Assembly: GCA_021297795.1 (NCBI GenBank)
Contig: JAJTGL010000019.1
Span: 1-58,256 of the forward strand
Direction: 5' to 3'
Source: Planctomycetaceae bacterium
GTDB lineage: Bacteria; Planctomycetota; Phycisphaerae; Phycisphaerales; SM1A02
Length of the DNA: 58,256 nt
The translations under genes were made by a program, and so were the position numbers. Below are positions 1-58,256 of the stretch, one piece after another. Below the pieces are notes generated by a model. The model ran no database searches. It was given only the letters and a program-made list of their open reading frames with translations, and was not told the DNA's origin. Each line of letters starts with the position of its first letter. Within the stretch, counting starts at the first letter, position 1.

Positions 1-1
1 G

Positions 2-2059
2 ATCGCCGAGCACACGCCGAGTCTTCTTCCCGTCGTCTTCGGCGGAGCGGCGATCCTCGCGCTCGTCGTGACGTTCGTCGCGTGCTGGCGCCTCGCGCGC
101 ACGGTTTCCCGCGAGGGCACGGTCTCGCACTCGATCACGCTCGGCATGAAGCTCGCCGGCGGATTCGGCTTCCTCGCGACGGGCATCCTCGCCGTCGCCA
201 CCGTCGCCACGCGCTCGAACGACCAGGTCGCCGGCGCGATGCATGAGATGGAATGCCGTGTGTCGGAGGTCGGCATCCTCGAGGAGATCAAGGTCGATCT
301 CGGCGGCATGCGCCTCGCCGTCAAGGCCTTCCTCCTCAACAACGGCGACGGGGACCTCGCGCAGTTCGCCGACGAAGCCGCATCGTTCGAGCAGAAGCTC
401 GCCGCGGCCAAGGCCGCGATCCACGATCCGAAGCAGCTCGCGCAACTCGCCGCGATCGAGCAGGACTTCAGGGAATACGAGGCCAGGTTCGCCGACGTCG
501 TCGCCCGCATCGACGAGCGCAACGGAGTGATCGACAGCCAGATGAACGTCGCAGCCGCCCGCACCGCCGCGCTGCTCGGCGAGATCACGACCACCGCGCA
601 CGCCGACGGCGACACCGCGAAGGCGCTGACGACCGCCGAGGCCGCCGAGCACTTCCAGTCCGCGCGCCTCGGGTTCTTCAAGTACCTGCGCGCGCACGAC
701 GAGGCCCTCGCGAACGAGGCGAAGACCCACGCCCACTCGATGGGCACGATGGTGAAGGAGCTCCACGCGGAGATCAGGAACCCCACGCGCATCGCGTGGC
801 TCGCCGAGGCCGACGAGGCCTCGCGCTTCTGGGTCGAGCGCATGGATCATGCGATCGAGCTGCAGCACGAGCGCGACGGGCTCGTGAAGCAGGGCCTCGA
901 CCAGATCGGCCCGAAGATCAACGAGAGGACGTCCACGCTCGCGCATTCCCTCGTCGCCGAGCAGACGGAGGCACGCGAGACCGCGGACCGCGCCGCCGCC
1001 TCGGCGCGCACGCTGGTGACCGCGTTCTCGGTCGTCATCGCGGTCTTCGCGGCGGTCGTCGCCGTCCTCATCGTGCGCGGCGTGCTGACGCCGCTCCGCG
1101 CCCTCGTCGCCAACATCATGGCGATCCAGGAGACGCGCGACCTCACCCGCCGCACCGGTGTCGCCACGCTCGACGAGGTCGGACGCGTCGGTGCGTGCTT
1201 CGACGGGCTCGTCGAGACGCTGCACGGGATCATCCGCGACGTCAGCTCGGGCGCGACCGAGATCGACGCGGGCGCGACGCAGATCGCGTCCGCCAGCCAG
1301 TCGCTCGCCGAGGGCGCAAGCCGTCAGGCCGCGAGCCTCGAGGAGATCAGCGCGTCGATCGAGGAGATGTCGTCGATGACGCGGCAGAACGCCGACAACG
1401 CGCGATCCGCCAACCAGGTCTCGGAGGCCTCGCAGACCGCCGCGGCCAACGGCCAGCGCGAGATGCAGCAGATGGCCGTGGCGATGTCCGAGATCAAGCG
1501 GTCGAGCGAGGAGATCGCGAAGATCATCAAGGTGATCGACGAGATCGCGTTCCAGACCAACCTGCTCGCCCTGAACGCCGCGGTCGAGGCCGCGCGCGCC
1601 GGCGAGGCCGGCAAGGGATTCGCCGTGGTCGCCGAGGAGGTGCGCTCGCTCGCGAAGCGCTCCGCCGAGGCCGCCAAGAGCACGGCCGAGATGATCGAGG
1701 ACTCGACGACGCGCGCGAACCGCGGTGTCGAGATCGCCGCGCGCGTCGGGCAATCGCTCGACGAGATCGCCGGCGCGACGACCCGCGTCAACTCGCTGCT
1801 CTCGGAGATCGCCCTCGCTTGCGACGAGCAGGCGAAGGGCATCACGCAGGTGAACACCGGCGTGACCGAGCTCGACCGGGTGACGCAGTCGACGGCCGGC
1901 AACTCCGAGGAGCTCGCTTCGGGCGCCGAGGAGACCGCGTCGCAGATCTCGTCGCTGCAGTCGCTCGTGAGCCAGTTCAAGACCGACGCGAAGGGCGCGG
2001 TGGTGGCGCACAAGCAGCACTCCCACGCCCACGCCGGAACGGCGAAGGCGGCCGCCTGA
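2..2059 (+). CDS. Methyl-accepting chemotaxis protein (5' partial or start near the edge)
   Basis: Chemoreceptor that passes ligand signals to a CheA/CheW array at the inner membrane. The frame is open to the left edge. An in-frame GTG lies at 68 and an ATG at 146, but residues upstream already form a hydrophobic segment ending in an Arg-rich cytoplasmic edge, so the gene probably starts outside the window. After a second hydrophobic stretch (about 160-225) comes an alpha-helical periplasmic domain. A membrane helix follows at about 1015-1080 ([15 protein letters not shown]), then a HAMP linker and the signalling domain. The hairpin tip is intact and highly conserved ([20 protein letters not shown], about 1540-1600). 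The C-terminus is His/Ala-rich with no NWETF-like CheR tether. Family call is certain; the ligand is unknown. Confidence 0.93.
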
Positions 2060-2093
2060 ACAGGCCCGAGGCGGTCGGAAAGTCACGATGGAT

Positions 2094-2126
2094 CGCGCGC
2101 GCGGGGTCATGCACCCTGCGCGCGCG
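2094..2126 (+). terminator. Hairpin terminator after the chemoreceptor
   Basis: The arm at 2094-2107 (CGCGCGCGCGGGGT) pairs with 2113-2126 through a 5-nt loop, with one G-U wobble. A weak T-containing tail (GTCCTTTCC) follows on the plus strand. It lies between the chemoreceptor stop and the convergent esterase gene, as expected for a terminator. Confidence 0.5.
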
Positions 2127-2157
2127 GTCCTTTCCGCGCTCGGTCATCGCTCCGGGC

Positions 2158-3123
2158 TCACCTGGCGGCGCCCCGCGCAGCCTTCCGCTGCGCGAACATC
2201 CAGTCGAGGACCCCGCCGTCGCCGAAGCGGTACGCGGGCGTCCAGGAGTCGTGGCCGACCTTGTCGTACTCGCGGTACATCGGATTCGTCGTCGTGTTCG
2301 ACGGTCGCGTCGGCGTCGGATCGGGCGCATCCGCGGGCTTGTGATCGGCGAGCTCGGCGTGCGCCGCCGCGATCGCGTCGCGCATGGTGCGTGAAAGCGC
2401 GACCGGAACCACCGGGTCGTCCGTGCCGTGCACGATGTAGGACGGAATCCGCGCGATGATCGCGGCGGTCGTCGGATCGCCGCCGCCGCAGATCGGGACG
2501 ACGGCCGCGAAGAGCTCGGGCCGCCGCGCGGCGAGATCGAACGCGCCGAACCCGCCCATCGAGAGCCCCGTGAGATAGACGCGCGTCGGGTCGACCGCCT
2601 TCGTTGCCATGACCTCGTCGATCGCCTGCATGAGCGCGCGCATCGCACGCGTCGGTTCCTTCGCGAACTTCGCGGTCTCGCCCTTGTCGCGCATCGCCTT
2701 GATGTCGATCGGGCACCACGTTTCGCCGGCCGGACACTGCATCGCAAGCACGTAGCAGGGGGCCTTCGTCTGGAACGCGTCCGACGCGCACGCTCCTGCG
2801 AAGTGGATGAGCTGCGCGCGATTGTCGCTTCCGCGCTCGCCCGAGCCATGCAGGAAGACGACGAGCGGTACGCGTGCGCCTGGATCGGCGATCGCGGCGG
2901 CCGCGGGCTCGACGAGCCGGTAGCGGTACGTCGCGTCGACGGAGCCGTCGGATTTCCTCAGCACGGTTTCGCCCGCGGGGATCGTCGCGAACGCGTCCGC
3001 GGGCGCGGAGGGCGTCGGGGCATCGACGCGCTTCGCGTCTCCGCTCGAGGGCGACTGGGCAAAAGCGACGCAGCCTGCGCAGAGGGCTGCGCAGGCTGCG
3101 AGAAGGTCTTGACGCAGGTTCAT
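2158..3123 (-). CDS. Secreted alpha/beta-hydrolase (carboxylesterase/phospholipase-like)
   Basis: Predicted 321-residue exported serine hydrolase. It starts with a signal peptide ([23 protein letters not shown]). HGSGERG near residue 91 supplies the oxyanion-hole strand, and GLSMGG near residue 188 carries the nucleophile Ser. GTDDPVVP (about 235) and VGHDSW (about 291) supply the Asp and His of the triad. This pattern matches the poly(3-hydroxybutyrate)-depolymerase/prolyl-oligopeptidase-like esterases common in planctomycetes. The ATG overlaps the TGA of the preceding nuoB by 4 bp (ATGA), so it is probably translated by coupling. Substrate unknown; an ester of a polysaccharide or lipid is plausible but not shown. 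Confidence 0.85.
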
Positions 3124-3752
3124 GCGCGGGATGGTACGTACACGCCGCCCGCCGTTCGATTGGCGGCGGGGCCGGGCAGCTGGATGCCGAGCGGCACGGG
3201 CTGCGGACGGACCTCGTAGTTCGGGGTCAGCGCGATGTTGAGCGGCAGGCGCTTGCCCGTGGGATCGCGCGGGATGTTGTCCTCGTCGATGATCCGCTGG
3301 ATCGCCATGATTCCCTCGATGAGCATCTCCGGGCGCGGCGGGCAGCCGGGCACGTACACGTCGACCGGGATGTACTGGTCGACGCCCTGGACGACCGCGT
3401 AGGTGTCGAACACGCCGCCCGTGGAGGCGCACGCACCCATCGAGATCACCCACTTCGGCTCGGCCATCTGCATGTAGATCCGCTGGAGCACCGGGAGCGT
3501 CTTCACGCTCACCCGGCCCGCGACGATCAGGAGGTCGGCCTGGCGCGGCGAGAAGCGCATGACCTCGGCGCCGAAGCGCGCGAGGTCGAAGCGCGAGCAC
3601 GCGGTCGCCATCAGCTCGATGCCGCAGCAGGCGGTCGCGAACGGGAGCGGCCACACGCTCGAGCGGCGCGCCCAGTTGATGACGCGGTTGAGCTGCGTGG
3701 TGACGACGCTGTCGGTGGGAAGTGCGGCTTCGAGGCCCATAGGAACGCGCAT
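3120..3752 (-). CDS. nuoB: NADH-quinone oxidoreductase subunit B
   Basis: Subunit of respiratory complex I that holds the terminal 4Fe-4S cluster N2 next to the quinone site. The four cluster ligands are visible: the tandem Cys42-Cys43 (ATACCGIE), Cys108 (SMGACAS) and Cys137 (VPGCPPRP). At 210 residues it is slightly longer than usual, with a Pro-rich C-terminal tail. It is odd to find it alone: no nuoA lies upstream (a STAS gene is there) and no nuoC downstream (an esterase follows with an ATGA overlap). Either complex I genes are scattered here, or this is a second nuoB copy. Confidence 0.95.
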
Positions 3753-3825
3753 GGTAGCGCGGCCGGGCCCGTCGGGATCGCGGGAAACGCAGGCGTTTCC
3801 GCACCCGCAGACCGCCGGGAGGGGC

Positions 3826-4224
3826 TCAGCCGAGGATCGAGCCGAGCTCGTCGCGACCGTGGACCACCGTGTAGAGGCGGTCGATCTTCATCATGCGGAA
3901 GAGGTCGAGGAGCGAACGGCTGGTGCCGGTGAGGTACGGACGGAACTTGCCGGCGTCGGCCCGCTTGCGGAGGTCGACGCACATGCCGAGACCCATGCTC
4001 GTGAGGAGCGTGACGCCCGACATGTCGAGCACGAACGAGCTGCCCTTCGGCATGTTCGCGTTCGCAAGAGCTTCGGCGATCTCGGCGGCGATGATCGGCG
4101 CCTCGCGCTGGCCGACGGTCGGGCAGACCACCTTCGCCAGGATGCCCCGGCTGCAGCGCTCGATCGAGACGAACTGGGCAAGGTTGGTCTCGCGGTTGGT
4201 CGTGGTGAGCGTGTAGGGGGTCAT
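3826..4224 (-). CDS. STAS-domain protein (anti-sigma-factor antagonist-like)
   Basis: A 132-residue single-domain STAS protein resembling SpoIIAA/RsbV anti-anti-sigma factors, which release sigma factors or control stressosome-type switches. The core motif reads [14 protein letters not shown] at residues 67-80. In SpoIIAA the phosphorylated Ser sits in DSSGLG; here the aligned residue is Met77 with Ser76 before it, so the classical phospho-switch may be absent or shifted. No anti-sigma kinase lies nearby. It starts at an ATG and is followed by a 73-bp gap to nuoB. Confidence 0.82.
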
Positions 4225-4358
4225 GCTGACTTCGTCGGCCGTCGTCGGGGGCGACTTTCGTCCACATGCCGCGTTTGCTGCAATCGGTCGAGAAACGGCG
4301 GTGAAGGCCGCAGAAACCGTGCATCGGGCGGGGTTCGGCGGTCGTTCGCGGGAAAGAA

Positions 4359-4383
4359 ACAGCCCCCGCTGGGCGGGGGCTGT
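4359..4383 (-). terminator. Rho-independent terminator of the coiled-coil gene
   Basis: An 11-bp perfect stem (ACAGCCCCCGC at 4359-4369 with 4373-4383) closes a 3-nt loop. Read on the minus strand it is followed by a T-rich tail (TTTCTTTCC). It lies about 50 bp past the stop of the gene ending at 4432. Confidence 0.85.
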
Positions 4384-4431
4384 GGGTGCGTTGCTCGGTG
4401 GGTTGGAGCGGATCGACCAGCGCGCGGAAGG

Positions 4432-5859
4432 TCAGACCGAGACGGAGTCGTTCGTCGGTGACTCGGTCGTCGATCCCGCCTCGATCTCGATCGGTTGGTT
4501 GACCGCGATTGCGGGATTGGCGCCAGGCGCGTGCGCGGGTTCGCCGCCGCCGAGTCGCGAGATCTCGCTCGCGAAGGTGCGCGCGAGATCGCGGGCGCTG
4601 CCCGCATCGCGGGTTGCGAAGTGCGCGCCGTGCCCGCCGCCCTGCGCGACGAGCGCCGGATCGACGCGGATCGCGGCGAAGGCGCCGTCGGCGCGCGAGG
4701 CAAGCTGACGCAGCGCGCTCGAGAACCCGCGCATGTCCGCGGCAAGTTCATCGCGCACGCTCGCGGCGATCGCGTCCGCGATCGGCCGCACCGCATCGCG
4801 GTCGGTTCCAGCGGCCAGGTCCTTCCAGATCGCCAGTTCCGCCGCGAAGCGTGAGGAGGCGTCGTTCGCGACGCGCAGGTCATCGCAGGATCGCGCGGCG
4901 TGATCGGCACGCTCGACGAGTTCGCCGCTCAGCCGCTCGCTCTTCTCGACCAGCCAGCCGAGATCGTCGCGCATGCGGCGCATCTCGCCCTGGACCGACT
5001 CGCGCGCGGCCGAAACCTCGTGCACGAGCGTTCCGAGCGCCTCGCGCACGGCGCCGGCATCTCCGGTCCGCGCGACGAGCGTCTCGATGTGACGCTGGCT
5101 TTCGGACGTGAGTCCGGCGAGCGCGGCGGTGGCGCGCTCGGCGCGCTCGACGATCTCGCCGGCGCCCTCGATCCGTGCGATCGCGGCTTCGGAGCGCGCG
5201 AGCATCTCGCTCGCACGCTCGATCGCGCCGCCGATCCGTCCGAGCCGCGTCTCGAGCTCGCCGTCAAGCCAAGCAAGCTTGCCGTTCGCGGCCTGCTCGA
5301 TGCGCTCCTCGACTTCCTTCACGCGCTCGAAGCGCCACGAGAGCTCGCGCTCGAGCCACTCGAACTTCTCGCGGGCGAGCCGCTCGGCGAGCGACTGGAT
5401 CGACTGCCCGGCGTGCTCGGCGCTCGTGCGGAACGACTCGTCGGCGACGCGGATCGACTCCTGCGCGCGCTGCGCAGCGCTCTCGCCGCGTTCGACCTGC
5501 ACGTCGAAGGCCTGCAGCATGCGCACGCCGAGGCGAAGGCGCTCGTCGAGGTCGGCGGTGTTCTTCGCGGCGCGCTCGTTGGCGAGCTTCTCCTCCGCGA
5601 GTCGTGCCTCGAGATGCGCGATCATCGTCTCGGCGCGCGAGACGAGTTCCGACAGCTTCGACGGGCCGCTCGGCGCGGTCGATGTCGCGCGGGGCGCGGC
5701 GACCGAAAGCGGTGCCGAGACCGGAACCGCGACCGGTTCGACGGTGATCGTCGCGAAGCCGAAGGGTGCCGACAGACCGCCCGCGTGGGCGTTCATCGAG
5801 GGTGCGTGCGGGTGCGATCCGTCTTGCCTGGGATGGGCGTGATTGTGTTGGTCGAGCAT
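4432..5859 (-). CDS. Uncharacterised coiled-coil protein
   Basis: Not recognised as a known family. The 475-residue product opens with a His/Pro-rich segment (HNHAHPRQDGSHPHAP) and a Val/Ala/Pro linker. From about residue 75 to 400 there is nearly continuous Glu/Ala/Arg-rich helix typical of long coiled coils, followed by an acidic, low-complexity tail. No signal peptide or membrane segment is seen, so it is probably a cytoplasmic filament, scaffold or tether. The start at 5859 is preferred because an AAGGA ribosome site precedes this ATG; the reading frame also allows a TTG 15 bp earlier. A strong terminator follows. The His-rich head might bind metal, which is inference only. Confidence 0.75.
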   Translation of the reverse strand: MLDQHNHAHPRQDGSHPHAPSMNAHAGGLSAPFGFATITVEPVAVPVSAPLSVAAPRATSTAPSGPSKLSELVSRAETMIAHLEARLAEEKLANERAAKNTADLDERLRLGVRMLQAFDVQVERGESAAQRAQESIRVADESFRTSAEHAGQSIQSLAERLAREKFEWLERELSWRFERVKEVEERIEQAANGKLAWLDGELETRLGRIGGAIERASEMLARSEAAIARIEGAGEIVERAERATAALAGLTSESQRHIETLVARTGDAGAVREALGTLVHEVSAARESVQGEMRRMRDDLGWLVEKSERLSGELVERADHAARSCDDLRVANDASSRFAAELAIWKDLAAGTDRDAVRPIADAIAASVRDELAADMRGFSSALRQLASRADGAFAAIRVDPALVAQGGGHGAHFATRDAGSARDLARTFASEISRLGGGEPAHAPGANPAIAVNQPIEIEAGSTTESPTNDSVSV

Positions 5860-6053
5860 GTCCTTCGCTCGCAAAAGGCGTCCTGCCTACCGGTCGAACT
5901 TCGGGCGTCGTCCGGGCTTCCGGACAAGCGACCCCTCCGTTGGTTGTTTCGGCAGGATAGACCGAGAACACGGAAAGTTGGGCGGGGATTGCGTGAATCG
6001 AACGATTGCGTCCGCGGCGAAGCGGTCGAGCCCGCCTTGACCGGGGCTTCGGC

Positions 6054-8420
6054 CTACCGCGATCCGGGTGTGGGCGCGTCCGGGCTCGCTGCCGGCGGGG
6101 CGGGGGGCGGCGGCACGGTCCGATCGACGAAGACGCCGTCCGCACCCTTGCCCAGAGCAGTGATCGCCTCGGGCGATGCGATCACACGGTCGTTGCCACG
6201 GCCGTCGTCGCGGTCGTTGCCGGCGGCTCCCGGGTAGGTGTCGGCGCCGTCGAGATCGAGGAAGAGCCCGAGCGAGCCGACCTGGTATTCGTCGAAGTGG
6301 TAGTCGTTCGTTCCGCCCGATCCGAGCGAAGGCATCGCCGCCTCGTAGCGGTCGGCGCCTGCGCGGTCGATCGCGATCGCGATCGACTGGTTCGCCGCGC
6401 CACCGAGGGCGAGTGCGGCGACCGCATACGCGTCGTCACCCGCGCCGTCGATGAAGACGCCGATCGACTCGTCCCACGCGCCCCCCACATGCACCGCGGT
6501 CTTGCCGAGGTAGCGGTCGTTGCCTTCGCGGTCGAGGTACACGCCCGCCGCCTGATGCGCCGAGCCACCGAGGCCGTAGCGATCGCACTCGACCGCATCG
6601 TTGCCCGCCCGGTCCACGAGCAGTCCGAGTCCGAGGTAGTAGCCGCAACCCTGCGAGAACTCGCCGCTGGTGCGACGGTCGTCGCCGGCGAGGTCGACGT
6701 ACGCGCCCACGCCTCCCGCGGCCACGAGGCGGAAGCCAAGCCCGAAGCCCATGCCGAAGCCACGCCGCTGGCCCTCGACGCCGTACACCGAAGGCCGCGC
6801 GCCAAGCGTCGTGCGGTCGTTGCCCGCGACGTCGACGATGGCACCGACGCCCGACGGGCCGCCGACGCCGAGCGACATGCCCTCGCCATTCCACTCATCA
6901 TCGCCCGCCAGATCGACGACGAGCGCCGCGCCACCCGCCGCAGCACCAAGACTCCACGAGCCGCCGCGGTAGCGATCGTTGCCGCCGCGATCGACGATCA
7001 GCGACACGCCGAGCGCGGCACCGCCCGTCAGCGCACCGCCCTCGTAGGTGTCGTCGCCGCCGTGGTCGTCGATGGCGGCGAAGGCGCCGAGCGCCGCGGC
7101 GGGACCGGTGGAACCTTCGGGCGACGTATGCGCGTCGTTGCCGGCGAGATCGACGACCAGGCGGTGCGCGCCCTGCGGCGCACCCCAGCGGTAGCGGTCG
7201 TCGCCGCCGAGATCGAAGACGCCGGCGATCTTGGCGAGGTCGTAGCTGTTGGCACCCGTGCCGCCGACGACGACCCAGCCGAGTTCGGGGATCTCGCTTG
7301 CGTTCACGATCGCACCCTCGACCGCGCCGCGCAGCGCTTCGGGCAGTTCGACCGCCTCGCTCGCGGCGACCTCCGGCGAAATCTCGGGGATCACATCGAA
7401 GTGCGCGATCATCTGCGCAGCCTCGGTGGGCGTGAGCGCGGGGATTCCGCGCAGCGCGAGCATCTCCTCGCGCGCCGTCGCACCGCGGACGAGCAGATTC
7501 TCGAGGCGCCCCTCGACGAGCGGTCGCAGTGCGCCGTGCGCTGCGGCCTCGGCCGGCACCTCGGCCTGATGGCGGACGCGCGACGGGTTGAGGAGGAAGT
7601 CGATGAACCAGATGCAGGCATCCGAGTGCTGGATCTGGAAGCGGCCTTGCGCTGGCGGCAGTTCGAGCTTCGGCTCGCCGGCGAGATGCGCGACGAATTC
7701 CGCCATCGCTCGGTAGGGCGCCAGACGGAACGCCTCGTCGGATGGAACCGCGTGCTCGCATCGCGCGGCGATCGCGGCAGGATCCGCAAGGGCGCTCCGG
7801 AGAAGCGTCGGCGTCGAGGGATCGCGGAAGCCGTCGGGAACGCGCGCAAGCCGCTCGCGCAGCTTCGCGGCGCGGGCTCGCGCCTCGGGACCGAGTTGGA
7901 GCACGGCGTCTGCGACGAGCTGCGTGTCGTTTGCGGAGCCGGCCTGAGGACCGGGCGCGGGAGGTGCGAGCGGCGCGAGGTCAGCGCGTCCGTGCAGGCC
8001 GCGCCAAAGTTCCGCATCGTCGAGCACGAACGCGACGTCGCGGAGTTCGCCCTGCGCGTTCGGCGCTCCGCTCCAACCGCGCGGCTGGCCCTCGCGGTAG
8101 CGGAGGGTCACGGTGGTGCCGGAGGCCTGCGTGCTCCTCGACCGCCAGAGTGCGAGCGTGGCAGGTGCTCCATCGATCTCGAGGACGAGGTCGCCGCGCG
8201 CGACCGATGCGGATTGGAGGAAATCACCGTCGAGTGGCCCCGGGCCGACGCGCCAGACCAACAGTCCCTCCGGACGCTCGACAAGCTCGAGGCCGCTGAA
8301 GCCGGGCCGCGTGGTCGCTGCCGGCGCGTCGTGGTCGGTCGGCGTCGCGGCCTCGATCGATGCGCATGCGACGAGCGCCGCGATGCCGACGAAGGCCTGC
8401 GCGCGACGCGACGGCGTCAT
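6054..8420 (-). CDS. Exported PDZ-like protein with GxDxY-type repeats
   Basis: A 788-residue protein with a hydrophobic N-terminus (AFVGIAALVACASIEA) that looks like a signal peptide. Residues about 40-95 resemble a PDZ domain (GLELVERPEGLLVWRVGPGP, then ARGDLVLEIDG). The C-terminal half (about 430-760) carries around a dozen repeats of the form D-x-x-G-N/D-D-x-Y followed by a Gly-rich strand and a hydrophobic V-x-x-D (for example VDRGGNDRYRGGSW, VDLAGDDEWNGEG, LDREGNDRYLGK). The spacing suggests a beta-solenoid with Asp/Asn turns that could bind calcium, although the RTX nonapeptide itself is absent. Its ATG overlaps the TGA of the pseudouridine synthase gene (ATGA). Function unknown; the repeats argue for an extracellular or periplasmic scaffold. 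Confidence 0.8.
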   Translation of the reverse strand: MTPSRRAQAFVGIAALVACASIEAATPTDHDAPAATTRPGFSGLELVERPEGLLVWRVGPGPLDGDFLQSASVARGDLVLEIDGAPATLALWRSRSTQASGTTVTLRYREGQPRGWSGAPNAQGELRDVAFVLDDAELWRGLHGRADLAPLAPPAPGPQAGSANDTQLVADAVLQLGPEARARAAKLRERLARVPDGFRDPSTPTLLRSALADPAAIAARCEHAVPSDEAFRLAPYRAMAEFVAHLAGEPKLELPPAQGRFQIQHSDACIWFIDFLLNPSRVRHQAEVPAEAAAHGALRPLVEGRLENLLVRGATAREEMLALRGIPALTPTEAAQMIAHFDVIPEISPEVAASEAVELPEALRGAVEGAIVNASEIPELGWVVVGGTGANSYDLAKIAGVFDLGGDDRYRWGAPQGAHRLVVDLAGNDAHTSPEGSTGPAAALGAFAAIDDHGGDDTYEGGALTGGAALGVSLIVDRGGNDRYRGGSWSLGAAAGGAALVVDLAGDDEWNGEGMSLGVGGPSGVGAIVDVAGNDRTTLGARPSVYGVEGQRRGFGMGFGLGFRLVAAGGVGAYVDLAGDDRRTSGEFSQGCGYYLGLGLLVDRAGNDAVECDRYGLGGSAHQAAGVYLDREGNDRYLGKTAVHVGGAWDESIGVFIDGAGDDAYAVAALALGGAANQSIAIAIDRAGADRYEAAMPSLGSGGTNDYHFDEYQVGSLGLFLDLDGADTYPGAAGNDRDDGRGNDRVIASPEAITALGKGADGVFVDRTVPPPPAPPAASPDAPTPGSR

Positions 8421-9802
8421 CGGCCGCGTCCCTTCGTACGACCTCGATCCATCGTTCGGCCGGAGTCCCGTGCGGGACCGCGCGTACTCGAAGGCCCGCG
8501 CGCGTTGGAAGGGCCGCGCCCCTGCGACGGGCCGCGGGCCTTGCCGGGAGCGCGACCGCCCGAAAATCCGCGCGATTTCGGCGCGTCCGCGCCGCGTCCG
8601 CGCGGGTCGTTGCGTGGTGCGCCGCGCGTTTCGCCTCGCGCAGATTCGCGCGGACGTTGCTCGCGATCCGGCGTGCGCGCAGACTCGCGCGGCGGCGTAG
8701 ATGCGTTTCGCGCCGGACTCTTCGCGGGACTCTTCGCGGGACTCTTCGCGTGGCCCTTCGCGGGACTCCTCGCGGGAACGCCCGCCTGTGCCTTCGCCGG
8801 CGCGCGCGCCGGGAACGGAATCTTCGCAATGGGCGCGATTTTCGTGGGGTTCGACGACTTCGGAGCCTGCGGCGACATCACGGGTGCGTCGCTTCCGGGC
8901 GCTCCGGCCGTCGCCGCACGCGCCTCGCGTGCAGCGGCGAACTCCTCCATCGAACGCTTCGGGCTCTTCGGCGCCAGCGCGCGTCCGCCGCCCTTGCCGC
9001 GGGAAGCGCTGCGCAGGATCTCGATCTCCTTCGGCGTGAGATCGCGCCACTCGCCGACCGCCAGGCCCTTGAGGCGCAGCGGACCGAAGCTCGAGCGGCG
9101 GAGCTTCTTGACGGGGTGGCCCAACTCCAGCATCAGCGGACGGATCTGCAGATTGCGGTGCTCGCAGAGCTCGAGATGGACGACCGTCTTGTCGGACTCG
9201 CGGTTCACGAGCCGCAGCGAACTGGTGCCGCGCATGTCGCCACCGGCGCGGTCGCGTCGGAAGATCTCGCGTTCGATCCGCGCGATCTCGGCCTCGCCGA
9301 GGCTTCCATCCAGCGTGACGTCGTAGCCCTTCGGCACCTCGTAGCGCGGGTGCGTGAGGCGATTCGCGAACTCGCCATCGTTGGTGAGGATCAGGAGTCC
9401 CGAGGTGTCGAGGTCGAGCCGCCCGACGCAGTAGAGCCGCGCGCGCGACGGATGCTGCACGAGATCGATCGCGCGCGGACGTCCCTCGGGGTCGCTGTTG
9501 GTGCAGACCGTGCCACGCGGCTTGAAGAGCACGACGTACACGTGCTGCTCGGCACGGCGCAGCGGCCGGCCGTACACCTCGATCCGGTCGGTCGCGGGGT
9601 CGACCCACGCCGGCAGTGTGTCGACGGTGTGGCCATTCACCGTGACGGCGCCCGACAGCACCAGTTCCTCGCATTCGCGGCGAGCCGCCACGCCCGCGTC
9701 GGCAAGCGCCTTCTGCAGGCGGACGCCCCGGTTCTTGTCGGTGAAGTCGTGCGTGCGCGTCTTCGCGCGAGGCTTTCGGACGCTCTTTCGGTCGCCTTCC
9801 AT
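8417..9802 (-). CDS. Pseudouridine synthase, RsuA/RluB family, with long basic tail
   Basis: Isomerises a uridine of rRNA to pseudouridine. An S4 RNA-binding domain spans residues about 27-65 ([20 protein letters not shown]), followed by the catalytic domain with GRLDLDTSGLLILT, where Asp130 is the expected nucleophile. The core ends near residue 265 with EIEILRSASRGKGG. About 195 extra residues follow that the family normally lacks: Ala/Pro/Lys blocks with SPAK repeats, then Arg/Gly/Pro-rich sequence. The tail is probably disordered and nucleic-acid binding. The start ATG at 9802 is 36 bp from the divergent FmdB-like gene. The exact rRNA target (23S RluB-type versus 16S RsuA-type) cannot be decided by eye. 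Confidence 0.92.
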   Translation of the reverse strand: MEGDRKSVRKPRAKTRTHDFTDKNRGVRLQKALADAGVAARRECEELVLSGAVTVNGHTVDTLPAWVDPATDRIEVYGRPLRRAEQHVYVVLFKPRGTVCTNSDPEGRPRAIDLVQHPSRARLYCVGRLDLDTSGLLILTNDGEFANRLTHPRYEVPKGYDVTLDGSLGEAEIARIEREIFRRDRAGGDMRGTSSLRLVNRESDKTVVHLELCEHRNLQIRPLMLELGHPVKKLRRSSFGPLRLKGLAVGEWRDLTPKEIEILRSASRGKGGGRALAPKSPKRSMEEFAAAREARAATAGAPGSDAPVMSPQAPKSSNPTKIAPIAKIPFPARAPAKAQAGVPARSPAKGHAKSPAKSPAKSPARNASTPPRESARTPDREQRPRESARGETRGAPRNDPRGRGADAPKSRGFSGGRAPGKARGPSQGRGPSNARGPSSTRGPARDSGRTMDRGRTKGRGR

Positions 9803-9838
9803 CTGCGCAGTGTACGGGCGGGCCGCTATCCTGACCGG

Positions 9839-10093
9839 ATGCCCATCTACGAGTACGAAGCGATCGAGGACGGAGAAGTCATCGAGCTCCTGCGCACCAT
9901 GAAGGATGCGGACGCGCCCGTCGAGGATCCCGCGGGTCGTGGCCGGACGTTCCGTCGCCGCCTCTCGGTGTTCGGCGTGAGCGGTGCGGCGTCCGCCGCG
10001 TCGCCCTCGTCATCGTTTTCGACGGGTGGCGGGCACGTCCACTCCGCGGGCTGCGGCTGTGGCAAGCCGATGGGAAGTTGCGGCCTCGGCTGA
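9839..10093 (+). CDS. FmdB-like small zinc-ribbon protein, degenerate
   Basis: An 84-residue protein beginning MPIYEYEAIEDG, the signature start of the FmdB/CxxC_CxxC_SSSS family of putative regulatory proteins. In the family a CxxC knuckle follows at once (MPIYEYRCxxCG); here those Cys are missing and replaced by acidic residues. Cys occur only at the very C-terminus (GCGCGKPMGSCG), after a Ser/Gly-rich linker. Metal binding, if any, must therefore differ from the family. It is divergent from the pseudouridine synthase gene, with only 36 bp between starts. Confidence 0.7.
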   Translation: MPIYEYEAIEDGEVIELLRTMKDADAPVEDPAGRGRTFRRRLSVFGVSGAASAASPSSSFSTGGGHVHSAGCGCGKPMGSCGLG

Positions 10094-10188
10094 GGCGCAC
10101 TCCGGCGACACCCCCGACGTCCGAACCGCCAGATCCCGACAGTCCGACCGAGATCGGTGCGCGCCATCGAGCGCCACCCAACACGACC

Positions 10189-11025
10189 ATGAAGCACGCA
10201 AGCCAGACCGCGGTGGCCGCCGCCGGCTCCACCATCATCCACGGCGTCGATTTCTCGGGAGCCGACGGCGGAGGCGCCGCCAAGATCCGCATCGCCGAGC
10301 GCGAGCTCTCCTCGCGCAGCGCGGTGGCCGTGCGACCGCGCGTCGACCGAAACGGCCTGCGGAAGGCGATCCTCGCGAGCCAGGACGACGGGCGTCGCCA
10401 CATCTGGCGGATCGACGCGCCGTTCGGGCTACCGCTCGAGTGCTTCGCCGAGGAGCGCCCCGAGGGCCTCGCACTGTCGGCCGACGGATCGTTCACCTGG
10501 CGCGCGGTCGCCGAGTGGATGGACTCGTTTCCAAACGCGCGCTCGTGGCGCGGCGCCATGCGCGACATGTCGCGGCGCGAGCCGAAGCGGGCGTGCGACC
10601 GCGCGCTTGCGACGCCGATGGCGCCGATGAACCTGCGCGTCTTCAAGCAGACCTACACGGTCATCACCGAGATCCTGCTTCCGCTCGCCCGAGAGGGCGT
10701 CGCGATCGATCCGGTGGAACTGCCGCCCGGCGCGACGCCTGCGGTGCGGGTGTGCGAGGGGTGTCCCGCGAGCGTCCTGCGCCATCACGGATGGCCGCAC
10801 AAGGGCTACAAGGGCGGTGGCGATCCGCCGCGGCGACTGCGCGAGGAGTTCGTGCGGCTGCTCCGCAAGGAGGGGCTCGAGATCGCGTCGGAAACCGCGG
10901 TCGAGGCGATCCACGACGAGGAGGGCGATCTGCTCGATGCGCTCATCCTCACGCTGCCCTTGATCGAGGGCACGCTGACGGCCGAGCACGAGCAGCAGGC
11001 CCGAGTCGAGGCGTGGGTGTTCTGA
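10189..11025 (+). CDS. DUF429-like predicted nuclease (RNase H-like fold)
   Basis: 278 residues with the layout of DUF429 proteins, a family predicted to adopt an RNase H-like nuclease fold. Visible acidic landmarks are GVDFSG (Asp21), RIDAPFGLP (about 72-80) and the C-terminal DEEGDLLDALI, which would supply the metal-binding carboxylates. A conserved CEGCPAS/HHGWPHKGYKGG segment lies in between. The ATG at 10189 is chosen because the in-frame extension upstream (Pro/Arg-rich) does not look like protein. It ends 49 bp before queE on the same strand. No reaction is established for the family. Confidence 0.7.
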   Translation: MKHASQTAVAAAGSTIIHGVDFSGADGGGAAKIRIAERELSSRSAVAVRPRVDRNGLRKAILASQDDGRRHIWRIDAPFGLPLECFAEERPEGLALSADGSFTWRAVAEWMDSFPNARSWRGAMRDMSRREPKRACDRALATPMAPMNLRVFKQTYTVITEILLPLAREGVAIDPVELPPGATPAVRVCEGCPASVLRHHGWPHKGYKGGGDPPRRLREEFVRLLRKEGLEIASETAVEAIHDEEGDLLDALILTLPLIEGTLTAEHEQQARVEAWVF

Positions 11026-11074
11026 GCGTGGGTCTTCCGATCGGTCCGCCGATCGATCCAGTCACGGAGAAGCG

Positions 11075-11794
11075 ATGGGCGCGCTGACCGACGGTCTTCC
11101 GACGGAGCTCCTGCAGCAGACGCTGCGGGTGAACGAGCTCTTCTACTCGATCCAGGGCGAGTCGACCTGGGCGGGCTGCCCGTGCTTCTTCGTGCGCCTC
11201 ACCGGCTGCCCGCTGCGCTGCCACTACTGCGACACCGAGTACGCGTTCCGCGAGGGATCGCCGCGGACCTTCGCCGAAATCCTCGGCGAGATCGAGCGTG
11301 CTGGCGCGCGGCTCGTCGAGATGACGGGTGGAGAGCCGCTCGCGCAGAAGCGTGCGTTCGATCTGATCCGTGTGCTCTGCGAGCGGGGGATCACCGTGCT
11401 CATCGAGACCTCGGGCGCCGTGGACATCGCGCCGTGCCATCCCGCGGCGATCCGAATCCTCGACCTCAAGACGCCTGGTTCGGGCGAATGCGCGCGCAAC
11501 CTGCCGTCGAACATCGACGATCTGCGGACGCGCGACGAGGTGAAGTTCGTGATCACCGACCGCGCCGACTACGAGTGGGCGCGCGACCAGATCGCCGAGC
11601 ATCGACTGGCCGATCGCTGCGCGGCCGTGCTCATGAGCCCGGCGTTTCCGCAGAAGAAGGGGCTTGAGATCCTCGGTTGCCCCGGGCTCGACCCGCGCAC
11701 GCTTGCGGAGTGGATCCTGGCCGACAACCTTCCGGTCCGGCAGCAGACGCAGCTTCACAAACTGATCTGGGATCCCGGCACACGCGGGGTGTGA
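11075..11794 (+). CDS. queE: 7-carboxy-7-deazaguanine synthase
   Basis: Radical-SAM enzyme that converts 6-carboxytetrahydropterin to 7-carboxy-7-deazaguanine on the way to preQ0 and queuosine. The cluster motif C-x3-C-x2-C is Cys45, Cys49 and Cys52 (GCPLRCHYCDTEYAF), and TGGEPL near residue 84 is the SAM-binding glycine motif. The N-terminal VNELFYSIQGEST is typical of QueE. The length, 239 residues, is normal. A good ribosome site (GGAGAAG) precedes the ATG. No other queuosine genes lie in the window. Confidence 0.95.
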   Translation: MGALTDGLPTELLQQTLRVNELFYSIQGESTWAGCPCFFVRLTGCPLRCHYCDTEYAFREGSPRTFAEILGEIERAGARLVEMTGGEPLAQKRAFDLIRVLCERGITVLIETSGAVDIAPCHPAAIRILDLKTPGSGECARNLPSNIDDLRTRDEVKFVITDRADYEWARDQIAEHRLADRCAAVLMSPAFPQKKGLEILGCPGLDPRTLAEWILADNLPVRQQTQLHKLIWDPGTRGV

Positions 11795-11852
11795 CGCGCA
11801 CGTGTCGCGCGTGATCGAGCAGGTCGCTGTGTGCGCCGAGAGTGGAGGCAGC

Positions 11853-11933
11853 GCGGTCGCTTGGCGACGGGGTTGCTGAGTGCCGTGAAAATGAGAGCAA
11901 CCCGGTCGCTTGGCGACCGGGTTGCTGAGTGCC
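11853..11933. repeat. Imperfect direct repeat flanking the tRNA-Leu 3' end
   Basis: The segment at 11853-11884 (starting GCGGTCGCTTGGCGAC) recurs at 11903-11933, differing by few bases. The second copy is half of the tRNA terminator and runs into the tRNA 3' end. The first copy looks like a decayed duplicate lacking the matching left arm. Confidence 0.7.
11896..11926 (-). terminator. Rho-independent terminator of tRNA-Leu
   Basis: A perfect 14-bp stem (AGCAACCCGGTCGC at 11896-11909 with 11913-11926) and a 3-nt loop, followed on the minus strand by a T-rich tail (CTCATTTTC). It begins 4 nt after the tRNA discriminator base. Confidence 0.88.
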
Positions 11934-12013
11934 CAGGAGAGGACTCGAACCTCCAAGGTTGTTACACCACCAGCACCTCAAGCTGGCGCGTCTGCCAATT
12001 CCGCCACCTGGGC
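11930..12013 (-). tRNA. tRNA-Leu (anticodon GAG)
   Basis: Class II tRNA of 84 nt including discriminator A. The acceptor arm GCCCAGG pairs with CCTGGGC. The anticodon stem CCAGC/GCTGG closes loop TTGAGGT with anticodon GAG, reading CUC/CUU Leu codons. A long variable arm is present (around GTGTAACAACC), and the T-arm loop reads GGTTCGAGTCC. CCA is not encoded. Confidence 0.95.
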
Positions 12014-12114
12014 AGGTGGCCCCGCACGACGCGAGTCGTTGGGGGAGGGAGAAGATAGCCGAATCCCGAAGGCGGGGCAACCCGTGCGTTCCTGCGGGAA
12101 TCCGCAAAAAGAAA

Positions 12115-12140
12115 CCGCGGGGCCCGGAAGGGCCCCGCGG
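12115..12140 (-). terminator. Rho-independent terminator of the metallopeptidase gene
   Basis: An 11-bp perfect stem (CCGCGGGGCCC at 12115-12125 with 12130-12140) closes a GGAA tetraloop. On the minus strand it is followed by TTTCTTTTTG. It lies about 40 bp past the metallopeptidase stop at 12178. Confidence 0.9.
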
Positions 12141-12177
12141 GGGTTGGTTGCGTTCAGGACTGGTCGCGGAACCGGGT

Positions 12178-15033
12178 TCAGCCCCAGGCGCCCAGCAGGC
12201 CGGCCAGGTCGCTCGCCTCGACGCTGCCGTCGCCGTTGAGGTCGCCCACGCCGCCGGTACCCCAGTTGCTGAGCATGATCGCGAGGTCGGCCGCGTTGAC
12301 CGTGCCGTCGCCGTTCAGGTCGGCAGGGTTGCCGCAGACGATCTTGCGGAGACGCACCTCGTCGACGGCCGCCTCGATGAGCGAGCCAGTTCCGGCGTCA
12401 TCCGCGATGAAGCGGATGCGGACCTGGTTGGTCGGAGCCACGAAGTCCGCGACGCGGAACTCCTTGAAGATCCAGCCGCCGTTGACCTCGGCGCCCGTGG
12501 GTCCGACGGTCTCGAGCGGAACCCAGGTGGAGCCGTTGTTGTTCGAGATCTGCACGCGGAAGGTGTCCGCGTTCGGCGAGCCGCCCTGCTGGTTCGAGTA
12601 CCAGCGGTGGTAGGTGACGTAGGCTTCGCCACCCGACGCATCCATGGTTGGTGAGGTGAGCGTGGTGAAACCGCCGTCGACGTCATTCTCGCCGAGCGAA
12701 CCGCCCGCGGTGCCCTGGCCGGTGAAGAAGCAGTTCACGCCAGGTGCCGCCGTGACGTCGTTGTCGGGCTGCACCGGGGTCGCTCCGCTCGTGGTTCCCA
12801 GCGGGTCGCCACGGACCCAGACTCCGGACGTCGCGGTGTCGCCCGCGGAAGTCAGCGTCCAACCGAGGTTCGTTTCGACGGTGTCCACGAACGCCTCGTT
12901 GAGGCCCGTGGCCGACACGGCGAGATAGACGTTGGTCGGTGCATCGGTCGGGTCGTTGACCGCCACACCGGAGGTGGCATTCGCCGAAACGTAGTACTGG
13001 ACAGCGCTGCCGCACGGGAGCGCGGGGAAGGTCGCGCGGTAGTTGTTCGGCGAGAGCTGGACGGCGTTCACCTGCGTGAACGAGCCCGTCGGACCGACGC
13101 GGTAGAACAGCTTGCCCGTGTTCGGTGCGGGGCTACCGGCGAGCGCGACTGCGTTGAAGTCGACCGTCGTGCCTCCCGCGGGTGCCGTGAACGCCGGACG
13201 ACCCGAGGGGAACGAGATGCCGATCAGCTGGAGCGCCGGACCCGGAAGGCCGTGCAAGCTGAACGCGTTGTTGATCGCCGTGTAGTTCGGCGTGCCGTTG
13301 GCGATGTTGCCGTCGTTGTCGTCGATCGTGAGTACGTCGATCGTGATGTCGGCGTTAATGCTCGTTCCGGTGTGCAGGAGGACCGCGTCGATCGCAAGGT
13401 TTGCGAGCGTGGTGCGGTAGGTCGACGGCTGCGACGCGAGGAGGTTGTCGCGGAGATCCCAGAAGCAGCCCGAGAGGAGCTGGCCGCACGAATGGATCGC
13501 GCTACCGCAGCTCGAGCAGCCGGTCGACGAGAACTGGCACGTGTTGTCGGCGTTGCGGATGCCCGTACCGCACGTCTGGAAGCCGATCGCGAGGCGCGGA
13601 TCATCTGAGACGAGCACGCTGCACACGTCGCCGTAGCCTTCGCCGAACTCGCCCTGGCCCGAGCCCGCGCGGTTCACGAGGTGGTGTCCGTACTCGTGGT
13701 GGACGACTTGGCTAAACGCGGTGTTGTTGCAGCCGCCGCCCGAGGGATAGAAGTTGATCGAGGTTCCGTTGTAGAACGCGTTGCAACTGCCGGTGACCTG
13801 CACATTAATCGGCCAGCTGGTCTGCGAGCCGATCGATGGGTACGAGGGGTTCGCCGCCAGCGCGGTGTCGCGGATGTAGTTCGCGTGGATATACGCGTTG
13901 ACCTCCGCCAGCTGGTCCTCGACGTTGTTTGCCGCGTTGTGGACAAAGCTCAGCGCGCCGCCGGCGCTCGACTGGGTGAGCGTGCCGATGGCGCCGTTCG
14001 CAACGTCGTTCACCGCGAACCACTGCCCGGAGACCGTCGATGTGAAACTCGTGCTCGCCGAGATATTCGGGATTGTGAGCACGCCTGCGGCGTTCGCGTA
14101 GAGCGTGGTCGACCCGTAGGTGACGCGTGCATAGGGGAGCGGAAGCGAGGACTCGGCGTTGCACGCCGCGGCGGCCGCGCCCTGGGTGGCGAGGCCCGTG
14201 ACGGTGACATTCACGTCGGCGTGCAGGACCTGATCCTCCTGGAAGAGGATCTTGCCGGTCTCGCTGTCGACGATGTAGAGCATGCGCTGGTAGAGGTCGC
14301 GGTCGAAGACGCCGGTGCCCTCGACGATGAACTTGATCGCGAGGCGCGGCTCGGCGGCGGGGGCGTTGTCGTAGCCCGCCCAGATCACCTGCTCGGTGTC
14401 GGAGATGGTCGCACCGGGGCCGAACTGGTTGAGCGGCGAACGCGACACGCGCTTGAGGTCGATCTTGGACGGGGCGACCGGACGGACCTTCGGGTTGCCG
14501 ACGAGGGCGCTCACGTCGCGCAGTTCGTTCGAGACGAGGACGAGCGGGTAGCCCGGCTCGTTGCGGACAAGGCAGCGGACGCTGCCGCGGAAGACGGGCA
14601 CGCCGTTGAGGTACTGGGTGTAGCCGACGAGCGAGAAGCGGTAGGCGTCTTCGTCGGCGCGGTAGCCCATCGGGAGCACGTGGGTGCCGTCACCGTTCGG
14701 GCCGATCGGGAGAAGCTGGTCGAACGAGCTGCCGAACATCGCGGTGTGCGCGCGGAGGAAGCGCTCGGCGCTGGCGACGGCGTTCGGGCCGGAGGAGAAC
14801 GCCGGTCCGTACACGCGGCTCAGGGTTCCCTCGTTGTAGAAGGTGCCCGCACCGGGGTTCGCCTCGAGGAACGCCGCTCGGGCGACCTCCGCGGAGGCGC
14901 CGCCGACGATCGGGCCGGGAAGCGAGCTGATGTTGCCCGGGGCGACCTGGGCATGCGCGGTCAGAGTGGAGGCGGCCACCGTAAAGAGGACGGCCGCAGT
15001 CATGCACGACGACTTGAGGAAGGGCTGACGCAT
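12178..15033 (-). CDS. Exported zinc metallopeptidase with C-terminal dockerin-like pair
   Basis: 951-residue exported protein. A signal peptide is clear (SSCMTAAVLFTVAASTLTAHA). An FTP-like propeptide region follows (about 60-270), then a carboxypeptidase-regulatory-like insert. The zincin site VVHHEYGHHL lies near residue 445, with GEGYGDV about 20 residues later as the likely third-ligand helix. This arrangement resembles fungalysin/thermolysin-type (M36-like) peptidases. The C-terminal third is beta-rich (reprolysin-like linker and a jelly-roll-like ADTFRVQISNNNG segment). The last about 50 residues are two dockerin-like repeats, DLNGDGTVNAADLAIMLSNW and DLNGDGSVEASDLAGLLGAW. The start at 15033 is an ATG directly before the signal peptide; upstream in-frame codons read as non-protein. 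A terminator follows. Confidence 0.88.
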   Translation of the reverse strand: MRQPFLKSSCMTAAVLFTVAASTLTAHAQVAPGNISSLPGPIVGGASAEVARAAFLEANPGAGTFYNEGTLSRVYGPAFSSGPNAVASAERFLRAHTAMFGSSFDQLLPIGPNGDGTHVLPMGYRADEDAYRFSLVGYTQYLNGVPVFRGSVRCLVRNEPGYPLVLVSNELRDVSALVGNPKVRPVAPSKIDLKRVSRSPLNQFGPGATISDTEQVIWAGYDNAPAAEPRLAIKFIVEGTGVFDRDLYQRMLYIVDSETGKILFQEDQVLHADVNVTVTGLATQGAAAAACNAESSLPLPYARVTYGSTTLYANAAGVLTIPNISASTSFTSTVSGQWFAVNDVANGAIGTLTQSSAGGALSFVHNAANNVEDQLAEVNAYIHANYIRDTALAANPSYPSIGSQTSWPINVQVTGSCNAFYNGTSINFYPSGGGCNNTAFSQVVHHEYGHHLVNRAGSGQGEFGEGYGDVCSVLVSDDPRLAIGFQTCGTGIRNADNTCQFSSTGCSSCGSAIHSCGQLLSGCFWDLRDNLLASQPSTYRTTLANLAIDAVLLHTGTSINADITIDVLTIDDNDGNIANGTPNYTAINNAFSLHGLPGPALQLIGISFPSGRPAFTAPAGGTTVDFNAVALAGSPAPNTGKLFYRVGPTGSFTQVNAVQLSPNNYRATFPALPCGSAVQYYVSANATSGVAVNDPTDAPTNVYLAVSATGLNEAFVDTVETNLGWTLTSAGDTATSGVWVRGDPLGTTSGATPVQPDNDVTAAPGVNCFFTGQGTAGGSLGENDVDGGFTTLTSPTMDASGGEAYVTYHRWYSNQQGGSPNADTFRVQISNNNGSTWVPLETVGPTGAEVNGGWIFKEFRVADFVAPTNQVRIRFIADDAGTGSLIEAAVDEVRLRKIVCGNPADLNGDGTVNAADLAIMLSNWGTGGVGDLNGDGSVEASDLAGLLGAWG

Positions 15034-15656
15034 CGAGACTCCGGAGAATGAAAACGGACGGATCGGAAACGGGTCTGACCAACACTGGCGATCGCAGATC
15101 TCGCAGCCGGGGGCCGGCGACGGAAAGGCTTGCGGCTCTTCGCGTGTGGCTGGATCTGGTCGGCGAGTACTTCTGCCTGCCGACTCCCGGGCCGGGGAGC
15201 GGCTCGGGACGAGAAACGGGAATCGGAACGGGAACGCGGATGAGATTCGGACAACGACTTCGCGGGGAGGCGCTTGCGTTATCCTGCTGCACTTTCGCCG
15301 GACTGGCCGGACCGATCCCCCAAAAGGGCGACTTTCCAAAGGTTTGTGCGGCGACAGAGGTTGGTTTCCGGCACCGTTCCGGAATCATCCTGCGGAGGCA
15401 GGATCCGAGAATGCGCCGACCGGCTTTCCGGAACTCCCGGTTGGACGGTCGGTTTGGGATGAGCGAGGCTCCAGGTGCGCGTGGTGGATGGCGCGTGGTG
15501 GAAGGCGAGTGGTGGAAGGCGTCGGCTCCAACGCTCGGATCGCCCCTCGGGTTCGCGATCGGATCCGTCCACCGGTGCCTCTTTCCAGAATCCGCGGGTC
15601 GCCCGGGCGGTGGGTCGGGAATCGGCGAAGATGTGTGATCCAGTCAGGGAACGACC
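15034..15656. other. 623-bp divergent intergenic region
   Basis: Lies between the divergent metallopeptidase and smpB genes and must hold both promoters, but no convincing -35/-10 pair was identified. The only structure noted is a three-copy 14-bp tandem array at 15477-15518. No ORF here has protein-like composition, and no tmRNA-like structure was recognised. Confidence 0.5.
15477..15518. repeat. 14-bp tandem repeat, three copies
   Basis: Three consecutive units close to GCGCGTGGTGGAAG (15477-15490, 15491-15504, 15505-15518), each differing by one or two bases, lie 139 bp upstream of the smpB start. Confidence 0.8.
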
Positions 15657-16145
15657 ATGGCGAAGTCGCGCAAGGACAGCCCCTCCGACAGAGAACCGGT
15701 CATCGAGAACCGGAAGTCGCGCCACGACTACGCGATCGCCGAGACGCTCGAGTGCGGTATCCAGCTCGTCGGCACCGAGGTGAAGAGCCTGCGCAACGGC
15801 CAGGCGAGCCTGTCGGAAGGCTGGGTGCGCGCCGATGGCGATCCGCCCCAGTGGACGCTGCTCAACGTGACGATCGCGGAGTACCCGCCGGCCGGTGCGA
15901 GCCGCCAGCATGAACCGAACCGTCCGCGCCGACTCCTCGCGCACACGCGGGAGATGGCGAAGTTCACCACCGAAGCGAAGACCCGCGGCGCCACGCTGGT
16001 GCCGCTCAAGATCTACTGGGTGAAGGGGCGCGCCAAGATCCTCATCGGGATCGGCACCGGCAAGAAGCAGCACGACAAGCGCCAGGACATCGCACGTCGC
16101 GAGGACAAGCGCGACATGGACCGCGCGATGAGTCGGCGGCGGTGA
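15657..16145 (+). CDS. smpB: SsrA-binding protein SmpB
   Basis: Binds tmRNA and delivers it to stalled ribosomes for trans-translation. The 162-residue protein has the expected beta-barrel core: NRKSRHDYAI, then GIQLVGTEVKSLRNGQASLS, and ILIGIGTGKKQHDKRQ, the conserved segment leading to the C-terminal helix. The tail is Arg/Lys/Asp-rich (REDKRDMDRAMSRRR) as in the family. An AGGGA ribosome site precedes the ATG. No ssrA gene was recognised nearby. Confidence 0.96.
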   Translation: MAKSRKDSPSDREPVIENRKSRHDYAIAETLECGIQLVGTEVKSLRNGQASLSEGWVRADGDPPQWTLLNVTIAEYPPAGASRQHEPNRPRRLLAHTREMAKFTTEAKTRGATLVPLKIYWVKGRAKILIGIGTGKKQHDKRQDIARREDKRDMDRAMSRRR

Positions 16146-16280
16146 GTGCCTTCATCGAACCGCGTCGTGGTGGAAGCGTGCGCGGCGAGAGAGGACCGGC
16201 GCTCCGCGACGTTCCTCGTCGTGTGTGACACGAGCCGGCCACGACCCATCGTTCGCGTCGCTGTCTGGCGCTGGTGGAAT

Positions 16281-16301
16281 CCGACGGCCCTCGACCGTCG
16301 G
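16281..16301. terminator. Weak hairpin between convergent smpB and SDR genes
   Basis: A 7-bp stem (CCGACGG at 16281-16287 with 16295-16301) and a 7-nt loop, between two convergent genes. No T-tract follows on either strand, so a terminator role is only suggested by position. Confidence 0.3.
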
Positions 16302-16322
16302 AGACTCACCGACGAACGGGAG

Positions 16323-17045
16323 TCACGGGCTCGGCACGGGAATCACGCGGCCGTTGTCCTCGTCGCGTGCGCCGGTCGCGCACGCGACGATGATCTCGGC
16401 GACGGCCTCGGGTGCGAGCGCCTTCTCGCGCGGGATGATCTTCTCCGGAAAGTTCCTCCGCAGCATGTCGGTCTCCACCGCGCCGGGATTCACCGCGAAC
16501 GCCTTCACGCCGATCGCCTTGCCCTCGGCCTTGATCGATCGGGCGAAGCTGTCGGCGGCGGCCTTGCTCGCGGCGTATGCGAAGAAACCCGGGAACGGGT
16601 CGATCGTGCCGAGCGTCGACACGATCACGACGCGGCCCGAACGCTGGCGCTTGAAGACGGGCCACGCGCGCACGATCGGGAATGCCTTGCCGAACGCGTT
16701 CACGAAGAACGTCTCCTCGAGCACCGCCTCGGTCGTCTGGTCGATCGGCACCTTCGGCGCGGTTCCGGCGGCGAGCACCAGCGCATCGATCCGGCCGTAG
16801 GCCTCGACCGCCTGATCGACGACCTCGGCGGAGCGCTCGCTGTCGGCCACATCCGCGGACAGCGCGAGGTGCAGCGTCGGCTCGCGCATGGAGCTGCGCA
16901 CAGCCTCGAGCATCTCATGCCGCCGTCCGACGAGCACGACCGCGTAGCCGCGCTCGGCAAGCATGCGTGCGGTGGCGGCACCGATGCCGCTGCCGGCGCC
17001 GGTCACGATCGCGACGGGACGGGGGGATGGCTGGGAGTCGGTCAT
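16323..17045 (-). CDS. Short-chain dehydrogenase/reductase
   Basis: 240-residue classical SDR. The NAD(P)-binding motif TGAGSGIG is at residues 15-22, and GRR at about 40-42 suggests NADP preference. The catalytic triad is Ser143 (IVSTLGT), Tyr157 and Lys161 (YAASK). The PG motif after the triad (VNPGAVETDM) is present. The start at 17045 is chosen because MTDSQPSPRP leads directly into the first beta strand, whereas the upstream in-frame residues are non-conserved. Substrate cannot be inferred; the neighbouring genes (smpB convergent, rseP) give no hint. Confidence 0.9.
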   Translation of the reverse strand: MTDSQPSPRPVAIVTGAGSGIGAATARMLAERGYAVVLVGRRHEMLEAVRSSMREPTLHLALSADVADSERSAEVVDQAVEAYGRIDALVLAAGTAPKVPIDQTTEAVLEETFFVNAFGKAFPIVRAWPVFKRQRSGRVVIVSTLGTIDPFPGFFAYAASKAAADSFARSIKAEGKAIGVKAFAVNPGAVETDMLRRNFPEKIIPREKALAPEAVAEIIVACATGARDEDNGRVIPVPSP

Positions 17046-17159
17046 GGCGGCTGCATTCGCGGCGAACCGACGGTCCGATGCGCCGGATGCTTGGTTCTCC
17101 GTGTATCTCGCGCAAGCCCGGGGCGGCGACACCGTCCGCGTCCGCCGAAGGTTCGTGTC

Positions 17160-17370
17160 TCAGCCGAAGATTCTTGCGATGTCGTTGTAGAAGGTCAGCA
17201 GGAACAGCCCCGCGACCAGCGCGATGCCCGCCATCGCGGCCGCGTTCTGGAACGCGATCGAGGGCGGTCGTCCACGGAACTTCTCGTACATCAGGAAGAG
17301 GAAGAGTCCGCCGTCCGCGATCGGGATCGGCAGGACGTTCACGACCGCGAGGTTCACGCTGATCAGCGCG
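17160..17370 (-). pseudogene. Detached C-terminal part of the rseP-like protease
   Basis: This frame encodes PLALISVNLAVVNVLPIP, then ADGG, then FLFLMYEKFRG and a final membrane helix, ending GLFLLTFYNDIARIFG. This is the C-terminal catalytic end of site-2 proteases (NxxPxPxxDG provides the third zinc ligand, Asp). It follows the upstream protease ORF directly but in another frame, so the ORF stops at 17363 before reaching it. By comparison with the family about 40-50 residues (the GPxGI segment and most of a membrane helix) are missing at the junction. A deletion that shifted the frame, or an assembly collapse, explains this. Confidence 0.85.
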
Positions 17371-19201
17371 AGCGGTCGATCGTCAGGAACACCTGCTCGA
17401 TCATCACGACGGTCTGGCGGAAGCCCATCGCCACCGCCTTGAACGGATCACCGTTGGCCGTCAGCACGGTCCACTCCGGGTCGAAGAGCGTCTCCGGGAT
17501 CGGGAATGACGCGCCCAGCGCACGGATGGAGGCGAGTTCCTCGGGGGCGAAGGTCGCCGCGAGCTCGATCGGAGCCGCCTCCGGCGACGGATCGCGGACG
17601 ACGAAGCGCACGCTGCGCGACTCGCCCTCCGGCGTCTTCGCCGCAACGTCGCCGAGCTGCCTGCGCAGCGCGTTGAAGTCGGCGATCGCCTCGCCATCGA
17701 CCGACACGATGGTCGCGAGCGGCACGATCGAGAGTGCCTTCGCGGGCGTGGCGCGCGACGTGCCGTCGCTCGCAAACACCGTCTCGACCGAGCGTGCGAG
17801 CCGCGGGAGCTCGGTCGCCGGAACGAGATAGACCCCGATGCGTCCCTTGGCGTCGGTCTTGACCTCGACCGCGATCTCCTCGAAGCCGCTCTCGCCGCTC
17901 TTGCGCAGGATGGTGGCGGGAAGCGTCGTGTTGGGCGACTTGCGGAAGATGCGCATCAGGTCGCTCGAACGCGGTCCGTAGGCGTTCGCCACGCGAAGGA
18001 ACACGTCGCCTTCGCGCAGGGTCCCGAAGTTCGGGCTGCCTTCGACGACGCCGTCGACACGCGCAAGCGGCGCGAAGCCCGCGATGCCGCCATCGATCGC
18101 GGGAACGAAGTCGGGGTCGATCGCCATGCCGTCGTCGCCCTGCCGGATCGGCTCCGCGACAAGCATCGCGAGCGTGCGCTGGGCGTCGATCGAGATGTCG
18201 ACCCTCTTCGGAGGTGCCGCATCGCCCGCGAGTTCGACCGTCAGCACGATCGACTCGGGGTTGTCGCCGATCACCTTCAGCGCCTCGGCGTAGTTCTTCA
18301 CCGCGGTTCCATTCACCGCGACGATCGACGACCCCGGGCCGATGCCCGCGGCGCCGAGCGCCGGATCGATGCGCGCAAGTGCACGCGTCACCTTGTCGCG
18401 CGACTGCGGCACATCGGTGAGCGTGAGGCTGCGCGAAGGCAGAACCCCCAGCGAGAGGAGCCCGGTGCCAGGTTCCTTCTCGGGTCGCGCCCGATAGAGG
18501 ATCTCGCGTCCATCGCGCTCGACGACGATGTCGAGCGTCGTGTCCGGCTTCGACATCGCGGCCGCCACGCGCACGTCGATGAACGTCGCGACCGGATCGC
18601 CGTCGATCGACACGATGCGATCGCCGGGCTGGAGTCCTTCTTCGGCGGAGGAGCCGGGTGAGGGCACGGCTTCGGCGCGCGCGGCGCTGCTGCCGGGCTC
18701 CACGAAGCCGACCGCGGGTGCGGGAAAGCGCACGCCCACCAGGAAGGCGATGAGGAAGAGGACGATCGCGAGGATGAGGTTCGCGGTGATGCCCGCGAGG
18801 ATCACGACGCCACGGCGGAAGATGGTCGCCTGACCGAAGCTGCGCGGGTCGCTGCTGGTGGCGTGCGGGTTGCCGTCCTCCTGTCCGAGCATGCGCACGT
18901 AGCCACCGATCGGAAGGGCACGCAGCGAGTACTCGGTCTCGCCGATGCCGAGCTTCTCGCGCTCGGCGTCGGGAATCTCGATCGGCCGCCGGCCGTGCTT
19001 GCGCACCACGCGCGCGTCGGCGCTCCCGAAGCAGAGGCCGACGCCACGGCGGTAGCTGACGAGGCAGGGACCCATGCCGATCGCGAAGCCGTCGGCGCGG
19101 ATCCTGGCCCACTTCGCCGCGAGGAAGTGCCCGAGCTCGTGGATGAAGATCAGGAAGCCGAAGCCGACAAGGACGAGAATGAAACCAGAGAGAGAGCTCA
19201 C
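17363..19201 (-). CDS. rseP: RseP-like site-2 zinc metalloprotease, truncated by frameshift
   Basis: Intramembrane protease that cuts anti-sigma factors or remnant signal peptides in the inner membrane. The ORF (612 residues, GTG start at 19201) has the first membrane helix with zinc motif HELGH at residues 21-25 and the GYVRMLGQED segment. A second helix (ITANLILAIVLFLIAFLVGV) and tandem PDZ domains follow (GLQPGDRIVSIDG, GIGPGSSIVAVNG, and a third-like TIVSVDGEAI). It then reaches GFRQTVVMIEQVFLTIDRS and stops. The remaining DG-motif helix lies in another frame at 17160-17370. As read, the product lacks a catalytic Asp and would be inactive. It follows dxr on the same strand, a common dxr-rseP pairing. 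Confidence 0.88.
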   Translation of the reverse strand: MSSLSGFILVLVGFGFLIFIHELGHFLAAKWARIRADGFAIGMGPCLVSYRRGVGLCFGSADARVVRKHGRRPIEIPDAEREKLGIGETEYSLRALPIGGYVRMLGQEDGNPHATSSDPRSFGQATIFRRGVVILAGITANLILAIVLFLIAFLVGVRFPAPAVGFVEPGSSAARAEAVPSPGSSAEEGLQPGDRIVSIDGDPVATFIDVRVAAAMSKPDTTLDIVVERDGREILYRARPEKEPGTGLLSLGVLPSRSLTLTDVPQSRDKVTRALARIDPALGAAGIGPGSSIVAVNGTAVKNYAEALKVIGDNPESIVLTVELAGDAAPPKRVDISIDAQRTLAMLVAEPIRQGDDGMAIDPDFVPAIDGGIAGFAPLARVDGVVEGSPNFGTLREGDVFLRVANAYGPRSSDLMRIFRKSPNTTLPATILRKSGESGFEEIAVEVKTDAKGRIGVYLVPATELPRLARSVETVFASDGTSRATPAKALSIVPLATIVSVDGEAIADFNALRRQLGDVAAKTPEGESRSVRFVVRDPSPEAAPIELAATFAPEELASIRALGASFPIPETLFDPEWTVLTANGDPFKAVAMGFRQTVVMIEQVFLTIDRSR

Positions 19202-19312
19202 GGGCGCATCCTACGCCCGGCGGCGCGATCCGGCGCGCGCCGCGCGCAACTCGCACAGGTGATCGGCGAGGGTGGGATCGCTGCCTTCGAGCGGTGGATG
19301 GCGGGGTGCTGC

Positions 19313-20635
19313 CTATGCCGGGGCCAACGCAAGTCGGTCGACCGCGCGCCGCGCGCGGAGGCGAGCCTCGGCGTCGGCCGAGAGCACGTCGGCGAGCGTT
19401 CGCACCGGACGGACCGGTTCGCCGTCGAGCACCTCGCGGACGATGTCGGCGATCGCGGGGAACGGAATGCGACGCGCGAGGAACGCCTCGACCGCCACCT
19501 CGTTGGCCGCGTTGAACGCGGCGCCGGCCGTTCCGCCCGCATCGATCACACGGTGGGCGAGAAGGATCGCGGGGAAGCGATCCGTATCGACCGGCTCGAA
19601 GTCCAGCGACCGGAGCGCGGCGAAGTCGAGCTTGCGCGACGGACCATCGAGCCGCTCCGGGTCGCAGAGCGCCTGCTGGATCGGCGTGCGCATGTCGGGG
19701 GGCGAGAGCTGCGCGAGCACCGAACCGTCGATGTACTCGACGAAGCCGTGCACGATCGACTGCGGATGCACGATCGCATCGATGCGCGAGCTCTCGAGTC
19801 CGAAGAGCCAGTGCGCCTCGATCAGTTCGAGCGCCTTGTTCATGAGCGACGCGCTGTCGACGGTGACCTTCGGTCCCATGCGCCAGGTCGGATGCGCGAG
19901 CGCGTCGTCGACGGTCGCCGCGGCGATCTCGCCGCGCGACTTGCGACGGAAGGGGCCGCCCGACGCGGTGAGCACCACGCGCCGCACCTCGCGCATCGCC
20001 GCGCTCGATGAGGATGGAGAGGTCCTCGTCGAACCCGCGGATGAGTCTGCAATCGAGGCCGCAGACGAGGCCGAAAATGAGGCCGAAAATGAGGCCGAGG
20101 ACGAGGCTTTGAGGCACTGGAACAGCGCGTTGTGCTCGCTGTCGACCGGGATGATGCGCACGCCTGCTGATGCTGCGGCCGGCATGACGATCGCGCCCGC
20201 GGCGACAAGCGCCTCCTTGTTCGCGAGCGCCACGTCGCAACCACGCGCGATCGCCGCGAGCACCGGTTCGATCCCTGCCGCGCCGACCATTGCCGCGAGG
20301 ACAAGATCGCCAGGCTGCGCGTGGCGCTCGAGCAGTTCGCAGGCAGCGCGCGGTCCGCGCAGCACTTCGATGCGCGAGGAGTCGAGGCCTGGCGCCGCGA
20401 TCTCCGCGGCGGCGTCCGCCACCGCGACCACTCGGACGCCGAACTCGGCGGCGCATCGCGCGAGCGCTTCGCCATTGCGGGCGCTCGCGAGACCGACGAC
20501 TTCGAAACGCCGCACCCCACGGCGTTCGAAGTCACGAATCACATCGAGGGCACTCGTACCGATCGAGCCGGTCGCGCCGAGGATGAAGAGCCGACGCGGT
20601 GACTGCAAAGTGCGGTCATGCTCGCGTCCGGTCAC
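19313..20635 (-). CDS. dxr: 1-deoxy-D-xylulose 5-phosphate reductoisomerase
   Basis: Converts DXP to 2-C-methyl-D-erythritol 4-phosphate in the MEP isoprenoid pathway, using NADPH. The dinucleotide motif GATGSIG lies near residues 19-25. Catalytic landmarks NKEALV, IIPVDSEHNALFQCL and SASLMNKALELIEAHWLF are intact. Between ALFQCL (about residue 176) and VVLTASGGPF there is an unusual insertion of roughly 40 mostly Ser/Ala residues (SSSASFSASFSASSAAS), encoded by a short tandem repeat. At 440 residues it is longer than usual for this reason. The GTG start at 20635 overlaps the RNase E stop (GTGA), and rseP follows. Confidence 0.94.
   Translation of the reverse strand: MTGREHDRTLQSPRRLFILGATGSIGTSALDVIRDFERRGVRRFEVVGLASARNGEALARCAAEFGVRVVAVADAAAEIAAPGLDSSRIEVLRGPRAACELLERHAQPGDLVLAAMVGAAGIEPVLAAIARGCDVALANKEALVAAGAIVMPAAASAGVRIIPVDSEHNALFQCLKASSSASFSASFSASSAASIADSSAGSTRTSPSSSSAAMREVRRVVLTASGGPFRRKSRGEIAAATVDDALAHPTWRMGPKVTVDSASLMNKALELIEAHWLFGLESSRIDAIVHPQSIVHGFVEYIDGSVLAQLSPPDMRTPIQQALCDPERLDGPSRKLDFAALRSLDFEPVDTDRFPAILLAHRVIDAGGTAGAAFNAANEVAVEAFLARRIPFPAIADIVREVLDGEPVRPVRTLADVLSADAEARLRARRAVDRLALAPA
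20065..20105. repeat. 12-bp tandem repeat inside dxr
   Basis: Near-perfect units of GAGGCCGAAAAT (plus-strand reading) occur in tandem and degrade into GAGGCCGAGGAC. They encode the Ser/Ala/Phe repeats of the dxr insertion. The unit is a multiple of three, so the frame is kept. Confidence 0.75.
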
Positions 20636-23600
20636 TCGTCACCGCCTCCCGAGCCTCGTTCGCCCGGAGCGAGCTTGCGTACGCGGCCGCCATAGAGCGA
20701 CCGTGGCTTCGGGGTCGCGGGAGTCGCGGGTGCGGAAGGCGCTGCGGAGGAAGATCCACCGCCCGACGAACCCGATGAGGAGCCGCCCGAGGATCCGCCC
20801 GAGGATCCGCCGGAACCGCGTCCATCGCCGCCGCGGTTTCGATCGCGGTTGCGATCACGGTTTCCATCGCGATTTCCGCCGCGGTTGCCATCACGGTTTC
20901 CATCGTCACGGTTTCCATCGCGGTTTCCGCCGCGATCACCTTCGGCGTTCCCGTCACGGTTCTTGTTGCGACCACGTCCGCCGCGTCGACGGCGTCGACG
21001 GCGGCGACCGCCGTCGCCATCCGACCCGCCTCCGGTGCCGCCATCGGGCGATCCGACGGACTCGTCACCCGAGTCATCACCCGAAGCATCACCCGAATCA
21101 TCGTCGACGTCGTTCCCGTCGGAACCGCTGTCGGAATCGCCACCATCGCGGTCATCGTCCGAGACATCGCGCGTGTCCGCGCCGGCATCGTCGTCGCGCT
21201 CCGAGTCGCCGTCGCCATCGGCATCGGCGCGAGCGCTCTCCGAACCGTCCGCGCCGGAATCACCTCCACCGCGACCGCCGCGGCCACGACGCCGCCGACG
21301 ACGACGCTTGCGGCGTTCGCCGCCCTCGCCGGGCTGGCCACCTTCGCCGTTCTCGCCGCCGTCGTCGATCGACTCTGGTTCCGGCGTCGGCTCGGGTACA
21401 TCAAACGGCGGCTTGCCGTAGGCCTTGCGGATCATGTCGCCCTGCTCGCCGGAGAGAAGCGACTGGTGTCCCTTCACCTCGATGCCGAGCTCGGCGCACT
21501 TCGCGAGCACTTCCTTGCTCGTGAGCTCGATCTCCTTCGCGATCGCGTGCACGCGGATCGGGTCGCTCGGCTCGCGTGGCGGTGGCGGGGGCGCAACGAC
21601 CTTCGGTGCCGGCGCGGGCCGCCCGCTCTGCCTGTCCTGCGGGGGCTGTCCGTCCTGGCGCGGCTGGCCATCGGGGCCGCGGCCACCGCGACCGCGACGG
21701 CGTCGGCGCTTGCGGCGTCCACCACCTTCACCGCCGCCCTGACCGCCGCCATCGCCTTCGCGATGCTCGCCGGATGCCCCGTCGGCCTCGTCGTCGGACT
21801 CGCCTTCGGACTCGTCGTCGCCATCGTCGCGTGCCGCCGCACGGGCCGCTTCCTGTGCCTTCCGCGCGGCGCGCTCCTCCGCTTCCTTCCGTTCGAGCGC
21901 GCTTGCGAAGCTCGGCTCGTCCTCATCGATCTCGGGGAGGTCGTCGAAGCCACCCGAGAGGATGATCGACGTGGCGTCGGCCGCCGCGGGCTTGCGCCGA
22001 CGGCGACGGCGGCGACGTCCACCGCCCGAACCCTGCTGCGCGCTCGGGCCACCGGTCTCGTCGTCCTCGTCCTCCTCGATCTCGGTCGGGAAACTCGCAA
22101 GCGCCGGCATCTGGAACTTCTGCGGCCGGTCGAGGTCGACGTCGGCGCCGCGATCGTCGTAGGCGTAGAGATCGACGCGATCGACCGCGATCGCCTCGCT
22201 GATGCGCACGTCGATCTTCTTCGTGAAGAGATCCTCGAGCTCGACCATCGCGCGACGCTTCCGCGAGAGGAGTACCGCCGCCACCTTCGCCGAGCAGACG
22301 ACCTCGACGCGCGCGACCTTCTCCATGTCGAAGACGAGCTGGATGCGGCGCATCGCGTCGCCGGCCACGCTGTCCGGCATGCGGATCTCGCCGTGGCCCG
22401 CGCAGTGCGGACAGTCGGTGTAGTGCGTCTTGCGCAGGCTCGGGCGCATGCGCTGGCGCGTGAGCTCGAGGATGCCGAACTCGCTGATCGTGCCGACGGT
22501 GGTCTTCGCGCGATCGCGCGACAGATGCTTCTTGAAGCGCTCCTCGATGTCGCGCCGGTGCTTCGACGCGCGCATGTCGATGAGGTCGCAGATCACGACG
22601 CCGCCGAGGTCGCGCAGGCGCAGCTGCCGTGCGATCTCGTCGACCGCCTCCTGGTTGGTCTGGTACGCGTTCGTCTCGCTGTCGCGCGCGCTGCGCGAGC
22701 GACCCGAGTTGACATCGATCGCGACGAGCGCCTCGGCCTGGTCGAACACGAGCGCGCCGCCCGAGGGGAGCGGCACCTCGCGCGCGTGGATCAGATCGAC
22801 CTGCCGCTCCACGTCGAACGCGTGGAAGATCGGGCGGCGGCGGTCGTAGAAGTGCACCTTGGCCGCGGCCTTCGGCGCGACGACCTCGAGGAACGCACGG
22901 GCACGGCCGAAGGCGCTCTCGCTGTCCACGACGATGCCGTCGACCGACGAGTCGATCGAGTCGCGGATCGTGCGCAGGAGGATGTCGCCCTCGGCGTACA
23001 GCTGGCATGGTGCGCCCACCGCGTTCATGCGCTTCTCCATCACCTGCCAGAGGCGGGTGAGGTACTGCGCGTCGCGCGCGAGCTCGGTGCGCGTGGCGTC
23101 GAAGCCGGCGGTGCGCAGGATGAAGCCGAAGCCCTTCGGAAGATCGAGCGAGTCCAGGATCTTCCGCATCTTGCGGCGGCCCTCCTCGTCGTCGACCTTG
23201 CGCGAGACGCCGACGTTGTCCATGTCGGGCATCATCACGAGGAGCCGGCCCGGGATCGACAGGTAGCTGGTGACGGTCGGACCCTTTGATCCGATGCCTT
23301 CCTTCAGCACCTGGACGGTGATCTCCTGTCCGCGCTTGAGCGCCTCCTGCATCATCGGGCGCGCGCGCCGCGGGATCTTGCGGCCGACCTTCTCGGTGCG
23401 GACCTTCTCGTCGCCGTCGCCATCCTCGCCATCCTCGTCGTGTCCCTTCCGCTTCGGGAAGTACTTCGGGTGGAGGTCGGAGATGTGGAGGAAGCCGTTC
23501 GCCCCCTCGCCGAAGTCGACGAAGGCCGCCTGGATCGCAGGCTCGACGTTGACGACGCGCGCCTTGTAGATGGATCCGACGTTGGTCGAGGTCGCCGCGC

Positions 23601-24177
23601 GCTCGGTGAAGAACTGCGCGAGCTTGCCCTGCTCGAGGATCGCGATGCGCGTCTCCTCGCCGGGGATGTCGTTGACGACGACGAGCTGCTTGGGCTTCTC
23701 GCCGCGGTGGGCGAGCATGTCGTCGTCGCCCGCTTCACCGGCCGCGTCGCCGGCCGGACGATCGAAGTCGCGCATCGAGGCGCGCGCGTAGGCGGCGGCG
23801 GCATCCGCGGCGTCGGCGGCGTCCTCCTCGGCACGCGCGGAGGCTTCCGCCGCTTCCTCCGGAGTCATCGGTGTCGACTCGGGTTCACCGTGGTCGCCGA
23901 AACTCTCGGCCGCGGTTTCCGCCGCGAGGTCGTCGGCCTCGGTGAAGCCGTAGCCGATGCCCGGGTTGTCCTCGAACTCGGGTGATTCGGATGCCAGGCC
24001 GTCGGTGTCGGCGTGCATGGTCTCCGCGTGGTTGTCAGCGTGGTTGTCAGCGTGGTTGTCAGCGTGGTTGTCCGCGTGGCGCGCGGCACCGTCGTGCGCG
24101 TGCCTTTCGCCGCGCTTCTCTCCGTCCGTTCCCTCGATCTCGTGTCCCGTCTCGTTGCTGCCGTTCTGATCAGACAT
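20632..24177 (-). CDS. rne: RNase E/G-family endoribonuclease with IF-2 N-terminal-like domain
   Basis: Single-strand endoribonuclease for mRNA decay and RNA processing. The 1181-residue protein has an acidic N-terminal extension with four NHAD repeats, then an S1 domain from about residue 200 (SIYKARVVNVEP, GFLHISDL). The RNase H-like/DNase I-like catalytic core follows, with AIDVNSG (Asp near 488) and VVICDLIDM (Asp near 532) as metal ligands. The zinc-link Cys pair is DCPHCAGHG near 589. After a linker with Arg blocks, residues about 872-920 (PIRVHAIAKEIELTSKEVLA, then GIEVKGHQSLL) match the N-terminal domain of translation factor IF-2, which this family normally lacks. The rest is Arg-rich and Asn-Arg-Asp-Gly repeat sequence, probably disordered. 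Its stop overlaps the dxr start. Confidence 0.93.
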   Translation of the reverse strand: MSDQNGSNETGHEIEGTDGEKRGERHAHDGAARHADNHADNHADNHADNHAETMHADTDGLASESPEFEDNPGIGYGFTEADDLAAETAAESFGDHGEPESTPMTPEEAAEASARAEEDAADAADAAAAYARASMRDFDRPAGDAAGEAGDDDMLAHRGEKPKQLVVVNDIPGEETRIAILEQGKLAQFFTERAATSTNVGSIYKARVVNVEPAIQAAFVDFGEGANGFLHISDLHPKYFPKRKGHDEDGEDGDGDEKVRTEKVGRKIPRRARPMMQEALKRGQEITVQVLKEGIGSKGPTVTSYLSIPGRLLVMMPDMDNVGVSRKVDDEEGRRKMRKILDSLDLPKGFGFILRTAGFDATRTELARDAQYLTRLWQVMEKRMNAVGAPCQLYAEGDILLRTIRDSIDSSVDGIVVDSESAFGRARAFLEVVAPKAAAKVHFYDRRRPIFHAFDVERQVDLIHAREVPLPSGGALVFDQAEALVAIDVNSGRSRSARDSETNAYQTNQEAVDEIARQLRLRDLGGVVICDLIDMRASKHRRDIEERFKKHLSRDRAKTTVGTISEFGILELTRQRMRPSLRKTHYTDCPHCAGHGEIRMPDSVAGDAMRRIQLVFDMEKVARVEVVCSAKVAAVLLSRKRRAMVELEDLFTKKIDVRISEAIAVDRVDLYAYDDRGADVDLDRPQKFQMPALASFPTEIEEDEDDETGGPSAQQGSGGGRRRRRRRRKPAAADATSIILSGGFDDLPEIDEDEPSFASALERKEAEERAARKAQEAARAAARDDGDDESEGESDDEADGASGEHREGDGGGQGGGEGGGRRKRRRRRGRGGRGPDGQPRQDGQPPQDRQSGRPAPAPKVVAPPPPPREPSDPIRVHAIAKEIELTSKEVLAKCAELGIEVKGHQSLLSGEQGDMIRKAYGKPPFDVPEPTPEPESIDDGGENGEGGQPGEGGERRKRRRRRRRGRGGRGGGDSGADGSESARADADGDGDSERDDDAGADTRDVSDDDRDGGDSDSGSDGNDVDDDSGDASGDDSGDESVGSPDGGTGGGSDGDGGRRRRRRRRGGRGRNKNRDGNAEGDRGGNRDGNRDDGNRDGNRGGNRDGNRDRNRDRNRGGDGRGSGGSSGGSSGGSSSGSSGGGSSSAAPSAPATPATPKPRSLYGGRVRKLAPGERGSGGGDE
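24026..24073. repeat. 12-bp tandem repeat in the rne 5' coding region
   Basis: Four units of GCGTGGTTGTCA (last one ending C), encoding a His-Ala-Asp-Asn tetrapeptide repeat on the minus strand in the acidic head of the RNase E-like protein. Confidence 0.9.
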
Positions 24178-24804
24178 TGCCTTCGCCGATTCTCTGGATT
24201 GCTCCAGCCTGCGAGGCGTGCACAGCGCGGTGCCTTCGGGAGCACGGATCGGGGTGCTGCTTCGCTCGAAGCAGGGAGGGTCGGGGGATCAGCCTCGGCG
24301 ACGGTCTGCGGAAGGACTCCGCACGGCTTTCGCACCTGGCGCGCAGCGATCCTCGCGGATCTGTCGCGGGGAAAATCCCGAGCGACTGCGCCGCATGCGT
24401 CGCCGTGGTCCGTTCGCGCGGAGCGCGTGACGGGCATGCGCGGCGCGCACGCGAAGTTCCCATCCGGGGAGGTCGGCCTGCTGCGCCATCTCGGCGCTGT
24501 GCCAACGTCTCCGCGGTCCGACCGTCCGGGGGGCGCGTCTTCGTCGGCCGGGCGCATGGTTCCGTCTGGAAGACCATGGCGCCAGCGAGGAAGTCCGCGA
24601 CCGTTCATCCCGATTGGCAGGCGGAACGTCCGCCTGAACCAAGAGTGCGCCCGTGTGTGAGACCGCAGGAAGCGGTCTCGGGGCTGTTCACGGCCTCAAT
24701 ATTCTCGTTCGTTCGACTCCGTCCCGCTGTGTTTCCGCCATTTTGCCTGCACGAGCGTGTCGCACGCGCTGGTTCCGATGGCTTGCCGGGGTTGCAGAGG
24801 GCCG
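24178..24804. other. 627-bp gap between ptsI and rne
   Basis: Downstream of ptsI and upstream of rne, both on the minus strand. Two small perfect hairpins lie near the ptsI end: an 8-bp stem at 24659-24679 (GAGACCGC arm) and an 8-bp stem at 24618-24636 (CAGGCGGA arm). Neither has a T-tract. The rest, next to rne, could be a long leader. No protein-like ORF was seen. Confidence 0.45.
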
Positions 24805-26592
24805 TTACTCGGCCATCCAACCGCCGAACGAGTCGGGGTCGATTTTTCTGAGTTCGTCGCGGAGGGTGTTGAGCACCTGCCGCTCGGAATCGAACGAACC
24901 AACCCGGCGGGCCAGCTGTTCGCAGTGGGGGATGTCGACCGACCGGATCACGCGCTTGATGAGCGGGATCTGGCTCGGGACAAGCGAGAGTGTACGCATT
25001 CCGAGGCCGATCAGCAACATCGTGTAGATCGCCTCTCCGGCGACCTCTCCGCAGAGAGAAACGTCGATTCCGGCCCGACGGCCCGATCGGACGACCTGCT
25101 TGATGAGATACAGGACCGCCGGGGAGGCCCCGGTGTAGAGGTTTGCCACCCGTTCGTTGCCGCGGTCGACCGCGAGCGTGTACTGGATCAGGTCATTTGT
25201 GCCGATCGAGAAGAACGCGCACTCGTCCGCGAACGCGCGTGCCATCAGGGCCGCGCTCGGCACCTCGATCATGATGCCGGTCTGGATGCCGCGGTCGAAG
25301 GGGATGCCCTCCTCGTCGAGCTCCTCGCAGACGTCGTTCAGGATCATCTTCGCCTGCCGGAGCTCCATGAGCGTCGACACCAGCGGGAACATGATCTTGA
25401 CCGGGCCCGCGGTGCTCGCGCGCAGGATCGCGCGCAGCTGCGTCTTGAAGAGCTCGCGGTTCTGGAGGCAGTAGCGGATCGAGCGAAGGCCGAGGAACGG
25501 GTTGCGCTCGGGCTCGTGCGCACGCTGCTGCGTGTACTTGTCGGCGCCGAGGTCGAGCGTGCGGATCGTGCACGGGCGACCGGCGAGCAGTTCGAGCGTG
25601 CGTCGGTACGCCTGGTACTGCTCCTCCTCGCTCGGCTCGTGGTCGTTGGTGAGGTAGAGGAACTCGGTGCGGTAGAGGCCGACGCCATCGCCGCCGTTGG
25701 CGAGGACGCTCTCGACCTCGTGGGGGAACTCGATGTTTCCGAGCAGTTGGATGCGCGTGCCGTCCTTGGTGACGGCTTCGAGCGGCGCGGTCTCGCGCAG
25801 CACCTTGCGGTAGGCGGAGAAGCGGTCCTGCTGGACCCGGTACTCCTCGAGCGTGCGTTCGGTCGGACGCACGATGACGACGCCCGTGTCGCCGTCGACG
25901 ATGACGGTGTCGCCGTCCTCCGCACGCTCCATCACGCGCTGGCAGCCGACGACGCAGGGGATCTCGATGGCGCGCGCCACGATCGAGGTGTGGCTCGTGC
26001 GGCCGCCGAGGTCGGTGGCGATGCCGAGGATCTTCTTCCGGTCCATGCCCGCCGTCTGCGAGGGCGTGAGCTCGTGCGCCACGATGATGACGGGTTCGTC
26101 GAGGGCGGAGAGACGCGACTCGTTCTCGCCCATCAGCTTGCCGAGCACGCGGCGGTCGAGGTCGAGGACGTCGTTGGCCTTCTGGCGGAAGACCTCGTTG
26201 CCGATCGCGCGGAACTGCTCGGTGACCTTGCGGAAGGCGTCGGCGACGGCGACCTCGGCGTTGACGTGGTCGGCGCGGATCCGCTCGCGCATCGGGCCGA
26301 CGAGCGCCGGATCCTGGAGAAGTCCGAGGTGGAAGCCGAAGATCTTCGCGGCCTCGCGGCCGAGCTGCTGCTCGGTCCGGTCGCGCAGCACGACGAGGTC
26401 CGCGTTCGCGTCGCGCAGTGCGCCCTCGAGGCGGGTCAGTTCCGCGTCGACCTCGTTCTCCTCGATGTCGCGACGGGGGACGTGCGTTTCCGCCTCGCCG
26501 AGCACGAAGACCCGCCCGATCACGATGCCGGGAGAGACCGGGATGCCCTTCACGGTCTGCATGGGCTTGGGTTGCTGGACGGAATGGGGCAT
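24805..26592 (-). CDS. ptsI: Phosphoenolpyruvate-protein phosphotransferase (PTS enzyme I)
   Basis: Transfers phosphate from phosphoenolpyruvate to HPr. The 595-residue protein has the full enzyme I layout. The N-terminal phosphohistidine domain has LGGRTSHTSIVARA, with His201 the phosphorylated residue. The PEP-binding TIM barrel contains VGLYRTEFLY, FLGLRSIRYCL, the metal/PEP site EVPSAALMA and GTNDLIQYTLAVDR. The catalytic Cys sits in SLCGEVAGE. No HPr, HPr kinase or sugar permease lies next to it, so its role (sugar uptake or regulation only) is open. The first ATG at 26592 is used; MQTVKGIP, 30 bp later, is an alternative that starts closer to the conserved region. Confidence 0.94.
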   Translation of the reverse strand: MPHSVQQPKPMQTVKGIPVSPGIVIGRVFVLGEAETHVPRRDIEENEVDAELTRLEGALRDANADLVVLRDRTEQQLGREAAKIFGFHLGLLQDPALVGPMRERIRADHVNAEVAVADAFRKVTEQFRAIGNEVFRQKANDVLDLDRRVLGKLMGENESRLSALDEPVIIVAHELTPSQTAGMDRKKILGIATDLGGRTSHTSIVARAIEIPCVVGCQRVMERAEDGDTVIVDGDTGVVIVRPTERTLEEYRVQQDRFSAYRKVLRETAPLEAVTKDGTRIQLLGNIEFPHEVESVLANGGDGVGLYRTEFLYLTNDHEPSEEEQYQAYRRTLELLAGRPCTIRTLDLGADKYTQQRAHEPERNPFLGLRSIRYCLQNRELFKTQLRAILRASTAGPVKIMFPLVSTLMELRQAKMILNDVCEELDEEGIPFDRGIQTGIMIEVPSAALMARAFADECAFFSIGTNDLIQYTLAVDRGNERVANLYTGASPAVLYLIKQVVRSGRRAGIDVSLCGEVAGEAIYTMLLIGLGMRTLSLVPSQIPLIKRVIRSVDIPHCEQLARRVGSFDSERQVLNTLRDELRKIDPDSFGGWMAE

Positions 26593-26907
26593 CGGATGCG
26601 CAGTTTACAGGGTCGCTTGCAGGACGATGGCGCCCGGATTCCGGGGGCCAACCACCTCCGGGTGCCACGATCCCCGACGGAACGCAGCGAAGGACGGGGC
26701 GCGGTCGCCTCGTGTCACGGGTGTCTCGGGCGGGCGCGAGGCGCCGATCACTCTTTGCGAACGGACGTCCCGAGAAGAACAGGCGGCCGAAGCAGTGCTT
26801 CGGCCGCCTGTGGGTCGCAATCTTCGGCAACAACCGCGTCTGGCCTCCTGCTCGCCAAAGCGAGCGAGTTGCGAAGCAGGTTGCGAGCGCTCATACCTCG
26901 CGCACGC
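26593..26907. other. 315-bp gap between dnaK and ptsI
   Basis: Holds the dnaK terminator at 26780-26810 and, nearer ptsI, presumably the ptsI promoter, which could not be pinpointed. No coding sequence is seen. Confidence 0.5.
26780..26810 (-). terminator. Rho-independent terminator of dnaK
   Basis: A 14-bp perfect stem (CAGGCGGCCGAAGC at 26780-26793 with 26797-26810) and a 3-nt loop. On the minus strand it is followed by TTCTTCTC. It lies about 100 bp beyond the dnaK stop. Confidence 0.82.
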
Positions 26908-28821
<1,914 letters not shown>

Positions 28822-29061
28822 GGTTCTGGATCCTTCCCGCCGCGGGGGTTGCCCGGGGCGCCTGACAAACGCTGTCTGCCTCCGCCTGCTTCCATCGGCC
28901 CGGGGGGTGCCCCTCCGGGGGTGGTCTTTCGGAGTGGCGGCGGCATTGCAACGGCCGTGCCAGCCTGCCGGCCGCGATCGAGCGCCAAACCCGACGCGCC
29001 CGCGGCTCGAGGGCGTGCAGGCCTGCCGAAATGGCACCGATGGGATTGCTACCCTTCGCGG

Positions 29062-30084
29062 ATGCCTCCGCTCGGACCGCGCTTCTCCCCCGGCAACCTC
29101 CGCGCTGCCGCGGATCTCGTCGCGATGGCGACGCGTCACGCCGTCGTGGCACGGTCCGCGCTGCCGCCGGAGGCGATCGTTCGGAAGCCCGATGGCTCGA
29201 TCGTCACCGCGGTGGACGTGGCGCTCCAGGTGCTGATCCTGACGAGGCTTGAGGCGATCTTTGGCGAGGTGACCGTCATCGCCGAGGAGGATCTCTCCTC
29301 GATCGGCGGGAAGGCTGCCGCCGAATCGCATTGCCGCGCGCTCCTGAAGACGTGGGGTTACGAAGGTGGAGAGTCGGGCATCGTGCGAGCCCTCTCGATC
29401 GGCGGTCACGCGGGTCCGACCCGCGATGTCGACGCCTGCTGGGTGCTCGATCCGATCGACGGCACGCAGGGCTACGTCGACGGCGATCACTGGTGCCCAT
29501 GCCTCGCGCTCCTCGCCTACGGGACACCGGTCTTCGCGGCCAACGGATATCCGACGGTGCGCGGAGGGCAGTTGCTTGCCGGCGAGGCGGGTGGCGGGGC
29601 GTTCTGGAGTCCGCTTGAAGGTGGCGCGCGCACGCGCGCGCGGGTTTCGGTTGCGCCTCTCGGCGCGGACGAGATGCTCCGCGTCGTCGCGCCGGCGCGT
29701 GCGACGGCCCGACAGATCGAGATGCGTCTCGAGGTCGGTCGTTCGACCGGTCACCCGTGCACGCTCGTCCACTCGGATAGTCAGGCGAAGTATGCGCATG
29801 TGATCGCGGGTCTGGCGGACGTCGCCTACAGCAGGCGCGGTGGTGGTCCCGGGAAGTACGTCTGGGATCACGCGGGTGCGGTGCTCCTCGCCCACGAGGC
29901 GGGCGCGTGGATCGGCGACACCGATGGATCCGCGATCGACTGTTCCCTCGGTCGGAGGCTGGAGGGGAACAACGCGGTGATCTGCGCTGCGCGCGGGATC
30001 GGTCCGACGATCGCGAGCGCGCTTGCCGAGCGAGACCGTGTGGAAGGTGTGCCGCGCGCGAGGAGCGCGGGAGGCATCGCATGA
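29062..30084 (+). CDS. Inositol-monophosphatase-family phosphatase, 3'(2'),5'-bisphosphate nucleotidase-like
   Basis: Mg-dependent, Li-sensitive-type phosphatase family, 340 residues. Metal ligands are visible as Glu75-Glu76-Asp77 (IAEEDLSS) and Asp130/Asp133 in [12 protein letters not shown], with the C-terminal [12 protein letters not shown] motif. DPIDGTxGY and the length resemble the yeast Hal2/plant SAL1 type, which removes the 3'-phosphate from PAP, more than plain inositol monophosphatase. The ATG at 29062 is chosen; coding upstream in this frame is only the antisense of dnaK and ptsI. Its TGA overlaps the ATG of the next gene (ATGA). Confidence 0.88.
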
Positions 30085-31076
30085 CGGAACGCGACCCGGA
30101 AGGCGACGGCATCGCCGCATGGACGCTTCTTCGCGTCTCGAAGGCGCCGGCGGTTCTCGCGTTGCTTGCCCTGGCGATCTCGAGCATCCTGACGGACCGT
30201 CTCGCCGCGCTCCAGTGGCTCTGGTGGACTCCCCGGTTTCTGCTCGCTGCTGCGGCGGTCGGATGGCTTGTCGTACTGTTCGCGCTTGCGCGGTTCGTCT
30301 GGCGGAGCGAGCGCGAGTCGCGGCGTCTCATGCGCTGGTGCGCCGTCGCTGCCGGCGTGCTGGCATGGACGCTGCTCGGGATGTGGGGGTTTCCGAAGAG
30401 CCGTCCGGAGGGGTCGATCCGGCTGGTGCATTGGAACCCCGCCGATCTCGCTGCGGATTTCTCCGTGGACGCCGCGCTGCAACTCCTGCATCTCAGGCCC
30501 GATCTGATCGTGGTGACGGATCCCGGCACGCCGCTGGCCCGGGAGCTCTCGCAAGGCTTCGGCTCGGCCGGCTACTCGATGGCCTTCGCGGGCAAGTTCC
30601 TGGTCTTTGCGCGAGGAGCGATCGGCGAGGCACAGCCCATCGTCGCCGCGCGCGATCGCTACATCTCGAGGATCAGGTGCGAGACGAGGCTCGGTCCGAT
30701 CCAGATCGAGGCGGTCGATCTCCCGAGTCGCACGACGCTGCCGCGCTATCAAGCGATCCGTTCCCTTCGCGCGGACCTGCATGCGGCGCGCGAGGAACGG
30801 GGCCTGGGTGAACCCGACATCCTCTGCGGAGACTTCAACGTGCCGCGAGGAAGTGCGTCGCTCGATCTTCTCGCGCCGGATGCGCGCGAGGCCTTCGCGA
30901 CCGCCGGGGCCGGATGGGGTGGCAGCTATCCGCGCGAATGGTCATTGCTCGGTATCGACCTCACGCTCGTCCGTGCGCCATGGCGTCCGGCGCGATCCGA
31001 GATCTGCGACTTCGGATTCGGACGCCATCGTGCGCAGATCGTGGATCTCACGCGCGACGAGGGCGTCGCGCGCTGA
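30081..31076 (+). CDS. Membrane-anchored endonuclease/exonuclease/phosphatase-family protein
   Basis: 331 residues. Three membrane helices occupy the first about 110 residues ([49 protein letters not shown]). A soluble domain of the exonuclease III/DNase I/sphingomyelinase fold follows, with IRLVHWNP as first strand, CGDFNVPRG as the GDFN motif and [10 protein letters not shown] in place of the usual SDHxP. The canonical metal-binding Glu of the second strand is not obvious. The architecture matches the YafD-like/EEP membrane proteins of unknown substrate. Coupled to the upstream phosphatase by an ATGA overlap. The last codons are partly duplicated past the stop. Confidence 0.83.
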
Positions 31077-31113
31077 GTGTGGATTTCACGCACGACGAGA
31101 GCATCGCGCGCTG
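31041..31113. repeat. 35-bp duplicated end of the EEP-protein gene
   Basis: The final 35 bp of the CDS (31041-31075) recur at 31079-31113 with four differences, each a C/T or G/A transition. The second copy lies past the stop codon and is followed by two short TTTCGCGCGCTG-like echoes. Confidence 0.85.
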
Positions 31114-31203
31114 TTTCGCGCGCTGTTTCGTGCGCTCGGATCTCCACGTGGATGCGTTCGCGGGGATGGCGTCGCCGCCATGCGGTGGCGGGCCTGCGGT
31201 GCG

Positions 31204-31989
31204 TCACTCGTCCTGCGAGCCGCCGCCACCGTCGCCGTTGCCCGAGCCATCGCTCTGGGGCTTCGCGTCGATCCAGCGCCATGCGTCGATGAAGACGTCG
31301 TTGCCGATGAAGGAACTCGTCGGCTCCAGGGGCAGCGCCTTGTAGATGAGGTTCCCGTGGTCGAGGTGCCAGTCGACGCTGCCGTCGCCCTTGAGACGGT
31401 TGGTGCCCGTGCTGTGGTTGAAGTCGCGACGCGTGCGCATGCCGTCGACGACGAGCACCGTGCTGGAGAGGTTCCGGCCCTTCAGCAGCGAGAGGTTCGG
31501 GTTCTCCGCGGTCGGATCCATGTGGCTCCGGTAGTGGTAGTTCCCGTAGATCAGGCCCATGTTCCCGAGGACGAGATTGCGCGTCTCGAAGATCCCCTGG
31601 TAGCGATCGAAGGGATGGTCGCCCATGTGGCAGGGGCAGTAGAAGACGCGCGGATCCGTGACATCGAGCGTGAAGAGCAGGAGCCCGAGACCGTCGAGGT
31701 ACGAGCCGGTCGGCGAGGTGAGCGCCATCGCCTCGCCCCATTGTGCGGTCGAGCGGTTGGCGGTCACGCTGAGACGGGGCACGTCGTCGCCGTGGCGCTC
31801 GGAGTACTCGATGAGGCCGCAGCCGATCTGGCGCATGTTGCTCATGCACCGCACGCGCCCGGCGGCCGAACGCGCGCTCGAAAGCACGGGCATCAGGATG
31901 CCGGTCAGGACGGTGACGATGCTGATGACGACGAGAAGCTCGAAGATCGTGAAGCCCGCCCGGCCGGTGCTTCGGGGCGACGGCGACAT
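31204..31989 (-). CDS. Type II pseudopilin-like protein
   Basis: 261 residues with a short leader then the class III prepilin motif GFTIFELLVVISIVTVLTGI, whose Gly-Phe bond is the prepilin-peptidase cut site. The helix is followed by a beta domain with VFYCPCHMGDHPF, VLVVDGMRTRRDF and HLDHGNLIY. This resembles the DUF1559/H-X9-DG type pseudopilins expanded in planctomycetes. The C-terminus is Gly/Asp-rich. The ATG at 31989 gives an 11-residue leader and is preferred to a TTG 72 bp earlier. No secretion-machinery genes are adjacent. Confidence 0.85.
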   Translation of the reverse strand: MSPSPRSTGRAGFTIFELLVVISIVTVLTGILMPVLSSARSAAGRVRCMSNMRQIGCGLIEYSERHGDDVPRLSVTANRSTAQWGEAMALTSPTGSYLDGLGLLLFTLDVTDPRVFYCPCHMGDHPFDRYQGIFETRNLVLGNMGLIYGNYHYRSHMDPTAENPNLSLLKGRNLSSTVLVVDGMRTRRDFNHSTGTNRLKGDGSVDWHLDHGNLIYKALPLEPTSSFIGNDVFIDAWRWIDAKPQSDGSGNGDGGGGSQDE

Positions 31990-32815
31990 TCCCGGGGCCG
32001 CGTGCGGCCTCGATGCGGGAGGGATGCTGTCACGATCCGTCGGCAACCTTGTGGACTCCAAGATCGATCGACCGTCAACTCTTCATCGATCTCAAGATCG
32101 ATTCTTGCGTGCATGACTGGCTCATCCGGTTGCATCCTGCTTTCGCGGTCGACCGGTGCGGTTCGACAAACGGTTCCCAGCATGCTCCGGGGCAACACAG
32201 CCCGGCGTCTCTTCAGTCTCTTCTCTTCAGTCTCTTCTCTTCAGTCTCTTCTCTTCAGTCTCTTCTCTTCAGTCTCTTCTCTTCAGTCACTTCAACGGCG
32301 ATCTCATTCACCGGCTCTTGCGCGGCGGGGGCTGCGCGGAGCACTCCTACAGACGATTCGGGGATGTTGTTCCTCTTGCCGGACGGAACGCCGGAGCTGC
32401 TCGGCTGTTGCAGCGGTCTCGCACCGACGCTCGAAAATCGCCCGATTCCCGTCACGTCCCCGGAGCGCCTTCGCGTGACCGGGGACGACGGGATTCAGGA
32501 ACTTCCGGGACGAGAGTACCTCCGAAAGCGCGGAAGCAAACCGTATTGGTTGGAAAGTGCTCGGAAGCCGGGTACATTCTCGACGGTGGCGGGTGGTTGG
32601 CGACCTCCGCCGGAACACGGGTTTCGGTGACGTGCAGTTGACGTGTCGTTGTCGAGTGTCCGCGGCGCGAAGCCTCGGACAGTCGCTGCGGCTGCGCGAT
32701 CTCAGGCCGGCATGCGGCTGTGAGGTGTGTCGGAGGTCGGCGGTCGTCGAGGTGGACGAGCGCGCGCGGGTGTTCCGCGCGTCGCGAGCGAGCCCGAGCA
32801 AGGTTGAGCCTCCTG
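31990..32815. other. 826-bp divergent gap before the sigma-factor gene
   Basis: Between the pseudopilin and ECF sigma genes (divergent). It holds a pyrimidine-rich 14-bp tandem array at 32211-32288. ORFs through the array exist in several frames but their translations are simply the repeat, so no gene is called. Promoters could not be identified by eye. Confidence 0.5.
32211..32288. repeat. 14-bp tandem repeat, five full copies plus a partial
   Basis: Five identical units of CTTCAGTCTCTTCT run from 32211 to 32280 and a sixth begins at 32281. The plus strand is pyrimidine-rich, the minus strand purine-rich. Perfect identity suggests recent expansion. Confidence 0.95.
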
Positions 32816-33391
32816 ATGGACTCTCAGGAACGAACCGACTGGGAACTCATGCAGCGGGTCGCAGCCTCTGACGAGGCCGCCCTCGATGAGCTTTACCGTC
32901 GATTTAGTGCCCTTGTGTTCCAATCTTCCCGCCAAGTGCTGCGATCTCGGGCCGAAACCGAGGATGCCGTCCAGGAGGTCTTCGTGCGGCTCTGGCGGAC
33001 GGCCGATCGGTTCGATCCCCATCGCGCCAAACTGGTGACCTGGGTGATGCTGATCTCGCGGCGGCATCTGATCGATCGACTCCGACGGCAGTCGGCGAGG
33101 CCCGATCGGGCGGAACTGGACACGTCGCGCACCGACGCCGGTGGAGCCGTGGCCAGGGCCGAGCCCGAGGGCGGCGCGGAGGGCGAGGAGGGGCGTGACC
33201 GCTTGCGCCGGCAACTCAACCGGCTCCCCGAACTGCAGCGGACGGTGATTGAGCGCGCCTACCTCCAGGGTTTCAGCCTCCGCGAGATCGCCGAGCAGCT
33301 GCAGACCCCCCTTGGCACGGTCAAGAGCGCGTTGAGCCGGGGTCTTGCCCGGCTCCGCGAGCTCGAGGGAGCTCAGGAGGGAGAGGCATAA
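32816..33391 (+). CDS. ECF-type RNA polymerase sigma factor
   Basis: 191-residue sigma-70-family group 4 factor. Region 2 is clear (DELYRRFSALVFQSSRQVLR, then EDAVQEVFVRLW) and so is region 4 (LPELQRTVIERAYLQGFSLR, EIAEQLQTPLGTVKSALSRG). A variable, acidic linker sits between. The ATG at 32816 begins just before the conserved ELMQRVA segment. A gene 335 bp downstream on the same strand encodes a membrane-anchored protein that looks like its anti-sigma factor, similar to SigK/RskA pairs. Target promoters unknown. Confidence 0.93.
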   Translation: MDSQERTDWELMQRVAASDEAALDELYRRFSALVFQSSRQVLRSRAETEDAVQEVFVRLWRTADRFDPHRAKLVTWVMLISRRHLIDRLRRQSARPDRAELDTSRTDAGGAVARAEPEGGAEGEEGRDRLRRQLNRLPELQRTVIERAYLQGFSLREIAEQLQTPLGTVKSALSRGLARLRELEGAQEGEA

Positions 33392-33726
33392 GGCCGTGCT
33401 GCGAGGCCCTGGGCGATGATTTTGTCGATTCTGCGCACTGCCTTGCGGATTCCGAAGGGTTCAAGCGCACAATGGCAGCTGATGGACGCAACCGCAGACG
33501 AGAGCGGCACGTAAGGACGCGCCGCCGCCCCTCGGGATGGTTGGTTTGAGACGCGGTAAGGCGCGGCACGAAGACCGTGGGTGAGGTTCGGTGCGTTGCG
33601 CGCGGAACTCAGCCTGATGCCCGGCCGGTGCGAATGGATCCCGTTTGCTGCTGCTTCTGTAGACCGGGGTGCGAGACGCGTGAGATGAGTTGACGCGACG
33701 TGACGCGTGACGAGAGAGGCAAGTCC
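33392..33726. other. 335-bp gap between sigma and anti-sigma genes
   Basis: Sigma and anti-sigma genes usually abut. This gap has no protein-like ORF on either strand and no recognisable terminator; a separate promoter for the anti-sigma gene may be here. Confidence 0.4.
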
Positions 33727-34641
33727 ATGCGAGAGTTCGATCGATCAGCTTCCACCCCGCCGACGCGCGACGAGCTTCTTGAGCTCGCGGCGTTCGAGAT
33801 GCTGGGCGTGCTGGACGACGTCGATATCGCGCGTTTCGGGCGCGCCCTCGCAGACGCCGCGCCATCGGTTCAGGCGGAGGTCTCCGCGCTGCAGGCCCGC
33901 ATGGCGGTCGATCCGCTCTTCCGCGACGAGTCGGCGATGCCGTCCGCATCGCTCGGCCTTCGAACCAAGGCTCGGCTGCTCGAGGAGATCGAGACCGAAG
34001 CGGCCAACGCCGCGCCGATCGCGACGATCGGCCCCCGGACTGGCGCGCGGGTGGGTGCGGGCGTTCGTCGCGACGATTCCGCCGTGATCACGACCGAGTC
34101 GATGCGCGAGATCCTCGCGGAGGTCGCCGCGCGCAACACCTCGGTGCGTCCGCAACGGCAGCTCTTCTGGCGCGCCGCCTCGTTCTTCCTGCTCGCGGGC
34201 CTTGGCGTGTCGCTCTACTTCAACCAGCAGCTCTCGCGCACGGCGATGCAGCTCGCGGCGAGCGTGAACGAGCGCGCACTCAGCCCCGAGTCGCTCGAGG
34301 CCGCCAAGTCTCTGGCGCCGTTCGATGTCGCGTCCGCCCGTCCCATCGACCTTCCGCTTGCATTCGGCGAGTCGAGGGCGCGCATCGACGCGCTTCTCCA
34401 GCAGGACACCGGCAACGGCCGAAGTCGACTGCTGGTGCAGGGGATCGGCGTCAGCCGGCGTGAGATCGTCCGCGTGGCCGTGAAGGATCGGGACGGCAAG
34501 GTGCTCGACACCCATCAGGTCAACGCAGGCCAGAGCGGCCTCTTCTTCGCGTACCTCGAGATCGACGCGCTTCCCGCGGCCGGAATCATCGAGGTCGAGC
34601 TCGAGGATGGCGCGACGTTCCGGGCGACCTACGGCGCTTGA
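33727..34641 (+). CDS. Probable membrane anti-sigma factor (RskA-like)
   Basis: 304 residues. The N-terminal helical part (ELLELAAFEMLGVLDDVDIA, RFGRALADAAPS) has the look of an anti-sigma domain of the RskA/zinc-free type, with no HxxxCxxC zinc motif. One membrane helix lies near residues 145-160 (AASFFLLAGLGVSLYF), followed by a periplasmic domain with a final beta-rich part (IVRVAVKDRDGKVLDTHQ). Placement after the ECF sigma gene supports the call. The ATG at 33727 has a good GAGAGG ribosome site; a GTG 27 bp upstream is the alternative. A tandem array begins directly after its stop. Confidence 0.72.
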   Translation: MREFDRSASTPPTRDELLELAAFEMLGVLDDVDIARFGRALADAAPSVQAEVSALQARMAVDPLFRDESAMPSASLGLRTKARLLEEIETEAANAAPIATIGPRTGARVGAGVRRDDSAVITTESMREILAEVAARNTSVRPQRQLFWRAASFFLLAGLGVSLYFNQQLSRTAMQLAASVNERALSPESLEAAKSLAPFDVASARPIDLPLAFGESRARIDALLQQDTGNGRSRLLVQGIGVSRREIVRVAVKDRDGKVLDTHQVNAGQSGLFFAYLEIDALPAAGIIEVELEDGATFRATYGA

Positions 34642-34646
34642 TCCCG

Positions 34647-34701
34647 CGACCGGACCTCGACCGGACCTCGACCGGCCCCCAACCGGACCCCGCCCGGAAC
34701 T
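34647..34701. repeat. 11-bp tandem repeat after the anti-sigma gene
   Basis: Five consecutive 11-bp units; the first two are CGACCGGACCT exactly and the next three drift (CGACCGGCCCC, CAACCGGACCC, CGCCCGGAACT). It starts 5 bp after the stop codon. Confidence 0.85.
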
Positions 34702-34805
34702 CGACTGCCGCCGCAGGAACATCCACTCGACTTGTGGGGACGACCGGCACGCCTCGCGACGAAGTGGATCGTGTCTTCCGGGCGGCCGCATCGTGCGGCG
34801 ACCCG

Positions 34806-36842
34806 TCAACCGCTCTTGCGGATCCACTCTTCCTCGAGTTCGGACTGCTCGCGCGCGAGTTCCTCGCGACGCGCGAGCAACTTCTTCGTCTTGGCGGCAT
34901 CGCTCGCCGTCTTCGGGTCGGCGAACTCGAAGTCGATCTGCATGAGCTCGCGGCCGATGTCGGCGATGCGCGCCTCGATCTTCTCGAGCGCGAGGTTCGA
35001 GTACTTGCTGCGCGGCTTTCCAGCCTGCTTCTGCGCCGGCGCCGGCTTGGTCGAGACCGATGGCGCTGTGGGTTGCGGCTGCTGCGGCCTCGGGTCCGCT
35101 TGCTTCGCGGCGGGCTTCGGCGTCGGCTTCGAGTCGCCGCGCTTCGCGCGCGCGGCCGCCTCGGCGGACTCGGCCTTCTGCTTCGCCTCCCAGTCGCGGT
35201 AGGAGCCATCGAAGACGCGCGCGTTGCCGGCGCCGTCGAGCACGACCAGCTTGTCGCAGACGTCGTCGAGCAGCGCGCGATCGTGCGAGATGAGGAGCAG
35301 GACGCCGCCGTGCCCGCCCTTGCCGCCGATCTTGGTGCGGTCGACGTCGCCGAACTTGTCGAGCGCCTCCTCGAGACGCTCCGCGCTCGGGATGTCGAGG
35401 TGGTTCGTCGGCTCGTCGAGGACAAGCAGGTTCTTCGCGCTCGCGATCAGCGACGCGAGCACGAGCCGCCCGCGCTCGCCGCCCGAGAGGTCGCCGATGG
35501 CCTTGTCCTGCTCCTCGCCGGTGAAGAGGAACGCACCAGCGAGGTTGCGGGCCTCCTGCTCGCTCGCGCGCGGAGCACCCTCGAGCGAGCGGATCGTGTT
35601 CTGGAGGAACTCCCACGCAAGGAGATTGCGGTCGATGTGGTCCTGCGTCTGGCGGAACCAGCCGATCGAGAGGCGCGGCGAGCGCTTGATCTCGCCCGAG
35701 TCGGTCTCGAGGTCGCCGAGGAGCGTTCGGACCAGCGTGGTCTTGCCCGCGCCGTTCGGCCCGATGATGCCGATCCGGTCGCCGGGGCGCGCGGAGAGCG
35801 AGAGGTTTCGGAAGCAGACGCGGTCGCCGAAGCTCTTCGAGATGTTCTCCGCGACGAACGCGAAGTCGCCCATCGTCGGCGGATCGGGCAGATCGAGGTT
35901 CATCACGCCCATCTCGGCGTGCTTCTCGACGAGGCTCTCCTCCTTGAAGCGCTCGAGCCGCGTCTCGCGGCCGCGCGCCTGCTTCGCGCGCTGGCCGGCG
36001 CGGTAGCGGTCGATGAAGGCCTGTTCCTGGCGGATCCTATCCTGCTGCTTCTCGTGCTGCCGCTCGACCGTGAGCATGCGCTCGGCGCGCAGCGAGCGGA
36101 ACGCCGCGTAGTTGCCGGGATACTCGCGCAGGACGCCGCGGTCGATCTCGATGATCCGGTTCACGACGCGGTCGAGCAGCCAGCGGTCGTGCGAGATGAG
36201 GACGACCGAGCCCTTGAACTCGTCGGCGAGGAACTCCTCGAGCCAGCGCCGGCCCTCGATGTCGAGGTGGTTGGTCGGTTCGTCGAGGAGGAGGAGGTCG
36301 GGGCTCGAGAGCAGGAGCCGCGCGAGGCCGAGCCGCGCCTTCTGTCCGCCGGAGAGTCCCTTCACCGGAAGCTCGAAGTCGTCGTCGGTGAAGCCGAGAC
36401 CGTGCAGGGCCGCGTCGATCTTGTGGTCGACGGCGTAGCCGCCGGACGCCTCGATCTGCTCCTCGATCGCGACCTGGCGGTTCATGAGCTTCTCGAGTTC
36501 GTCTGGCTCGGCCGTCGCCATGCGGTCGTAGACGCCCTCGAGCTCGGCCTTGAGCGTCTCGATCGACGCGAAGGCCTCCGCGGCCGCACCCCGCAGCGTC
36601 TTCTCCTGCGGCAGCTTCGGATCCTGCTCGAGGTAGCCGATCCGCACGGTGCGCGCGATCTGCACCTCGCCGTCGTCTGGCTTGAGGAGTCCCGCGATCA
36701 GCTTGAAGAGCGTGCTCTTGCCGCAGCCGTTTCGTCCGACGAGCCCGATGCGCTCGCCCTCGTGGATCGAACCGCTCACGCCGTCGAGGAGAAGGCGCGT
36801 GCCGTGGCCGAAGCGGAGGTTGGCGAGGGTGACGAGGGACAT
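34806..36842 (-). CDS. ABC-F family ATPase (Uup/EttA-like)
   Basis: 678-residue duplicated ATPase without membrane segments, of the class that acts on ribosomes. Walker A motifs are GRNGCGKST (about residue 38) and GPNGAGKTT (about 347); signature motifs are LSGGQKARLGLARL and LSGGERGRLVLASL, each followed by LLDEPTNHLDI-type Walker B. The linker between the two halves (about 245-310) is the charged P-site tRNA-interacting arm region. After about residue 575 there is a Lys/Pro/Ala linker and a C-terminal coiled coil (NLALEKIEARIADIGREL), as in Uup. The ATG at 36842 precedes MSLVTLANLRFGHG. Which ABC-F subfamily it belongs to is not decided. Confidence 0.93.
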   Translation of the reverse strand: MSLVTLANLRFGHGTRLLLDGVSGSIHEGERIGLVGRNGCGKSTLFKLIAGLLKPDDGEVQIARTVRIGYLEQDPKLPQEKTLRGAAAEAFASIETLKAELEGVYDRMATAEPDELEKLMNRQVAIEEQIEASGGYAVDHKIDAALHGLGFTDDDFELPVKGLSGGQKARLGLARLLLSSPDLLLLDEPTNHLDIEGRRWLEEFLADEFKGSVVLISHDRWLLDRVVNRIIEIDRGVLREYPGNYAAFRSLRAERMLTVERQHEKQQDRIRQEQAFIDRYRAGQRAKQARGRETRLERFKEESLVEKHAEMGVMNLDLPDPPTMGDFAFVAENISKSFGDRVCFRNLSLSARPGDRIGIIGPNGAGKTTLVRTLLGDLETDSGEIKRSPRLSIGWFRQTQDHIDRNLLAWEFLQNTIRSLEGAPRASEQEARNLAGAFLFTGEEQDKAIGDLSGGERGRLVLASLIASAKNLLVLDEPTNHLDIPSAERLEEALDKFGDVDRTKIGGKGGHGGVLLLISHDRALLDDVCDKLVVLDGAGNARVFDGSYRDWEAKQKAESAEAAARAKRGDSKPTPKPAAKQADPRPQQPQPTAPSVSTKPAPAQKQAGKPRSKYSNLALEKIEARIADIGRELMQIDFEFADPKTASDAAKTKKLLARREELAREQSELEEEWIRKSG

Positions 36843-36934
36843 CGCGGAGGTCGGACGGCCGGGAAGTGGGGGAGCCCCGCCGCGGGTCGGCCGGAAGGGG
36901 GAGAAGCGTAGCAGACCGACCGTGGTCGGCGCGT

Positions 36935-37843
36935 TCAATCGTCGCGCGGGACGGGCTTTCCACGCCATTCCCAGATCCACGCGACGAGGCGTCGGTCTCC
37001 GGGCGGCAGCACCGCGCGCGCGCAGAGCGAGAGGAGCGCAGGCGCCGCGAGGGCGGCCAGTGCCGCGATCGCCGAGTAGAGGATGCACGCGACGATGATG
37101 AAGAACCCGAGGTTCTCACGCAGCGCGTGCTGGTTCCACGTGGCTCCGATCGCAGGAATCCTGTTCATGGACACCGTCGGGACGGCGATGATGATGCAGC
37201 CGAGGACGACGGGTGCCGTGCCGGCGACCATGCGGACGAGACCTCCGCGACGCATCGCCGCGCCACCGACCAGGATGGAGAGCGGGATGAGCGGGACGAT
37301 GCCGAGACCGAGGATGATGAGCAGTGGTTCGGCCGCCGGCACGCTGAACCGCGACGCGCGGAGCGCGGCAACGCCCTCGGGTGTGCCGAGCCAAGCCTTG
37401 TCCGCGGAGCTCCACGACCCCATGTCGGTGGTATCCGCGTGCGCCGGCGAGGCCTGCAGGTACGCCTCGTGCAAAGCCTGGCCCGAGTTCTCTGCGGAGA
37501 TGAAGGACGCGACGGTCGCGAAACCGCCGCCGAAGCCGGCGAGGAGCAGCACCGCGCCGATCATCGAGGCGACGAGGCCTGTGGCGACCACGGACTTGAT
37601 GCGTCGGATCCATGGCGCGGCCGTCGGATACTCGGCGAGCGCGGTCGCGGTGCCGCATTCGCCGCAGCGCACGAAGAGGAGCCCTGTGCTCGGCTCTCGC
37701 TCGATCGTGCGGCCGATCAGGGGATGAAAGCACGTGGTGCAGGCGCGGTCGCCGGTGAGGGTCTCGCGGACGACGGACATCGACGCGCCGCCTGCGGGCG
37801 TGCGGTGCTCGACTTCGGGATCTGATGGGGTTTCGGGGTGCAT
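36935..37843 (-). CDS. Membrane protein with N-terminal zinc ribbon
   Basis: 302 residues, not recognised as a named family. A zinc-ribbon-like pair is formed by Cys35/Cys38 (ACTTCFHP) and Cys60/Cys63 (RCGECG). Four or so hydrophobic segments follow ([77 protein letters not shown]). The gene just upstream on this strand has the same plan (zinc ribbon then helices), separated by 27 bp, so the two are probably one operon. Function unknown. Confidence 0.75.
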   Translation of the reverse strand: MHPETPSDPEVEHRTPAGGASMSVVRETLTGDRACTTCFHPLIGRTIEREPSTGLLFVRCGECGTATALAEYPTAAPWIRRIKSVVATGLVASMIGAVLLLAGFGGGFATVASFISAENSGQALHEAYLQASPAHADTTDMGSWSSADKAWLGTPEGVAALRASRFSVPAAEPLLIILGLGIVPLIPLSILVGGAAMRRGGLVRMVAGTAPVVLGCIIIAVPTVSMNRIPAIGATWNQHALRENLGFFIIVACILYSAIAALAALAAPALLSLCARAVLPPGDRRLVAWIWEWRGKPVPRDD

Positions 37844-37870
37844 GGTGTTCTGGAGTCGACGCTTGCGGAG

Positions 37871-38587
37871 TCAGTGGTGCGCGTGAGGGACGGCGGGTTG
37901 CGCCGCGGAATCCGCGCGACGGAGTCCGCGCAGCCGCTCGGTCTGTGCGCGTGCGTGCCGCCGAAGGATCGCGCGGCGACCCGCTCCGACGATCGGTCCG
38001 AGGATCGCGGCGAGGATCGCGCTGAGGACGACGGGCACGGCGAGGAGTCCGAGATACGGTGCCAACCCGATGCTTGACTGGAGAGAACGCAGGAAGAACC
38101 AGGCCTCTTCCCATTGCACCGGAAGTGCCATGCACAGCAGGACGAGGGGCACGGGGAGTGCGGCCAGAATCCATGCGCAGGCAAGTCGCGTCAGCAGTCC
38201 GCGGTGAGGCGCCATCATCACCGCGGAGATCGCCGCGAAGAGCGCGATGATCGAGCCGAGAATGAAAACGAACGCGAGGAGATCGGTGTCGGTCACTCCG
38301 CCGGAGCCGAGTGTGGCGAACTGTGACGACTCCTCGCCGATGATCGCCGCGTACGGGCACGACAGCAGCCCCGCGAACTGGCCGGTCGCGAGTGCGACGC
38401 CGAGCCGGATATTGATGGCGCGCGTCCGCGCCCAGACCCACGATGGCATGCGCGCGCGGCGAAGGTTCCAGCGGGCCGCGGAGCCGCAGCGCGGACAGGT
38501 CGCCACCCACATGCGGATCGACGGCGCGTAGGTGCGCGTCGAGCGGTCGAGCTGCGCGCCGCAGCGTTCGCATGTGTGGGAGACCAT
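37871..38587 (-). CDS. Membrane protein with N-terminal zinc ribbon (paralogous plan)
   Basis: 238 residues. Cys6/Cys9 (TCERCG) and Cys31/Cys34 (TCPRCG) form a zinc ribbon, followed by about four hydrophobic segments (LGVALATGQFAGLL, LLAFVFILGSIIALFAAISA, LACAWILAALPVPLVLLC, LGLLAVPVVLSAILAAILG). The C-terminus is basic. The order ribbon-then-helices matches the next gene, though the sequences are not obviously similar. The start is divergent from the gene at 38654, 66 bp away. Function unknown. Confidence 0.75.
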   Translation of the reverse strand: MVSHTCERCGAQLDRSTRTYAPSIRMWVATCPRCGSAARWNLRRARMPSWVWARTRAINIRLGVALATGQFAGLLSCPYAAIIGEESSQFATLGSGGVTDTDLLAFVFILGSIIALFAAISAVMMAPHRGLLTRLACAWILAALPVPLVLLCMALPVQWEEAWFFLRSLQSSIGLAPYLGLLAVPVVLSAILAAILGPIVGAGRRAILRRHARAQTERLRGLRRADSAAQPAVPHAHH

Positions 38588-38653
38588 GCAGGGAGGATAT
38601 CGGGTTGTCTCCGGCCCTTTCCCCCGGACGGGCGGTCTCTACACTGCCCGACC

Positions 38654-39148
38654 ATGCCCCGGTTCCAGCGACCACTCTCCCCGAGCGACGATCCGGCCGT
38701 CCGTCGGAGGCGTTTCGCCTATCCGATCGTGACCCTGTGCGTCGCCGGCATGATCTGGCTGCTCGCGACGGGCAAGGTGTCGACTGATCCGCAGATGGAC
38801 GCCGAGACCTACGAGAAGTTCGTGACCGAGGTCGTGGCCGCGGCGCGCGAGGGCAAGGGGCCGCTGGTCGAGCCTGGCGACTTCATCGCCCGCAGCTGGG
38901 AGTCGATCGCGCCTCCCGCGCTCCGCTCGTCATCGGGTGGTCCGATCCGGGCGAAGTTCGTGGACCCGGCGGACACGGACGCGGACATTGTGCGCGATGC
39001 GCTGGCGGGGTCGCCCGTCGCCGTCAGGCTCGCATCCGGGGAGGGCGTCTACGTGTACGTTCGCTTCGCCGACGGTGCTGCGCGTGTGGTCGGTGTCGGA
39101 GCGCTGGAACTGGCTCCGGGTGAAGACGGTGCGCCGGGAACCCGGTGA
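38654..39148 (+). CDS. Small membrane-anchored protein of unknown function
   Basis: 164 residues, not recognised. One N-terminal membrane helix (FAYPIVTLCVAGMIWLLATG) follows a short basic cytoplasmic tail (VRRRR). The rest is a soluble, mixed alpha/beta domain ending VYVRFADGAARVVGVGALEL. It stops 9 bp before the aminotransferase start, so the two are likely co-transcribed. Confidence 0.65.
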   Translation: MPRFQRPLSPSDDPAVRRRRFAYPIVTLCVAGMIWLLATGKVSTDPQMDAETYEKFVTEVVAAAREGKGPLVEPGDFIARSWESIAPPALRSSSGGPIRAKFVDPADTDADIVRDALAGSPVAVRLASGEGVYVYVRFADGAARVVGVGALELAPGEDGAPGTR

Positions 39149-39157
39149 GGCGATGCG

Positions 39158-40045
39158 ATGAAGATCTGGATCAACGGCAGGTTCGTGGAGCCATCGGAGG
39201 CGCGCGTCGGCTACTTCGACGGCGGATTTCAGCATGGCATCGGCCTCTTCGAGACGATGCTGGCGCGCGGCGGCGCGGTGATGCGTCTCGAGGAGCACCT
39301 CGAGCGGCTTGCGGAAAGCGCGCGCGCGCTTGCGCTCTTCGAGCAGCTGCGCGTCGAGGCTTTGGGTGAAGCCGTACAGCATTGCGTTGCGGAGAGCGGC
39401 CTCGCCGACGCGCGCATCCGCCTCACCGTGACCGGTGGCGATCTCGGGCGGCCCTTCGCGGGCGCGAACGCTGCGGGTGGTGCCGCACAGACGGCGCCCG
39501 ATCCGACCGTTGCGATCCACGTGCAGCCACCGACGCGCTACCCCGACGAGTTCTTCACGAAGGGTGTCGCCGTGCGCGTCGCCGAGGCGCGCGCGAATCC
39601 GTTCGATCCCTTCGCGTCGCACAAGACGCTGGCGTACTGGCCGCGCATCCAGGCGCTGCGCGCGGCCGCCGCCGCGGGCTGTGCCGAGGCGCTCTGGTTT
39701 ACGGTGACCAATCACCTCGCGAGCGGCAGCGTCTCGAGCGTGTTTCTCGCGAAGGATGGCGCACTGCGTGCACCGATCGCACGTGGCGAGGAACCCGCGG
39801 GTGCGCGGCCGTCCGCCGTGCTTCCAGGGTGCACCCGCGCCGCGGTCATCCTCTGGGCCGAGGGCACTGGAACGACGGTCGAGCGGCGCGAGCTCACGAT
39901 CGACGACGTGCTCGGCGCGGATGAGATGTTTCTCACGAACGCGAGCTGGGGCGTGCTGCCGGTCGTCCGGCTCGAGAAGCACGAGATCGGCGGCGGCGTC
40001 CCCGGCCCGATCGCGCGCGCGATGCGCGAGAGGTGGCTCGCATGA
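39158..40045 (+). CDS. Class IV (PLP) aminotransferase or aminodeoxychorismate lyase
   Basis: PLP enzyme of the IlvE/PabC/DAAT fold type IV, 295 residues. IWINGRFVEPSEARV and the dimer-interface HGIGLFETM are typical. Lys156 in FASHKTLAYWPR is the Schiff-base lysine. The segment TVTNHLASGSVSSVFLAKDG corresponds to the E-x-x-x-S-N-x-F motif, but the usual Glu (as in ETSTGNVF/EASTSNVF) is replaced by a non-acidic stretch. Members with the PabC role make 4-aminobenzoate for folate; branched-chain and D-amino-acid variants cannot be excluded. Its TGA overlaps the next ATG (ATGA). Confidence 0.85.
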   Translation: MKIWINGRFVEPSEARVGYFDGGFQHGIGLFETMLARGGAVMRLEEHLERLAESARALALFEQLRVEALGEAVQHCVAESGLADARIRLTVTGGDLGRPFAGANAAGGAAQTAPDPTVAIHVQPPTRYPDEFFTKGVAVRVAEARANPFDPFASHKTLAYWPRIQALRAAAAAGCAEALWFTVTNHLASGSVSSVFLAKDGALRAPIARGEEPAGARPSAVLPGCTRAAVILWAEGTGTTVERRELTIDDVLGADEMFLTNASWGVLPVVRLEKHEIGGGVPGPIARAMRERWLA

Positions 40046-40470
40046 CTGGCGCGCCCGGTGGTTCTCCCGGTGGTTTTCCAGGCGGTTTCCGCGTCTTCAC
40101 CGTTGGTCGCGACACCGCGAGCCGGTTCCGCGTGCGGCCGCCGTGGCGCGCGCGCGCGAATGCGGGCCCGCTCGAGCGCGCCGTGGTCGCGATCCTCACC
40201 TTCATCCTCGCGCTTCCCGTCGCGGTGCTCTTGCTGGCACTTGGTCTCGTCCTGCTTGCGGCGTTCCTCGGATGCGCGGCGATCTTCGTCGCGCTCGGCA
40301 TCGCGCTGTGGATCGTGCGCAGCGTGTTCGGTCTTGGAGGCGCGCGACCGGTGCACTCGGGCGTCCGCATCCGCCGCGTGGACGATGCGCCGAGCGACGG
40401 TGCCTCGTCCGGCGGTGGTGACGGGCGCGAGAACGTGCGCGTCCTTCCGCGTCAAGACCCCGACCGGTGA
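40042..40470 (+). CDS. Small membrane protein of unknown function
   Basis: 142 residues; translation starts on the ATG overlapping the aminotransferase stop. A Gly/Pro-rich head is followed by two close hydrophobic helices (VVAILTFILALPVAVLLLAL, LGCAAIFVALGIALWIV) and a basic, Gly/Ser-rich tail. No family recognised. A tandem array follows the stop. Confidence 0.65.
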   Translation: MTGAPGGSPGGFPGGFRVFTVGRDTASRFRVRPPWRARANAGPLERAVVAILTFILALPVAVLLLALGLVLLAAFLGCAAIFVALGIALWIVRSVFGLGGARPVHSGVRIRRVDDAPSDGASSGGGDGRENVRVLPRQDPDR

Positions 40471-40478
40471 TTTTCGCG

Positions 40479-40522
40479 GCGCTCGTGAGGTGCTCGTGAG
40501 GCGCTCGTGAGGCGCTTGTGAG
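40479..40522. repeat. 11-bp tandem repeat between the small membrane gene and dnaE
   Basis: Four units close to GCGCTCGTGAG starting 8 bp after the stop codon of the small membrane protein gene (40479, 40490, 40501, 40512), each with at most one change. Confidence 0.88.
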
Positions 40523-40673
40523 GTGCGCTTGCGGCGATTTCACGGCGGCGCGCGCGGCGAACGTCGGAAAATCGCCGCGCTTCGGGCGCGCCCCGTCGAC
40601 CACGCTCGGTGAATCCCTACGATGCGCCCCGCGCGGCGGAGTCCGCGCATCCCGAGCGACGCGAGGACGATCG

Positions 40674-43600
40674 ATGGCTGAAGGAACGGCACCAGTTGCG
40701 GACGGCGAACCCGTCTTCGCGCACCTCCACCTGCACACCGAGTATTCGCTCCTCGATGGTGGCAACACCATCGACCGGTTGTTGAAGCGCGTGAAGGAAC
40801 TGGGCATGACCGCCGTGGCCGTCACCGACCACGGCAACATGTTCGGCGCGATGGAGTTCTACATGAAGGCCAAGGATGCCGGCGTGAAGCCGATCCTTGG
40901 GATCGAGGCCTACGTCGCGGTCGACCGCGACGGCAAGTGGGGCGATCGGCGCGACAAGACCCACACGGGCGAAAAGGACGGTGGCTACCACCTCGTGCTG
41001 CTCGCCGAGAACATCGCGGGCTGGCGCAACCTCCTCAAGCTGTCGTCGGACGCGTTCCTCAACGGCTTCTACTACCGCCCGCGCATGGACAAGTCCACGC
41101 TGTCGCAATGGGCCGACGGCGTGATCGCGATCAACGGACACCTCGGCTCGTCGATCGCGACCTACCTCACGGACTTCGTGCGCTCGGGGAAGGATCCCCT
41201 CCACTGGAAGCGCGCCGTCGACGAGGCGCGGTGGCACGCCGAGACCTTCAAGCCGAACGAGAAGGGCGAGCCGCGCTTCTACATCGAGCTGCAGCGGCAC
41301 GTGCCCGAGCAGGAGGAGATCAATCCGTGGCTGCGGAAGCTGGCTGCGGAGCTCGACCTGCCGCTCGTCGTCGACAACGACGCGCACTTCCTCCGGCGCG
41401 AGGACCACGACGTCCACGACACGCTCTGCTGCATCTCGATGCAGAAGAACAAGGACGACGCCTCGCGCATCAAGTACCCCGAGTCGCTCTACGTGAAGAG
41501 CCCGGCGGAGATGAAGGAGCTCTTCCCCGAGGATCTCGAGGCGATCGCGAACGCGGGTCGGATCGCCGCGCGCTGCGACGTCAAGCTGCCGAAGGGAGAG
41601 AACCACGCGCCCGTCGTGAAGGTGCGGCATCCCGGACACGGCCCGAAGTACGACCCTGCGAAGGACGGCGACCTCACCGAGTGGTTCAAGGCGTACTGCC
41701 GCCTCATCGAGACGCTGCCCTTCGACGCGACCAAGGATGCGGACTCGCAGGCCGACCTGAAGGCGAGCTGCGATCGCGCGCTGCGCGATCTCTGCGAGGC
41801 GGGCGCGATCTGGCGCTACGGCCCCGGCGGCATCACGCCCGAGATCCGCGCGCGCCTCGAGCGCGAGCTCAAGATCCTCGCCGACAAGTCGATCTCGGCG
41901 TACTTCCTCATCGTGTGGGACTTCGTGAACTGGGCGCGCCAGCGCGGCATTCCGGCGAACGCGCGTGGTTCGGGCGTCGGCACGATGGCGGGCTACGTGC
42001 TCGGCCTCTCGAACGCCTGCCCCGAGAAGTACGGTCTCCTCTTCGAACGCTTCACCGATCCGGACCGCTCCGAGTACCCCGACATCGACATCGACATCTG
42101 CCAGGATGGGCGCGGCGCGGTCATCGACTACGTGCGCAAGAAGTACGGCCACGTCGCGCAGATCATCACCTTCGGTCGCCTCAAGGCGAAGGCAGCGGTG
42201 AAGGATGTCGCGCGCGTGATGGGCCTGACGCCCGCCGAGGGCCAGCACCTCGCGAACCTGATCCCGGCCGAACTCGACATCTCGATCGACGAGGCGATCG
42301 CGAAGGAGCCGCAGATCGCGCAGATGATCTCGGCCGATCCGCGCGTGTCGCGCGTGTTCGACCATGCGCGCGGGCTCGAGGACCACGCGCGCAACCAGGG
42401 CGTGCACGCGGCGGGCGTCATCGTCGCCACGCGGCCGCTCGACGAGATCGTGCCGCTCTGCCGCGCGGCGGGTGGCGCCGAGGAAGCCGTGACGCAGTGG
42501 GACGGCCCGACCTGCGAGAAGATCGGCCTCCTCAAGATGGACTTCCTCGGGCTTCGGACGCTCTCGACGATCGAGTTCGCGAAGAAGCTCATCCGCGACA
42601 CGCTCTCCTCCGAGGAGATCCACCGCGCGGTCGGGCGCACGCTGCCGAAGCCGGGTGAGGCGGCGAGCGATCCGCTCGACCTCGACCGCATTCCGCTCGA
42701 CGACCGGCGCGTGCTCGCGCTCTTCGCCCGCGGCGACACCAACGGCGTGTTCCAGTTCGAATCGGGCGGCATGAAGAAGCTGCTCGTCGACATGAAGCCC
42801 GACCGGCTCGAGGACCTGATTGCGGCGAACGCGCTCTTCCGCCCGGGTCCGATGGACCTCATTCCCGACTACAACGCGCGCAAGCACGGGCGGCAGGCCG
42901 TGCCGAAGGTGCACGAGGTGGTCGAGCGCTTCACCGCCGAGACCTACGGCGTGATGGTCTACCAGGAGCAGGTGATGCAGGTGCTGCACCACCTCGGCGG
43001 GATCCCGCTGCGCGAGTCGTACACCGTCATCAAGGCGATCTCGAAGAAGAAGCAGGACGTCATCAACGGAGCGCGCGCGAACTTCGTGAAGGGCGCGGTC
43101 GAGCGCGGGCTTCCGTCGGCGAAGGCCGAGGAGCTGTTCGACCTGATCCTCAAGTTCGCCGGCTACGGCTTCAACAAGAGCCACTCGACCGGCTACGCGA
43201 TCATCGCGTACCAGACCGCGTACCTGAAGACGTACTTCCCTGCGCACTACATGTCGGCGGTGCTCTCGTTCGAAAGCCAGGCGCGGAAGATCGAGGAGTG
43301 GTCGGTCTACCTCGAGGACTGCCGCAAGCTCGTCTATCCCGATCATTCCGCCGAGAAACGCCACATCGGCGTCGAGGTGCGTCCGCCCGACGTGAATCTC
43401 TCCGAGGAGGATTTCGCGGTCGTGTACGCCCCCGGCGAGAAGGTGCACGCGTGGGGCGGTCACATCCGCTTCGGCCTGAAGGCGATCAAGGGGATCGGTG
43501 GCGGCGCGATCCGAGCGATCATCGAGGAACGCCGCAAGAGCGGACCGTTCAAGTCGATCTTCGACTTCTGCGAGCGCGTCGACTCGCGCGCGATCAACCG

Positions 43601-44588
43601 CGCGGGCCTCGAGGGCCTCGTGAAGGCAGGATGCTTCGACTCGATCCACGGCACCGAGAACCGCGCGGCCGTGGTCGCGAGCATCGAGGGCGCGATCTCG
43701 GCCGGGCAGAGCCTGGCACGCGATCGCGCGGGCGGGCAGGAGACGTTCTTCGGGATGTTCGAGGCGGCGATGCCGAAGGCGGAGAGCGCGGCGTCATCCG
43801 CCGGCGCGGCGGCGCTGAAGAAGGTCGCGCCGTGGGACCCGATGGAGGCGCTCGGCTACGAGAAGGAGGCGCTCGGTTTCCACGTGTCGGGCCATCCGCT
43901 CGACATGTGGCGCGAGGAGATCGCGCAGTTCGCGACGACGGACCTCCGGCGCGCGGCGGAGTTGCCGCAGGACACTCCGATCGTGGTCGCGGGGCTCGTG
44001 TCGCGCATGCGTGCGCTCGTGTCGCAGAAGGGGAAGAACCCCGGTGCCAAGATGATGATCCTCGGGCTCGCCGACAAGCACGCGACGATGGAGGGCGTGC
44101 TGTTCCCGGATGCCTTCGCGAAGTTCGGCGAGCTCGTCGCGGGCGATCGCGCGATCGTCCTCATCGGCTACATCGACCGCGGTCGGGGTGAACCGAACAT
44201 CATCATCGACCGGGTGATTCCGCTCGAGGATGCGGCAGCGCACCTCGGGACGCGCCTCGAGATCGCGATCGAGTGCGGCGGTGACGACGCGCGCGCGGCC
44301 GAGGGCGTGCTCGACATGGTGGCTGGTCTCGTGAAGCAGGCGAGTGGCGGTGCGGCGTTGACGCCCGGCAAGCCCGTCGAGGTGGTGATCCATCTCGACG
44401 GCGATGCCCGGCGCGTGACGTTGGCGACGCATCGGCTTCGCGTGGTTCCCGCGCGCGGGCTGCTCGATTCGTTGCGGCGGGTGGTCGGTGCCGACCGCGT
44501 GCGCGTGAAGGGCGGTTGGACGCCCGAGCGGCGCAAGCCGAAGCAGTGGGGCGGTCGGCCGCGCAGCGACGAGCCCGTCGAGGTGTAG
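40674..44588 (+). CDS. dnaE: DNA polymerase III alpha subunit
   Basis: Replicative polymerase catalytic subunit, 1304 residues. It starts with the PHP domain (FAHLHLHTEYSLLDGGN and TDHGNMFG). The polymerase active site is DIDIDICQDGR, with Asp470 and Asp472 as metal ligands (family usual DFDIDFCMD). PGPMDLIPDYNARKHG and GYGFNKSHSTGYAIIAYQTA are the conserved finger/palm blocks. A tandem HhH region (AIKGIGGGAIRAIIE) and the OB fold (VVAGLVSRMRALVSQKGKN) follow. The DnaE1-like layout fits the main replicase. The ATG at 40674 is used; an in-frame extension upstream is low-quality sequence. Confidence 0.97.
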   Translation: MAEGTAPVADGEPVFAHLHLHTEYSLLDGGNTIDRLLKRVKELGMTAVAVTDHGNMFGAMEFYMKAKDAGVKPILGIEAYVAVDRDGKWGDRRDKTHTGEKDGGYHLVLLAENIAGWRNLLKLSSDAFLNGFYYRPRMDKSTLSQWADGVIAINGHLGSSIATYLTDFVRSGKDPLHWKRAVDEARWHAETFKPNEKGEPRFYIELQRHVPEQEEINPWLRKLAAELDLPLVVDNDAHFLRREDHDVHDTLCCISMQKNKDDASRIKYPESLYVKSPAEMKELFPEDLEAIANAGRIAARCDVKLPKGENHAPVVKVRHPGHGPKYDPAKDGDLTEWFKAYCRLIETLPFDATKDADSQADLKASCDRALRDLCEAGAIWRYGPGGITPEIRARLERELKILADKSISAYFLIVWDFVNWARQRGIPANARGSGVGTMAGYVLGLSNACPEKYGLLFERFTDPDRSEYPDIDIDICQDGRGAVIDYVRKKYGHVAQIITFGRLKAKAAVKDVARVMGLTPAEGQHLANLIPAELDISIDEAIAKEPQIAQMISADPRVSRVFDHARGLEDHARNQGVHAAGVIVATRPLDEIVPLCRAAGGAEEAVTQWDGPTCEKIGLLKMDFLGLRTLSTIEFAKKLIRDTLSSEEIHRAVGRTLPKPGEAASDPLDLDRIPLDDRRVLALFARGDTNGVFQFESGGMKKLLVDMKPDRLEDLIAANALFRPGPMDLIPDYNARKHGRQAVPKVHEVVERFTAETYGVMVYQEQVMQVLHHLGGIPLRESYTVIKAISKKKQDVINGARANFVKGAVERGLPSAKAEELFDLILKFAGYGFNKSHSTGYAIIAYQTAYLKTYFPAHYMSAVLSFESQARKIEEWSVYLEDCRKLVYPDHSAEKRHIGVEVRPPDVNLSEEDFAVVYAPGEKVHAWGGHIRFGLKAIKGIGGGAIRAIIEERRKSGPFKSIFDFCERVDSRAINRAGLEGLVKAGCFDSIHGTENRAAVVASIEGAISAGQSLARDRAGGQETFFGMFEAAMPKAESAASSAGAAALKKVAPWDPMEALGYEKEALGFHVSGHPLDMWREEIAQFATTDLRRAAELPQDTPIVVAGLVSRMRALVSQKGKNPGAKMMILGLADKHATMEGVLFPDAFAKFGELVAGDRAIVLIGYIDRGRGEPNIIIDRVIPLEDAAAHLGTRLEIAIECGGDDARAAEGVLDMVAGLVKQASGGAALTPGKPVEVVIHLDGDARRVTLATHRLRVVPARGLLDSLRRVVGADRVRVKGGWTPERRKPKQWGGRPRSDEPVEV

Positions 44589-44600
44589 CTTCGCGCGGTG

Positions 44601-44660
44601 TGCGTTCGCTTCGCGGGGAGTGCATTCGCGTCGCGGGGCGTGCATTCGCGTCGCGGGGAG
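44601..44660. repeat. 20-bp tandem repeat after dnaE
   Basis: Three units close to TGCATTCGCGTCGCGGGGAG (44601-44620, 44621-44640, 44641-44660), beginning 12 bp after the dnaE stop; the first unit is the most divergent. Confidence 0.88.
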
Positions 44661-44781
44661 CCGGCTTCTCCATGCGCTTTTCGTTCCTTCCATCGAGGGT
44701 GCATAGGCTCCCCTCTGTTTCAGAGGGTGAGCCCGAGAGGTTTCACCAGCTTGTGAGCGCCACCCGAACGAGAGGATCCCG

Positions 44782-46047
44782 ATGTCACAAACCACCACCG
44801 CCATGCTGATCTCGCACCCGCGCGCGACTTCCTCTCGCCCGCGCACGCCGTGGCGGGCCGCGATCGCCGCGCCGCTGTTGGTTCTCGGGATCGGTCAGGG
44901 TGCATTCGCCGACTGCGGAGTAGGCGGTCCGTGCTGTATTCCGCACGCGGAGCCGGGCTGCGACGATGCCGCCTGCTGCACGGCGGTGTGTCTCCTCGAC
45001 CCGACCTGCTGCATGGTGGCGTGGGATGCCGATTGCGCTGCTTCGGCATCGGAGCGCTGCGCGCCATGCTCGATCGCGGCGAAGGCGGACTTCAACGACG
45101 ACGGGCAGGTGGACGCCGCGGATCTCTCGCGTTTGCTCGCTGCGTGGGGAACTCCGGCGGTCGACATCGATGGCGACGGCACGACCGGTGCCTCGGATCT
45201 CTCGGGCATGCTTGCGTCGTGGGGGCCCGTACCGCGGCCGTGGTACACGCCGGTCGAGATCGCGCCCGACGCCGCTGTGGTGACTGACGGCGCGCTCCGG
45301 AAGGCGATCATCGCAACCGCGCTCCCGTGGCGGGTCATCGACAATCTGTCGCTCATCGAGATGCTCGTGGTGCCCCCGGGAACCTTCGACATGGGCTGCT
45401 CGCCGTCCGATCCCTCGTGCCTGCTGGACGAGTTCCCGGTGCACGCGGTCACGATCTCCGGCGCGTTCTACCTTGGACGCTACGAGGTGAAGCAGTCGGA
45501 GTGGGCGTGGATGATGGGTGCAAACCCGTCGATCTTCCAAGGCCCGGCGTATCCGGATGCGCCCGACCGTCCGGTCGAGAACGTGTCGTGGACCGACGCC
45601 CACTCGTATCTCGCGCTGTCCGGGCTTCGGCTTCCGAGCGAGGCCGAATGGGAGTACGCGTACCGGGCTGGTACGCAGACCGCGTATCACGCGATGCCGA
45701 ACGCACCGGAAGGTACGAACGACGGCGCGCTTCTTGACAACATCTCGTGGAACTCGCTCAACGCCGGCGCCCAGACGCGGCCGGTGGGTGGAAAGAGGGC
45801 GAATGGCCTTGGTCTTCACGACATGTCGGGCAACGTGTGGGAGTGGGTCAACGACTGGTACGCGGCCGGCTACTACGCGGCCAGCCCGTCGATCGATCCA
45901 CCTGGTCCGGCCACCGGCTTCTGGAAGTCGATCCGAGGCGGGGCTTGGATCAGCCCGGCGTCCTCGCATCGATCGTCCTTTCGGAACTCGATCGTGCCGG
46001 ACAGCTGGGCCAGCAGCCTCGGATTCCGCGCCGCACGCACGCCGTGA
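44782..46047 (+). CDS. Exported dockerin-like/SUMF1-like (FGE-domain) protein
   Basis: 421 residues with an N-terminal signal segment (AIAAPLLVLGIGQGAFA), then a Cys-rich stretch (GGPCCIPHAEPGCDDAACC) and two dockerin-like repeats near residues 103-155 (DFNDDGQVDAADLSRLLAAW and DIDGDGTTGASDLSGMLASW). The rest (about 190-421) is a formylglycine-generating-enzyme-like domain: VPPGTFDMGC, RPVENVSWTDA, LPSEAEWEYAYRAG, HDMSGNVWEWV. At the place of the FGE active-site cysteines the protein reads RGGAWISPASSHRSSFRNS, with no Cys. It is therefore unlikely to make formylglycine and more likely a binding or other enzyme domain. The ATG at 44782 has a GAGAGGA ribosome site. Confidence 0.88.
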   Translation: MSQTTTAMLISHPRATSSRPRTPWRAAIAAPLLVLGIGQGAFADCGVGGPCCIPHAEPGCDDAACCTAVCLLDPTCCMVAWDADCAASASERCAPCSIAAKADFNDDGQVDAADLSRLLAAWGTPAVDIDGDGTTGASDLSGMLASWGPVPRPWYTPVEIAPDAAVVTDGALRKAIIATALPWRVIDNLSLIEMLVVPPGTFDMGCSPSDPSCLLDEFPVHAVTISGAFYLGRYEVKQSEWAWMMGANPSIFQGPAYPDAPDRPVENVSWTDAHSYLALSGLRLPSEAEWEYAYRAGTQTAYHAMPNAPEGTNDGALLDNISWNSLNAGAQTRPVGGKRANGLGLHDMSGNVWEWVNDWYAAGYYAASPSIDPPGPATGFWKSIRGGAWISPASSHRSSFRNSIVPDSWASSLGFRAARTP

Positions 46048-46118
46048 GGCGTGAGGGAGGCCGGATGAGCTGGCGAACTGCGCAGGGCTGGAGCGCCCCG
46101 GACTCGCGTCGACCGCGT

Positions 46119-47249
46119 TCACATCGCGGCGAGCCGCTCGGCGAGGTCCTTCGCGGCAAGCGCGTCGACGAGCGTGTCGAGTTCGCCGGCGAGGAGCTTT
46201 GTCAGCGGGAACGACTGTTCGACGCGGTGGTCGACGGCGATCCCTTCCTTGAAGCGATAGGTTCGGATCTTTTCCGCGCGGTCGCCGGTGCCGATCATGG
46301 AGCGGCGCTCGGCGCTGCGCTTGAGATCGGCCTCGCGCTTGCGCTGCTCGTAGACGCGCGCGCGAAGGAGGCGCCAGGCTTTCTCGCGGTTCTGCCCCTG
46401 CGAGCGCGTCTCCTGCATGCGGACCTCGAGGCCCGTGGGCAGGTGGATCAGGTGCACCGCGGTCGCGACCTTGTTCACATTCTGGCCGCCCGGCCCCTGC
46501 GCGGTGGTGACCATCTCCTTCACCTCGGCGGGGTCGAGCGCGGCGTCGACCTCCTCGGGCTCGGGCATCACCGCGACGGTCGCGGTTGACGTGTGAATGC
46601 GGCCCTGCGCCTCGGTGGCGGGTACGCGCTTCACCTGATGCGTGCCGCCCTCGAACTGGAGCGCGGCGAACGCGCCGTCACCCTCGACCGTCGCGATCGC
46701 GTGCGTGAGTCCGCCGGCGTCGCCGGGCTTCGTCTCGACGACTTCGCATCGCCAACCTCGGCGGGCGGCGTAGGCGCGGTACATCTCGAAGACTTCGCCC
46801 GCCCAGAGCGCGGCCTCGTCGCCGCCGACGCCCATGCGGACCTCAAGAACGAAGCTGGCGATGCCCGCCTCTTCGCCGGTGACGAGCGCGCGGACGATGC
46901 GCGCGGCGAGCTCGCGTGTGCGTGTCTCAAGTTCGGGCTTTTCCGCGCGGGCCATCGCGGCCATGTCGGCGTCACCGGAGGCAAGGAGTTCGACGAGGCC
47001 AACAAGTTCGCCCGCTGCTCGAAGGAGTTCCGCGTAGGGCTCGAGTGTGCGCGCAAGCACGGCGCGGCGGCGCGAGAGCGCGCTCGATTTGCGGTGGTCG
47101 GAGGCGACGGAGAGATCTTCGAGTTGTGCGGCGATGCCGTCGTCCTCGGCGACCTGCTGGGAGAGGATGCGCCGGAGGTTCTCCGGGAGGAGATCGGCCA
47201 CGATCGCAAGGGCGGCGGGGGAGACGGAGTTGGCGGGGTGCGCAGACAC
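46119..47249 (-). CDS. prfA: Peptide chain release factor 1
   Basis: Terminates translation at UAA/UAG. PxT codon-recognition tripeptide is RVPATEAQGRIHT (about residue 209), which marks RF1 rather than RF2. The peptidyl-hydrolysis motif GGQ lies in TTAQGPGGQNVNK (about 253). The start is chosen as the GTG at 47249 (376 residues); the frame runs further upstream only through a repeat region and no better start exists. rpmE lies upstream on the same strand, as in many bacteria, but separated here by a duplicated segment. Confidence 0.94.
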   Translation of the reverse strand: MSAHPANSVSPAALAIVADLLPENLRRILSQQVAEDDGIAAQLEDLSVASDHRKSSALSRRRAVLARTLEPYAELLRAAGELVGLVELLASGDADMAAMARAEKPELETRTRELAARIVRALVTGEEAGIASFVLEVRMGVGGDEAALWAGEVFEMYRAYAARRGWRCEVVETKPGDAGGLTHAIATVEGDGAFAALQFEGGTHQVKRVPATEAQGRIHTSTATVAVMPEPEEVDAALDPAEVKEMVTTAQGPGGQNVNKVATAVHLIHLPTGLEVRMQETRSQGQNREKAWRLLRARVYEQRKREADLKRSAERRSMIGTGDRAEKIRTYRFKEGIAVDHRVEQSFPLTKLLAGELDTLVDALAAKDLAERLAAM

Positions 47250-47420
47250 GGTGGAACGGTGGCGGAGCGGCCGCGCGAAATGGTACGACCGGTGCCTGGA
47301 ACGTGCCGTGTAGTGCCTGGCACCGGTTGGCACGTGCCGTGCACCGAACTGCGTGCCGCGAAGTCACTGTGGCTTCGAGACTTCGGGGCGTAGGTGCTGG
47401 TGCCTGACACGTGCCGTGCG

Positions 47421-47452
47421 GTGCCTGGCACCGGTTGGCACGTGCCAGGCAC
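47421..47452. repeat. REP-like palindrome, copy 1
   Basis: GTGCCTGGCAC (47421-47431) and its exact inverse GTGCCAGGCAC (47442-47452) flank a 10-nt centre. Each half is itself a near-palindrome (GTGCC-N-GGCAC). Similar units occur upstream at about 47292-47340. Confidence 0.8.
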
Positions 47453-47462
47453 CCTCAAAGAC

Positions 47463-47490
47463 AGCGGCCGTCGCATCGCGACGGCCGCTG
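47463..47490 (-). terminator. Hairpin, probable terminator, copy in the first duplication unit
   Basis: A 12-bp stem with arm AGCGGCCGTCGC and a 3-nt loop. It has no strong T-tract on either strand. It lies beyond the duplicated rpmE tail, so it is likely a fossil of the rpmE terminator. Confidence 0.45.
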
Positions 47491-47539
47491 GATCATGCTG
47501 CTGAAGACGCGCAACCCGCAAACGGGTCGCACGCGCGGA

Positions 47540-47616
47540 TCACTTCTTCTTCTTCTTCTTGTCGAAGTAGCTGCCGGCAAACTTCTTCTGGAAGCGCTCG
47601 ACGCGGCCGAGGGTGT
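47540..47616 (-). pseudogene. Duplicated 3' fragment of rpmE
   Basis: Encodes the last about 25 residues of L31 (GRVERFQKKFAGSYFDKKK with three extra Lys) with a stop at 47540, but no N-terminus. It is the copy-1 end of the 335-bp duplication. The extra Lys come from a longer TTC run. Confidence 0.9.
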
Positions 47617-47755
47617 GGTACGACCGGTGCCTGGCACGTGCCGTGCAGTGCCTGGCACCGGTTGGCACGTGCCGTGCACCCGAGTGCGTGCCGCGAAGTC
47701 GCTGTGGCGTTGGGACTTGGGTGCTTCGGTCCCGGTGCCTGACACGTGCCGTGCA

Positions 47756-47787
47756 GTGCCTGGCACCGGTTGGCACGTGCCAGGCAC
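47756..47787. repeat. REP-like palindrome, copy 2
   Basis: Same inverted arms as copy 1 (GTGCCTGGCAC at 47756-47766 and its inverse at 47777-47787) at exactly 335 bp distance. Confidence 0.8.
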
Positions 47788-47798
47788 CATCAACGACA

Positions 47799-47826
47799 GC
47801 GGCCGTCGCATCGCGACGGCCGCTGG
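47799..47826 (-). terminator. Hairpin terminator candidate of rpmE
   Basis: A 12-bp stem (arm AGCGGCCGTCGC) with a 3-nt loop, about 50 bp beyond the rpmE stop. The tail (GTCGTTGATGG on the minus strand) is only weakly T-rich, so termination efficiency is uncertain. Confidence 0.5.
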
Positions 47827-47876
47827 AAAGCGCTTGGATGAACACGCGCGCCCCGCGGACGGGTCGCACGCGCGGA

Positions 47877-48101
47877 TCACTTCTTCTTCTTGTCGAAGTA
47901 GCTGCCGGCGAACTTCTTCTGGAAGCGCTCGACGCGGCCGAGGGTGTCGACGAAGGTCTTCTGACCCGTGAAGAAGGGGTGCGAACCCGACCAGATTTCG
48001 ACGTTCATCTCGGGCACCGTCGCGCCGACGGTCATCACGACCTCGCCACGGAAGATGACCTTGCAGTCGGGGTAGTACTTGGGGTGGGTTTCCTTCTTCA
48101 T
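47877..48101 (-). CDS. rpmE: 50S ribosomal protein L31
   Basis: 74-residue bL31 of the large subunit. MKKETHPKYYPD, VGATVPEMNVEIWSGSHPFF and VDTLGRVERFQKKFA are characteristic. Only one Cys (Cys13) is present, so the four-Cys zinc site of the C+ form is absent. The Lys-rich end is duplicated downstream. prfA follows on the same strand beyond the duplication. Confidence 0.95.
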   Translation of the reverse strand: MKKETHPKYYPDCKVIFRGEVVMTVGATVPEMNVEIWSGSHPFFTGQKTFVDTLGRVERFQKKFAGSYFDKKKK

Positions 48102-48515
48102 CGCGAGAACCTTTCACGTGCCTCTCTCGGCACTGTCTCTGGCCTCCGGAGGCTCCCGGGCCGCGTGCGAACTGTCTTGCGCGCGGCCGGCATGTCTTCG
48201 TCGGCGTGGCTTCGAAGCGCCCGGGGCTCGCCCGAGCGCGGATGTGCAAACGTCCGCCCCGGCCTTCCGGTCGGGGGGGATCGAAGAATGTACCAATCGC
48301 CGCCCGACATGCAAGCCGCCGGGATCGCCGGCTCGTCCAGCAGGGGGCGGTCGGGTCCGCCGACCGGCCGTTATTGGACATCTTTGGGATTCCCGGTGTC
48401 CGCGGGCGAACCTTCTGCAAGACTACGAGCCTCTTCCCATCACCGACGGCCGCAGCGAACGGATCGGTTCGAGCGAGGAACCCCGCGCCTGCAGCCTTCC
48501 TGCGAGGATTCCATC
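48102..48515. other. 414-bp divergent gap between rpmE and the thioredoxin gene
   Basis: Must contain promoters for rpmE and for the thioredoxin-copA pair; none identified with confidence. No protein-like ORF and no strong hairpin seen. Confidence 0.45.
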
Positions 48516-48851
48516 ATGGCCGACGCCGCGAACACCTTCCACGTGACCAGCGAGAACTTCGACGCCGAGGTCGTGCGCGGGACGACCCCCGTACTCCTCG
48601 ATTTCTGGGCCGAGTGGTGTCCGCCATGCCGGATGCTCAAGCCCGAACTCGCCGCACTGGCGCCTGAACTTGCCGGGAAGGTTCGCATCGGGTTCGTCGA
48701 TGTCGACGCGGAGCCCGAGATCGCGAGCGCGTTTGCGGTGCGCGGCATCCCGGCGCTGTTCCTGATGAAGGACGGCGAGGTCATCGACTCGTGGACCGGC
48801 TACATGCCGCGCGCGGCCGTGAAGGTGCGGCTCGAACAGCTCGTCAAGTGA
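48516..48851 (+). CDS. Thioredoxin-family protein
   Basis: 111-residue cytoplasmic thioredoxin fold. The active site is WAEWCPPC (Cys35, Cys38), with Pro in place of the usual Gly of WCGPC, a variant seen in TlpA/ResA-type and some atypical thioredoxins. The cis-Pro loop is RGIPALFLMKDGEV. No signal peptide is present. Its TGA overlaps the ATG of the P-type ATPase gene by one base (TGATG), so the two proteins are probably made together; the ATPase binds metal through Cys and may need a reductant. Confidence 0.93.
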   Translation: MADAANTFHVTSENFDAEVVRGTTPVLLDFWAEWCPPCRMLKPELAALAPELAGKVRIGFVDVDAEPEIASAFAVRGIPALFLMKDGEVIDSWTGYMPRAAVKVRLEQLVK

Positions 48852-51152
48852 TGGACATGCCGGCTGCCCAAGGTCGGTCGAACGCCGTTGATCCTGCCAC
48901 GGCTGAGCCGTCGCCGGCGGTGCGCGTCGTTCCGGTCGACGGCATGCATTGCGCCGCCTGCGCGTCGAAGGTCGAGAAGGCGCTTCGCGCGGATGGCGCG
49001 GTGGTGTCCGCGGATGTCTCGTTCGCAACGCGCAGCGCGCGCATCCGATTCGATGGCGGTCGTACGGACCTTGCGGCCCTCGCCAAGCGCGTGCGCGATG
49101 CAGGCTTTGCCCTCGACCTCTCGCGCGATCCCGCCGTGCGCGCGCAGCGCGAACTCGATGAGCTCCGTGCGCTTCGCACGCGCGTCGTCGTCGGCATCGC
49201 ACTGTCGCTGCCGCTCGCCACGATCGCCATGACGCATGGCTCGGTGCCCTGGCTTGCCGGAAAGGGCGCGGCGTGGGCGCAGTTCGCGCTCGCGACCCCG
49301 GTCTTCCTCTGGTGCGGATGGCCGATCCATCGCGCGACCTTCGCGCGCCTGCGCGCCATGGGAACCGACATGCACACGCTCGTCTCGCTCGGGACGACCG
49401 TCGCGTTCGCGGCAAGCGCATGGACGCTGCTCACGGGAGACTTCGCGCATGCCGAGCACGCGCCGCACCTCTGGTTCGAGGCGGCGGCGATCATCCTCGT
49501 CTTCGTGCTGATCGGTCGCCTGCTCGAGGCGCGCGCCACGCAGAGGGCCGGCGAGGCGATGCGGGCGCTCGGCGCGTTGGCGGTGCCGACGGTGCGGGTG
49601 GTCGAGATCCTCGGAGGGGCCGAGCACGAGCGCGCGGTCGGCGCCGAGGAGATCGAGCCGGGCATGCGCGTGCGGATCCGGCCAGGCGAACGGGTGCCGG
49701 TCGACGGAACGGTGATCGTGGGTTCGAGCGAGATCGACGAGTCGATGCTGACCGGCGAGACGATGCCGATCGTCCGGCGTGCGGGCGATGCCGTCACGGC
49801 GGGCACGCTCAATACGGTCGGCGCACTCGATGTCGTGGCGACGCGTACGACCGCCGACACCGTGCTTGCGCGGGTGGTCGCGATGGTCGACGAGGCGCAG
49901 GCCACCAAGGCGCGCATCGCGCGTACGGCCGACCGAGTGGCGGCGGTGTTCGTTCCGGCGATCCTGTTGGTCGCCTTCGGGACCCTCGCGGCGTGGCTCG
50001 TGCTCGCGCCGTCGGACTGGCCTGCCGCGCTGCGCCATGAGCGCGCGCTCGAGGCGTTCGTCAGCGTGCTCGTCGTGGCGTGCCCGTGCGCGCTCGGACT
50101 GGCGACGCCGGTGGCCGTGATGGTCGCCTCGGGACGGGCCGCGCAGCGCGGGATCCTCTTCCGAACCGCGGCGGCCTTCGAGAAGCTCGCGAGCGTGCGT
50201 GCGGTCGTCCTCGACAAGACCGGGACCATCACCCAGGGCGAGCCGCGAGTCGTCCGCGTCGTGCCGACGGCCGGGTGCGATGTGCCGACGCTGCTCGAGG
50301 CCGCGGCATGCGTCGAATCGACGAGCGAGCATCCCGTGGCCCGCGGCATCGTCGCGCACGCCCGCGAGCTCGGCCTCGCTGTCCGCGCGCCGGAGGAGTT
50401 CGTCGCGGTTCCCGGTGAAGGGGTTCGCGGTGTCGTGATGGTTGGTGGACGTCGCGCGTCGGTCGCGGTCGGACGCGCCTCGTGGGTGCACTCCACGGCG
50501 CTGGCCTGGAGCGGGAGTGCGATCGATGTCGACGGGCAGGCGTCGGCGTGCGTGGCGATCGACGGCGTGCTTGCAGGCACGATCGAACTTGAGGATTCGC
50601 TGCGCGCATCGGCGGTCACCGCGGTCGCCACGCTGCGGAAGCAAGGGATCGAGGAGTGGATCGCGAGCGGCGACGCTGCAGCGCCGGTCGCGCGGGTCGG
50701 GTTCGAACTGACGATACCGACCGCGCGAGTGCGTCATGGCATGACACCGACGTCGAAGGCGGAACTCGTGCGCGAAATCCATGCGCGTGCGCCGGTCGCG
50801 TTCGTCGGCGACGGGATCAACGATGCGGTCGCGCTTGCCGCGGCCGACGCGGGTATCGCGATGGCGGGTGGCACCGATGTCGCGAAGGGAAGCGCGGACC
50901 TCGTCCTTGTCTTCAACGATCTCGCGGCGATCCCCGCTCCCCGCGGCGATCGGCCACTCCCGCGCCACCCTGCGCGTGATCAGGCAGAACCTCGCGTGGG
51001 CCTTCGGCTACAACGCGGTGCTCATCCCGCTCGCGGCGGGCGCGCTCTTCCCGTGGACGGGCACGCTGCTCCCGCCGGTCGCGGCAAGCGCGGCGATGGC
51101 GCTCTCGAGCGTGACGGTCGTTGCGAACAGCCTGCGTCTCCGGAATGCCTGA
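48851..51152 (+). pseudogene. copA: CopA-like heavy-metal P1B-type ATPase, frameshifted near the end
   Basis: Exports Cu(I) or a related soft metal. The N-terminal HMA domain has VDGMHCAACASK (Cys34, Cys37). Membrane motif CPC lies at about 412 (VVACPCALGLATP), the phosphorylation site is VLDKTGTITQGEP (about 454) and the hinge is [11 protein letters not shown]. After NDLAAIP (about residue 693) the frame is broken: an extra 7 bp (GCTCCCC, about 50934-50941) interrupts what would read [20 protein letters not shown]. The remaining two membrane helices ([37 protein letters not shown]) continue in another frame to a stop at 51152. Without repair the product is an about 830-residue chimera with a nonsense tail. 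Confidence 0.88.
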
Positions 51153-51161
51153 GCGGTCGGT

Positions 51162-54100
51162 TCACGCCCGCGTCGCCACGCCGATCGGCTGCGTCGGCAC
51201 GCCCTCGTAGCGCGTTTCCTCGACGAGGAGCTCGCGCTTCATCACCACCGAGTGCGGTTCCACGATCGCGCCGCGGCCGATCCGGGCACCGTAGAGCAGT
51301 ACGGTGTTCGCGCCGACCGTGGCGCCATCCTCGATGTCGACGTGGTCGATCTTGAGCACGCGGTCCTCGAAGGTGTGCGCCTGGAAGAGCGCCTGCACCG
51401 TGACGTCGTCGCCGAAACGGAGCATGTCGGGATCGACGACGTGCGAAAAGCCGCTGCCGAGCAGTGCGCGCCGCCCGATGCGACAGCCCATGAGCCGAAG
51501 GTAGACGACGAGGAGAAGCGTCCCCTCGAGGAACGCGAGCGGCAGCGACGCCCACATGCCCCACATCACGTAGAGATAGTCCCATCGGCTGCACCAGCAG
51601 CTCCAGAGGGCGTGCGTGCCCGGCTTGACGCGCGCGACGAGCAGCCACTTCGCGACAAGCACCGCGCCGGCAAGCGCCGCACACGACGCGAGCAGCGTGA
51701 CCGGCAGCCAGCCGAGGCGGAAGGCGAGCGTCTCGACACGGTCGTGCGCAAGCTCGAGCACCCGGTACGCCGTGAGGGCGACGAACGCCGGCCCGATCGG
51801 CAGCGCGAAGCGCGCCAGCTCCCACGCCCATCGGTTGACGCGACGGAGGAGCGGCGGATCATGCGTCAGTTCGCGGGGCATCGCGACGATCTCGCGCTTC
51901 GGCAGCCGGAACACCGGATGACCGAACCACGAGGCGCCGGCCTCGTCGGGAAGGCCGTCACCCCGCGTGGAGATGCCGACGAGCGTCTCGCGCGCCATGC
52001 GCGTGCCCGCCGGGAGCACCGCGTGGTTGCCGACGAAGCACGATTCCTCGAGGCGCACCGGCTCGATCGTGGCGGTACCCGCGTGCAGCGTGGGGCCGCC
52101 AAGGTAGATGCCGTCGGCGAAGAAGGTCTCGCGGCCGATCTCGACGGTCGATGGGACGACGTCGGTCACGGTCGAGATCTCGCAGCCGCGACCGATGCGC
52201 GCGCCGGCGAGATTGAGCCACATCGGCCACATGATCGTGCCGGAGAGCCACTTGCCCGCGCCCTCGACGAGCATCGACTGGAGCGACATCCGAAGGCTGG
52301 CGACGCCGCCGAGCGCGTAAGGGCCCCGCGGCGCGCTTCCGAGGAGCCGTACGCAGAGCGCCTGCATGAAGACGGTCGCGACACCGGCGCAGATGGTGGC
52401 GGCGGCGAGTCGGAGGAGCCCCGAGGCCGTGGGAAACACCGACCCTTCGGCGAAGAGCCCGCCGATCGGATGGGCGTTGCCGTTCGCGTCGGGTGCGAGG
52501 CCGAACAGTCGCGCGGCCAACGCCCACGGGATGAGCAGTGCGGAAACGATGGCGCCGAGGAGAAGCAATCCGACCGCCGCGCGGAGCACGGGCGCAGGCG
52601 GGCGAGAGACGGCCGGTGGCGGCGGTGCGCTCGTGAGTCGCTCGGCGGGAACCCCGTCGAGGATCGCGTGTGCATCGACGCGACCGGGTCCGAGGCTCGA
52701 CAGGGCGCGGAGGATGCTCCCTTCGCCCAGTTCCGCGCCGGGCGAGAGTCCCGCGCGCGTCTCGAGCGTTGCGCCTCGGCGCACGGTCACCGGCCCGACG
52801 ACGAGCGTGCCCGCCTCGAGCTCGACCGTGCGCAGGCACGCGTCCTGCCCGATCGTCGCGTCGTCCTCGAGCGTGAGCAGATCCCAGCCGCCGTCGGTGA
52901 GCCGGACGCCGCGATGGATGTGCACGTTGCGTCCGATGCGCGCGCCGAGAAGCCGCAGCGCATGCGGGGCGATGCCGACCGACTCGAGCATCTCCCATGG
53001 GGACAGCGCGACGAGCCGCACCACGATCCAGTGGCGGAGGTGCCACCATCCGAACGCGCGCACGCGCATCGGACGGTAGCGGCCGATGAGCGTCCACTTC
53101 GCCCCGACGCCGACGACGACCGCGAGCAACGTGTACGCGAACACCGCGGCCCCGGCGGTGATCGCCACCGCGAGCACCGCGAGCGGTCCGTCGATCCACG
53201 CGCTCTCGATGTGCGTTCCGAGGCTTGGAATCCACAGGAACTGCGCGAAGGCGAGGACGAGGGCGCCGAGGAACGCCGTCTGCACGAGGGTGAACGCGAC
53301 GGGTCGAGCGGTGCCTTCGATCGGGAGTCCCGATGGCCCTTGCGCGCGCCTGCTCCCGTCGCTCGTCGGGGCCTCCGTCGCGCGAGCTCGCATGGCGTCG
53401 ATCTCGGTCGCCATCGCGCGCACCGTGCGGTGCTGATAGGCGAGCCGTACGGTCGCGGCGCGGGTGCTCACGTCGCCGCGGAGGCGCGAGATCGCGATCG
53501 CGATGGTGAGCGAGTCGAGCCCGAGGCCCTCGAAGAGATCGACATCGACCGGGACCACGCCGTCCGTGCCGAGCGCGCTGGAGAACGCGGCGGCGACGAC
53601 CCGCTCGGTGGGGGTCTCGGGCGGCGAGCCACCGACATCGAGCGCGCGGTCGCCGCCGGCGGCCCGTGGAAGCCGGCGGCGATCGAGCTTCCCGCCGACG
53701 CTGCGCGGCACCGTGTCGATCGTCTCGATCACGGCGGGCACCATGTAGGCCGGAAGCTCCGTGGAGAGCGCGGCGCGCAGCGCGTCGGGTTCGATCGCCG
53801 CACCCTCGCGTGCGACCACGAACGCGACGAGACGCGCGCGCGGCGTTCCCGCGTCCTCGACCGTCGCCGCAGCCTCGAGGATGCCCGGCTGCGCGGCAAG
53901 CTTCGCCTCGATCGCGCCGAGTTCGACGCGGTATCCGCGCAACTTCACCTGCGCGTCGATGCGACCGTGGTAGTGGAACTCGCCGCGCGCGTCGCGATGG
54001 ACGAGGTCGCCGGTGCGGTACACGCGCCCGAGCGTCGGATGCGTGACGAAGCGCGCGGCGGTCGTCTCGGGGCGGCCGCGGTATCCGCGGGCGAGCGACG

Positions 54101-55163
54101 CGCCGCCGACGACGAGTTCGCCCTGCGTTTCGTCGGAGATTGCACGAAGCGCTGGGTCGTCCGGGTCGATCACCGCGGCGAAGGAGCCGGGGATCGCGCG
54201 GCCGATCGTCACCGCCTCGCCGGTACGAACGGTCGAGCGCAGGCACGTCACGGTGCATTCGGTCGGTCCGTAGCCATTCTCGAGCCTTCGGCCGCGCGAC
54301 CAGAGATCGGCGATGTCGGCGGGGAGCGCCTCGCCGCCCACATAGAGGACGCGGAGGTGGGGGAGGTCGCGCTGCGGGTCGTCGCACGCGAGCGTGCGGA
54401 GCAGGGTCGGCGGCGGACACAGCACGGTGATCCGCTCGCGCACGAGCCATGGGAGGAGGTCCGGGCCGAGTCGCGCCGTGTCGTCATCCATCGTGACGAC
54501 GGTCGCGCCGACCGACCACGCCATCCACATCTCCTCGACGCTCGAGTCGTAGCTCGCGCTCGAGCCCTGCGCCACGCGGTCGCCCGGTCCGAGGCCGAAT
54601 GCGTCGCGGTCACCGTCGATCAGGTTGAGGATCGAGCGATGCTCGATCTCGACGCCCTTCGGTTCGCCCGTCGTACCGGAGGTGTAGATGACGTAGGCGA
54701 GGGCGTCGGGTTCGGGTGCCGCGAACTCGCGGACCGCGGGGCTCGCCGCGAGCGCATCCGGTCGGAGGACCGGGATCGCGACGCCGAGGTGGGCGAGGAT
54801 CTCGGCGGCGCGTGGATCCTCGGCGATCAGCGCCACGGCGCCGGCGTCCGCAAGGATGGCCGCGGCCTGCTTCGCCGGAAAGACCGGATCGATCGCGACG
54901 TAGGCCGCTCCCGCGCGCATCGCGCCGAGGAGCGATGCAGAGAGCCACGGGGTGCTGCGGGGAAGCGCGACCGCGACCACCGCGTCGCGCGACGGGAGGT
55001 CCGCGAGGCACGAGGTGATGGCGCTCGCGGCACGGCGCGAGGACTCGTCAAGTTCAGCGTACGTCCAACGCGCGATGCCTGGGATCTCAAGCGCGATCGA
55101 CTCCGGCGCCGCACGGTGCGCACGGTCGAGGAGATCGAGCACCGTGCGCGGGGGCGTGTTCAT
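51162..55163 (-). CDS. Pls/PosA-type NRPS-like synthetase with C-terminal membrane/acyltransferase-like domains
   Basis: 1333 residues. An adenylation domain spans about 1-510: YTSGTTGEPKG, SASYDSSVEEMWMAW, NGYGPTECTV, YRTGDLVHRD and GKLDRRRLP are all there. A carrier domain has LFEGLGLDSLTIA, the Ser near 547 being the phosphopantetheine site. There is no classical condensation or thioesterase domain. Instead the C-terminal about 700 residues have six or more membrane helices interleaved with left-handed beta-helix (hexapeptide) sections such as GARIGRNVHIHRGV and GARIGRGCEISTVTDV. This layout is that of the Pls/PosA family, which includes epsilon-poly-L-lysine synthase, an iterative membrane peptide polymerase. 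The amino acid used here cannot be read by eye. Its ATG overlaps the SET gene stop (ATGA). Confidence 0.9.
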   Translation of the reverse strand: MNTPPRTVLDLLDRAHRAAPESIALEIPGIARWTYAELDESSRRAASAITSCLADLPSRDAVVAVALPRSTPWLSASLLGAMRAGAAYVAIDPVFPAKQAAAILADAGAVALIAEDPRAAEILAHLGVAIPVLRPDALAASPAVREFAAPEPDALAYVIYTSGTTGEPKGVEIEHRSILNLIDGDRDAFGLGPGDRVAQGSSASYDSSVEEMWMAWSVGATVVTMDDDTARLGPDLLPWLVRERITVLCPPPTLLRTLACDDPQRDLPHLRVLYVGGEALPADIADLWSRGRRLENGYGPTECTVTCLRSTVRTGEAVTIGRAIPGSFAAVIDPDDPALRAISDETQGELVVGGASLARGYRGRPETTAARFVTHPTLGRVYRTGDLVHRDARGEFHYHGRIDAQVKLRGYRVELGAIEAKLAAQPGILEAAATVEDAGTPRARLVAFVVAREGAAIEPDALRAALSTELPAYMVPAVIETIDTVPRSVGGKLDRRRLPRAAGGDRALDVGGSPPETPTERVVAAAFSSALGTDGVVPVDVDLFEGLGLDSLTIAIAISRLRGDVSTRAATVRLAYQHRTVRAMATEIDAMRARATEAPTSDGSRRAQGPSGLPIEGTARPVAFTLVQTAFLGALVLAFAQFLWIPSLGTHIESAWIDGPLAVLAVAITAGAAVFAYTLLAVVVGVGAKWTLIGRYRPMRVRAFGWWHLRHWIVVRLVALSPWEMLESVGIAPHALRLLGARIGRNVHIHRGVRLTDGGWDLLTLEDDATIGQDACLRTVELEAGTLVVGPVTVRRGATLETRAGLSPGAELGEGSILRALSSLGPGRVDAHAILDGVPAERLTSAPPPPAVSRPPAPVLRAAVGLLLLGAIVSALLIPWALAARLFGLAPDANGNAHPIGGLFAEGSVFPTASGLLRLAAATICAGVATVFMQALCVRLLGSAPRGPYALGGVASLRMSLQSMLVEGAGKWLSGTIMWPMWLNLAGARIGRGCEISTVTDVVPSTVEIGRETFFADGIYLGGPTLHAGTATIEPVRLEESCFVGNHAVLPAGTRMARETLVGISTRGDGLPDEAGASWFGHPVFRLPKREIVAMPRELTHDPPLLRRVNRWAWELARFALPIGPAFVALTAYRVLELAHDRVETLAFRLGWLPVTLLASCAALAGAVLVAKWLLVARVKPGTHALWSCWCSRWDYLYVMWGMWASLPLAFLEGTLLLVVYLRLMGCRIGRRALLGSGFSHVVDPDMLRFGDDVTVQALFQAHTFEDRVLKIDHVDIEDGATVGANTVLLYGARIGRGAIVEPHSVVMKRELLVEETRYEGVPTQPIGVATRA

Positions 55164-55714
55164 GCGCGCGGCTGGTTCGCGCCCGCTGCACGCTCGAGGC
55201 CGTTCTTCTCGATCGACTCGAGGAGGCGCAGGATGTGCGGCGCGAGATGCGTCCGTCGCGCGAACTGCTCACGCTGCGGGAGATGCAGGAATCCCTGCAC
55301 GCGTCCGACGCAGCGCGGGCTTCCGCAGAGGCATCCGAACGGTTCGGCCATCTCGGCCTCGGTGGTCGTGTAGTCGAAGGTGATCTCGTCGCCCGCGGCG
55401 ATCGCGCGCAGGGCGTACAGCGCGTCGCCGGCCACGCGCGCCACCGGGTCGCACGCGTGATTGAGGAAGCGCCAGGGATGACGGCTGCGCATCTCCTCGT
55501 CGGGAAGGTCGCCATCGGCCTCGATGTGCACGTTCGCATCGAGTTGGATCGAGTAGCGCGTGGGCGAACGCTGCGTGCGACCCTCGATGAGGAGGATGCG
55601 TTCGCCGCGGGCGAAGGCGCGCGTCGCGAACAACGCGGCGCCATGCGCGGTATCGCGCACGGTCACGGAGTGGGTCGAGATGAACGGAACGGTCGGAGTG
55701 GAGGCGGGAGTCAC
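55160..55714 (-). CDS. SET-domain methyltransferase
   Basis: 184 residues with a complete SET domain. Early strands read AALFATRAFARGERILLIEG. The pseudoknot motif FLNHACDPVARV binds SAM, and EITFDYTTTEAEM supplies the catalytic Tyr. The post-SET-like CLCGSPRCVG follows. SET enzymes normally methylate lysine side chains of proteins. The GTG at 55714 is the chosen start because conservation begins soon after it. It is translationally coupled to the Pls-like synthetase (ATGA) and follows a class I methyltransferase gene, so the three form one minus-strand unit. Confidence 0.88.
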   Translation of the reverse strand: MTPASTPTVPFISTHSVTVRDTAHGAALFATRAFARGERILLIEGRTQRSPTRYSIQLDANVHIEADGDLPDEEMRSRHPWRFLNHACDPVARVAGDALYALRAIAAGDEITFDYTTTEAEMAEPFGCLCGSPRCVGRVQGFLHLPQREQFARRTHLAPHILRLLESIEKNGLERAAGANQPRA

Positions 55715-55982
55715 GTGTCTGATTCTTCGCGTTGGTTGTCGCTGCGGCGTGCGGTCGGAGTCTTCGCGTCGCAGTCCCTGCCGTGGGGTCGGACCCTGCG
55801 CACGCGTCGCACGTCGCACGAGGTGGAAGGGTCGAGGCACCAGGCTCGACGGCTCCGCGTGAACGTGAACGCGGGAGCCTACATCAATCGACGCATGGAT
55901 GGAAATGGTTCATGTGAAGAAGATCGACGAAGGGACCAATCGGGCTCGATGTCCGTCCGAGTCCCGGGCCTCGCATCGACGA

Positions 55983-56879
55983 TCATCGCACCTTCACCGC
56001 GATCAGCTCCATGACTGTCGGAGTCACGAAGATGGAGGCTGGATCGCGCTCGCTCTCGGCCAATGCAGCGAGCACCCGATGCCCCCACGAGGCATCGCGA
56101 ACCCCGAGTTCGACCAACCGGGGAACGTTGGTCCGCACGAACTCGGCCGGCCAGCGCCAGTTTCGCTCGTGCGGGCGGGTCGCGAAGCCGATCGGGCGGG
56201 CGGAAACGAGGTCGAAGCCCGCCTCGACGAGGGTTCGGGGCAGCGCGAGCGCCGCATCCGGTTCGCCGCCCTGGGCCCGCCAGCTCTCGTAGACCGCTTC
56301 GACGAACGCGGCGATCTCGGGGCGCCTGGGGATGAGGCCGTAGTTCGAGTAGGCGAAGTACTCGTGCAGGATGAACCGCCCGCCCGGACGAAGCGCGGCG
56401 GCGGCGGAATCGACGAGTCGCCGCACGTCCGGCACGAAGCAGGCGACCCATCGGCACCAGACGGCATCGAGGTCGCGTGCGGGGAGCGGCGCCTGCATCA
56501 GATCCGCCTCGTGGGTTTCGATCCACGCATGGCCGGCGGCCTTCGAGGCGCTCGCGAGTGCATCGAGGAACCGGCGACTCCGGTCGATTGCATGGACGCG
56601 GCCGGTGGAGCCCACCAGGCGCGCCAGGTCAACCGAAGCGAACCCGGGTCCGCAGCCGACGTCGGCCACGCGGGCTCCCGGCCCGATGCCCGCGGCGTGC
56701 CACGCGCGATGCACCTCCTCGCGCCAGACCGAATGCTGGAACGCAAGTCGGTCGATCTCGGCGTCGTGGGTTCCGAGCACGTAGTCGCGCTCGGCGTGTG
56801 ACGGAGGGGTGGAGGTGGGGGCGGGAGCTGGCGTCGGCTCGCGGCGGGGGGAATCCCGAGAGGAATCCGTCGAGTTCAT
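55983..56879 (-). CDS. Class I SAM-dependent methyltransferase
   Basis: 298 residues. SAM motif I is VADVGCGPGFASVDLA (about residues 71-86), with the acidic end of strand 2 in VHAIDRS and the motif IV region DLDAVWCRWVACF. The post-motif HEYFAYSNYGL may line the substrate site. The N-terminal 28 residues are Ser/Pro-rich and disordered. The ATG at 56879 is used. It precedes the SET gene by 268 bp on the same strand and may be part of the same transcript. Substrate unknown. Confidence 0.85.
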   Translation of the reverse strand: MNSTDSSRDSPRREPTPAPAPTSTPPSHAERDYVLGTHDAEIDRLAFQHSVWREEVHRAWHAAGIGPGARVADVGCGPGFASVDLARLVGSTGRVHAIDRSRRFLDALASASKAAGHAWIETHEADLMQAPLPARDLDAVWCRWVACFVPDVRRLVDSAAAALRPGGRFILHEYFAYSNYGLIPRRPEIAAFVEAVYESWRAQGGEPDAALALPRTLVEAGFDLVSARPIGFATRPHERNWRWPAEFVRTNVPRLVELGVRDASWGHRVLAALAESERDPASIFVTPTVMELIAVKVR

Positions 56880-57020
56880 CCGTGATTTGTACCGGACGCG
56901 ATCGCCTCGTGCGATTGGCGCGTTGGGGGCGAATCCCCGGAGCCCGGTCGGCGATCGCGCCGATGATGCCAACGGCATCGCATCGCCGCTCCGGATCGAG
57001 GTCCTCACATCCGTGCCGTC

Positions 57021-57839
57021 ATGTCACCCCGCGCCCATTCTCCCATCCTGCAGGCTCGGCTTGCGATCTCGCTGGCGTGGGTGGCGGGTTACACGAACAC
57101 GATCGCGGTGCTCGTCTGCGGGCACGTCGCGAGCCACGTGACCGGCCATGCAGGTCAGCTCGGGCAGGCGGCGACGGAGGGCGACTGGGAGCTGCTGCGC
57201 TTCGTGGCGGCCGTGCTCGCCGCGTTCTTCCTCGGCGCGGTGCTCTCCGCGTGTGCGACCGAATTCGCGCGATGGCGTGGACTTCGATCGATCTACGTGG
57301 CGCCGGCCGCCCTCGAGATCCTGCTTCTCGTCGTGTTCGCGAATCTCGTGCGGCTTCACGATCCGGCGCGGATCGAGTCGGGTGCGATGCTCTGGTGGAT
57401 GGTGATCGTCGCGTCGGTGGCGATGGGCCTCCAGAACGCGACCATCACGCGGATCTCGGGCGGCGTGGTGCGGACGACGCATCTCACGGGCGTCCTCACC
57501 GACCTCGGGCTCGAGTCGGTGCAGCAGGCGATGAAGCGACTGGCGCGTGTGGACGAAAAGGTCGCGGGCGCGGCCGGTCCCCCCGCGACTTCCCACGCGA
57601 ACTCCGACGCGGCCGAACACGCGGCCGAACACGTCGCGCCGAACCCTCGGTGGCGGCTCCTCCTCCTGGCCTCGATCTTCGGGGCCTTCGTCTTCGGCAG
57701 CGGCTCCGCGGCATTCGGCTTTGCGCGCGCGGCGCACTGGAGCATGCTGCCGCCCGTCCTCCTCCTTGCCTGGATCCTCGTCGCCGACCTGCGCACGCCG
57801 ATCGCGGAGATCGACGCGCGCAGGTTCGAGCGCTGGTGA
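57021..57839 (+). CDS. DUF1275 (YoaK-like) membrane protein
   Basis: 272 residues with about six membrane helices. The start (LAISLAWVAGYTNTIAVLVC) and the mid motif MGLQNATITRISGGVVRTTHLTG are characteristic of YoaK/DUF1275 proteins, whose transport role is unproven. A His-rich, Ala-rich loop (about 195-210) is specific to this protein. Divergent from the methyltransferase gene and convergent with the next. Confidence 0.9.
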   Translation: MSPRAHSPILQARLAISLAWVAGYTNTIAVLVCGHVASHVTGHAGQLGQAATEGDWELLRFVAAVLAAFFLGAVLSACATEFARWRGLRSIYVAPAALEILLLVVFANLVRLHDPARIESGAMLWWMVIVASVAMGLQNATITRISGGVVRTTHLTGVLTDLGLESVQQAMKRLARVDEKVAGAAGPPATSHANSDAAEHAAEHVAPNPRWRLLLLASIFGAFVFGSGSAAFGFARAAHWSMLPPVLLLAWILVADLRTPIAEIDARRFERW

Positions 57840-57879
57840 CGAGGTTGTCGACGCGCCGGGTGCGTGCGCGGTCCGGCGC

Positions 57880-58209
57880 TCATGAAGAGGTCGAACCGTC
57901 CCGGCTCCCGACGTCCGACGCAAGCAGCGAACGCGTGGTCCACGCGAGGAGGCCCGCGCCGATGAAGGCGATCGCCGCCGTGGCGAGCGCGGCGCCCGCG
58001 GCGCCGACCTCAGGTTCGAGCCGAATGTAGACCGCGCCGAGGACCAGCATCGCTCCGAGGAGAAGAAGCGCGGCGGTCACCATCGCGAGCGCCACGCCGC
58101 GAAGGAGCCGCCAGGCGAAGAAAGCGCCCTCGATCCGCAGCCTGCGTCCCTCGACCTCCGCGAGCTCGGCCGCGAGCACGAGGAAGCGCGCCATCGTCTG
58201 CACGCTCAC
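57880..58209 (-). CDS. Holin-like small membrane protein (DUF1469/YqjE-like)
   Basis: 109 residues. An N-terminal amphipathic helix (FLVLAAELAEVEGRRLRIEG) is followed by two membrane helices (GVALAMVTAALLLLGAMLVL, ALATAAIAFIGAGLLAW). This is the plan of the putative actinobacterial holin-X/holin superfamily III proteins, often misnamed phage holins. The GTG at 58209 overlaps the stop of the upstream fragment (GTGA), supporting this start; a downstream ATG at 58194 is possible. Confidence 0.75.
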   Translation of the reverse strand: MSVQTMARFLVLAAELAEVEGRRLRIEGAFFAWRLLRGVALAMVTAALLLLGAMLVLGAVYIRLEPEVGAAGAALATAAIAFIGAGLLAWTTRSLLASDVGSRDGSTSS

Positions 58210-58256
58210 TCCTTCGGCCCCGTGCGCATGCCGGTGGTGCCCATGCCGCCGAACTT
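58206..58256 (-). CDS. C-terminal fragment of a gene cut by the window edge
   Basis: The minus-strand frame at the edge encodes KFGGMGTTGMRTGPKE followed by TGA at 58206-58208. Its GTGA overlap with the holin-like gene mirrors the overlaps elsewhere in the window. Sixteen residues are too few for a family call. Confidence 0.45.
   Translation of the reverse strand, partial: KFGGMGTTGMRTGPKE

Follow-up and report, generated by a model that had tools for sequence, protein, structure and literature searches.

The window, the whole stretch of 58,256 nucleotides that was analysed, is a MAG-type contig (C110) from a Planctomycetaceae bacterium whose genome (G000) comprises 147 contigs and is 83% complete. 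It carries prfA and rpmE on the minus strand, and two tandem units extend from the interval between these genes into the 3' end of rpmE. The features at this locus are given here in order of position.

46119-47249, minus strand: prfA, peptide chain release factor 1, 376 aa (Pfam PF03462 and PF00472; GTG start inferred by alignment to relatives)
47282-47616, no strand: duplication unit 1, prfA-proximal, 335 nt (alignment)
47291-47345, plus strand: REP55, first copy of unit 1 (profile match, 64 bits)
47346-47398, no strand: REPIN spacer of unit 1, 53 nt
47399-47453, plus strand: REP55, second copy of unit 1 (profile match, 63 bits)
47462-47490, minus strand: copy of the predicted rpmE terminator hairpin in unit 1, 13-bp stem, 3-nt loop, tail TCTTTGAGG
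47540-47616, minus strand: detached 3' end of rpmE, copied with its stop codon; lacks a start and has two additional Lys codons (alignment, partial rpmE match)
47616-47617, no strand: duplication junction, 1 nt of shared sequence (T) (sequence and alignment)
47617-47947, no strand: duplication unit 2, rpmE-proximal, containing the end of the intact rpmE, 331 nt (alignment)
47626-47680, plus strand: REP55, first copy of unit 2 (profile match, 64 bits)
47681-47733, no strand: REPIN spacer of unit 2, 53 nt
47734-47788, plus strand: REP55, second copy of unit 2 (profile match, 66 bits)
47797-47825, minus strand: predicted rpmE terminator hairpin in unit 2, identical stem, degenerate T tract TCGTTGATG
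47877-48101, minus strand: rpmE, 50S ribosomal protein L31, 74 aa, intact (Pfam PF01197, NCBIfam NF001809)

Global alignment and a repeat finder agree on the units at 47282-47616 and 47617-47947, and the extent and offsets (335 and 337 nt) given in a preliminary description of this DNA are correct. The repeat finder returned three direct repeats: one of 212 nt with 92% identity and an offset of 335, one of 53 nt with an offset of 337, and one of 68 nt (99%) whose offset is 331. The first 212 nt of the two units are 92% identical, and the full alignment contains one 2-nt indel and one 6-nt TTC indel. The tandem repeat is far beyond chance. Tandem Repeats Finder does not have the 47282-47947 repeat in its list, probably because of the indels and the divergence between the copies. 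Read in the direction of rpmE, each unit consists of the rpmE 3' end with its stop codon, ~50 nt, a hairpin with a 13-bp stem, a 55-nt palindrome, 53 nt, a second 55-nt palindrome and ~10 nt, so that the duplicated 335-bp block comprises a REPIN, the hairpin and the last ~23 codons of rpmE. The stop codons of the two units lie 337 nt apart and the tail copies are identical at 67 of 68 positions. The detached tail in unit 1 lacks a start and differs from intact rpmE by one synonymous TTC-to-TTT change and by an in-frame TTC expansion of 6 bp, which adds two AAG (Lys) codons; it was also recovered independently as a partial rpmE match (E = 1.6e-8). Both the copied rpmE tail and the expanded TTC run had been proposed earlier from the sequence, and both are borne out.

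Elsewhere in the window, a 14-bp tandem repeat (TCTCTTCAGTCTCT, 6.1 copies, 98% match) lies at 32208-32293. The frame of a copper-type P-ATPase (48791-51355) loses its conserved C terminus at 50900-50970, and the expected residues are then read from a different frame (ORF 50781-51152), the switch falling at an imperfect 19-20-bp repeat; this points to a frameshift or a sequence error. On another contig of the same genome there is a separate tandem duplication (G000:C7:1800-2116; L214 1-317), with 117 nt at offset 200 (91%), that does not consist of REPs.

Each unit at the rpmE-prfA locus contains two copies of a 55-nt near-palindrome with 17-bp outer arms (REP55), 108 nt apart. Sixty copies of its core, GGTGCCTGGCAC, are present in the own genome, compared with none of the reversed control. 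With a 67-nt REP query we counted ~56 copies of REP55 in G000 and 34-45 in three relatives; REP55 thus has the size (~20-65 nt) and the many dispersed copies of a REP element. A 201-nt query detected the family in 12 of 16 genomes of the genus and, at E<=1e-5, in none of 25 genomes of the same family or order outside the genus; nine other genus genomes have 30-69 BLAST matches each. At the loci examined, the copies are intergenic, lying between rpmE and prfA in three species and on the flanks of transposase (RAYT) genes. The GTAG/GTGG (or CGTC) foot of REPs is missing, as no listed outer flank ends in GTAG or GTGG; these flanks have a weak 5' RAAC consensus. Of the 70 doublets in the four fully scanned genomes, 28 have their REPs 107-111 nt apart, the fixed distance expected of REPINs. 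A single-strand DNA fold of the REPIN gives z = -4.7, and mirrored spacer positions pair above expectation (z = 3.3), with the orientation ambiguous because REP55 is nearly symmetric. The family is genus-specific, transposase-associated and arranged as doublets. A literature search for the REP core sequence yielded nothing relevant.

The transposase association comes from a search with the PF01797 (Y1_Tnp) profile, which found short genes of ~200 aa with HVH and YIERNP motifs in ten genomes (G000, G002-G007, G010, G012 and G014). HuH and Y---NP motifs are the signature of TnpAREP class 2 (PMC6006769), and the domain match has E = 9.6e-12; against NF047646 (REP_Tyr_transpos) E is 1.6e-13, below the cut-off of that model. 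REP55 lies on both sides of the gene, within ~0.9 kb, in G000, G003, G004, G006 and G012. In G000 the gene is on contig C50 (14975-15280), with REP55 at 14600 and 15430; in G014 REP55 is present on both sides up to a contig end, and one of the two Y1_Tnp genes in G010 is flanked. A second type of Y1_Tnp gene, of ~400 aa, is also found in REP-free genomes and was left out of the RAYT counts. A RAYT gene is present in 9 of 10 REP-rich genomes (at least 30 REP matches) versus 1 of 6 others (p = 0.008), a comparison between MAGs that differ in completeness. The exception, G011 (84% complete), is REP-rich and no RAYT was found in it, which counts against the link. A sequence search of the RAYT against solved structures gave no match. 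The only RAYT found in the own genome (G000:C50:14975-15280; L061, L195) has a 4-nt excess after an N-terminal MGRPHRNFEIGVPYHIAHRGNQQ stretch that shifts the frame. As read, it is a pseudogene or a sequence error, and it may be inactive now. Taken together, the family is most probably a REP/RAYT system with REP doublets (REPINs) and a non-canonical foot.

The spacing of the doublets was analysed with a Rayleigh test on the REP matches of the four fully scanned genomes (G000, G002, G003 and G004). Outside the main peak, spacings fall in steps of ~10.75-11 nt (79-82, 117-118, 129-132, 140-144, 151-156, 163 and 175), with R ~0.6 and p ~1e-7 before choosing the period, and a period near 12.25 scores as well. 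The mode is 109 in G000 and G002, whereas in G004 it is 140-143 (142) and no doublet is found at 109. Between loci, the spacers show no relationship in sequence (mean identity 32%), and their mirror pairing is slight. Steps of ~11 bp are not described in the literature consulted here, and we treat them as a lead, not a result. Tentatively, and at somewhat less than even probability, we suspect a genus-level REP/RAYT family without the GT[AG]G guide, in which doublet lengths are stepped by ~11 bp (one helical turn) around a species-specific mode and the enclosed sequences are unrelated; the rpmE-prfA cluster would be one such unit, doubled. A conserved spacer motif, AAGTC...GACTT, was suspected and rejected, as what 45 non-redundant spacers have in common is limited to A enrichment 16-18 nt from each REP (IC up to 0.64) and a weak tendency to mirror pairing. 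One REP doublet occurs in both G008 (C2:13552-13714) and G014 (C259:194-356) with an identical 54-nt spacer and slightly different REPs, in contrast to the spacer divergence at rpmE-prfA.

The 29-nt hairpin between the REPIN and rpmE is identified by comparison as the rpmE terminator hairpin. In all 14 genomes compared (13 relatives and G000), a GC-rich hairpin lies 17-69 nt past the rpmE stop, and in most cases a T tract comes after it. Both hairpins of G000 have weak T tracts, in agreement with a promoter and terminator scan that gave nothing over threshold in this stretch of the window, and the hairpins may end the rpmE transcript together with the REPIN. An Rfam search of the locus returned only sub-threshold miRNA models. 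The preliminary description had the duplication separate two genes that are often co-transcribed, a view that the relatives do not support. A hairpin in every relative, an extra 1-2 kb separating the two genes in G003, G004 and G014, and a possible -10 element belonging to prfA itself make it probable that rpmE and prfA are transcribed separately in this genus.

Comparison with relatives covered 13 genus members of other species that have an rpmE; the duplication is present in G000 only and absent in all 13. Two of these relatives have REPs in the rpmE-prfA interval. In G003 one REP lies 98 nt past the rpmE coding match and another immediately before prfA, and two genes, one of them SPFH-like, lie between these REPs; G014 has a REP doublet just upstream of prfA. 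Among the genus members compared, only G003 (L108 4485-5977) and G014 (L114 4374-5201) were found to have the SPFH-like (prohibitin-type) gene in this interval. In G000, G003 and G014 the motif CGTACCAT follows 5-8 nt beyond the prfA-adjacent REP (window 47270-47285, L108 6130-6150, L114 5365-5380) and is perhaps the prfA -10 element; the REPIN of G000 thus sits between the rpmE hairpin and this motif. Several relatives that lack the REP carry TACGCT at this position in place of the motif. The three genomes are not grouped in a prfA tree of low support, and one shared insertion or repeated insertions of the REP upstream of prfA would both be compatible with it.

The two units at the locus have diverged unevenly. 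They differ at 4 of 208 positions in the REPs, hairpin and rpmE tail (2%) versus 25 of 112 in the spacers and other intergenic sequence (22%; p = 3.6e-9), with no change in the 29 nt of the hairpin and a single, synonymous one in the 68 nt of the coding tail. A simple duplication in place followed by neutral drift of both copies, as first proposed, would account for the tandem arrangement, the uniform register and the restriction to one genome, and yet it predicts at least 7.5 changes in the detached tail, even at half the spacer rate, compared with the one observed (P = 0.003). The copies have not simply drifted, and we regard this history as rather unlikely. Either unequal exchange between lineages would have joined two alleles that had already diverged under selection, or later homogenisation would have acted on part of the unit, namely the tail, hairpin and REPs.

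Unequal recombination between diverged alleles from different lineages would have made the tandem at once. The divergence profile resembles that of the orthologous loci in the sister species G002 and G011 (prfA 97.2% identical), where the tail and hairpin are nearly fixed and the intergenic sequence has diverged, and the tail differences are a synonymous change and an in-frame Lys expansion. However, both differences are derived when set against the relatives compared, which fits a decaying copy; none of these relatives offers a donor lineage with six Lys codons, and the junction is almost without homology. We consider such an exchange a serious possibility, and we lean somewhat against it.

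Units that differ like alleles could also result from a chimeric assembly in which two strain variants of the metagenome were joined head to tail, and the contig is of the MAG type. Against this, the contamination estimate is 0.81%, and the junction between GAGGGTGT and GGTACGACC has 1 nt in common with the parental contexts and no N. A k-mer assembler could hardly create such a junction without reads across it, and crossing reads should therefore have existed. An artefact is improbable, and the earlier statement that this is not a simple assembly doubling is supported.

Read in the rpmE direction, the junction joins ...CGTACCA to CACCCTCGG..., and its ends lie outside the REPs, so that REP-REP recombination did not produce it. 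In G012 (C31:17641-18017; L227) we observed a threefold array of REP plus spacer with a 108-nt period and closely similar spacers, as REP-REP exchange would give. Given that both units at rpmE-prfA carry the REPIN at the same place, the REPIN came first and the duplication second. We consider it very probable that the feature consists of two REPINs clustered in tandem together with flanking sequence, made when a REPIN placed by RAYT was doubled by a single illegitimate event. In this scenario, a RAYT transposase would have placed the REPIN between the rpmE terminator and prfA by single-strand DNA cleavage and rejoining at the REP hairpins, as in TnpAREP systems. The later event, most simply a template switch or replication slippage around the extruded REPIN and terminator hairpins, would have linked a point 10 nt beyond the REPIN to the middle of the rpmE 3' end, thereby doubling the block; this mechanism is inferred only from the near absence of homology at the junction. 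The intact rpmE would have been retained, leaving the second tail as a non-coding fossil. The host would likely have gained a doubled hairpin barrier between rpmE and prfA, with little or no protein change. The single event and the divergence of the copies were already part of the preliminary description; the dispersed, RAYT-associated REPIN nature of the palindromes and the terminator identity of the hairpin had been missed.

This class of event is already known from other bacteria. Tandem REPINs with flanks are the commonest higher-order REPIN arrangement in Pseudomonas fluorescens SBW25, where REPINs conserve length and hairpin capacity and not sequence (Bertels and Rainey 2011, PMC3116915). 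The cluster described here likewise has two REPINs with flanks in tandem and linked RAYT genes, and, as in the GII group of SBW25 (doublet spacing 110 nt there, 108-110 here), the intervening length is constrained and the sequence is not (PMC3116915). In contrast to SBW25, the REP has 55 nt rather than a 16-mer core, the phylum is another one, one flank is part of a coding gene with its terminator, and spacers of different loci lack a recognisable common sequence (PMC3116915). TnpAREP/RAYT class 2 and REPtrons share with our family the HuH motif (HVH), Y---NP and a gene flanked on both sides by genome-dispersed REPs, whereas here the REP foot has a weak 5' RAAC and no GT[AG]G guide, and the score is below the NCBIfam cut-off (PMC6006769). 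REPs tagged with GTAG or CGTC have been recorded in Planctomycetes as well (PMC3733652); they too are dispersed palindromes near RAYT-like genes in the PVC group, but neither tag is the foot consensus of the REP55 family.

From the perspective of REP evolution, the locus offers a REPIN cluster with a copied flank that can be recognised as part of a gene, so that the sequence itself shows how large the duplication is, which way it runs and where its copies join. With its unevenly diverged units, it is a test case for whether such clusters originate by slippage or by exchange between lineages. The genomes analysed here reveal what is most probably a REP/RAYT system in uncultured freshwater-lake planctomycetes. 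If the stepped spacing is true, it would imply that RAYT action or bridging by a protein requires the two REPs of a doublet to occupy a fixed face of the helix.
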